A DNA stretch of 40,694 nucleotides, from positions 1 through 40,694 of the forward strand of contig JAQWSL010000016.1 of assembly GCA_029243225.1 (NCBI GenBank), in the 5' to 3' direction. The position numbers and the translations under genes are program-made. Of the stretch, positions 1-40,694 are shown one piece after another (the stretch's first letter is position 1; each line of letters starts with the position of its first letter). The DNA is from Flavobacteriales bacterium. Lineage in GTDB: Bacteria > Bacteroidota > Bacteroidia > Flavobacteriales_D > Parvicellaceae. The notes under the pieces were generated by a model that saw nothing but the letters and a program-made list of their open reading frames with translations, had not been told where the DNA came from and did not search any database.

Positions 1-318
1 GTCGAAAAAAGACTATTATTTATTAAAAATGAAAAAATTAATTTTTATTACGGAGCAGATATTTATTACAAAATGAATATTAAAAAAGGAAGATTAATTC
101 CATTTTCAACTTTACAATATGGTTTTGGAATTATGGGATTAAGTGGAATTGAATATTCAATAAATGAAGTATTCTCATTTTGTTCAGAACTTACAATAGG
201 AGCTGGAATACATCAGAATGATGATGGCTATGTAGACCCCAATACCAGACGCTTTTTATGGAACTTTAGAGCCGTCAGCCCTAAAAACTTATCCTTAGGA
301 ATAAGACGACACTTCTAA
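1..318 (+). CDS. C-terminal fragment of a probable outer-membrane beta-barrel protein (5' end outside window)
   Basis: The frame is open from the first base to the TAA at 316-318, giving 105 visible residues. The ATG at 73 is internal, because coding continues upstream of it (the residues before it read YYGADIYYKM). The visible part alternates hydrophobic/aromatic and polar residues in short strands (YGADIYYKM, LQYGFGIMGLSGIEYSI, SLGIRRHF) and ends in phenylalanine, a pattern typical of outer-membrane barrel proteins recognised by the BAM complex. No specific family can be named from the fragment. Its stop codon interlocks with that of the M1 peptidase gene on the opposite strand (4-base overlap). 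The barrel assignment is inference from strand pattern and terminal Phe only. Confidence 0.6.
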   Translation, partial: VEKRLLFIKNEKINFYYGADIYYKMNIKKGRLIPFSTLQYGFGIMGLSGIEYSINEVFSFCSELTIGAGIHQNDDGYVDPNTRRFLWNFRAVSPKNLSLGIRRHF

Positions 319-2174
319 TTGCCCTTAAACTGAACTTTTCTTTTTCTTTTAGATGGGTATACATTATCATCCTGATTAACATCTGCCAACCTTCCAGAAG
401 GATCAATAACAATTTCTTCAATTTTATTTAACTTAACATCAATAGAAAATGTATATTCTGGGTAAACCCATGGCCAATCAGGCAGGATTGTTTTCTCCGA
501 ACTGTATAAATCCTTTCCTTTTTCTCCTCTCATAATACGCAAGGGAATATTATACCATTTTGACGTCCCGTCTTTAAAACGAATAAAAACATCTATTGGC
601 ATTGGAATATCTTTAACTCTTGCTAATGTAATTTCTGTTTGATCACCCATTTTATTAACTGACCTTATAGCATAATCTACCACATTTATAGTTGAAATGA
701 ACTGTTCGAAATACCAGTCTAATTCTAGTCCGCTAACTTTCTCCATCACTCTTTTAAAGTCTTGTGGAGTTGGGTGTTTATACCTCCATAAATAATAGTA
801 ATTTTTCATCCCTACCATCAGAGCACTATCTCCTATAATGTAACCAAGTTGACTTAAAAATACAGCGCCTTTATTGTAAGCATTTGTTCCATATACATAA
901 TTTCGTTTATAAAAATCTGCATGAGTAGATAAAGGCTCTTGAAGATCAGAATTAGCTAATCTATAATAACCAGCATATTGTCTAGACAATGGATTCATGT
1001 AGTTTGTGTTGTATAAATGATCCATTGTTTTATACTGAGCATATGTGCAAAACCCTTCATCCATCCATTCATACTTAGACTCATTAGTCCCTAACAAACC
1101 TTGAAACCAGCTGTGAATAGATTCGTGAACAGTAACACTTACCAAACCTTTAAACGAGCCACCAGCTGCAATTAGAGTACACATGGGATATTCCATTCCT
1201 CCATCGCCACCTTGAATAATAGAATATTGTTTGTATGGATATTCACCAAAGTTTTTGTTTACAAACTCAAAAGATTTAACGGCATATTCCTTTAAATTTA
1301 GCCAGTTCTCATTCAATGAGTCGTCTAGATGTAAATAATGAATAACCATACCATTATTAAGCTGACTAGTGTCGTGAATGAAATTAGGATCTGCAGCCCA
1401 AGCAAAATCATGTACTTTTTCTGCTTTAAAATGCCAAGTGATGTTTTTGTCAGTTAATTCCTTGAGAGGTTTCTTTGTGTCCTGATATCCATAACCTACT
1501 TCATTTGAGTTTTGTAAGAACCCAGTTCCTCCTAAAACATAAGATGAATCAATAGAAATTTTCACATCAAAATTTCCCCAAACACCATGGAATTCTCTAC
1601 CTATATAAGGATTCGTATGCCATCCGTCTTTATCGTATTCACACAACTTTGGATACCACTGTGTCATAGAGAAATCTACACCTTCAACATTGTGTCTGCC
1701 AGTTCTTCTAATTTGAACAGGAACCTGACTATTAAAATCCATAATTAAGGTGGTTTTGTCATTTGGTTTCAAAGGCTTATCTAAAAACACTTCCAAAATT
1801 GTTCCTTCAATATTAAATTTTAAATCAGCATTTTTCTGAGAAATTGATTTAATATTATGATATCCTATTTCATCTTTATTTAAACCCGCAATTCGATCTC
1901 CAACTCTAGAGTCTGGATCTTCAATTGTTCTAGATCGTACGTCCATCATTGAACCAGGTTGGAAAGCATTATAATACAAGTGATAGAAAACTTTAGATAA
2001 AGTATCGGGAGAATTATTAGTATATACTAATTCTTGATGACCAGAAAATTTATTTTCTTCAGCGAAAAAATTTATTTCCATTTTGTAATCCACATGTTGT
2101 TGCCAATAGCCACGTTGTGACAGCAATGAAAAACAAGTGAAAAATAAACTAATTGTAATTGTAACTCTTTTCAT
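315..2174 (-). CDS. M1 family metallopeptidase, exported
   Basis: A 619-residue zinc aminopeptidase-type protein. Residues 1-19 form a signal peptide (MKRVTITISLFFTCFSLLSQ). The exopeptidase motif of M1 enzymes appears as GGMEYP at 325-330. The zinc motif HExxH is HESIH at 350-354, and the third ligand Glu is at 373 in WMDEGF, giving the exact HExxH-x18-E spacing of gluzincins. The N-terminal ~280 residues fit the beta-sandwich domain that precedes the M1 catalytic domain. It probably cleaves peptides in the periplasm or at the surface. No T9SS tail is present. Its ATG directly follows the stop codon of the ACMSD-like gene with no gap, so it is the last gene of the minus-strand run. Family assignment is firm; substrate is unknown. 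Confidence 0.93.
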   Translation of the reverse strand: MKRVTITISLFFTCFSLLSQRGYWQQHVDYKMEINFFAEENKFSGHQELVYTNNSPDTLSKVFYHLYYNAFQPGSMMDVRSRTIEDPDSRVGDRIAGLNKDEIGYHNIKSISQKNADLKFNIEGTILEVFLDKPLKPNDKTTLIMDFNSQVPVQIRRTGRHNVEGVDFSMTQWYPKLCEYDKDGWHTNPYIGREFHGVWGNFDVKISIDSSYVLGGTGFLQNSNEVGYGYQDTKKPLKELTDKNITWHFKAEKVHDFAWAADPNFIHDTSQLNNGMVIHYLHLDDSLNENWLNLKEYAVKSFEFVNKNFGEYPYKQYSIIQGGDGGMEYPMCTLIAAGGSFKGLVSVTVHESIHSWFQGLLGTNESKYEWMDEGFCTYAQYKTMDHLYNTNYMNPLSRQYAGYYRLANSDLQEPLSTHADFYKRNYVYGTNAYNKGAVFLSQLGYIIGDSALMVGMKNYYYLWRYKHPTPQDFKRVMEKVSGLELDWYFEQFISTINVVDYAIRSVNKMGDQTEITLARVKDIPMPIDVFIRFKDGTSKWYNIPLRIMRGEKGKDLYSSEKTILPDWPWVYPEYTFSIDVKLNKIEEIVIDPSGRLADVNQDDNVYPSKRKRKVQFKGN

Positions 2175-3182
2175 TTATATAAACATTTCTTTTTTTAAGT
2201 CTAACCATTCTAAAGTACTGTTGCAAAAAATATCCTCTACAACAGATTTTTCAAGATTCATTTCTTCAATAAACTTGCCAATCTCCAAATCTCCTAAAGG
2301 AAACGGGTAGTCACTTCCTAATGTTATTCTTTTAGAACCTTGTAGTTTTAAAATATATTCTAACATTAATGAATCATGAGTAATACAATCCACCCAATAC
2401 TTTCCGCAATATTCTCTCGGATTAACAGGGTTATCAATTGCAACTAAATCTGGTCTACAATTAAACCCGTGTTCTATTCTTCCTAAAGTAGCTAGAAAAG
2501 AACCACTTGCATGACAAAAATTCACTCTTAATTTTGGATATTTATCAAAAATGCCTCCAAAAATCATGGAGCACATAGCTCTTGAAGTTTCGGCAGGCAT
2601 ACCAACCAACCAAGGCAACCAGTATCTACCCATGTGTTTTTTACCCATCATATTCCATGGATGAACCATTACGGCTAAACCTAGTTTTTCACATGCTTCC
2701 CAAATAGGGTTAAACTCAGGCTCATTTAAATTTTTATTTTCAATATTAGAACCTATTTGAATTCCAACAAGACCAATTTCTTTAATTCTATGTAACTCTT
2801 TTACTGCGAGTTCAGGATCTTGCATAGGAACAGTACCTAGACCGATATAATTTTTCGGATATTTATTAACTAACTCTGCTAAATCATCATTTAAAAATTC
2901 TGCAACTTCTAACCCATCTTTAGGTTTAGAAAAATAGGCAAACAATACTGGAATTGTACAAACAACTTGAACTTTGGTATCAAAAAGTTTGTATTCATTA
3001 ATTCTAACAGTTGGATCCCAACAGTTTTCATTTATCTCCCTAAAAAATTTATCTCCCTGCATCATTCTTGCCCAACCTTTTTTATGATGATCTAAATGGA
3101 TAAATCCATCATAACCAAATTTATCTGCCCATCTTGGCAAGTTTTTAGGCATTATGTGGGTGTGCATATCTATCTTAAGCAT
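2175..3182 (-). CDS. Amidohydrolase of the ACMSD type (2-amino-3-carboxymuconate-6-semialdehyde decarboxylase)
   Basis: A 335-residue TIM-barrel amidohydrolase (amidohydrolase_2). The metal site is complete: HTH near the N terminus (His7 and His9 from the ATG at 3182), His in VHPW (~174), His in CHASG (~224) and Asp in GSDYPFPLGD (~291). The spacing and the GSDYPFPLG signature match known ACMSD enzymes, which decarboxylate ACMS in the kynurenine/tryptophan and nitrobenzoate routes (EC 4.1.1.45). I chose the ATG at 3182; a TTG two codons upstream (3188) is possible but adds only two residues. It sits between yidD and the M1 peptidase. No other kynurenine-pathway gene is in the window, so the physiological role rests on family knowledge. 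Confidence 0.87.
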   Translation of the reverse strand: MLKIDMHTHIMPKNLPRWADKFGYDGFIHLDHHKKGWARMMQGDKFFREINENCWDPTVRINEYKLFDTKVQVVCTIPVLFAYFSKPKDGLEVAEFLNDDLAELVNKYPKNYIGLGTVPMQDPELAVKELHRIKEIGLVGIQIGSNIENKNLNEPEFNPIWEACEKLGLAVMVHPWNMMGKKHMGRYWLPWLVGMPAETSRAMCSMIFGGIFDKYPKLRVNFCHASGSFLATLGRIEHGFNCRPDLVAIDNPVNPREYCGKYWVDCITHDSLMLEYILKLQGSKRITLGSDYPFPLGDLEIGKFIEEMNLEKSVVEDIFCNSTLEWLDLKKEMFI

Positions 3183-3199
3183 ATTCAATAATTTAATAT

Positions 3200-3421
3200 T
3201 TAAGGCACTGGATCATATCCTGAGCCTCCCCATGGGTGACATTTTGAGATCCTTTTCAAAGTCAACCAAAAACCAACAAAAGGTCCTTTTGATTTTAAAG
3301 CTTCTACAGCATATGAAGAACAGGAAGGTGTGAACCTACATGAACTTGGAAAGAACGGAGAAATCAACTTTTGATAACACCAAATTGGAAAAATTAATAA
3401 GTATCCAATAATTTTAAGCAT
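3200..3421 (-). CDS. yidD: Membrane protein insertion efficiency factor YidD
   Basis: A 73-residue protein with the family hallmarks: a short N-terminal amphipathic/hydrophobic stretch ([20 protein letters not shown]), then [15 protein letters not shown] with its paired cysteines, and the C-terminal [13 protein letters not shown]. YidD helps YidC and Sec insert inner-membrane proteins. Length and motifs are normal. The start ATG at 3419-3421 overlaps the stop codon of the upstream C1 peptidase gene by one base, so the two are translationally adjacent. The proximity to cysS resembles gene order in other Bacteroidota (recollection, not tested here). Confidence 0.96.
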
Positions 3422-4632
3422 TATTTTATGCCTAATTTCTTTTTCATGTTTTTGCTTAGAGCATCTTTATGAACTAAAATGTTCATTGTTTTATATTTCA
3501 CATAAGGAAATGAAGCGAAAAAATATCCATCACATTCATTACTCTTACCCCATGAATTTTTTACAATAAAATATTTCGTTCCTTTTTGATCTTCAACAAG
3601 GCCTGTAATGTGCATTCCATGATCATCTGTCGTTTCCTGATTGTCAAAAGCAATTTGACGTTCGTCTTGAGTTACATTTCTTTCTTTAACAGGTGTATTA
3701 AACGCATTGCTTATTTTAGCAGCTCCCGCATCACTAAAGTGTTTATTATCTCTACCCTTTTTCTGAATAGTTGATTCATCTTCTGGAAGAATAGCTAAAG
3801 CATCTCTATAGCCAAATCCTTTTTCTGAAACATCTGCACCCCAAGCAAAAGTATAATCATTCATAATTGCTTGCTCCATTACTTCCATAAACTCATCTAT
3901 AGGTAAATTATATCCAGATTGCATAGCCCAATTATCCTGTACTTCAAGAACAAATTTAGAATAAAATGGATGATGAGTATATGAAGTTAATGATATGTAA
4001 TTATCCATATCAAGTCCTAAAGATTTAGTGTAAGACATCGGTGTATATTCTTTTCCTTCATAGTTGAAAGTGAAATCCTCAACATTGTCTGGCAAGTCAC
4101 CCAAATATGCATCAAGAATGCCAGTGTAAGCCTTTTTCCAAACAGGTGTTAACGTTCCATTTTGTGGCTTTTTTGCTAACTCTTTTACAGTTGCACCTAA
4201 GATAGCTTCCATTTCTGCATGTCTATGCACTGTATCTCCATAATTTAAACCTTTGTAAACCTCTTCAGGAACAATACCATACCTTCTTATAACCCAAGGT
4301 ATATCGTGAAAAGCACCACCTGGGCCAAAAGTAAAAGTTCCATACATTCTTAAATAATTTTCGGCTTTTCCAACATAAGCATTTCTAGCAATAAACATTT
4401 CTGAAAGGTTATGCTTTCCGTTATTTAATCGAATAATTTCAGATTCAAAAAAAGATAATGAAGAAAAACTCCAACATGTACCTGTTCTTCCTTGGCTCTG
4501 AACTTCAGTAGCTTCAATATCTTTGAGCACCTTAAATTTGTATTCGCTACCTTCTTTATTAGTCTCGAATTTTGATTGAGTTACACCAGTTAACGTTGAT
4601 GCAATAGCTGCAATGAATAATATTTTTTTCAT
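3421..4632 (-). CDS. Exported C1 (papain/bleomycin-hydrolase-like) cysteine peptidase
   Basis: A 403-residue protein with a signal peptide ([20 protein letters not shown], residues 1-20). The catalytic Cys is Cys53 in [11 protein letters not shown], preceded by the oxyanion-hole Gln (Gln47, SQGRTGTCW). The catalytic His is in [11 protein letters not shown] (His338) and the Asn in IVKNSWG (Asn359). Order and spacing fit peptidase family C1, subfamily C1B (bleomycin hydrolase/aminopeptidase C). Unlike cytosolic bleomycin hydrolases this one appears exported, and there is little room for an inhibitory prodomain before the catalytic Cys. The gene lies 13 bases downstream of cysS and overlaps yidD by one base. 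Substrate is unknown. Confidence 0.9.
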
Positions 4633-4645
4633 TTTTTTTATTTTT

Positions 4646-6133
4646 TTATGTTATTGAATAGGTAGTACCTTCTTTTCCATCTTTAATTGTTATGCCTATT
4701 TCATTCAATTGATTTCTAATCTGATCTGAAAGTGCATAATTTTTATTGTTTTTAGCTTCGTTCCTAATGGATAACATTAGCTCAACAAGCTGAGCAGATT
4801 TATCATTAGATTGCGAGTCAAGATTATCTAAACCAAGAACATCAAGAATGAAGCCATTCATTGTTTTTTGTAAATATATAAATGTCTCTTTAGAAATTTC
4901 GCCAAATGAATTAGCATTATTACATGTGTTTACAATAGAAACCAATTCAAACAAAGTAGCTATAGTTTGAGGAGTGTTGAAATCATCGTTCATGTGTTTG
5001 TAACAAGCTTCAATGAGGTTAACAATTTGGCTATCTAATTCTGTATTAATATTCTTTTGAACAAATTTCACATTTGACAGAACTTTTTTAGCTTCCATTA
5101 ATTTGTTGAAACCTTTTTCCGAAGCAGATAATGCAACACTTGAAAAATCCAATACACTTCTGTAATGTGCTTGTAACATGAAAAAACGCACAACTAAAGG
5201 AGAAAATGCTTTTTTTAAAATTTCATTTTCACCAGAAAAAATTTCTTCAGGAAGCAAAGTGTTTCCTGTGCTTTTAGACATTCTTTTTCCATTTAATGTG
5301 AGCATATTAGCGTGCATCCAATATTTAACTGGGTCAACATTATTTGCACTAACACCTTGTGCAATTTCACATTCATGATGAGGGAATTTCAAATCCATAC
5401 CGCCTCCATGTATGTCAATTTGATCACCCAAATACTTTGCGCCCATAGCTGAACACTCTAAATGCCAACCCGGAAACCCAGTACCCCAAGGTGAAGGCCA
5501 TTTCATTATGTGTTGTTTGGAAGCGTTTTTCCATAGTGCAAAGTCTGAAGGATTTTTCTTTTCTTGCTGCCCTTGTAAATCTCTAGAACCTGAAATTAAT
5601 TCATCTATGTCCCTGCCACTTAATTTACCGTATTGGTACCCATCATTAATGTATTTTTTCACATCAAAATAAACAGACCCATTCACTTCATAAGCATATC
5701 CATTTTTAATAATGGATTTTATCATTTCTATTTGTTCAATTATATGGCCTGTAGCAGTAGGCTCAATACTGGGAGGTAGCGTGTTGAATAACGACATTAC
5801 ATTGTGGAAATCTAAAGTATATTTCTGAACAATTTCCATGGGTTCAAGCTGTTCAATTTTTGCTTTTTTTGATATTTTATCTTCTCCAAAATCTGCATCG
5901 TTTTCTAAATGACCTGCATCGGTAATGTTTCGAACATAACGAACGTTATAACCTAAAAACTTTAAATACCTTACAATAACATCAAAAGATATAAATGTTC
6001 TACAATTGCCTAGGTGAACCTCGCTGTAAACAGTAGGTCCACAAACGTAAATGCCAACATTATTAGACGCTATTGGCTCAAACTTTACTTTTTCACCAAT
6101 TAAAGAATTGTATAGAAATAGGTTTTTGATCAT
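4646..6133 (-). CDS. cysS: Cysteine--tRNA ligase
   Basis: A 495-residue class I aminoacyl-tRNA synthetase that charges tRNA-Cys (EC 6.1.1.16). The HIGH signature is HLGN at 40-43 after CGPTVY, and the KMSKS loop is KRMSKS at 283-288. Cysteine-binding zinc ligands are present: Cys31, Cys227 (ECSAMG) and the HHEC cluster at 252-255. The C-terminal part (about 350-495) is the helical tRNA-binding region. Length is slightly above the usual ~460-490. The start ATG at 6131-6133 lies 3 bases after the folE stop codon, so the two are almost certainly co-transcribed. Confidence 0.98.
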
Positions 6134-6136
6134 CTA

Positions 6137-6802
6137 TTATATGTCAAAATTAGATTCTAAATTAACATGGCTTAAAAATTCTTGTTTGAAAGAATCTTTA
6201 TTAAAATTTCCGGAATATTTAGCAGTAATTGTAGCGCTTTTTGTATCTCTTACACCTCTCATGTTCACACACAAGTGTTTTGCCTCAATAATACATGCTA
6301 CATCTTCTGTTTTTAAAACCTCTTTTAGTTTATTTAAAATTTGTATTGTTAATCTTTCTTGAACTTGAGGTCTTTTAGCGTAAAATTGAACTATCCGGTT
6401 GATTTTTGAAAGGCCAATAATATTATCTCCGGCAATATAAGCTACATGGGCTTTGCCTATAATTGGAACAAAATGATGCTCACATGTTGAATAAACTTCA
6501 ATGTCTTTTTCGACAAGCATTCCATCATACTGATAATTATTTGGAAACAATGACATTTTAGGAAGGTTTTTAGAATCTAAACCACTAAAAACTTCATTAA
6601 TGTACATTTTAGCAACTCGATTTGGAGTTCCTTTAAGGCTGTCATCATTTAAATCTAAGCCCATAATTTCCATTATTTTCTGAAAATGATGACTTATTTT
6701 AGTGATTTTTTCAGAGTCACTTATAATTATGGCCTTATTATTTACAGGTGTTTCATGGGTACTCATCCAATGATCGTCACCTAATTCTTCAAATTTACTC
6801 AT
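6137..6802 (-). CDS. folE: GTP cyclohydrolase I
   Basis: A 221-residue enzyme that converts GTP to 7,8-dihydroneopterin triphosphate (EC 3.5.4.16), the first step of tetrahydrofolate/pterin synthesis. Motifs: STCEHHFVPIIGKAHVAYI, with zinc ligands Cys107 and His110; SKINRIVQFYAKRPQVQERLT; and HLCVNMRGV, with the third zinc ligand Cys178. The first ~25 residues are a variable extension. It is the second gene of the minus run, 38 bases after the WG-repeat gene and 3 bases before cysS. Confidence 0.98.
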   Translation of the reverse strand: MSKFEELGDDHWMSTHETPVNNKAIIISDSEKITKISHHFQKIMEIMGLDLNDDSLKGTPNRVAKMYINEVFSGLDSKNLPKMSLFPNNYQYDGMLVEKDIEVYSTCEHHFVPIIGKAHVAYIAGDNIIGLSKINRIVQFYAKRPQVQERLTIQILNKLKEVLKTEDVACIIEAKHLCVNMRGVRDTKSATITAKYSGNFNKDSFKQEFLSHVNLESNFDI

Positions 6803-6840
6803 TGAGAAAGAATTTTTTCAAACTTTAAAGGCGAATAACC

Positions 6841-7848
6841 TTATTTATTTGGTGATTTCCAAATAAATTCTCCTTGTTTATTGATATAACCTTCAGTTCC
6901 TGACTTGAAATCGCCAATTCTAACTAAAGCAAGTTTATTGTTAAATTCAGAGGGTCTCGAATATTTGAGAGGAATTACTTGTTTACCTTCCAAATCTATA
7001 TAACCCCATTTTGCATCTTTAGCAATTCCTTTAGAGACATTAGCTCTGCCTTCACAAAAATTCATGCCACCATCAAAAATTGGATTAATCACTACCTTTC
7101 CTTCACTATCTAAGTAACCGTATTTTCCACCCCTAAAGCTACCTACTCTAAACAATGCTCTACCTTCATGAAATGCAAAAACCCTGTCGAAATCGGGTTG
7201 GATAACAACTTCACCTTTATTGTTGATAAAGCCATATTTGCCCTCCTTCTCAGAACCTTTTCTAAAATCAGCTTTCCCCTCACTAAAGTCAAACACCCAA
7301 TCGAACTGAGGTTTAATTTCTAATTCACCTTTCAAATTAATAAACCCCCATTTTCCTCCAATTTGAACTCTAGCCAATCCTTCGTGAAAATCATATGCTT
7401 TATCAAATTGAGGAGAGATAATCATTTCTCCAGATTTATTGATATACCCAAACTTAACACCTACTTGCAATCTAGCCAATCCTTCGTGGAAAGAATAAGC
7501 ATAATTACAATTTTCATCATAATTTTTTCCTCCCTTAGGATCAATATAATGCCATCCATTTTCATCTTTTACTGCTGCTAAACCTTCTTTAAAATCTGTA
7601 CCTCTTGAGTAAATAATCTTAATTACCTGGTCGCCTTTGGAATTGATATATCCATATTTACTACCAATTTTTACTTTTGCGAGGTTTTCACTAAAATCAT
7701 CTACATCATCATAAATAGCAGATATCATTACTTCGCCAGATTTATTTATAAAACCTTCCTTAGATCCTTTCTTAAATTTATATAGCTCTTGTGATATCCC
7801 ACTATGTGAAAAGAAACTTACTAAAAAACAAATAATTGTTATTCTCAT
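6841..7848 (-). CDS. Exported WG-repeat protein
   Basis: A 335-residue protein with a signal peptide (MRITIICFLVSFFSHSGISQ) followed almost entirely by WG (KWG) repeats. These are about eight units of roughly 35-45 residues built on K-x-G-(Y/F/W)-I-(N/D)-x-x-G-x-x-x-I-x-P-x-(F/Y)-D-x-x-x-x-F-x-E-G-x-A, for example GYINKSGEMIISPQFDKAYD and GFINLKGELEIKPQFDWVFD. WG repeats are common in Bacteroidota; their molecular role is not settled. No T9SS tail or lipobox is seen, so it is probably periplasmic. It is the first gene of the minus run and is divergent from the PPTase gene, with a 72-base intergenic region in which I find no convincing promoter consensus. Confidence 0.88.
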   Translation of the reverse strand: MRITIICFLVSFFSHSGISQELYKFKKGSKEGFINKSGEVMISAIYDDVDDFSENLAKVKIGSKYGYINSKGDQVIKIIYSRGTDFKEGLAAVKDENGWHYIDPKGGKNYDENCNYAYSFHEGLARLQVGVKFGYINKSGEMIISPQFDKAYDFHEGLARVQIGGKWGFINLKGELEIKPQFDWVFDFSEGKADFRKGSEKEGKYGFINNKGEVVIQPDFDRVFAFHEGRALFRVGSFRGGKYGYLDSEGKVVINPIFDGGMNFCEGRANVSKGIAKDAKWGYIDLEGKQVIPLKYSRPSEFNNKLALVRIGDFKSGTEGYINKQGEFIWKSPNK

Positions 7849-7920
7849 GATTAATTACGTATTATAGTCGACTAAAGTAATAAATTTAGCAACTTTTTTA
7901 ATTACTTCATAATTTATGTT

Positions 7921-8538
7921 ATGCCATTTATAAAAATTGAAAAAATAAAGTCTGGATTAATCGGTTTTTGGGAAATAGCTGAAAAAGATGACTTTAATTT
8001 AGCAAATTCTATTTTTAAATCATATCATCCCAACTGTAAAAACTACAAAAATGAGTATCGGAAAAAACAAATTTTAGCCACTCGTTTACTAGCAAATAAA
8101 ATGTGTCCAAAAGAAAACATCTTTCAAGATTCATTTGGAAAACCCCATTTTGAATCTAAAGAAAAGTATTTAAGTATTTCTAATGATCAAGACATCGTAG
8201 TACTGTACATATCCAATCAACCTTGTGGAATAGATATACAATCAATAAATAAAAAAATATCCAATATTTCTCATAAATTTCTCAATAAAAATGATTTCGC
8301 TAAAGATTATAATGAAAAAGAATTAATTCATTTATGGTGTGCTAAAGAATCGATGTATAAAATATACGGGAATCCTGAAATTTTATTTAAAAAGCATCTA
8401 ACAATATTTGAAATAAAAGGCGATAACACTTTACATGGAATAAGCTCACAACCAAAATTTTTATTTAATTGTATAATTAATAATTTAAAATTTAAAAATT
8501 ATTACTTAGTTTACACAAGCAGCTTCAAAGAACTATAA
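7921..8538 (+). CDS. 4'-phosphopantetheinyl transferase superfamily protein
   Basis: A 205-residue protein of the Sfp/AcpS-like superfamily, which attaches CoA-derived phosphopantetheine to carrier proteins. The Mg-binding motif GIDI is at 103-106 and the second signature, LWCAKESMYKIYG (138-150), holds Trp139, Lys142 and Glu143. The N-terminal motif contains FGKPHF (72-77), equivalent to the G-K-P segment of Sfp-type enzymes. The segment that usually reads SxSHS reads SISND here (85-89), so the CoA-contacting His is replaced by Asn. The stop codon directly abuts the ATG of the GGGP synthase gene. No carrier-protein or synthase genes are in the window, so the target is unknown. Confidence 0.87.
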   Translation: MPFIKIEKIKSGLIGFWEIAEKDDFNLANSIFKSYHPNCKNYKNEYRKKQILATRLLANKMCPKENIFQDSFGKPHFESKEKYLSISNDQDIVVLYISNQPCGIDIQSINKKISNISHKFLNKNDFAKDYNEKELIHLWCAKESMYKIYGNPEILFKKHLTIFEIKGDNTLHGISSQPKFLFNCIINNLKFKNYYLVYTSSFKEL

Positions 8539-9276
8539 ATGAATTTAAAAGACGAGATAACAAATAAATCTATTCTGAAAGAAAAAATGTGGGCGATTTT
8601 AATCGATCCAGATAAAACACCTTTTTCAACGTTACCAACGTTAATACAATCAATAAATAGCTGCTCTTGCAACTATATCTTCATTGGCGGAAGTCAAATT
8701 TTTAATGTGAATTTTCATGATTATGTTTCTAAAATAAAATCATTATCAACAAAAAAAATCATCATTTTCCCTGGTGACAACACTCAAATATCATCATCTG
8801 CAGACGGAATCCTATTGTTAAGTTTAATTAGTGGTCGAAATCCAGACTTACTTATAGGAAAGCATGTACAATCGTCTTATGAATTAAAAAAAGCAGCCAT
8901 TTCATTGTTGGCTACAGGTTATATTTTAATTGAAGGTGGGGTACAATCCTCTGTTCAATACATAAGCAACACCAATCCAATTCCAAAAAACAAATACAAT
9001 ATTGCTGCAGCCACTGCACTAGCTGGTGAACAATTAGGGCTACATTTAATATATGCAGATGCGGGATCAGGAGCTTTAAACCCTCTTTCAAAAAAAATGA
9101 TTTCTTCAATTAAAAAACAGCTTTCTATCCCCCTAATTATTGGAGGTGGAATTACATGTTATAATGATATTGAAAATGCATGGATTGCTGGAGCAGATAT
9201 CGTTGTTATTGGAAATGCTATTGAAAAAAACAAAAAATTAATTGAATTACTTAATAAGAGAATGAAATGCAATTAA
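8539..9276 (+). CDS. Geranylgeranylglyceryl/heptaprenylglyceryl phosphate synthase (PcrB/GGGPS family)
   Basis: A 245-residue TIM-barrel prenyltransferase that joins sn-glycerol-1-phosphate to a polyprenyl diphosphate through an ether bond, as in archaeal lipid synthesis. Diagnostic segments: WAILIDPDK (18-26), IFIGGSQ (47-53), FPGD (77-80), TGYILIEGG (126-134), YADAGSGA (172-179), PLIIGGGI (198-205) and IVVIGNAIEKN (221-231). Bacterial group II homologues are known in Flavobacteria; chain-length preference cannot be read from sequence alone. It starts one base after the PPTase stop and its 3' end overlaps the next gene by 10 bases, indicating translational coupling. Confidence 0.93.
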   Translation: MNLKDEITNKSILKEKMWAILIDPDKTPFSTLPTLIQSINSCSCNYIFIGGSQIFNVNFHDYVSKIKSLSTKKIIIFPGDNTQISSSADGILLLSLISGRNPDLLIGKHVQSSYELKKAAISLLATGYILIEGGVQSSVQYISNTNPIPKNKYNIAAATALAGEQLGLHLIYADAGSGALNPLSKKMISSIKKQLSIPLIIGGGITCYNDIENAWIAGADIVVIGNAIEKNKKLIELLNKRMKCN

Positions 9277-9887
9277 ATCTATTTACAAGTAACGATAAAT
9301 TTAGAAGTGAAATTTACATTGTTATTAAATTGCTGGAAAATGGACTTCAAAGTCTTCAAATAAAGAAACCTGATTTTACAAAAAAACAACTCCGTTCATA
9401 TATTGATCAAATTCCTGAAAAATTTCATGATAAATTAATTATACACTCACATTACAATTTAATTTTCAAATACAACCTAAAAGGAATACATATATCAAAA
9501 CACTTTAGAAACAAAAAAATAAAATTTAAAACTTTATTATTTCTAATTAAATACTTTAGAAAAGGTAAAATTATCAGCTGCTCTTGTCACAATATTGATA
9601 AATTATTAGATGTACCAAAATTTTATACGAATGTTTTCATATCACCAATATTTACTAAAGAGAATAACCTTAATCCATTGTTTCCTTTAAAAACACTAGA
9701 AAACATTATTCCACAGCTAGAATCAAAAGTTTTTGCTTCTGGGGGAATAAACCTAACAAACGTTGATTTGATTAAAAATGTTGGTTTTGAAGGCGTTGGA
9801 TTAATGGGAAGTATCTGGTTTGATGATGCAAAACAACCTTTATTACATTTTAAAGAATCTAAGAAAAAGTTAACAACCTTATCTTAA
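9267..9887 (+). CDS. TenI/ThiE-like TIM-barrel protein (thiamine phosphate synthase superfamily)
   Basis: A 206-residue protein of the TMP synthase/TenI fold. Family segments: ENGLQSLQIKKPDFTKKQL (28-46, the phosphate/pyrimidine loop), KLIIHSHYNLIFKYNLKGIHIS (substrate-side strand), SCSCHNIDKL, FISPIFTKEN and FASGGINLTNVDLIKNVGFEGVGLMGSIW near the C terminus. The usual Q/H-x-R-x-K of ThiE/TenI reads QIKKP, so the arginine is missing, which casts doubt on true thiamine phosphate synthase activity. Start ATG 9267 lies inside the end of the GGGPS gene. No other thiamine gene is nearby; linkage to GGGPS suggests a role outside thiamine synthesis (inference). Confidence 0.75.
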   Translation: MQLNLFTSNDKFRSEIYIVIKLLENGLQSLQIKKPDFTKKQLRSYIDQIPEKFHDKLIIHSHYNLIFKYNLKGIHISKHFRNKKIKFKTLLFLIKYFRKGKIISCSCHNIDKLLDVPKFYTNVFISPIFTKENNLNPLFPLKTLENIIPQLESKVFASGGINLTNVDLIKNVGFEGVGLMGSIWFDDAKQPLLHFKESKKKLTTLS

Positions 9888-9961
9888 TGACTTTTTTAAC
9901 CTTATGGTAACTTTTAAAATTAATCTCCGTTAATTGATTGATTCATAAATAGAATTACCAT

Positions 9962-10909
9962 ATGTGTTGTAAATTATCCCTTTTTAAATTTTCGATTTTA
10001 ATCTTTTCGATTTTTATATTTAAGCTCGGCATTTCTCAACCAGCTGAAAAATATAACTCTAGAGAACAATACATTAAAAAATACAGCTCAGAGGCTGTTA
10101 ATCAAATGGTGCAATATAAGATCCCAGCAAGTATAACTTTAGCGCAAGGAATTTTAGAAAGCAACAATGGAAATTCTGAACTTGCAAAATATGGAAACAA
10201 TCATTTTGGAATAAAATGCCACAAATGGGAGGGTGAAGGAATATATCAAGATGATGACGCTAAAAATGAATGTTTTAGAAAATACTCCTCTGCTCTTGAA
10301 TCATTCAAAGATCATTCTTTATTCTTGTCTAAAAGAGGAAGATATTCTTTTCTTTTTAATTTAAAATTAGAAGATTATAAAGGTTGGGCCAAAGGGTTAA
10401 AAAAAGCTGGTTATGCAACCAATCCGCAATATGCGAACATATTAATCTCTTTGATAGAAAAACATGAACTATATCAATTTGACAAATCATCAATATTGGC
10501 AAAAAATATACCAACTCAAAAACAAAACACAAAGCATGATTTAATGCTTAAAAAACAAAACAAGCATTCTGTATCAATCCATCAAAACAACATAAAATAC
10601 ATTACAGCTAAAAGTGGTGATACGTTTTATAGCTTAGCAAATGAATTTGAAATGGGATTATGGCAAATTTACAAGTACAATAACCTAGATAAAGGAGATA
10701 TATTAAAAATAAATGACATCATCTTTCTTCAGCCAAAAAGAAATAGGTGTAATGTTAAATTCCATGTTGTAAAAAATGGGGATAATATTAAATCCATTTC
10801 TCAGTTTTATGGATTGAAACTTAAAAAAATCTTAAAAAGAAATGATATGTCTATTGAAGATTCACTTCTAATTGGATCTAAAGTATATTTGAGAAAACCC
10901 AAAAAATAA
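9962..10909 (+). CDS. Exported glucosaminidase with two LysM domains
   Basis: A 315-residue cell-wall hydrolase. Residues 1-25 form a signal peptide. Residues about 35-172 are a GH73-type mannosyl-glycoprotein endo-beta-N-acetylglucosaminidase domain: SITLAQGILESNNGNSELA, with the probable catalytic Glu66, then NNHFGIKCHKW and the downstream GYATNPQYANILISLIE. Two LysM peptidoglycan-binding domains follow (213-257, starting YITAKSGDTFYSLA; 267-311, starting FHVVKNGDNIKSIS). It likely cleaves glycan strands during growth or division. The gap of 74 bases before it and its position upstream of prfB suggest an independent unit. Confidence 0.92.
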   Translation: MCCKLSLFKFSILIFSIFIFKLGISQPAEKYNSREQYIKKYSSEAVNQMVQYKIPASITLAQGILESNNGNSELAKYGNNHFGIKCHKWEGEGIYQDDDAKNECFRKYSSALESFKDHSLFLSKRGRYSFLFNLKLEDYKGWAKGLKKAGYATNPQYANILISLIEKHELYQFDKSSILAKNIPTQKQNTKHDLMLKKQNKHSVSIHQNNIKYITAKSGDTFYSLANEFEMGLWQIYKYNNLDKGDILKINDIIFLQPKRNRCNVKFHVVKNGDNIKSISQFYGLKLKKILKRNDMSIEDSLLIGSKVYLRKPKK

Positions 10910-10910
10910 A

Positions 10911-10940
10911 TTGTGCAAATAAATTAGATGTTTAGTTTAG
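10911..10940 (+). promoter_or_regulatory. Possible Bacteroidota-type promoter before prfB
   Basis: TTG at 10911-10913 is followed, 19 bases later, by TAgtTTaG at 10933-10940. The spacing matches the Flavobacteriia TTG-N(17-23)-TAnnTTTG consensus, but the downstream element has one mismatch. The predicted start would leave a very short leader before the ATG at 10958. Confidence 0.3.
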
Positions 10941-10957
10941 TCCTAAATTAATAATCA

Positions 10958-12047
10958 ATGATATCAAACGAGCAATTAGAAGAGTTGTGTAAGCGCCTGG
11001 ATGCGTTGAGGGGGTACCTTTGACGTTGAAACAAAAAAAACTGAAATAGCTGAAGAAGAGCTAAAAACACAAGACCCTGAATTCTGGAATGATCCTAAGG
11101 CTGCAGAATTAATACTCAAGAAAATAAAAAAGAAAAAATTTTGGGTGCTTTCATGTGATAATATTCAAAATCAAATTGAAGATTTACAAGTGCTTTATGA
11201 GTTTTTCAAAGAGGGTGAAGTTGATGAAGTTGAAATCAAAAAAAATTACGATAAATCTGTGAATTCAATCGAAGAATTAGAGCTGAAAAATATGCTTTCT
11301 AGTGAAGAAGACAATCTTGATGCTATTCTTCAAATTACAGCTGGTGCCGGAGGAACAGAAAGTTGTGATTGGTCATCTATGCTTATGCGCATGTATTTAA
11401 TATGGGCAGAAAAAAACAATTATAAGGTTAAGGAGTTAAATCTTCAGGATGGTGAAGTTGCAGGCATAAAAACAGTAACATTAGAAATTTCTGGAGATTT
11501 TGCATTTGGTTACCTCAAAGGAGAAAACGGAGTACATCGACTTGTTAGGGTTAGTCCATTTAATGCTCAGGGTAAAAGAATGACTTCTTTTTCATCTGTT
11601 TATGTATACCCGTCAGTAGATGACACCATTGACATAAAAATTAACCCATCTGATATATCTTGGGACACCTTTAGAAGTGGTGGAGCTGGTGGCCAAAATG
11701 TAAACAAAGTTGAAACAGGTGTGCGTTTAAAACATGCTCCAACTGGAATTGTAATAGAAAATACAGAATCTAGATCACAATTAGCTAACAGAGAAAAAGC
11801 AATTCAGCTATTAAAATCTCAGCTATATGAACTTGAGATAAGAAAACAAAGAGAAAAACAAAATGAAATTGAAGCTGGTAAAATGAAAATTGAATGGGGG
11901 TCTCAAATAAGGAGCTATGTATTGGATGATAAAAGAGTAAAAGACCATAGAACTAATTTTCAATCAAACGATCCATTTAAAATATTAGATGGTGATTTAG
12001 ATTCTTTTTTAAAAGCATTTTTAATGGCAACTGGTGAAGCCAAATAA
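10958..12047 (+). CDS. prfB: Peptide chain release factor 2 (programmed +1 frameshift)
   Basis: RF2 terminates translation at UGA and UAA. The first 21 codons run from ATG 10958 to an in-frame TGA at 11021-11023; reading then continues one base later (from 11022) to the TAA at 12045-12047, giving about 362 residues, close to the 365 of E. coli. The order is the short pre-shift segment ending LRGYL, then DVETKKTEIAEEEL, the helical N-terminal domain, the RF2 stop-recognition tripeptide SPF in VRVSPFNAQGKRMTSF, and the catalytic GGQ in RSGGAGGQNVNKVET. A frame-only gene call would miss the first ~62 residues and start at a GTG (11145) inside the gene. Frameshifting at this site autoregulates RF2: low RF2 makes ribosomes pause at UGA and shift. 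Confidence 0.95.
11009..11024 (+). promoter_or_regulatory. prfB programmed +1 frameshift site
   Basis: The sequence reads AGG GGG TAC CTT TGA C. It has a Shine-Dalgarno-like AGGGGG (11009-11014), three bases, the slippery CTT (11018-11020), then the in-frame stop TGA followed by C (11021-11024). This is the canonical RF2 recoding signal, differing from the E. coli one (AGGGGGTATCTTTGAC) at one base. Protein reading resumes with GAC in the +1 frame. Confidence 0.96.
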
Positions 12048-12123
12048 CTCTCTTTTTTTATAAAAAAATTAATTGCTATTTTCTTCATTAATTTAATAGC
12101 AAATTTCACGCAACCTATTCTTA

Positions 12124-12153
12124 TTGTTTTTCGTCTATAATTAGTTATTTTTG
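12124..12153 (+). promoter_or_regulatory. Bacteroidota-type promoter for the PKD giant gene
   Basis: TTG at 12124-12126, a 19-base spacer, and a perfect TAnnTTTG (TATTTTTG) at 12146-12153. Spacing and sequence match the Flavobacteriia primary sigma-factor consensus. The start codon is 40 bases further downstream. Confidence 0.6.
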
Positions 12154-12193
12154 CAAACTTGTTTATTTAATTTTTTATAAAAAAGGTCATTAT

Positions 12194-15100
12194 ATGAGAA
12201 AAGTATACCAGCTCTCCCTAATTTTATTATTTTTTTCTTTTTCCACATCATTGTTTTCTCATGATGGAATAAAAAAAGGTTTTCATTTTACTGAAAATAA
12301 AGGTCAACATGGAGACAATGTTGCTTTTCATAGTAAACTTCATGTTGGAAACATGTTTTTAGAAAAAGATCGCTTTACTTTTGATCTTTTTTCTGCACAA
12401 GAAATGAATTCTTTATTCGAAACAAAACACACTTCAAGGGAAGAAAAAAATGGAATTCCTCAAATTCAAAAAAGACAACCAGAAATAGATCCTTCAATAA
12501 TTGAAAAAAAATTCAAAAAGCATTCTTACTCTATGATTTTTAATGGATCAAACTCTAATCCATCTATCATACCTAACTTAATGCTTTCTGGTGCTAAAAA
12601 TTATTTTATTGGAAATGATAAATCAAAATGGGCCTTCGAGGCAAAATCTTACAAATCGGTAAGGTATAATGAGCTCTACGATAACATTGACATGGAAGTT
12701 TACTCAGAATTTGAATGGATGAAATATGATTTCATTGTTCATCCTGGAGGAAATCCTAACGAAATCCAAATAAACTATGAAGGTGTTGATGGACTTAGCG
12801 TTAATTTAAAAGGAGAATTAATTATTGAATTATCTACAGGAGAAATCAAAGAAGTTAAATTAAAAGCCTATCAAGATTTAAATGGTAAAAGAGTTTCTGT
12901 TCCTTGTTTTTTCAACATCAATGGTACAGAAATATCTTATAGTTTACCTAAAGGTTACGACACAAACTTTGATTTAGTGATAGATCCGATATGGGTTTTT
13001 TCTTCTTTATCTGGATCAACAGCTGACAATTGGGGTTTCACATCAACTTACGACACTTTAGGTAATCTTTATTCTGCTGGAATTGCATTTGGCAATGGTT
13101 ACCCTGCCACAGTAGGTGCATATTCTACGACTTCATTAGGTGGTGATTTTGATATTTCAATTACTAAATTTGACCCTACTGGTGCTAATGTTTTGTATGC
13201 TACATACTTAGGAGGTAATGACAATGAAATGCCACACAGTTTAGTACATGATTCTCAAAACAACCTAGTTATATTGGGCTCCTCATCTTCTACTAACTAC
13301 CCTACACCTGGCGGATATGATCAAACATTTAATGGGGGATGGACTGGGACTTCTGCAAACATGTGGGGATCTCCTTATTCAAATGGAGCAGATATTATTT
13401 TAACAAGATTAAATAGCTCCGGTAATATCATTAATTCCACATACATTGGAGGTAGTGATAATGAAGGTATTAATGAAAGCATGGTGTATAATTATGCTGA
13501 TCAAGGTAGAGGTGAATTAGTATTAGATGCAAATGATGATGTTTATGTAGCAACTTCTTTATGGTCTGATGATTTCCCTGGGATATCTGGTGGTTCAATC
13601 AACAATGGAGCCGGATGGGGAGCTCAAGATGCTGTAGTTTTTAAAATGAACAGTACTTTATCTTCTTTAGACTGGGCAAGATATTTAGGTGGGACTGACT
13701 ATGAATGTGGTAATTCAATAAGAGTTTCTGATCAAGGAACTGTTTTTGTTTGTGGAGCTACAACAAGTTCTGATTTAGGTGCAACTGGTGGGGTTTATGA
13801 TCAAACCTTTAATGGAGTATGGGACGGATATATTGCTAGCTTTAATGCCAATACAGGAGCCCCTATAGCAAGAACATACATTGGAACTTCTGAATATGAC
13901 CAAACGTTTATTTTAGAAGTTGATGATCAAGAAGATGTATATGTAGTTGGTCAAACTTTGGGCAGCTACCCAGTAGTTAATGCTGCTTATTCAAATGCTA
14001 ATAGTGCACAATTCATTCATAAATTGAACTCTTCATTAAGTTTAACCGATTACAGTACAATCTTTGGTTCTGGATCATTAACAGGCCCTCCAAATCAACA
14101 AAGTATTGATATTTCACCTACTGCTTTTTTAGTTGACCATTGTGGAAATGTATATGTTTCTGGATGGGGTGGGGGATTTAATAGCGCCACATCTTTTTCT
14201 GGTGTATACAATCCCTTTGCTGGAGGTAGTACTAACGGGTTACCCCTTACTGCTGATGCTCAACAAAGTTCTACAGACGGAAGTGATTTTTACTTTTTTG
14301 TAATGGAAAGAGATGCAACTGGTCTTCTTTATGGAACTTATTTTGGAGATCCTAACGTAGCTGAACATACGGATGGTGGAACTAGCAGATTTGATCCTGA
14401 TGGAGTTGTCTATCAATCTGTATGTGCTGCTTGTAACTCTCCTTGGACATTCCCAACAACTCCAGGTGTTGCCTATCCAAATAGTGGAACCGCAGGTCAA
14501 GCATTTTTCTGCAACATGGGGTCAATCAAGTTTGAATTTGATTTTCAAGGTGTTGAGGCTACAGCTAACGTACCAGCAAACCTTACTATGTGTACAACAG
14601 ATTATTCTGTAGACTTCACTTCAACAGGTACAAACCCACAACATTTTTGGGATTTTGGTGACGGATCTGGAACATCTACAGCAGCAAACCCTACCTATAC
14701 ATATACAACAGTTGGAATATACAATGTTATGTATGTTGCAATTGATCCATCAAGCTGTAATATTTCAGACACAGCTTACTTTAGTGTAGAATTAATTCAA
14801 GCACCAACATTCAATGCTAACTTTAACCTTCCTAATATACCTCCATGCTCTGATCCTGCATCAGTTACTGTAAATGCAAATGTTTCTGGAACAGGAATAG
14901 ATTCATTACAGTGGAATATGGGAGATGGTACAATTTATACAGACATAAATTCAATTTCTCACTCTTATACAAGTCAAGGCATATATCCGATTGAGGTTAT
15001 TGCCTGGGATTTAACTTGCGGCTTTAGTGATACAATTGTTGATACTCTAAATTTTATAACTGCTGTTTCAAATGCAGTTGCTACAGCTCCAGCTGACACA

Positions 15101-17407
15101 ACACTTTGTTCTTCACCACCTTATAATATGAACTTTACATCTGATGGCAGTACTCCAAGTGTTTTTTGGGATTTTGGAGATGGCAATACTTCTACCCTTC
15201 CAAATCCAACAAATGCTTTTGCTGATAGTGGTACCTATCAAGTTATGTTCATTGCTATTGATCCTAACACTTGTAACCTTGAAGACACAGCTTATTTTAC
15301 TGTTGAACTTCTTCAGGCGGCAACCTTTAGTGCACAAATAAGTGTACCAACAATTCCACCTTGTTCTGATCCAACTCTTATTCCACTAAACGCCTCATTT
15401 ACTGGAACAGGAGCAGATTCTTTAGTTTGGGATTTAGGAGATGGAACCATTTACACAGATTCTACAAATTTCACCTATTATTATTCTAATCCTGGAGTTT
15501 ATACAGTTTCAATGACTGCATGGGATCTAACTTGTAACAATACTAATACCATTTCGCAGGTAGTTGATTTCAACTCTACATTTTCAACAGCTACTGCAAC
15601 TGTACCGCCTGATACATTACTTTGTTCTTCTCCACCATTTAACATGGGTTTTACTTCAAACGGAAGTACTCCAGATGTTTTTTGGGATTTTGGTGATGGC
15701 AATACTTCTACCCTTCCAAATCCAACAAATGCTTTTGCTGATAGCGGAACCTATGTAGTTATGTTTATAGCAATTGATTCTACAACTTGTAACATAGCTG
15801 ATACTGCTTACTTCACTGTTGACCTTCAACAAGCGGCAGTTTTTAATGCTCAATTTAATGTCCCTACAATTCCACCATGTTCTGATCCAACACTTATTCC
15901 ATTAAATGCTTCATTTACTGGAACAGGAGCTGATTCTCTCGTTTGGGATTTAGGTGATGGAACCATTTACACAGATTCTACAAGTTTTACTTACTATTAT
16001 GCATCTTCTGGAATTTATACAGTTTCAATGACAGCATGGGATTTCACTTGTAACAATACTAATACAGTTTCACAAGTAGTCAATTTCATATCTTCTTTTT
16101 CAACAGCTACTGCAACAGCACCAAACGACACAACTATTTGTTCAACTCCACCATACAATATGGATTTCACATCAGATGGAAGTACTCCAGATGTTTTTTG
16201 GGATTTTGGTGATGGCAATACTTCTACCCTTCCAAATCCAACAAATGCTTTTGCTGATAGTGGTTTTTATCAAGTTATGTTTATAGCTATTGACTCTACA
16301 ACCTGTAACACAGCTGATACCGCTTATTTTGATGTTGAAATTATTCAAGCTCCAACATTCATAGCAAGTTTTAATTTACCCGTAATTCCTCCATGTTCTG
16401 ATCCTGATTCTGTAACAGTAAATGCTAATTTTTCTGGTTCAGGAATTGATTCATTAGTTTGGGATATGGGTGATGGAACTCAAATATTCGATTCCACATC
16501 GATTGCATACAATTATACTGCAGAAGGTATTTATAATATTTCTGTTTCAGCTTGGGGCTTTTGTGGTAACGACACAACAATTTCAGAAATTTTCAACTTT
16601 AATACTGATAGCTCTTTAGCTGTGGCATATGCTCCTGAAGACACGCTGCTCTGTACTACACCACCATTTTCAATTGGGTTCAATTCATATGGTTCGAATC
16701 CTTCACAATTGTGGGATTTTGGAGATGGAAATACATCAACTGATCCTAATCCGAACCATGTTTTCGCTGACACCGGCAATTACGTAGTAACTTACATTGC
16801 AATTGATAGTAGTTCATGTAATATTTCAGATACAGCTGTATTTAATGTTACTTTATTACAGGCTGAACAATTCTCTGCTGAATTAAATTTCGACCCACCT
16901 CCACCATGTGGTATAGATAGTATGCTTGTAGAATTAGCATTTACTGGAACTGGTGCTGATTCGCTAATTTGGGATATGGGCAATGGAGATATATTTAACG
17001 ATTCAAATGTAAATTATTATTACACAGTTCCTGGAACTTACCAAGTTGCTTTAACGGCTTACGATTTAGAATGTGATTATGTAGAAACAATTAGTGAAGC
17101 AGTTGTTTTTGCTGGGAATTTCAATACCGAAGACGTTGTTCCTAATGTCTTTTCACCAAATGGTGATGGAGATAATGATCAATTAAGATTCATTAGAGTT
17201 AATGATACTAAAGAATTCAAAATAACAATTTACAATAGATGGGGAGCTGTAATTTATGAATCTACCAATGCAAATGTAAGTTGGGACGGCAACTCTCCTG
17301 GAGGAAAGCTTGCTACTGCAGGGGTTTACTTTTTCGAAATTAGATATACAGATAAATGCAGTGAAGATGAAAAGCTAGAGACAGGATTCATTCATTTAGT
17401 AAGGTAA
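12194..17407 (+). CDS. Giant T9SS type B secreted protein with SBBP-like propeller and ten PKD domains
   Basis: A 1737-residue surface or secreted protein. Residues 1-23 are a signal peptide. About 30-270 resemble the N-terminal DUF7948-type module found with SBBP repeats (FTENKGQHGDNVAFHSKL, LVIDPIWVFSS). About 270-770 carry SBBP/beta-propeller repeats (TYLGGNDNE, TYIGGSDNEG, RYLGGTDYE, TYIGTSEYDQ). About 795-1650 are ten PKD domains (core WDFGDGNTST or WDLGDGTIYT) arranged as five two-domain units. The last ~85 residues are the gliding-motility-type (type B) C-terminal domain: VPNVFSPNGDGDNDQL, FKITIYNRWGAVIYES, WDGNSPGGKLATAGVYFFEI. It is therefore expected to cross the outer membrane by T9SS. 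Every PKD domain carries two cysteines at equivalent places. An adhesin-like or matrix role is inferred. Confidence 0.93.
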   Translation: MRKVYQLSLILLFFSFSTSLFSHDGIKKGFHFTENKGQHGDNVAFHSKLHVGNMFLEKDRFTFDLFSAQEMNSLFETKHTSREEKNGIPQIQKRQPEIDPSIIEKKFKKHSYSMIFNGSNSNPSIIPNLMLSGAKNYFIGNDKSKWAFEAKSYKSVRYNELYDNIDMEVYSEFEWMKYDFIVHPGGNPNEIQINYEGVDGLSVNLKGELIIELSTGEIKEVKLKAYQDLNGKRVSVPCFFNINGTEISYSLPKGYDTNFDLVIDPIWVFSSLSGSTADNWGFTSTYDTLGNLYSAGIAFGNGYPATVGAYSTTSLGGDFDISITKFDPTGANVLYATYLGGNDNEMPHSLVHDSQNNLVILGSSSSTNYPTPGGYDQTFNGGWTGTSANMWGSPYSNGADIILTRLNSSGNIINSTYIGGSDNEGINESMVYNYADQGRGELVLDANDDVYVATSLWSDDFPGISGGSINNGAGWGAQDAVVFKMNSTLSSLDWARYLGGTDYECGNSIRVSDQGTVFVCGATTSSDLGATGGVYDQTFNGVWDGYIASFNANTGAPIARTYIGTSEYDQTFILEVDDQEDVYVVGQTLGSYPVVNAAYSNANSAQFIHKLNSSLSLTDYSTIFGSGSLTGPPNQQSIDISPTAFLVDHCGNVYVSGWGGGFNSATSFSGVYNPFAGGSTNGLPLTADAQQSSTDGSDFYFFVMERDATGLLYGTYFGDPNVAEHTDGGTSRFDPDGVVYQSVCAACNSPWTFPTTPGVAYPNSGTAGQAFFCNMGSIKFEFDFQGVEATANVPANLTMCTTDYSVDFTSTGTNPQHFWDFGDGSGTSTAANPTYTYTTVGIYNVMYVAIDPSSCNISDTAYFSVELIQAPTFNANFNLPNIPPCSDPASVTVNANVSGTGIDSLQWNMGDGTIYTDINSISHSYTSQGIYPIEVIAWDLTCGFSDTIVDTLNFITAVSNAVATAPADTTLCSSPPYNMNFTSDGSTPSVFWDFGDGNTSTLPNPTNAFADSGTYQVMFIAIDPNTCNLEDTAYFTVELLQAATFSAQISVPTIPPCSDPTLIPLNASFTGTGADSLVWDLGDGTIYTDSTNFTYYYSNPGVYTVSMTAWDLTCNNTNTISQVVDFNSTFSTATATVPPDTLLCSSPPFNMGFTSNGSTPDVFWDFGDGNTSTLPNPTNAFADSGTYVVMFIAIDSTTCNIADTAYFTVDLQQAAVFNAQFNVPTIPPCSDPTLIPLNASFTGTGADSLVWDLGDGTIYTDSTSFTYYYASSGIYTVSMTAWDFTCNNTNTVSQVVNFISSFSTATATAPNDTTICSTPPYNMDFTSDGSTPDVFWDFGDGNTSTLPNPTNAFADSGFYQVMFIAIDSTTCNTADTAYFDVEIIQAPTFIASFNLPVIPPCSDPDSVTVNANFSGSGIDSLVWDMGDGTQIFDSTSIAYNYTAEGIYNISVSAWGFCGNDTTISEIFNFNTDSSLAVAYAPEDTLLCTTPPFSIGFNSYGSNPSQLWDFGDGNTSTDPNPNHVFADTGNYVVTYIAIDSSSCNISDTAVFNVTLLQAEQFSAELNFDPPPPCGIDSMLVELAFTGTGADSLIWDMGNGDIFNDSNVNYYYTVPGTYQVALTAYDLECDYVETISEAVVFAGNFNTEDVVPNVFSPNGDGDNDQLRFIRVNDTKEFKITIYNRWGAVIYESTNANVSWDGNSPGGKLATAGVYFFEIRYTDKCSEDEKLETGFIHLVR
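14600..17110 (+). repeat. Five tandem ~516-bp repeats encoding paired PKD domains
   Basis: Using the TTTTTGGGATTTTGG core of the first PKD domain of each unit as anchor, copies begin at 14642, 15161, 15677, 16193 and 16706, giving periods of 519, 516, 516 and 513 bases (~172 codons). The three central copies are nearly identical at DNA level over ~68 bases from the anchor (one difference), synonymous positions included, while the outer two are diverged. The second domain of the unit is likewise nearly identical in copies two and three (TTTGGGATTTAGG region, ~15427 and ~15943). Confidence 0.95.
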
Positions 17408-17411
17408 TAAT

Positions 17412-17750
17412 ATGAAATACTATCACAATCCTAGATGTAGAAAAAGTAGAGAAGGGTTATCCATTTTAGAAGAAAGAGGTCTTTCACCAGAAATAGTTTT
17501 GTACTTGAAAGACAATCCCTCCAAATCAGAGATTATAGATGTGATTAGTAAACTAGGAGTTCATCCTTTGGATCTTGTTAGAAAATCTGAAAAAATTTAT
17601 AACGAAAAATATAAAAACTATTCTCTGAATGAAGGGCAATTAATTGATATGTTGGTAGAAAACCCTATATTAATTGAACGCCCTATTTTCATTAATGAAG
17701 ATAAGGGGGTAATTGGAAGACCTCCAGAAAAAGTGTTAGAAATAATCTAA
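17412..17750 (+). CDS. ArsC/Spx-family arsenate reductase-like protein
   Basis: A 112-residue thioredoxin-fold protein of the glutaredoxin-dependent ArsC/YffB/Spx family. The N-terminal KYYHNPRCRKSREGL holds the single catalytic Cys9 in the NPRCxKSR signature; position 10 is Arg where Ser is commonest. Downstream are VLYLKDNPSKSEI, ENPILIERPIF and VIGRPPEKVLEII, all family hallmarks (the RPI motif and the GRPPE anion-binding arm). Arsenate reductase activity (EC 1.20.4.1) is the family annotation, but without arsenical transport genes nearby a general redox role is equally possible. It starts 4 bases after the PKD gene; its TAA interlocks with the stop of the 51-residue ORF on the minus strand. 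Confidence 0.88.
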   Translation: MKYYHNPRCRKSREGLSILEERGLSPEIVLYLKDNPSKSEIIDVISKLGVHPLDLVRKSEKIYNEKYKNYSLNEGQLIDMLVENPILIERPIFINEDKGVIGRPPEKVLEII

Positions 17751-17902
17751 ACTTTTTCTTGAAAACCTCTTTTAGCTAATTGTGCTTTCATTATTGAAAT
17801 TATGCCCCAATGAACCCATAGGCCAATAAAACCGGATAAGAATAGTAAAATCCAGAAAGCCATACCAAAGAAAAATAAGAAAATTGCAATACCTATTGAC
17901 AT
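17747..17902 (-). CDS. Small membrane protein, 51 residues
   Basis: An ATG-started ORF (17902 to TAG at 17749-17747) in the gap between arsC and fumC. It begins MSIGIAIFLFFFGMAFW and ends AQLAKRGFQEKV. About 32 hydrophobic residues form one long or two short membrane segments (with a WVHWG turn), followed by a basic tail that fits the positive-inside rule. The upstream frame is closed by a TAG seven codons before the ATG. The stop codon overlaps the ArsC-like gene by four bases, the same arrangement as four other convergent pairs in the window, which favours a real gene. I recognise no family. Confidence 0.55.
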   Translation of the reverse strand: MSIGIAIFLFFFGMAFWILLFLSGFIGLWVHWGIISIMKAQLAKRGFQEKV

Positions 17903-17916
17903 ATCGATTAATTTTG
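17884..17916 (+). promoter_or_regulatory. Candidate promoter for fumC
   Basis: TTG at 17884-17886 and a perfect TAnnTTTG (TAATTTTG) at 17909-17916 with a 22-base spacer, within the range seen for Flavobacteriia. It lies 43 bases before the fumC ATG and overlaps the start of the small minus-strand ORF. Confidence 0.5.
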
Positions 17917-17959
17917 AAAACGATTTCTAAAGCGAAAATAATATAAAAATTTAGATGTA

Positions 17960-19345
17960 ATGGATTTTAGAATTGAAAAAGACACAATTGGTGAAGTAAA
18001 AGTTCCTTCTGATAAATATTGGGGTGCACAAACAGAAAGGTCAAGAAATAATTTTAAAATTGGCAAATCAGGTTCCATGCCTATTGAAATTATTCACGCA
18101 TTTGCATATTTAAAGAAAGCAGCTGCAATTACAAACAACAAATTAGAAGTTCTAGATAGTGATAAAATGCAATTAATATCAGCTGTCTGTGATGAAATTA
18201 TAAATGGAGACCATGACAATCAATTTCCTTTGGTAGTTTGGCAAACTGGTTCTGGAACTCAAAGCAACATGAATGTAAATGAAGTTATTTCTAATAGAGC
18301 TCATGTTTTAGCTGGAAATAATCTAGGAGACGGAGAGAAAACATTGTCTCCAAATGATGACGTTAATAAATCTCAATCTTCAAATGACACATTTCCAACA
18401 GGGATGCACATTGCTTGTTATAAGATAATAGTTGAGAAAACTATTCCAAAGATTGAACAATTAAGAGAAACTCTAAAACAAAAAAGTGAATCATTTAAAG
18501 ATGTAATTAAAATTGGGCGGACTCATCTTATGGATGCAACACCACTAACTCTTGGTCAAGAGTTCTCAGGATATGTATCTCAAATAGATCACGGAATAAA
18601 CGCTTTAAAAAACACTTTACCACATTTAGCTGAACTTGCTTTAGGAGGAACAGCAGTAGGGACAGGGTTGAATACTCCTAAAGGATATTCATTATTAGTC
18701 GCCAAAACAATTGCCGATTTAACAGGGCTTCCCTTTGTTACAGCTAAAAACAAATTTGAAGCTCTAGCTGCACATGATGCTATAGTAGAAACTCACGGTG
18801 CTTTGAAACAATTGGCTGTTTCAATTAATAAAATTGCAAATGACGTAAGGCTTATGGCATCTGGACCAAGATCAGGTATTGGAGAATTAATTATTCCTGC
18901 AAATGAGCCTGGGTCATCAATAATGCCAGGAAAAGTAAACCCTACTCAAGCTGAAGCAATAACTATGGTTTGTGCTCAGGTAATGGGCAATGATGTTGCC
19001 GTGACAATTGGGGGGACACAAGGACACTATGAACTGAATGTTTTCAAACCAATGATGGCAAATAATTTAATTCAAAGTGCTTCACTTTTAGGAGATGCTT
19101 GTAGCTCTTTTAATGAAAACTGTGCAAAAGGTATAGAACCAAACCAAAATAAAATTGATGAATTATTAAACAACTCATTAATGTTGGTTACCGCTTTAAA
19201 TAATAAAATAGGATATTATAAAGCAGCCGAAATAGCAAATACTGCTCACAAAAATGGAACTACATTAAAGCAAGAAGCTATACGCTTAGGTTATGTCTCA
19301 GAAGATGATTATGACAACTGGGTAAACCCTAAAAACATGATATAA
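17960..19345 (+). CDS. fumC: Class II fumarate hydratase
   Basis: A 461-residue enzyme interconverting fumarate and malate in the TCA cycle (EC 4.2.1.2), iron-independent and tetrameric. Signatures: [10 protein letters not shown] (96-105), [11 protein letters not shown] (140-150), RTHLMDATP, with the catalytic-region His189, and the fumarase/aspartase superfamily loop [10 protein letters not shown] (318-327). Full normal length; the N terminus ([26 protein letters not shown]) is typical. Class II fumarase rather than aspartase is favoured by overall motif wording. A 53-residue membrane ORF follows after 5 bases. Confidence 0.97.
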
Positions 19346-19350
19346 TTATT

Positions 19351-19512
19351 ATGAAATCAAAAAAACCAATATACATAGCACTCGGGATTCTTGGTCTTAT
19401 ATTGCTCGTATTGTTTTTAAACAAACCTATTATATTGAGATTTATATTATTAATTCTCATTATTTTTGGAATCTTATATGCTTACACAATTATAAATAAA
19501 ACAAAAAAATAA
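19351..19512 (+). CDS. Small membrane protein, 53 residues
   Basis: An ATG-started ORF between fumC (5 bases upstream) and the prohibitin-like gene (4 bases downstream). It begins MKSKKPIYIALGILGLILLV and ends TIINKTKK. Two transmembrane helices (about residues 7-23 and 30-46) are separated by a short NKP(I)-containing loop, with lysine-rich ends. The tight spacing on both sides argues for translation as part of a fumC-ORF-prohibitin operon. No family recognised. Confidence 0.65.
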   Translation: MKSKKPIYIALGILGLILLVLFLNKPIILRFILLILIIFGILYAYTIINKTKK

Positions 19513-19516
19513 CTTA

Positions 19517-20377
19517 ATGGAACCAACAGAAATAGAATCATCAAAAATTATCAAAGGAGGAATTATTGCAGGATTAGGAATAATTCTTGTTTTTATCTTC
19601 TTAATGTCTTGGACAGATATTAACCCAGGAGAAGAAGGATTTATATACAGACCTTATGGTGGTGGAATTGATCAAGAATCAAATTACTCTGAAGGAACAT
19701 ATTTAATTGCTCCTTGGAATGAAATGATTACCTACAACACTCTTCAACAGAGTAGACAGTACTCTTCAAAAGTGATGGAAAAGAACGGTATGGAAATAGG
19801 AATAGACGTTACAGTAAATTACAACCCAATGAAAGGTGGTATAGCAAAACTACATTTACTTCACGGGCTATCTTATGAAACTTCTTATATAGATGCTAAA
19901 GTCAGAGGTGTTATTAAAGATGTTATTGGTAGATATACATATGAAGAAATATATTCAACTAAAAGAGAGGAATTAGAAACAGAAATGGACAACATGTTTC
20001 AATCTGAGTTTCCAAACAATTTCATTTCTTACAACTTCTGTGAAATAGCTGATGTTAATTTACCAGATAACGTAAAAACTGCTATAACCGAAAAAGAGAC
20101 ACAAAAACAGCGTAATCAAAAAGCAAAAGAACTGGAACAAGAACAAGTGTACCTTGCTAATGCTGAGGTACAAAAAGCAGAAGGAGAGAAAAGAGCTGCA
20201 ATTTTAAGAGCGGAAGGAAAATCTGAAGAAATTAGATTAGTACAATCTCAACTTTCAAAATCTCCAAATTATGTTGAGCTAGTCAAATGGAAAGGCTATG
20301 CTGAAGGAAAAGGATCTCCTTATGGTGAAAACAATGTTTTCGGATCTGGGACATCTGTTATTAAAGGTTTAAAATAA
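19517..20377 (+). CDS. Prohibitin-like SPFH/band-7 membrane protein
   Basis: A 286-residue protein with an N-terminal transmembrane helix (about 13-31, GGIIAGLGIILVFIFLMSW) followed by an SPFH/band-7 domain (VNPGEEG-like INPGEEGFIYRP, GIDVTVNYNPMKGGIAKLH, KVRGVIKDVIGRYTYEEIYS, PDNVKTAITEKETQKQRNQK). A charged coiled coil (about 190-245, AEVQKAEGEKRAAILRAEGKSEE) then drives oligomerisation. It matches bacterial prohibitin-family proteins that form membrane-associated rings and often act with FtsH. It is the last gene of its unit, followed by a strong bidirectional terminator. Confidence 0.92.
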   Translation: MEPTEIESSKIIKGGIIAGLGIILVFIFLMSWTDINPGEEGFIYRPYGGGIDQESNYSEGTYLIAPWNEMITYNTLQQSRQYSSKVMEKNGMEIGIDVTVNYNPMKGGIAKLHLLHGLSYETSYIDAKVRGVIKDVIGRYTYEEIYSTKREELETEMDNMFQSEFPNNFISYNFCEIADVNLPDNVKTAITEKETQKQRNQKAKELEQEQVYLANAEVQKAEGEKRAAILRAEGKSEEIRLVQSQLSKSPNYVELVKWKGYAEGKGSPYGENNVFGSGTSVIKGLK

Positions 20378-20388
20378 GCTTACTTTTT

Positions 20389-20429
20389 AACATAAAAAAA
20401 GCCACTCATTGAGTGGCTTTTTTTATGTT
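20389..20429. terminator. Bidirectional intrinsic terminator between the prohibitin gene and nrdA
   Basis: A near-perfect inverted repeat: a GCCACTC / GAGTGGC stem (20401-20407, 20411-20417) with loop ATT, flanked by seven A on the left (20394-20400) and seven T on the right (20418-20424). Pairing extends outwards to about 19 bp per arm (AACAT / ATGTT ends). It can terminate transcription from both sides of this convergent pair. Confidence 0.95.
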
Positions 20430-20439
20430 TACTAAAACC

Positions 20440-22767
20440 TTATTCAGCTTTAATTTTTTTAACTTCAACTTCATCTTTTTGTTCTAATTCAACAGGCTCA
20501 GTTAAAGCATTCTTATCTAAAGTAAATTTAATAGCATCTGTTGCAGATTTAGTTCTTAAATAATACATCCCTGTTTTTAAACCGGCCTTCCAACCATAGA
20601 AATGCATTGAAGTAAGTTTAGCAAAGTTTGCATTTTCCATGAAGATGTTTAAAGATTGTGATTGATCAATATAGGCTCCTCGATCAGCTGCCATATCAAC
20701 AATTACTTTCTGAGATATCTCCCATGCTGTTTTATACAATTCTTTAATATTATCTGGAATTTCTTCAATATTTTGAACAGAGCCATTTGCAGCCATCAAT
20801 TTATTCTTTAAAGAATCATTCCATATTCCTAACTTCACTAAATCTCTTAATAAATGTTTATTCACAATAATAAACTCTCCAGAAAGAACTCGTCTAGTAT
20901 AAATATTTGAAGTGTAAGGTTCAAAACATTCATTATTACCAAGAATTTGAGCGGTAGAAGCTGTAGGCATTGGAGCTAATAATAAAGAATTTCTAACACC
21001 ATGCTCCATCACATCCTTTTTAAGTAAATCCCATTCCCATCTATCAGAAGGCTTAACATCCCACATATCGAATTGGAAGATTCCTTCAGAAATAGGAGAC
21101 CCTTTCCAAGTTTCGTAAGGACCATTTTCAATTGCTAAATCTTTTGAAGCAGTTACAGCAGCAAAATAAATAGTTTCAAATATATCTTTATTTAATACTC
21201 GTGCATCTTTTGAATCAAATGGCAATCTCATTAAAATAAATGCATCCGCTAACCCTTGAACACCTATTCCAATAGGACGGTGTCTCATGTTTGAGTTTCT
21301 AGCTTCTGGTACTGGATAATAATTAGCATCAATTACACGATCTAAATTTTTAGTAACCCTATATGCAACTTGAAATAGTTTATCGTGATCAAATTTACCT
21401 TCTTTAACAAATTTAGGCAATGCAATAGAAGCTAAATTACAAACAGCAACCTCATCAGGTGCAGTGTATTCAATAATTTCAGTACATAAATTTGAAGATT
21501 TAATAACTCCAAGATTTTTTTGATTTGATTTTGAGTTTGCAGCATCCTTGTATAGCATATAAGGAGTACCTGTTTCAATTTGACTCTCTAAAATTTTGAA
21601 CCAAAGTTCTTGCGCTTTTATAGTCTTTCGGCCTTTACCTTCTTTTTCGTATTTCTTGTAAAGCTTTTCAAAATCTTTACCATAAGTATCTGAAAGACCA
21701 GGACATTCATTTGGACACATTAATGTCCAATCTGCATTATCCTCAACTCTTTTCATAAACAAATCTGGCATCCAAAGAGCGTAAAATAAATCACGTGCTC
21801 TTTGTTCTTCTTTACCGTGGTTCTTCTTAAGTTCTAAGAAATCGAAAACATCAGAATGCCATGGCTCAATATAAATGGCAAAAGATCCAATTCTATTTCC
21901 TCCACCGTGATCTACATATCTAGCGGTGTCATTAAAAACTCTTAACATTGGTACAATGCCATTAGAAGTTCCATTGGTTCCTTTTATGTATGAACCTGTC
22001 CCTCTAATGTCATGTATAGACAAGCCTATTCCACCAGCAGATTGTGATATTTGAGCACATTGTTTTAATGTATCATAGATGCCTTCAATACTGTCATCTT
22101 TTGTAGTTAACAAAAAGCAAGATGACATTTGAGGTTTTGGAGTTCCTGAATTAAATAAAGTGGGTGTAGCATGAGTAAACCAACCCTCGCTCATGTAATT
22201 ATAAGTTTCAATAACTGCATCTAAGTCACCCTTGTGAATTCCAACAGCAACTCTCATAATCATTTGTTGCGGTCTTTCAGCCACTTGATTATGCATCTTT
22301 AAAAGATAAGATCTTTCTAATGTCTTAAAACCAAAATAATCGTATCTAAAATCTCTATCGTAAATAATTGTTGAATCAAGAACATCAGCATTTTTTGTAA
22401 TAATTTCATATACTTCATCTGAAATCAAAGGTGCCTTTTGACCATTTTTAGGATCTATATAGTTGTATAAATCAGTAACTGTTTCGCTAAATGATTTCTT
22501 TGTGTTTTTATGTAGATTAGATACCGCTATTCTTGATGCTAATAAAGCATAATCAGGGTGAGTAATGGTATTAGTAGCTGCAACTTCAGCGGCTAAATTA
22601 TCTAACTCACTTGTGGTAACACCATCATAAAGGCCTTCAATTACCTTCATAGCAACTTTCTCGGGTGTTACTAGTGGGTTTAACCCATAACACAACTTCT
22701 TAATTCGGGCAGTAATTTTGTCAAATTTAACTGCTTCTCTTCTATTGTCTCTTTTTAATACGTACAT
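20440..22767 (-). CDS. nrdA: Ribonucleoside-diphosphate reductase alpha subunit, class Ia, eukaryote-like, without C-terminal Cys pair
   Basis: A 775-residue catalytic subunit that reduces NDPs to dNDPs (EC 1.17.4.1). The N-terminal ATP-cone (1-~95, [20 protein letters not shown]) gives overall activity control. Active-site residues are Cys217 (QMSSCFLL), Asn426-Cys428-Glu430 (NLCTEI, with the thiyl Cys428) and Cys443 (VAVCNLAS), each one position below human RRM1. The radical-transfer tyrosine pair is in MYYLRT. The sequence follows the eukaryotic large subunit closely throughout. Odd point: after FTLDKNAL the tail is only about 20 charged residues ending VKKIKAE, with no cysteines, whereas class I alpha subunits normally end in a CxxxxC/CxxC redox pair. 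The terminator begins about 11 bases past the stop, so no hidden tail follows. The gene is 12 bases downstream of nrdB. Confidence 0.97.
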
Positions 22768-22779
22768 ATAAAATATTTT

Positions 22780-23826
22780 TTAAAAGTCTTCATCAAAACT
22801 AATTTTACCATCGCTTTCATTCTTATTAAGAACACCTGCTTTTTGATACTCCCCTACTCTTTTCTCAAAGAAGTTAGTTTTACCTTGAAGGTTAATCATA
22901 TCCATAAAGTCGAAAGGATTTGAAGCGTTATAAATCTTTTCATTACCAAGTTCAGAGAGTAATCGATCGGCAACAAACTCAATGTATTGACACATTAAAT
23001 CTGAATTCATACCTATTAGCCTAACTGGAAGCGATTCAACAACGAATTCCTTTTCAATTTCGACTGCATCTCTAATTATTTTAGCAACCTCTTCCTTAGG
23101 TAGTTTATTTACTAAATGGTTGTTATACAACATACAAGCAAAATCACAGTGCAACCCTTCATCCCTAGATATTAGCTCATTAGAAAAAGTTAAACCAGGC
23201 ATTAAACCTCTTTTCTTTAACCAAAAGATAGAACAAAATGATCCTGAGAAAAAGATACCTTCAACAGCTGCAAATGAAATTAACCTTTCTGCATAAGAAC
23301 CGTTATCTATCCATCTCATTGCCCATTCAGCCTTTTTCTTTACGGGATCAAATGTTTCAATGGCATTAAATAAATAATCTTTTTCTTTAGAATCTTTAAT
23401 GTATGTATCTATAAGTAATGAATACGTTTCTGAATGAATATTCTCCATCATTACCTGAAAACCGTAGAAGAATTTAGCTTCTGTATATTGAACCTCACTT
23501 AAAAAGTTTTCGGCTAGATTTTCATTCACTATTCCATCAGAAGCAGCGAAAAATGCAAGTATGTGCTTAATAAAATATCTTTCATCTTCATTTAATTTAT
23601 TTGCCCAATCGTGTAAGTCGTTAGAAAGATCTAACTCTTCTGCTGTCCAGATACTTGCTTCTTGTTTCTTGTACATTTCCCAAATATCTGAATGTTGAAT
23701 TGGGAATAATACAAAACGATTTGGATTCTCTTTTAGGATTGGTTCCTCAACTGCAATGTCCTTTGACAATTCCTTTTTTAAGTCGACATTTTCTGCCTTA
23801 ATTTCTGCTGGTGTCTTTTCCTCCAT
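22780..23826 (-). CDS. nrdB: Ribonucleoside-diphosphate reductase beta subunit (R2), eukaryote-like
   Basis: A 348-residue diiron/tyrosyl-radical subunit. Metal ligands are Asp66, Glu128 and His131 (MENIHS), Glu189 (FAAVEGIFF), and Glu223 and His226 (RDEGLHCDF). The radical tyrosine is Tyr135 in [10 protein letters not shown]. The wording closely follows mouse/human R2 ([82 protein letters not shown]), and it keeps the C-terminal alpha-docking peptide ISFDEDF. Residues 1-35 are a variable charged leader. It is the first gene of nrdB-nrdA, behind a ~490-base leader region. All catalytic residues are present, so the holoenzyme should be active. Confidence 0.97.
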
Positions 23827-24320
23827 AGATAGTCAATTTTTAAAGTTGTTATTTAATCTTTTCCCAATTGTTAAAATTTAAAGCAAAAAAATCTAAATCC
23901 GATATAGTATCTCGGCTACACAACACACAAAAAAAGAGTGTGTTTTAAAATCTAAATTTTACGTTTAAAGCTCTTATTGAGAAATACAAAAGTTCAAAAA
24001 AAACACAAACAGGGCAAGTAAATTTGATTCACATTTTGAGGAGTTATTAACACGTCAATTTAATAACCCGCTAACCTTCTGAAAGTCAACAATAAGCGTG
24101 TTGAAATCAAAAAAACAGCTTTTTTAAACGTCAATTTTGATAGTTCATTTAATTGTTATAAGCTAATTTACAAAGAGTTATGTCTTCTAACTTGGAGTTA
24201 ATTTTCCTTTTTCAAATCATAGCTGTTGAAAACAATTTTCACTATGTATTTAACCAAATGTCAAAATAATATTAAATAATGTGAGCAATTAACTGAAATA
24301 TAATTTCAAAACAAAAGGAA
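23827..24320. other. 494-base non-coding region upstream of nrdB
   Basis: No ORF of note on either strand, no tRNA-like fold and no perfect TAnnTTTG promoter on the minus strand. It is strongly AT-rich. It contains an inverted repeat AACACAC (23922-23928) / GTGTGTT (23938-23944) around an A-rich 9-base spacer, about 100 bases before nrdB. It also holds a 10-base direct repeat ACGTCAATTT at 24052 and 24128. It is the longest gene-free stretch in the window and probably carries the control region of nrdBA; an operator role for the inverted repeat is conjecture. Confidence 0.5.
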
Positions 24321-24893
24321 TTATTTACCCTTTAAATGCTTGTCAACTTTCTCCAATTCATTGAAAAATAATTCACCCCATTTTCTAATTATGGCATTTT
24401 TTAAAAATCTAAAGACCGGAACTTTCAATTTTTCGCCACAATCGCATGCAGGTTTACAAATATCCCACTTGTTATAGTTAATAGCTTGCCCAGAATTTAA
24501 ATTAGACACTCTGATTGGGTATAAATGACAAGAAATAGGTTTCATAAAAGAAGTTTTATTCTCGTTGAATGTTTTTTCTATTGCACATTTAGCAATGTTA
24601 CTAGAATCGAAATAAACAAAAGCACACTCCTCACCGTTTACTAAAGACGTAACCGGTTCATTCTCTTCGTCAAAATAGTAAACTCCATTTTCTTCAACTT
24701 CACGGACCCCTTCTTCTCTCATGTTTGATTTAATAATTGGAAAATCTTTTTCTAGTTTTAAAATCTCCTCTTTTTCAAGAGGAGCTCCAGAATCACCTTT
24801 AACGCAACAAGCCCCTTTACATGCAGATAAATCACACACAAATTTCTTATCAAATAGATCAAGAGAAATCAATTTATCCTCAATTTCAACCAT
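24321..24893 (-). CDS. DUF3109 family cysteine-rich protein
   Basis: A 190-residue protein widely conserved in Bacteroidota and of unknown function. It has a regular cysteine set: CDLSACKGACC (Cys20, 25, 29, 30), GEECAF (Cys90), AKCAIE (Cys103), SCHLYPIR (Cys122) and ICKPACDC (Cys146, 150, 152). The KPISCHLYPIR segment resembles YkgJ-type metal-binding (Zn/Fe-S) proteins, so metal or cluster binding is likely by analogy. No signal peptide or membrane segment is seen, so it is cytosolic. It is upstream of nrdB in the same direction but separated by 494 bases, so probably not in the same transcript. Confidence 0.87.
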   Translation of the reverse strand: MVEIEDKLISLDLFDKKFVCDLSACKGACCVKGDSGAPLEKEEILKLEKDFPIIKSNMREEGVREVEENGVYYFDEENEPVTSLVNGEECAFVYFDSSNIAKCAIEKTFNENKTSFMKPISCHLYPIRVSNLNSGQAINYNKWDICKPACDCGEKLKVPVFRFLKNAIIRKWGELFFNELEKVDKHLKGK

Positions 24894-25020
24894 ATAATTT
24901 ATTATTTATTTTAGCACAAAATTATTAGACTATCTTCAATGTCCAATAATATTATGCAATATAAAAGCAACCTATCAGAATATATATGTTCATAATATTA
25001 GTTAGCACTAAAAAAGTCAA

Positions 25021-25677
25021 ATGAAAAAAATTAACAGTACATTTCTATTATTATCCTTATTATCTAATATTGTTTTAAGCCAAGGAAACATCAACAATAT
25101 AAATATACAACCATTAAACCCTTCTTCTAACGACACTATTTTTGTTTATGCTGATATTCAATTTCCAAGCAGTAGTTGTGAATATTTTAATTCATTTCAA
25201 AGCACCTCAGCAAACACTATAGAAATTACAACTCAACATTGCATAGGAATGTTAACCACATTATGCAACATAACAGACACTTTTAAAATAAACCCCTTAT
25301 CTCCTGGTTCATATTCTTTAAACTTAAAACTAACAAGTGATATAAATTATGGATTTGCCCCATGCAATGGAGGCACAAATGTAGAAGACTCAGCAGCAGT
25401 AGTTTTTAATGTTTCAGCGCCTTTAAACTTTAAAGACAATAAAAAAATTAATTTCAGTATAACACCGAACCCTTCTAATGGAAACATTTATATTTCATCA
25501 ATATATAATATAAATGAGTTATCAGCATCGATATATAGTTTTGATGGGAAACTAATTTTGGGGGAAATAATAAAATTAAACACTAACTTGTCATTCGATC
25601 TTGAAAATGGAATTTATTTTTTAAAGCTAAGTAATGGAAACCACACTGACATAAAAAAGCTTATAATCAAGAATTAA
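25021..25677 (+). CDS. Small secreted T9SS type A protein
   Basis: A 218-residue protein with a signal peptide (1-20, ending IVLSQ), a single ~115-residue beta-rich domain (30-~140) with four cysteines (SSSCEYF, QHCIGM, TLCNIT, APCNGG), and a C-terminal type A sorting domain (NFSITPNPSNGNIYISS, then SIYSFDGKLILGE, ENGIYFLKLSNG and KKLIIKN). The sorting domain would route it through T9SS to the surface or outside. The middle domain is not a family I recognise. It is followed after 67 bases by a larger T9SS protein in the same direction. Confidence 0.85.
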   Translation: MKKINSTFLLLSLLSNIVLSQGNINNINIQPLNPSSNDTIFVYADIQFPSSSCEYFNSFQSTSANTIEITTQHCIGMLTTLCNITDTFKINPLSPGSYSLNLKLTSDINYGFAPCNGGTNVEDSAAVVFNVSAPLNFKDNKKINFSITPNPSNGNIYISSIYNINELSASIYSFDGKLILGEIIKLNTNLSFDLENGIYFLKLSNGNHTDIKKLIIKN

Positions 25678-25744
25678 TTTACTCCTATTAAATACCACAT
25701 AAATTTATTAAATTGTAAACAATTATTAACCTTAATAAAAAACC

Positions 25745-28642
25745 ATGTTCAAAAAAAATTTAACACTTCTATTACTCTTTTCTTCTTGTTTTGTTTTTTC
25801 ACAAAATGAAAATGAAAACAAAACAATTTTATCTAAATCAACATTTACACAAAAAGCTTCAAAATTTTGGATCACACCTGAATTAAGGACAATTAAACCA
25901 TTTGAAGAAGTAGTTCATGAAGGAGATAGAGCTAAAATTATAGGTAATAATTTAAGAAGATATAAACATGTAAACCCTAATGCTCTTCCTAAAGGAAATG
26001 ATCCAGTTTGGCAGCAGCAAAAAGGCGGAAGCTTCAATAAAGCACCCATTCAAAATTGGCAAGGAACAAATTTCAATGCTTTTCCACCTGACCCAAGTGG
26101 TGCCGTTGGCCCTAATCACTATGTACACATGGTAAATAGCACATATACAGTTTATGATAAAACTGGAACTTCTCTTGGTGGACCATATACATTGGGATCA
26201 TTATTAGGAGGCAGTAATGATGGAGATCCAATAGTTATGTATGATGTAGATGCAGACAGGTGGTTTTTAAGTCAGTTTAAGTTTTCAAACTCTTCTTTTC
26301 AAGTAGCTGTTTCTCAAACCGCAGATCCTTTAGGTGCGTATTATGCTTATGAATTTCCTTTAAATAGTTTTCCTGATTATCCTAAATATTCTGTTTGGGG
26401 AAATGCTTATTATGTAAGTGCAAATAAAAGTGCACCTCAATTATATGCATTAGAAAGAATTGAAATGCTTGCTGGAAATCCAAATGCTCAAATTATAGGG
26501 TTCAACGTTCCTTCATTATCAACTAATGGCTTCTTCAGCATTCTTCCTGCTCACGCAACTTCAGGAGCTCCTTCATCAAATACTCCAGGATATACTTTTT
26601 ACTTCCAAGACGATGGTTGGGGAGGTGTTAGCTCAGATAACATTAAAATATGGGAAATAAATTTAGATTGGAACACAACATCGAATTCAACAATTGCTTC
26701 TCCTCAAGTTTTACCCGTTTCTGCGTTTGATAGTGAATTTACAGCGTCTTGGGACGACATTGAACAACCGGGAACATCTTCAAAACTTGATGGTATACCA
26801 ACAGCATTTATGTACATGGCTCAATACAGAGAATTTCCAACCTACTCTTCTGTAGTTCTAAACCACACTGTTGATGTTGATGGAACAAACCATGCTGGAA
26901 TAAGATGGTATGAATTAAGAAAGTCAGGAACTAACCCTTGGACATTACACCAAGAAGGCACTTTTGCTCCAGATGGTGAAAGTCGTTGGCTTGGAAGCAT
27001 CTGTATGGATTATCAAGGAAATATAGGTTTAGCATATAGTGTCTCTGGACCAACTGTTTTCCCCTCAATAAGATATACAGGGCGGTACTTCTCAGACCCA
27101 CTTGGACAAATGACTCTTACCGAAGAAGATATTATTACTGGTAATGGCATTCAAACTGGAACAAATAGATGGGGTGATTACGCTCAAATGACTTTAGACC
27201 CAACAGATGAGGCTACTTTCTGGTATACTGGTGAATACATATTAGGAGGAAGAAAATCTAGAATTGCATCTTTCAAAATAGCAAATGATTTTAATAATGA
27301 CATTGGAGTAACGTCTATAGACAACCCAACAAATGGAGCCTTAACCGCTAATGAAAACATCACTGTTAATGTCACTAATTTTGGGGTTAATGACCAATCA
27401 AACTTCCCTGTAAGTTACACTTTAAATGGTGGAGCGCCTGTAAATGAAACTTTTACTGGAACTTTAGCCGCTGGAACATCCTCTCAATATACATTTACAT
27501 CATTAGCTAATTTCGGAATTCCTGGAAGCTATGAAGTAATATCTTACTCAGGACTTTCTAATGACCAATTTAATTTTAATGACACCACTTTTAAAACAAT
27601 ACAACACTTATATCCTGACGATGTAGGAATAACCAATGTCTTATCTCCTGTTACGAATAACAACCTCACTAGCAGTGAGGTCGTCACAGTAAATATTGAA
27701 AACTTTGGAACAATAGATCAGTCTAACTTTCCAGTTAATTACTCAATCAATGGTGGCGCTTTAATCAATGAGACATATACAGGTACTATTGCGGCTGGAG
27801 CATCTGCAACATATAATTTTACAACAACAGCAGATTTATCTGCACTTGGGAATTATTCATTTACTTGTTTTTCTAGCTTATCATCAGACGCTGACTTACT
27901 TAATGACACAAGCTACACTACTGTAGTTAATGAACTCTGTCAACCTTTTGGAGATTGCTCTTTTGGAGATGGGTTTACTAAGTTTAATTTAGGAACAATT
28001 AACAACAATACAGGATGCTCTCCTGATGGATACGGTGATTACACTAATCTTTCTACAGATTTAGAACAAGCAAGTATAAATACACTTTCCATTCAATCTG
28101 GGTATGCAAATCAAAGTGGCACCATTTGGATTGACTTTAACGACAATTTCACTTTTGAATCTTCTGAAATAGTAATTTTAAATACAGCTTTTGGTACTTC
28201 TATCAGCGATGTTGATTTAACAATTGATGCGAATGCTGATTTAGGCCAACACCTATTGAGAGCAAGGACAGATTGGAGTCAATTTGGACAAGCTGACATT
28301 AATGATCCGTGTGTTGACGTCACATATGGTGAAACTGAAGATTATACAGTTAACATTATTGCCAACTCTGGTTCTGGAGTTGGAACAATTAATTATGGGG
28401 ATTTAGAAATTTTAGTAACTCAAATTTCAAATGCTGAGTTTGAAATAACAGTTCCTGGATTGCCTAGTGAAGCTGAAATAAAAATTCACAACACAATTGG
28501 TCAAAAAGTGTTTTCAAGTAAAATAAACGAAACAAATAATGTGAATTTTAAAATAAACCTATCCACCCACGCTAATGGCTATTACTTAATTCATATTGGA
28601 AATTCTAATATCAATCTTGTAAAGAAAATAGTCGTTGATTAA
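25745..28642 (+). CDS. Large T9SS type A protein with CARDB-like and GEVED domains
   Basis: A 965-residue secreted protein. It has a signal peptide (1-20). About 80-515 form a repeat-rich domain with propeller-like segments (GTNFNAFPPDPSGAVGPNHY, DGDPIVMYDVDADRWFLSQF, WLGSICMDYQGNIGLAYSVS). Two ~105-residue CARDB-like beta-sandwiches follow (about 520-625 and 627-730: DIGVTSIDNPTNGALTANEN and DVGITNVLSPVTNNNLTSSE). A GEVED domain spans about 731-868 (GTIWIDFNDNFTFESSEIVI, ending TYGETEDYTVNI), and the C-terminal type A sorting domain runs from about 885 to 965 (EIKIHNTIGQKVFSS, ANGYYLIHIG). The exact PNP motif that usually opens the sorting domain is lacking. The catalytic function, if any, is unknown. 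Its TAA interlocks with that of the convergent lipoprotein gene. Confidence 0.88.
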   Translation: MFKKNLTLLLLFSSCFVFSQNENENKTILSKSTFTQKASKFWITPELRTIKPFEEVVHEGDRAKIIGNNLRRYKHVNPNALPKGNDPVWQQQKGGSFNKAPIQNWQGTNFNAFPPDPSGAVGPNHYVHMVNSTYTVYDKTGTSLGGPYTLGSLLGGSNDGDPIVMYDVDADRWFLSQFKFSNSSFQVAVSQTADPLGAYYAYEFPLNSFPDYPKYSVWGNAYYVSANKSAPQLYALERIEMLAGNPNAQIIGFNVPSLSTNGFFSILPAHATSGAPSSNTPGYTFYFQDDGWGGVSSDNIKIWEINLDWNTTSNSTIASPQVLPVSAFDSEFTASWDDIEQPGTSSKLDGIPTAFMYMAQYREFPTYSSVVLNHTVDVDGTNHAGIRWYELRKSGTNPWTLHQEGTFAPDGESRWLGSICMDYQGNIGLAYSVSGPTVFPSIRYTGRYFSDPLGQMTLTEEDIITGNGIQTGTNRWGDYAQMTLDPTDEATFWYTGEYILGGRKSRIASFKIANDFNNDIGVTSIDNPTNGALTANENITVNVTNFGVNDQSNFPVSYTLNGGAPVNETFTGTLAAGTSSQYTFTSLANFGIPGSYEVISYSGLSNDQFNFNDTTFKTIQHLYPDDVGITNVLSPVTNNNLTSSEVVTVNIENFGTIDQSNFPVNYSINGGALINETYTGTIAAGASATYNFTTTADLSALGNYSFTCFSSLSSDADLLNDTSYTTVVNELCQPFGDCSFGDGFTKFNLGTINNNTGCSPDGYGDYTNLSTDLEQASINTLSIQSGYANQSGTIWIDFNDNFTFESSEIVILNTAFGTSISDVDLTIDANADLGQHLLRARTDWSQFGQADINDPCVDVTYGETEDYTVNIIANSGSGVGTINYGDLEILVTQISNAEFEITVPGLPSEAEIKIHNTIGQKVFSSKINETNNVNFKINLSTHANGYYLIHIGNSNINLVKKIVVD

Positions 28643-28959
28643 TTTTTCAATATTGTATAGCTATCGACCACAATCATTTTGCCTTTAAAGCAATGTGGTT
28701 GTGGAGCTCTACTCAAACTATATTTTAAATTAATTTTATTGCTATTCACCTTCAATTCTTTATCCCAAAATACTGGCATCAATTTATTAGACTCCTCAGT
28801 TTGCAGGTACCACCTGCAAGACTCATCAAATGATTCATTATAAATAACACTCACTATTATTGAGCCATTAAAAAAAGGCTCTTCAGTAATGGAAACAACT
28901 GAATTAATTGTTTTAGGAGAGCAAGCAACAAGTAAAAACATCAATATTAATAACCTCAT
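28639..28959 (-). CDS. Small predicted lipoprotein, unknown function
   Basis: A 106-residue ORF with a lipoprotein signal peptide, MRLLILMFLLVACSPKT: lipobox LVAC, Cys13 as the lipidated residue. The mature part is a short beta-rich domain with two further cysteines (ESCRWYL, PHCFKG) that could form a disulfide. No family recognised. Convergent with the GEVED protein gene with a 4-base stop-codon overlap; divergent from glyS. Confidence 0.72.
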   Translation of the reverse strand: MRLLILMFLLVACSPKTINSVVSITEEPFFNGSIIVSVIYNESFDESCRWYLQTEESNKLMPVFWDKELKVNSNKINLKYSLSRAPQPHCFKGKMIVVDSYTILKN

Positions 28960-29041
28960 GATTTAATTTAATCAAAAATAACACCAACTTTAATTTACAT
29001 AACTTAACATATACTTTATTACTTAATGATAAAGGAAGTAT

Positions 29042-29049
29042 TAAATTTG
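29042..29049 (+). promoter_or_regulatory. Candidate -7 element before glyS
   Basis: A perfect TAnnTTTG (TAAATTTG), 23 bases before the glyS ATG. No TTG is found at the expected ~19-base spacing upstream, so only half of the consensus is present. Confidence 0.4.
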
Positions 29050-29072
29050 TTGGAAATTATAATAAATAAAAA

Positions 29073-30605
29073 ATGTCTTCCGAAGATCAATTTAAAAAAA
29101 TCATCTCTCACGCTAAAGAATTTGGATTTATTTTCCCCAACAGTGAAATATATGATGGCCTAAGTGCCACATATGATTATGGTCAAAATGGGGTTGAACT
29201 AAAAAACAACATTAAAAAGTATTGGTGGCTATCAATGGTTCAGATGAATGAAAATATCGTTGGTCTAGATTCCGCAATATTCATGCATCCTTCTACATGG
29301 AAAGCATCAGGACATGTAGACGCCTTTAACGACCCTTTAATTGACAATAAAGATTCTAAAAAAAGATACAGAGCTGATGTTCTTATAGAAGATCACATTG
29401 CTAAAATTGAGGGTAAAATTGAAAAAGACATCAAGAAGGCAAGAAAAAGATTTGGAGATGCATTTAATGAAACTGAATTTAGGTCAACAAATTCAAATGT
29501 TCTTAGAAGATTAAATGAAATAGATATCATTAATAATAAAATGAAAGCTGCTTTTGAAGATAATAACTTAGAGGCAATTCATGATTTAATTGTTGAACTA
29601 AACATCGTATGTCCTGTAAGTGGGTCTAAAAACTGGACCGAAGTTAGGCAGTTCAATTTAATGTTTGCCACTGAGCTCGGATCTGTAGCAGGAGACGCCT
29701 CGACCATCTACTTAAGACCAGAAACAGCTCAAGGAATTTTCGTGAATTACCTTAATGTTCAGAAAACCGGAAGAAAGAAAATTCCATTTGGAATTGCTCA
29801 AATTGGAAAAGCATTTAGAAATGAAATAATAGCAAGACAATTTATATTTAGAATGAGGGAGTTTGAACAAATGGAAATGCAATTTTTCATACAACCGGGG
29901 ACTCAAAAAAAATGGTATGAACACTGGAAAGATAATAGAATGAAGTGGCATAAATCTCTTGGCTTTAATGATGATGAACTTAGATTTCATGATCACATAA
30001 AACTGGCACATTATGCAGATGCTGCAGCTGATATAGAATTTAAATTTCCTTTTGGATTCAAAGAACTTGAAGGAATTCACTCAAGAACAGATTTCGACTT
30101 AAAACAACACGAAGCACATTCTAAAAAGAAATTAAGATATTTTGACCCTGAATCTAATGAAAACTATGTGCCTTATGTTGTAGAGACTTCAATTGGTTTA
30201 GACAGAATGTTCCTTGCACTATTTTCAAACGCATTGAATGAGGAAAAATTAGAAGATGGAACATATAGAGTAGTTCTTAATATTCCCGCTCCTTTAGCAC
30301 CAATAAAAGTTGCTGTTCTTCCACTAGTAAAAAAAGATGGCCTTCCAGAAAAAGCAAGAGAAATAATGAATTTATTGAAAATAGAACATCAATGTCATTA
30401 TGAAGAGAAAGATTCAATTGGGAAAAGATATAGAAGGCAAGATGCAATAGGAACACCATTTTGCATCACTATTGACCACGACACTTTAGAAGACAACGCA
30501 GTTACAATTAGAGAAAGAGACACCATGAAACAAGAAAGAGTGTCAATTTCAGAACTGGAAGCTATTATAAATGAAAAAGTAAATATTAAAAACCTTTTTA
30601 TCTAA
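29073..30605 (+). CDS. glyS: Glycine--tRNA ligase (dimeric, class II)
   Basis: A 510-residue alpha2-type glycyl-tRNA synthetase (EC 6.1.1.14). N-terminal motif: SHAKEFGFIFPNSEIYDGLSA. Class II motif 2 is GKAFRNEI (246-252) with the downstream FIFRMREFEQMEMQFF, and motif 3 is SIGLDRMFLAL (373-383). The C-terminal anticodon-binding domain (about 405-500) begins APLAPIKVAVLPLV and includes SIGKRYRRQDAIGTPFCI. Full length, normal start. The gene lies 3 bases upstream of rnhB. It is the archaeal/eukaryotic-like single-chain type rather than the two-subunit bacterial type. Confidence 0.97.
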   Translation: MSSEDQFKKIISHAKEFGFIFPNSEIYDGLSATYDYGQNGVELKNNIKKYWWLSMVQMNENIVGLDSAIFMHPSTWKASGHVDAFNDPLIDNKDSKKRYRADVLIEDHIAKIEGKIEKDIKKARKRFGDAFNETEFRSTNSNVLRRLNEIDIINNKMKAAFEDNNLEAIHDLIVELNIVCPVSGSKNWTEVRQFNLMFATELGSVAGDASTIYLRPETAQGIFVNYLNVQKTGRKKIPFGIAQIGKAFRNEIIARQFIFRMREFEQMEMQFFIQPGTQKKWYEHWKDNRMKWHKSLGFNDDELRFHDHIKLAHYADAAADIEFKFPFGFKELEGIHSRTDFDLKQHEAHSKKKLRYFDPESNENYVPYVVETSIGLDRMFLALFSNALNEEKLEDGTYRVVLNIPAPLAPIKVAVLPLVKKDGLPEKAREIMNLLKIEHQCHYEEKDSIGKRYRRQDAIGTPFCITIDHDTLEDNAVTIRERDTMKQERVSISELEAIINEKVNIKNLFI

Positions 30606-30608
30606 ATA

Positions 30609-31196
30609 TTGTTACTCCAGTACCATAACAGAAATAAAATAGAAGCCGGCTGTGATGAAGCTGGTAGGGGATGCCTTGCTGGACCGGTCGTTGCAGGTGC
30701 TGTAATTCTTCCTTTAGATTTAAAAAATGACTTACTAAATGACTCAAAAACATTATCAGAAAAAAAACGATACTATTTAAGAGATGTTATTCTTAAAGAA
30801 TCGATTTCTTGGGGACTTGGGATTGTATCCAATGAAGAAATAGATGAAATCAACATATTAAACGCATCATTCCTAGCAATGCATAGAGCAATTGATGAAC
30901 TGAAAAGAAAACCTAACTCTTTGCTTATTGATGGGAATAGGTTTAATAAATACAATAAAGTTGAGCACCATTGCATCGTTAAAGGAGATGGGAAATTCCT
31001 AAGCATTGCAGCGGCTTCAATTATTGCAAAAACATATAGAGATGACATAATGAAAGCCTTGCATAAAGACTATCCAATTTATGATTGGCTGAATAATAAA
31101 GGATATCCTACAAAAAAACACAGACTTTCCATACAAAAAAATGGAGTTACAGAACACCACAGAATATCTTTTAGACTAATTAAAGAAACAGATTAG
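30609..31196 (+). CDS. rnhB: Ribonuclease HII
   Basis: A 195-residue enzyme that removes ribonucleotides from RNA-DNA hybrids (EC 3.1.26.4). Catalytic carboxylates are Asp16 and Glu17 in [19 protein letters not shown], Asp108 in SLLIDGNRF and Asp127 in VKGDGKF, matching E. coli numbering nearly exactly. The start is TTG at 30609, since there is no in-frame ATG between the glyS stop and the catalytic motif; the resulting N terminus ([13 protein letters not shown]) is of normal length. Co-transcribed with glyS; its TAG interlocks with the stop of the convergent ATPase gene. Confidence 0.96.
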
Positions 31197-31732
31197 AAAG
31201 ATTGAACTGTTTTAATTATAAAATCAACTCTTTCTTTTAAAGCAGACATAGGAACATCAATTAAATTAAATCCTAATTCATTATATATTAATCGTAGATT
31301 ATTTTCAATCAATTTCGCCTCTTCTTTACTCTCCCTTCTTTGTAGATCAATTGTATATATATTATCCCAAAATGGAAGAAAAAAAACGTTCCTATTATAA
31401 TTAGATTGCTTTATAGCTTCGATATATTTCTTATTTCTAGATATTTTAGAAATATCCATATAAGCAATTATATCTACTAAACTTCTATCAAAAAAAGAAA
31501 AATCAGTATTAATTGAGCTAAGTAAATTAGAAATTTCAAGAAAAACTTGATGGCTAAAATCTAAGGTATTGTTCCAAGGGAAACAATCAACACCGTTCTT
31601 AATATTATTTTGAATGACTAACCTAGCCATTTCAGGATGACATTTATAATTTAAATCTTGTAGAGAATTTATTAAAGTTGTTTTTCCTGATGAAGGTGGC
31701 CCTGTTATTATGTAAAATGGATGTTGAGTCAT
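31193..31732 (-). CDS. P-loop AAA_28-type ATPase
   Basis: A 179-residue nucleoside-triphosphate-binding protein. The Walker A motif GPPSSGKTT is near the N terminus (11-19), after [10 protein letters not shown] Walker-B-like strand ends [16 protein letters not shown], and [10 protein letters not shown] and the basic [22 protein letters not shown] segment form the lid-like region. This is the AAA_28/NadR-kinase-like layout found in small predicted kinases. I chose the ATG at 31732 rather than an upstream non-ATG start, which would prepend 20 hydrophobic residues. Substrate unknown. Confidence 0.83.
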
Positions 31733-31909
31733 TATTCTGCCAAATATATAAACATGTGAACTTAAAATTACAATAAGTAAACCCAATGACATGACACAAA
31801 ATCAAAAATGAACCAAATAAATAAAAATAGTTCACCCATAATAAAACACACAAAACCTTCATTTACAGATAAATAAGTTAAATATTTAAGCTATTTTATA
31901 AATAATAAT

Positions 31910-31917
31910 TATTTTTG
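31910..31917 (+). promoter_or_regulatory. Candidate -7 element before the phasin-like pair
   Basis: A perfect TAnnTTTG (TATTTTTG), 46 bases before the first phasin-like ATG. No clear TTG upstream element at 17-23 bases. Confidence 0.45.
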
Positions 31918-31963
31918 GTACACTATTTGACAAGTTAAAACCAAAACAACAAAAAATAAAAAA

Positions 31964-32317
31964 ATGGATACAATTAAAAACTTTGTTTATGCAGGCTTGG
32001 GATTAGCTACAATGACAACGGATAAAATAAAAGTAACAATAGATGACCTAGTTGAAAAAGGTAAAATATCTGACACAGAAGGGAAAAAAATAATTGAAGA
32101 CTTCTTAAACACAACTGAAGAAAAAAGAACAGATTTCGAAAACAAATTAAAGAAAACAAAAGGAAAAATATCTAACACTTTTGATTTCAATAAAAAAGAA
32201 AAGGAAATGGATCTTCTTAAAGAAAGAATAAAAGGTCTTGAAAAAGAAATTACTAATATGAAGAAGAAGACATCTTCTGCTAAAAAAACAACAACAAAAA
32301 CAACAACTAAAAAATAA
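31964..32317 (+). CDS. Phasin-like coiled-coil protein (first of two tandem paralogues)
   Basis: A 117-residue helical protein. The N-terminal MDTIKNFVYAGLGLATMTTD is a conserved hydrophobic/glycine segment, followed by an amphipathic helix and a charged coiled coil, ending in a Lys/Thr-rich tail (about KTSSAKKTTTKTTTKK). It resembles the PhaI/phasin family that coats polyhydroxyalkanoate granules, and similar Bacteroidota proteins carry that label, but no PHA synthase is nearby, so the granule role is not shown. The Lys-rich tail could bind DNA or polyphosphate (speculative). Three bases separate it from its paralogue. Confidence 0.78.
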   Translation: MDTIKNFVYAGLGLATMTTDKIKVTIDDLVEKGKISDTEGKKIIEDFLNTTEEKRTDFENKLKKTKGKISNTFDFNKKEKEMDLLKERIKGLEKEITNMKKKTSSAKKTTTKTTTKK

Positions 32318-32320
32318 ATT

Positions 32321-32671
32321 ATGGATTTAATTAAAACACTTGCTTACGCTGGTCTAGGATTAGCTAAACAAACAAATGACAAAATGAAAACTCAATTTGA
32401 CGAATTCGTTGAAGTGGGCAAAAAATCTGACATCGAAGGTAAAAATCTTGTAGGAGATTTCTTTAAGACTGTTGACACAACAAGAGAAGAATTTGAATCT
32501 CAAATTTCGAAAAACAAAAATAAAATTGAAGAAAGATTCCCTTTCATTAAAGATTTTGAAGACAGAATAAATGAACTATCTAAAATCAAAAAAGAGGAAG
32601 AAAACGAAGTCTCTTCCAAAGAGAATGAAGTTGTAGACACAACAATAATTTCGGAAGAAGAAGCGAAATAA
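32321..32671 (+). CDS. Phasin-like coiled-coil protein (second of two tandem paralogues)
   Basis: A 116-residue paralogue of the preceding gene. Shared pattern over the first ~60 residues: MD-x-IK, YAGLGLA, T-x-DK-x-K, VE-x-GK-x-SD-x-EGK, then an F-x-x-T and FE spacing. The C-terminal tail differs: it is acidic (EENEVSSKENEVVDT) rather than lysine-rich, so the pair carries oppositely charged tails. The tandem arrangement suggests a duplication with divergence of the C terminus, and perhaps hetero-oligomers. It ends 15 bases before a strong terminator. Confidence 0.78.
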   Translation: MDLIKTLAYAGLGLAKQTNDKMKTQFDEFVEVGKKSDIEGKNLVGDFFKTVDTTREEFESQISKNKNKIEERFPFIKDFEDRINELSKIKKEEENEVSSKENEVVDTTIISEEEAK

Positions 32672-32686
32672 TAAATATATTTAACG

Positions 32687-32720
32687 CATAAAAAAAGCCC
32701 TCAAATGAGGGCTTTTTTTA
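32687..32720. terminator. Bidirectional intrinsic terminator between the phasin-like pair and atpC
   Basis: A perfect inverted repeat with 16-bp arms (32687-32702 and 32705-32720) and a 2-base loop. The core stem is GCCCTCA/TGAGGGC flanked by seven A on the left and seven T on the right, so it works for both converging transcripts. Confidence 0.96.
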
Positions 32721-32731
32721 TAATCAATAAA

Positions 32732-32965
32732 TTAGGTTGCTAGAATAACAACTTTATTCTTTAACACCTCTACAACACCTCCGTTAACATCAAAAAACTT
32801 TTCATCACCTGCATTGTTAATTTTAACCTGCCCACTCTTTAAAGAGCTAACAAGCGGTGCGTGATTATTCAAAATACCTATTAAGCCATCACTCCCTGGA
32901 ACAACAACTGAATCTACTTCTCCTGAAAACAATTCAGCATCTGGTGTAATTATCTGTAAATTCAT
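32732..32965 (-). CDS. atpC: F1 ATP synthase epsilon subunit (short, N-terminal domain only)
   Basis: A 77-residue central-stalk subunit. The beta-sandwich domain is clear: MNLQIITPDAELFSGEVDSV, VPGSDGLIGILNNHAPLVSSL and GQVKINNAGDEKFFDVNGGV, and the chain ends just after EVLKNKVVILAT. The C-terminal helical hairpin of ~50 residues, used in E. coli and Bacillus to inhibit ATP hydrolysis, is missing. Short epsilon subunits are usual in Bacteroidota, so this is not a truncation by mutation. The gene lies 6 bases downstream of atpD. The start is a normal ATG. Confidence 0.95.
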   Translation of the reverse strand: MNLQIITPDAELFSGEVDSVVVPGSDGLIGILNNHAPLVSSLKSGQVKINNAGDEKFFDVNGGVVEVLKNKVVILAT

Positions 32966-32971
32966 AAACTA

Positions 32972-34567
<1,596 letters not shown>

Positions 34568-34599
34568 TTAAATATAGCATATATTAACCTGTAAATTTT

Positions 34600-34607
34600 T
34601 AAGTTTG
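34600..34607 (+). promoter_or_regulatory. Candidate -7 element before ribF
   Basis: A perfect TAnnTTTG (TAAGTTTG), 36 bases before the ribF start. No TTG at the expected distance; divergent from the atpD element. Confidence 0.42.
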
Positions 34608-34642
34608 TCTAACTAACAATTTATAAAAACATTTTTTCAACA

Positions 34643-35572
34643 TTGAAAGTTCATTACGGCACTGATAGCTATCAAAACATCGCTAAACCTGTAATTACTG
34701 TAGGCACCTTTGACGGTGTTCATATTGGCCACCAAACAATCATAAATAGAATAAAAGACATTGCTCAAAAAACTGGTGGAGAAACTGTATTATTAACATT
34801 CCACCCTCATCCACGAAAAGTAATATTAAACGACAATACAAGTTTAAAATTGATTAACACAATTGATGAAAAAATAGCGCTTCTAGAAAAATATGGATTA
34901 GACCATTTAGTAATTCATCCTTTTACAAAAGATTTTTCACGAATCTCCCCTACTTCCTATGTAAGAGATTTACTAGTCAATGAATTAAAAGTTGCAAACC
35001 TTGTAATAGGTTATGACCACCAATTTGGAAGAAACAGAGAAGGAAATCTTAACTTATTAAAGGAGCTGTCATTGCTTTACAGTTTTAATATTGAAGAAAT
35101 TTCTGCTCAAGAAATAAATGAAATAAAAGTAAGCTCAACCAAAATTAGAAATGCAATCAAAATAGGAGACTTCGGAATTGCTAATAAATACTTAGGACAT
35201 CCTTTTACAATTACAGGCACAGTTAAAGAAGGTGAAAAATTAGGAAGAACGATTGGCTTCCCAACAGCAAACATTCAAACTTTAGATTTTGACAAAATTA
35301 ATCCTGGAAATGGAGTTTATGCAGTTAAAACAATTATAGATGAGAAAACACACAAAGGAATGATGAACATTGGAGTTAGACCTACTGTTAACAACAAAGA
35401 AATTATTACAAAAGAAGTTCACTTGTTTAATTTCAACGAGAATATTTACGACAAAAAGATAACTATAGAGTTTTTCGCTAGAATTAGAGAAGAGAAAAAA
35501 TTTCACGATATTGACCTACTTAAACTGCAATTAGTTGATGATCAGAAAAAATCCATGCAAATCTTATCTTAG
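34643..35572 (+). CDS. ribF: Bifunctional riboflavin kinase / FAD synthetase
   Basis: A 309-residue enzyme that phosphorylates riboflavin to FMN and adenylates FMN to FAD (EC 2.7.1.26 and 2.7.7.2). The N-terminal nucleotidyltransferase domain has GTFDGVHIGH (21-30), FHPHPRKV (53-60), VIGYDHQFGRNREG (121-134) and SSTKIR (164-169). The C-terminal flavokinase domain has GHPFTITGTVKEGEKLGRTI and GFPTANI (205-211), then GVYAV and MNIGVRPTV. The start is TTG at 34643: upstream the frame meets a stop ten codons away with no ATG between. The 3' end overlaps the next gene by 35 bases. Confidence 0.96.
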   Translation: MKVHYGTDSYQNIAKPVITVGTFDGVHIGHQTIINRIKDIAQKTGGETVLLTFHPHPRKVILNDNTSLKLINTIDEKIALLEKYGLDHLVIHPFTKDFSRISPTSYVRDLLVNELKVANLVIGYDHQFGRNREGNLNLLKELSLLYSFNIEEISAQEINEIKVSSTKIRNAIKIGDFGIANKYLGHPFTITGTVKEGEKLGRTIGFPTANIQTLDFDKINPGNGVYAVKTIIDEKTHKGMMNIGVRPTVNNKEIITKEVHLFNFNENIYDKKITIEFFARIREEKKFHDIDLLKLQLVDDQKKSMQILS

Positions 35573-36161
35573 AATAAAAATATTTATTCTGCTACTTTTA
35601 GGTAACATTTCTATTTCTTCTCAATTACTTTCTAAAGAATCGCTAGATACTTGTAAAGTTTTCAAAACTATAGAATCAGCAAAGAAAAATCCTAAAGCTG
35701 TTTACATCCTTGATCTTTCCAAAAGAAAACTACATTCTATTCCAAAAGAAATTACTCTGTTTGAAAACTTACAAGTTTTAAAGCTTTCAAAAAATAAACT
35801 ATCAGAAATTGATTCTTCAATTTCATTTCCATTATTTCTACAAGAAATTAACCTAAGCAGAAACAAGTTAAAGCTGATTCCAATAAAAGTATTCAGTATG
35901 AAAAACTTAAAACGATTAATACTTAATCAAAATATGATAACAAACATTTCCGATGAGATAATTGAGCTTCAAAACCTAGTATATCTGGATATGTGGTCAA
36001 ACAACCTTTCTGGAGTGACTAACAACATTAAATTTCTAACCAAACTTGAAACTTTAGATTTAAGAGTAATAATGTTTAGTAATAAAGAAAAGGATAGAAT
36101 TAAAAGTTTACTTCCAAATACAAAAGTTCACTTCTCTAACTCTTGTAATTGCGGTTATTAA
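35538..36161 (+). CDS. Exported leucine-rich-repeat protein
   Basis: A 207-residue protein with a signal peptide-like N terminus (basic start, then IKIFILLLLGNISISSQLL). Five or six leucine-rich repeats of about 23 residues follow (VYILDLSKRKLHSIPKEITL, LQVLKLSKNKLSEID, LQEINLSRNKLKLIPIKV, LKRLILNQNMITNISDEI, LVYLDMWSNNLSGVTNNI, LETLDLRVIMFSNKEKDRI). It ends in a Cys-containing tail (SNSCNCGY). The ATG at 35538 lies inside ribF (35-base overlap), which implies translational coupling, although a TTG one codon earlier exists. The role is probably protein binding in the periplasm. Its TAA interlocks with the stop of the convergent DUF4249 gene. Confidence 0.82.
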   Translation: MIRKNPCKSYLRIKIFILLLLGNISISSQLLSKESLDTCKVFKTIESAKKNPKAVYILDLSKRKLHSIPKEITLFENLQVLKLSKNKLSEIDSSISFPLFLQEINLSRNKLKLIPIKVFSMKNLKRLILNQNMITNISDEIIELQNLVYLDMWSNNLSGVTNNIKFLTKLETLDLRVIMFSNKEKDRIKSLLPNTKVHFSNSCNCGY

Positions 36162-37282
36162 TTACAACTAATATTTACACCCCCTGTAAGATTTGAAATG
36201 GCAGTGATTTGATCTGTAGAATCTGTACAAAATTTGAATTCAGAAGTTAGTTGCCCTTTACATAATTCTAAAATAGAACCATCTGAAAAACTTCCTGTAA
36301 TAGCAACTTGGTACTTGCTACCGAACAAACCTATTCCATCTCCACTAATATTAGTGAAAGATGGTCTTTCAGTAACCACACCAGTAGCAGGCTCATTAAC
36401 TTCCATATAAGTGTTTAAGTCTTCATTTCCTGTGCTAACAATAAAATCAACAGCTTTAACCTTTCTTTTTACAACATCTTGTTCGTTAGGGTAATCATTT
36501 AACCTGCTAGCTACCATTTCATAAAATGCTTGACCAGAAATGTTTTTAAACATATTGTCTCCACCACTTAATGCTTCTCCAGAACCAATTGCATTTTGAG
36601 AACCTAAATTCCAGTAAATTGTTTTTGGAAAAGTTCCAGCACTTGTAACCTCATCATACCTAAAAGACATAAGTAGTTCGTATCTTTTTCCTTTTGGTGC
36701 TGTTTTCCATTTTACCTGAGGATCATAATAAACATCTGAAGTCCCTAAATCAACATCTGCAAAGTTCAACCCATTTATACCTAAAGAAAGTTCAAAAAGG
36801 TAATCAAAACTCAAACCTGAGCCATCGATTAAAAAAGTTTCAGCTGTAACATCTTGAGCTATTTCGTCAACAGAAACGACCAGTTTATACAAATCTTCAT
36901 CATTCAAAGGAACAGTAGGAATAAAATAAAACACCTTTTGTGAATCGGTATAAAAAATTCCATCATCTAAATTATCTACCCATAATTCTTCTAAAGGGTA
37001 GGTTTGAATTGGAAAAGAAGAACCAAGAACATATTGATCAACTCTTGCAGAAACATTGCTAAACATCATGCTATCATTTATAGCAGCATAATCTACATTA
37101 TTTCCGTCTCCAATAAAAGATTTATTAATCTTTACAAACTGAGTATCTTGAGATTGATCTAATAAACCATAGACGATTGGAACAGCTTTGTATGGAGCGT
37201 TAATATCAAAATCAGTTTTACACGCAACAGTAATAAATGAAATTGATAAGACAAGGCATATATAAGAAAATAATTTATTCAT
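36158..37282 (-). CDS. DUF4249-type lipoprotein
   Basis: A 374-residue predicted lipoprotein from the ATG at 37280-37282. Signal peptide MNKLFSYICLVLSISFITVAC: lipobox TVAC, Cys21 lipidated. An upstream in-frame stretch of 26 hydrophobic residues is discounted because this ATG gives a standard lipobox start. The mature N terminus (KTDFDINAPYKAVPIVYGLLDQSQDTQFVKI) is the characteristic opening of the DUF4249 family of Bacteroidota, often found with TonB-dependent transport or surface systems. Function unknown. The gene starts about 120 bases beyond the hairpin that ends the neighbouring T9SS gene. Confidence 0.84.
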   Translation of the reverse strand: MNKLFSYICLVLSISFITVACKTDFDINAPYKAVPIVYGLLDQSQDTQFVKINKSFIGDGNNVDYAAINDSMMFSNVSARVDQYVLGSSFPIQTYPLEELWVDNLDDGIFYTDSQKVFYFIPTVPLNDEDLYKLVVSVDEIAQDVTAETFLIDGSGLSFDYLFELSLGINGLNFADVDLGTSDVYYDPQVKWKTAPKGKRYELLMSFRYDEVTSAGTFPKTIYWNLGSQNAIGSGEALSGGDNMFKNISGQAFYEMVASRLNDYPNEQDVVKRKVKAVDFIVSTGNEDLNTYMEVNEPATGVVTERPSFTNISGDGIGLFGSKYQVAITGSFSDGSILELCKGQLTSEFKFCTDSTDQITAISNLTGGVNISCN

Positions 37283-37401
37283 GTTTTTTAAAAAAAATAA
37301 AAGTAAGTTATAAATAAAACATATTACAATAATATTTAACAAACGGAGTAATTTAATCATTCAACGGCAAAAATTAATTTTTAACTCAATTTATTTATCA
37401 C

Positions 37402-37434
37402 AAAAAAAAGCCTTCATTAAAATGAAGACTTTTT
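37402..37434 (-). terminator. Intrinsic terminator after the SprB-repeat T9SS gene
   Basis: Hairpin CTTCATT / AATGAAG (37412-37418, 37421-37427) with a 2-base loop; pairing continues past one mismatch into a run of A on the left (37402-37409), which reads as T on the minus strand. It lies 18 bases past the stop of the 792-residue T9SS gene and can work in both directions, but its upstream gene on minus is the obvious client. Confidence 0.85.
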
Positions 37435-37451
37435 AAAATTCATTTTCACTA

Positions 37452-39830
37452 TTAATCTAAAAGTATTTTTGTAGTAGCCGTATTCTCCTCTACAGTAATT
37501 TGAATGAAGTATATTCCTCGTTCAAAACTAGAGAGGTCAACTTGAATCAATTGATTGCCATTAAATTCTATCAATTCAACTAATTTACCTGTAGCATCAA
37601 ATATTTTCCCAGAAAAATTCTCCCCTACTATAGCTAAAGGCTGAATGTTAAACACACTATTAGTAGGATTAGGATAAAAACTAAATGATGACAATAATTG
37701 ATTGTTTATACTTAATTGACTTCCTACAGTAATAGTTAATGATGACCAACAACCATTAGTATCTGTAACTATAACAGAATATGGTCCTACATCTAAACCA
37801 AAAAGATCTTCATTATCATCATTATCTCCAACACCATCATTGTCCCAATCATATAAAAAAGGCCAAGCATTTCCAAAAACTAATAAATCGATATATCCGT
37901 CATTTCCAAACATAACATCATTTGAAGTAGCTGATATAACTGGAGTTGGTATAGTAGTTACTACAGCTGTATCAGATGAATGACAACCTAAAGAATCAAC
38001 AACATCAACATAGTAAGTACCACCAGAACTTATACTTATTAATGAAGTTGTTTCTGATGTATTCCATGTATAAGTTTCAAAACCAGTAGTTGCTCTAAAG
38101 TCGGTTGGATTACCATCACAAATAATTGCATCGTCAATAGTAACTGGAGCACTTTCATTTATGTCAATAGTTAATTCAATAACACAACCAACATCATCAG
38201 CAACAGTTAAAACATAAGACCCTCCCGAAACATAGGTTGTATCAGCAGATGAACCCATATCCCAAGAATATGAATAATTATATGGTGGATTTGATGAACA
38301 ATTTTCAAATTGAACAATTGGTCTATTAACAGAAGTGCCAGTAATATTACTTGCTCCACACACAGTGCTGTTATCAGCTCTATAATATACAGTAGAAGTA
38401 AAAGGTGTTATGTTACATGCCATACTTGGATTATTTGTAAAAGATGAATTATTAAAACATGTTTCTACAATAATATTGTCTGAACCATTCCAATAAAAAG
38501 GGTTTGCAAATGAATACCAATTCCATCCTACAGAAATCATAACATCATTCATTGGATAAACTTCTGATGTCGCAGTATCATTGAAAGCTAAGGCATCAGT
38601 AGCAGGTGTACAACCTACTTTAATATTCCAATTTGTTAAATTTTGACTTGCAGTTCCTAGGTTATCAATATAAAAGGCTAATCCCGAAAGATTTCCAGGT
38701 TGCACACCTGCTGCAACAAGTTCACTAGCCAAATACAACATTTGATGTCTTGCTCCCCAATACCAATTCCCCAAAGGAGATGGATAAGTTGTTCCTCCAA
38801 CAAGAATATCATTTGTTCCTACTTGCAAAGAATCAACAGGTCCTGAGCAACCATAAGATGATAATCCACAATTTCCACCAACTGTTGGCACACCTCCAGT
38901 AATAGAATCAATAACTAAATAACCCATACTATCTGTACAAATCCAATTTGATGGTGTATGTGCATAAGCGTTTAAAGCAACAGTAGAAGTAGGAGCATTA
39001 ATAGTTGCACAATCTGTAATAACATCTCCATTAGCATCTGTCATAGTAACGCAATATGAACCAGCAGCTAAACCAGAAATAGTTTGAGTTGAGGCACCGT
39101 TATCCCAAGAATAGGTAATTGGAGCAATTCCATAATTATTTGTCGCTGTCAACTCACCAGAATTTAATCCAAAACAATAATTATCTTGTACAATTGATAT
39201 TGATCCATTAAATGAAGTTTCAATAACATTAAAATCATCAATAGCCATATCAGATCCAAAACTTATACCTGTTGCAGCAACTATTCTGATTTGTACAGAA
39301 TCTTCTCCAGCAAATGAAGAAAGATCACTAATTAAAACTTGCCAAACATCTTGATTGTCTGTCATTGGGGTAACTATTTGTGTCCACACTGAACCTAACC
39401 CAGTTCTGAGGTCAACAGCCATTGTTCCCATGTCAGCACCATACATGTGATAAGCAAAATTCATTTCTATTCCACCCGTGATTGTAGAAAAATCAAACCA
39501 TGGAGATTCTAAGTTTCTAGTATCAGAAGTACATCCAGATGTTTCAGTTACCATGTATCTACCACCAGTAACTCCAGGATTGTAATCAGCACCACCATTA
39601 ATAGTTGGCCCAGTGTTAGTAGATCCAGTTCCATTATTATCTGAAGACCAATCGTTACCACCATCTGCAACATCATTGACCCATAGAGAACCAACACTCA
39701 TAAAATAAGGCCCACAATTAGAGGCACCTGTTTCAGCTTCAAAATCTTCATTATATGGAAATGTGTTTATTGTCTGAGCGATTGCTCCGGTACAAATCAT
39801 TAATCCAATAGCAAGTAATATTCTTTTCAC
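37452..39830 (-). CDS. T9SS type A secreted protein with MAM-like and SprB-repeat domains
   Basis: A 792-residue secreted protein. Signal peptide 1-18 (MKRILLAIGLMICTGAIAQ). About 25-200 resemble a MAM/concanavalin-like domain (YNEDFEAETG, LESPWFDFSTITGGIEMNFAYHM, DMAIDDFNVIE). A SprB repeat is at about 208-280 (YCFGLNSGELTATNNYGIAPITYSWDNGASTQTISGLAAGSYCVTMTDANG). About 290-520 form a module with repeated Cys and Trp; two further SprB/PKD-like stretches follow (YSYSWDMGSSADTTYVSGGSYVLTVADDVGC; YTWNTSETTSLISISSGGTYYVDVVDSLGC). The C-terminal type A sorting domain has FSFYPNPTNSVFNIQPL and a final TTKILLD. An adhesin-like role is inferred from the SprB relation to gliding. Confidence 0.88.
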   Translation of the reverse strand: MKRILLAIGLMICTGAIAQTINTFPYNEDFEAETGASNCGPYFMSVGSLWVNDVADGGNDWSSDNNGTGSTNTGPTINGGADYNPGVTGGRYMVTETSGCTSDTRNLESPWFDFSTITGGIEMNFAYHMYGADMGTMAVDLRTGLGSVWTQIVTPMTDNQDVWQVLISDLSSFAGEDSVQIRIVAATGISFGSDMAIDDFNVIETSFNGSISIVQDNYCFGLNSGELTATNNYGIAPITYSWDNGASTQTISGLAAGSYCVTMTDANGDVITDCATINAPTSTVALNAYAHTPSNWICTDSMGYLVIDSITGGVPTVGGNCGLSSYGCSGPVDSLQVGTNDILVGGTTYPSPLGNWYWGARHQMLYLASELVAAGVQPGNLSGLAFYIDNLGTASQNLTNWNIKVGCTPATDALAFNDTATSEVYPMNDVMISVGWNWYSFANPFYWNGSDNIIVETCFNNSSFTNNPSMACNITPFTSTVYYRADNSTVCGASNITGTSVNRPIVQFENCSSNPPYNYSYSWDMGSSADTTYVSGGSYVLTVADDVGCVIELTIDINESAPVTIDDAIICDGNPTDFRATTGFETYTWNTSETTSLISISSGGTYYVDVVDSLGCHSSDTAVVTTIPTPVISATSNDVMFGNDGYIDLLVFGNAWPFLYDWDNDGVGDNDDNEDLFGLDVGPYSVIVTDTNGCWSSLTITVGSQLSINNQLLSSFSFYPNPTNSVFNIQPLAIVGENFSGKIFDATGKLVELIEFNGNQLIQVDLSSFERGIYFIQITVEENTATTKILLD

Positions 39831-39959
39831 TTTTGTACGTTTTATATTAAAAGTATAACAATTTGTTAATTAAAAAAAAATATGCCTCTGTTTAAAAAAG
39901 TAATATTAAATATGCATTTTAGTAAGATAATGTAAGAACATCAAGTGGAAAGGGAAGCA

Positions 39960-40694
39960 TTAATTTTTAACTAGCTTTTCAAATTTAGCTTTAACACCAT
40001 CAGAAGCCTTTAACAAGTAAACTCCATTAGAAAGGAAATTCAAATTCAGTTCTTTACTAAACGGATTATTGAGAGTGTTTATTTTTTCAGATAGAATCAA
40101 TTTTCCAAAAGTATCATAAATTTCAAATTCAAGATTATTTGAAAAACCATCAAATTCAACATTAAAAATACCGTTACTTGGATTTGGAGACACTTTCATT
40201 ATTGCAGAAGCTCTTTCATCAATATTAAGGCCATAACCTACAGTAAAATAATGAACAATGTCTTTACCAAAATCTCCATCAAACATTTTTAACGTAGGTC
40301 CTCCTACCGCTTTTATTCTAAAAGATCCATTTCCATCATTATTGGCAAAGAAAGATAAACCATCTTGACCACTATCTAACAGCTCTAATCTATAGCAACC
40401 AGGGTCTAAATTAACAGTATCTCTATATAATGTAGCATTTTGAAAATCTGTTCTTGAAAAAACAACATTTCCAGAGCCATCTTTTATGTATAAATCATTT
40501 TCATAAGCTGCATTGTTTGTTGATGTCCACAATATTATATCTGATTGATACATAGGTGGAACGTCAAAATCAACAGAATATATATTGTTCAATGAGTAAT
40601 CATCTAAAGTACCATTTGCAGTTACCGCTTCTACATGGAATTCTTGACAATACTGAGCATGATCCCAAAAATAGGGACCAGAAATAGGCAGCTC
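39960..40694 (-). CDS. C-terminal part of a T9SS type A secreted protein (5' end outside window)
   Basis: The frame is open to the window edge (244 residues visible before the stop); the apparent start at 40592 is an internal TTG. The visible portion begins ELPISGPYFWDHAQYCQEFHVEA, then a beta-sandwich module with VPPMYQSDIILWTSTNNAA, NLDPGCYRLELLDSGQDGLSFFANNDGNGSFRIK and VHYFTVGYGL, and ends with a type A sorting domain (SPNPSNGIFNVEFDG, FEIYDTFGKLILSEK, SNGVYLLKASDG, FEKLVKN). The PGCY-DSGQDGLSFFANNDG wording recurs in Bacteroidota secreted proteins, including some labelled PNGase-F-related, but the fragment is too short to name the enzyme. It is separated by 129 bases from the 792-residue T9SS gene; I see no hairpin there. 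Confidence 0.82.
   Translation of the reverse strand, partial: ELPISGPYFWDHAQYCQEFHVEAVTANGTLDDYSLNNIYSVDFDVPPMYQSDIILWTSTNNAAYENDLYIKDGSGNVVFSRTDFQNATLYRDTVNLDPGCYRLELLDSGQDGLSFFANNDGNGSFRIKAVGGPTLKMFDGDFGKDIVHYFTVGYGLNIDERASAIMKVSPNPSNGIFNVEFDGFSNNLEFEIYDTFGKLILSEKINTLNNPFSKELNLNFLSNGVYLLKASDGVKAKFEKLVKN

Follow-up and report, generated by a model that had tools for sequence, protein, structure and literature searches.

A TenI-like protein encoded behind GGGP synthase in Bacteroidia may have been recruited away from thiamine synthesis

In the window, the whole 40,694-nucleotide stretch of DNA analyzed here, the gene for a TenI-like TIM-barrel protein directly follows the genes for a phosphopantetheinyl transferase and a GGGP synthase. 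Judged from its sequence, the TenI-like protein is not a ThiE, and it is not a TenI of the usual kind either. We lean, with slightly better than even confidence, toward recruitment of this protein to a thiamine-independent job beside GGGP synthase. The initial annotation had raised the idea of such a recruitment, and it is supported by the residue pattern of the protein, its retention in genomes without ThiG or ThiE, and purifying selection on its gene. Among the points against recruitment, the loci of relatives have genes for thiamine synthesis or uptake at their border, and tests controlled for the tree lack power.

All three genes lie on the forward strand, and the open reading frames and their contacts, as first annotated, are present in the sequence. 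The first gene (7921-8538) encodes an Sfp-type 4'-phosphopantetheinyl transferase (PPTase) of 205 aa, the second (8539-9276) a group II GGGP synthase (GGGPS) of 245 aa, and the third (9267-9887) the TenI-like protein of 206 aa, which is of the GGGPS-linked type. The PPTase and GGGPS genes touch at 8538/8539, and the end of the GGGPS gene overlaps the start of the TenI-like gene by 10 bases (9267-9276). The family assignments also hold, with E values of 1.4e-6 for PF01648 (ACPS), 3.5e-33 for PF01884 (PcrB), and 1.9e-12 for PF02581 (TMP-TENI). The PPTase scores 28.7 bits against PF01648, above the gathering score of 25, and contains what we take to be the GID motif (CGIDIQ) and a WxxKES-like motif (LWCAKES). 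The GGGPS reaches 135.6 bits against the GGGP-family model TIGR01768 (cut-off 113.25), and its nearest solved structure is 4jej (6.9e-58), presumably the F. johnsoniae GGGPS. At 47.4 bits against PF02581 (gathering score 27), the TenI-like protein is a member of the TMP-TENI superfamily. Its nearest solved structure is 3ceu (1.6e-22 by sequence, 1.1e-44 by profile), and it falls under every listed NCBIfam thiE/tenI cut-off. An AlphaFold2 model of it from two sequences had a mean pLDDT of 39.7 and was set aside. Elsewhere in the window, prfB (10958-12047) has its ATG at 10958 and an in-frame TGA within AGGGGGTACCTTTGAC (CTT TGA C, 11018-11024), which we take to be the well-known site of programmed +1 frameshifting in release factor 2.

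The three-gene order on which the initial annotation built its proposal is conserved. Among 150 genomes of the order, GGGPS was found in 129, a relative of the PPTase in 131, and the TenI-like protein in 46. The PPTase gene is directly upstream of GGGPS on the same strand in 82 of the 129 GGGPS-bearing genomes, the TenI-like gene is directly downstream in 28, and all three genes are together in 27; 18 of the 46 TenI genomes do not have the GGGPS linkage. The linkage of PPTase, GGGPS, and TenI is beyond chance. A class sample of 295 genomes gave TenI profile matches in 146, GGGPS in 253, and ThiG (E<=1e-30) in 98. Loci were classed with GGGPS, PPTase, and thi profiles built from 41 stretches. 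Before counting, we removed copies that were shorter than 160 aa or had a better score as ThiE, and places in G167, G287, G389, G316, G348 (C20), and G420 (C104) were omitted from the set. Among the matches listed, order and class together hold 168 distinct TenI-like copies, with 95 directly behind GGGPS, 50 in thi operons, 10 near thi genes, and 13 elsewhere. Copies in G155, G262, and G420 were classed in this last group and are not in the 95, yet they are probably GGGPS-linked by their coordinates and neighboring PPTase matches. Among the matches listed, 75 of the 95 linked copies have a PPTase match before GGGPS, and in 76 of the 95 TenI starts no more than 19 nt from the last GGGPS sense codon. 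The trio is a conserved unit that is probably co-translated. Since most of the 253 GGGPS-bearing class genomes have no linked TenI among the matches listed, the TenI-like protein is not needed for GGGPS. In many relatives (e.g., L083, L085, L087, and L112), a gene for S-adenosylhomocysteine hydrolase (cluster c3) is divergent from the PPTase gene; the window has a WG-repeat protein at this position instead.

The initial annotation had also placed the carrier-protein activator in a possible lipid or isoprenoid-linked pathway; a special carrier-protein pathway is not supported. With PF01648, the trio PPTase was the only place found in the window's genome (G000) and in the near-complete relative G002. 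With no second PPTase found there, it is probably, and most simply, a general housekeeping holo-ACP synthase; its most likely task would be to activate the cell's acyl carrier protein(s). The GGGPS is predicted to make a prenyl-glyceryl phosphate. It keeps the glycine phosphate site, Y128, and Y172, and it has Asp174 at the position of the active-site Glu (Y172-A-D174, 9052-9060), as Asp fills this column in 102 of 133 aligned Bacteroidia GGGPS. An excerpt of a study on group II GGGPS describes Tyr/Tyr/Glu active-site residues and calls the Glu strictly conserved (PMC9385802). We make no claim about chain length, because the limiter column first chosen was variable (L, Y, F, M, N) and the same excerpt places the limiter at another position (PMC9385802). 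A model for the source of G1P, PF13685 (EgsA/AraM-type dehydrogenase), matched 63 of 70 genomes and also the E. coli control and is therefore not specific. The TenI-like protein itself was rejected as a G1P source, since most GGGPS genomes do not have it.

Much of the argument for recruitment comes from the thiamine genes of the genomes that carry the linked protein. Among the matches listed, 59 of the 95 genomes that carry a linked TenI lack ThiG, where absence means absence of a profile match, some genomes are incomplete, and the thiamine synthesis enzymes covered were ThiG and ThiE. The share of TenI copies linked to GGGPS is 59/64 in ThiG-less genomes compared to 36/104 in ThiG-bearing ones, again among the matches listed (Fisher 2e-14, kinship ignored). 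A PF02581 search covered the 59 linked ThiG-less genomes plus G155 and G262, with five ThiG-bearing genomes run alongside. Only G189, G358, and G430 of these 61 ThiG-less genomes had a strong second, ThiE-like match; 58 of 61 had none. Other extra PF02581 places in ThiG-less genomes were weak and partial, and those in G204 and G408 were barely above the cut-off, with neighbors in frame. In five of these ThiG-less genomes (G152, G198, G267, G297, and G326), PF02581 misses even the linked copy, a sign of its strong divergence. The window's genome, which is 86.5% complete, has the linked gene as its sole TMP-TENI place and no true ThiG by profile search, and neither true ThiG nor ThiE was seen in the single-contig relative G002. 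Thiamine work by the TenI-like protein in the window's genome seems unlikely. Another possible explanation, which we consider rather improbable overall, is that the linked protein is still a thiamine protein: a tautomerase where ThiG exists, and a protein of salvage, sensing, or damage control in ThiG-less genomes. The missing ThiE-like match in 58 of the 61 genomes argues against it.

The residue pattern bears on both readings. TenI copies in a thi context combine a His at window column 108 with the Lys of an S-I-S-K motif in 60/60 cases. When a linked copy is the sole TenI found in a ThiG-bearing genome, it has the pair in 11 of 12 cases, which favors continued thiamine work; the exception, G323, is on a short thi contig. 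The pair occurs in 0/21 linked copies with a verified second TenI, in 0/3 where a second TenI is likely but unverified (G207, G275, and G360), and in 3/59 linked copies of ThiG-less genomes (G014, G040, and G093, all of one genus). It is therefore incomplete in 56 of the 59 ThiG-less copies, contrary to what a retained thiamine role would predict. Second TenI copies in the 14 genomes counted all keep the His. In a plain table, the pair stands at 70/71 vs 3/80 (Fisher 3e-38, kinship ignored). The window protein keeps His108 (codon 9588-9590) but has Glu132 (codon 9660-9662) at the column of the invariant Lys, so it does not have the thi-type pair. Several further positions hardly vary among linked copies: H60, G73, and G176 are kept in 95/95, K34 in 94/95, and G159, G160, and W184 at fractions of 0.99, 0.97, and 0.99. 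Two genomes, G269 and G200 (L162 and L171), have two tandem TenI genes behind GGGPS, one per residue type.

All 95 linked copies, among the matches listed, also carry a strongly basic segment. In the window protein it covers residues 76-107 (codons 9492-9587), 32 residues with a net charge of +10. Measured from G-I-H to column 108, the stretch is 32 residues long in linked copies, with a mean net charge of +8.5 in ThiG-less genomes and +9.5 in ThiG-bearing ones; over the linked groups compared, the means span +8.5 to +9.8. The same stretch has 25 residues and a charge of about 0 in 21 ThiE proteins, 21 residues and 0 in near-thi copies, and 28 residues and +3.4 in thi-operon copies. The segment is present in 23/72 unlinked copies and in 0/7 of those from genomes listed as GGGPS-less, a number too small for proof of a link. 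Nor is it confined to copies behind GGGPS, since several thi-operon copies in the same subclade have it. An amphipathic membrane helix was considered and rejected for this segment; its mean maximal helical moment (0.34) was not above that of shuffled sequences (0.42), and only charge is claimed for this reason.

The claim that no thiamine genes are adjacent stands for the window but not for many relatives. No other thiamine genes were recognized among the window proteins scanned, which were part of the window's genes, and no TPP riboswitch was found within the window. In some ThiG-bearing relatives (G022, G035, G063, G090, G172, G179, G219, and G156 are examples), linked TenI converges on thiH, behind which come thiG, thiE, and mostly thiD and thiC; this arrangement with ThiH was seen for ten linked copies. 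A TonB receptor of cluster c16 takes the convergent position in 12 ThiG-less genomes, and in some of these the genes behind it encode AAA_28, a PnuC-type transporter, and a member of a thiamine-binding-protein family. This receptor operon is probably one for thiamine uptake. In G013, the c16 receptor has a TPP riboswitch directly upstream. G007 has a c16-type neighborhood and GGGPS, and TenI is missing there. These thiamine-bordering loci are the main support for the idea of a protein still in thiamine work, in which the GGGPS locus would long have been bordered by thiamine genes. However, 46 of the 59 ThiG-less linked copies have no thi or c16 neighbor within 600 bases downstream, although some loci are short, and no TPP riboswitch was found at the trio in any locus scanned. 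The riboswitches found at L078, L091, and L107 belong to loci with thi operons. A short TenI of 168-191 aa is encoded next to thiD in G164, G334, G305, and G243 (L245, L247, L248, and L249). The G-I-H stretch is missing from these short proteins, the His is kept, and G/S-I-S-K lies near an S-P-I-F motif.

A tree built with the trait columns removed places all 95 linked copies in one group of 118, whose remaining members are 17 thi copies and 6 others (SH-aLRT 87, branch not starred). On this tree the His and Lys pair needs 7 changes and the label "needed for thiamine" needs 9. Well supported branches give only 3 independent pairs, of which 2 agree, 0 go against, and 1 shows no difference, and the result is not significant. 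The TenI-like gene is under persisting purifying selection: linked TenI has a dN/dS of 0.04-0.13 in eight ThiG-less pairs, with two further pairs saturated, and compared within the same pairs these values are near or somewhat above those of GGGPS and mostly below those of PPTase. This range argues against a functionless relic, spared through its coupling to GGGPS when the thi genes were lost, as does the invariance of H60, G73, G176, and, with one exception, K34. We regard a relic as very unlikely, even though a position next to thi genes in prototrophs could account for the survival of GGGPS-linked copies alone in genomes without ThiG, and even though one locus (G099:C1:64378-66112) has in-frame stops in all three trio genes. 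That unit may be decaying together, or the assembly may contain errors. Selection appears to keep the TenI-like protein for something tied to GGGPS, and the link may be a lipid.

Recruitment to a job beside GGGPS could have proceeded as follows. The TenI-like protein would descend from a Bacteroidota TenI of the thiazole-tautomerase type. Behind GGGPS it would have kept its barrel motifs and phosphate-binding glycines. In genomes that no longer make thiamine or that hold a second TenI, it would have lost the His/Lys pair associated with the thiamine role. The protein may now act with GGGPS. We guess that it binds a phosphorylated small molecule or lipid of the GGGPS pathway, either the GGGPS product or its precursor; the basic segment may touch an acidic phosphate or membrane surface. 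The tight coupling and conserved gene order, and the loss of thiamine-tied residues from a barrel that keeps its motifs, would also fit a non-enzymatic partner that attaches to the GGGPS oligomer or to the PPTase as a scaffold or regulator. This seems unlikely to us, since the conserved phosphate-site glycines G159 and G160 suggest ligand binding. A more specific proposal is possible but doubtful: a TenI paralogue recruited into the PPTase-GGGPS unit would perform an uncharacterized step of prenyl-glycerol ether-lipid synthesis in Bacteroidia. Loss of thiamine synthesis or the presence of a second TenI would have released it from thiamine duty, and it would now serve only the GGGPS pathway by binding a phosphorylated lipid or precursor.

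GGGPS was found in 253 of 295 Bacteroidia genomes sampled, and to our knowledge there is no agreed lipid product for it in these bacteria. A tightly linked partner gene that has dropped the thiamine signature would give a concrete handle on this pathway. It may also show clearly how a vitamin enzyme takes on another role, with a residue pattern that predicts the copies still serving thiamine. For annotation, genes named "thiamine phosphate synthase" may have nothing to do with thiamine in Bacteroidia that lack its synthesis. Among the open-access papers searched, we found none that links phosphopantetheinyl transferase to heptaprenylglyceryl phosphate synthase or geranylgeranylglyceryl, and none that links geranylgeranylglyceryl to TenI or thiamine phosphate.

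Among known systems, the nearest solved relative is the TenI of Bacteroidota thi operons (3ceu), which we take to be BT0647, the B. thetaiotaomicron TenI. It has the barrel and glycine motifs in common with the window protein, which differs in lying outside a thi operon, without a TPP riboswitch and without the S-I-S-K Lys, and in having the 32-residue basic segment that 3ceu lacks. For B. thetaiotaomicron, the excerpt of PMC5613172 describes thiSEGCHF-tenI, OMthi, and pnuT, and it notes variants with ThiE or YjbQ and with THI4. The window protein shares the superfamily PF02581 with ThiE. In 21 ThiE proteins, however, an Asn (20/21), an Asp (21/21), and a downstream Asp (21/21) occupy the positions of H60, S61, and F80, and these ThiE residues presumably form the metal/diphosphate site. 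Against the ThiE model TIGR00693, the protein scores 29.7 bits and does not reach the cut-off of 145.1. The thiazole tautomerase TenI of B. subtilis (1yad, 3qh2) aligns over the second half (6.6e-11, family profile). We considered the S-x-H histidine of the window protein as the counterpart of its catalytic residue, which we take to be His122 of the G-H-V-F motif, and rejected this since the alignment puts that His at Pro127. The TenI equivalog NF005819 gives 25 bits with a cut-off of 251; thi-operon TenI copies of relatives are also below it (28 and 63 bits), which puts Bacteroidota TenI outside the range of this model. Lastly, the GGGPS matches 4jej and so resembles FjGGGPS and group IIb, from which it differs in having Asp174 in place of the catalytic Glu.
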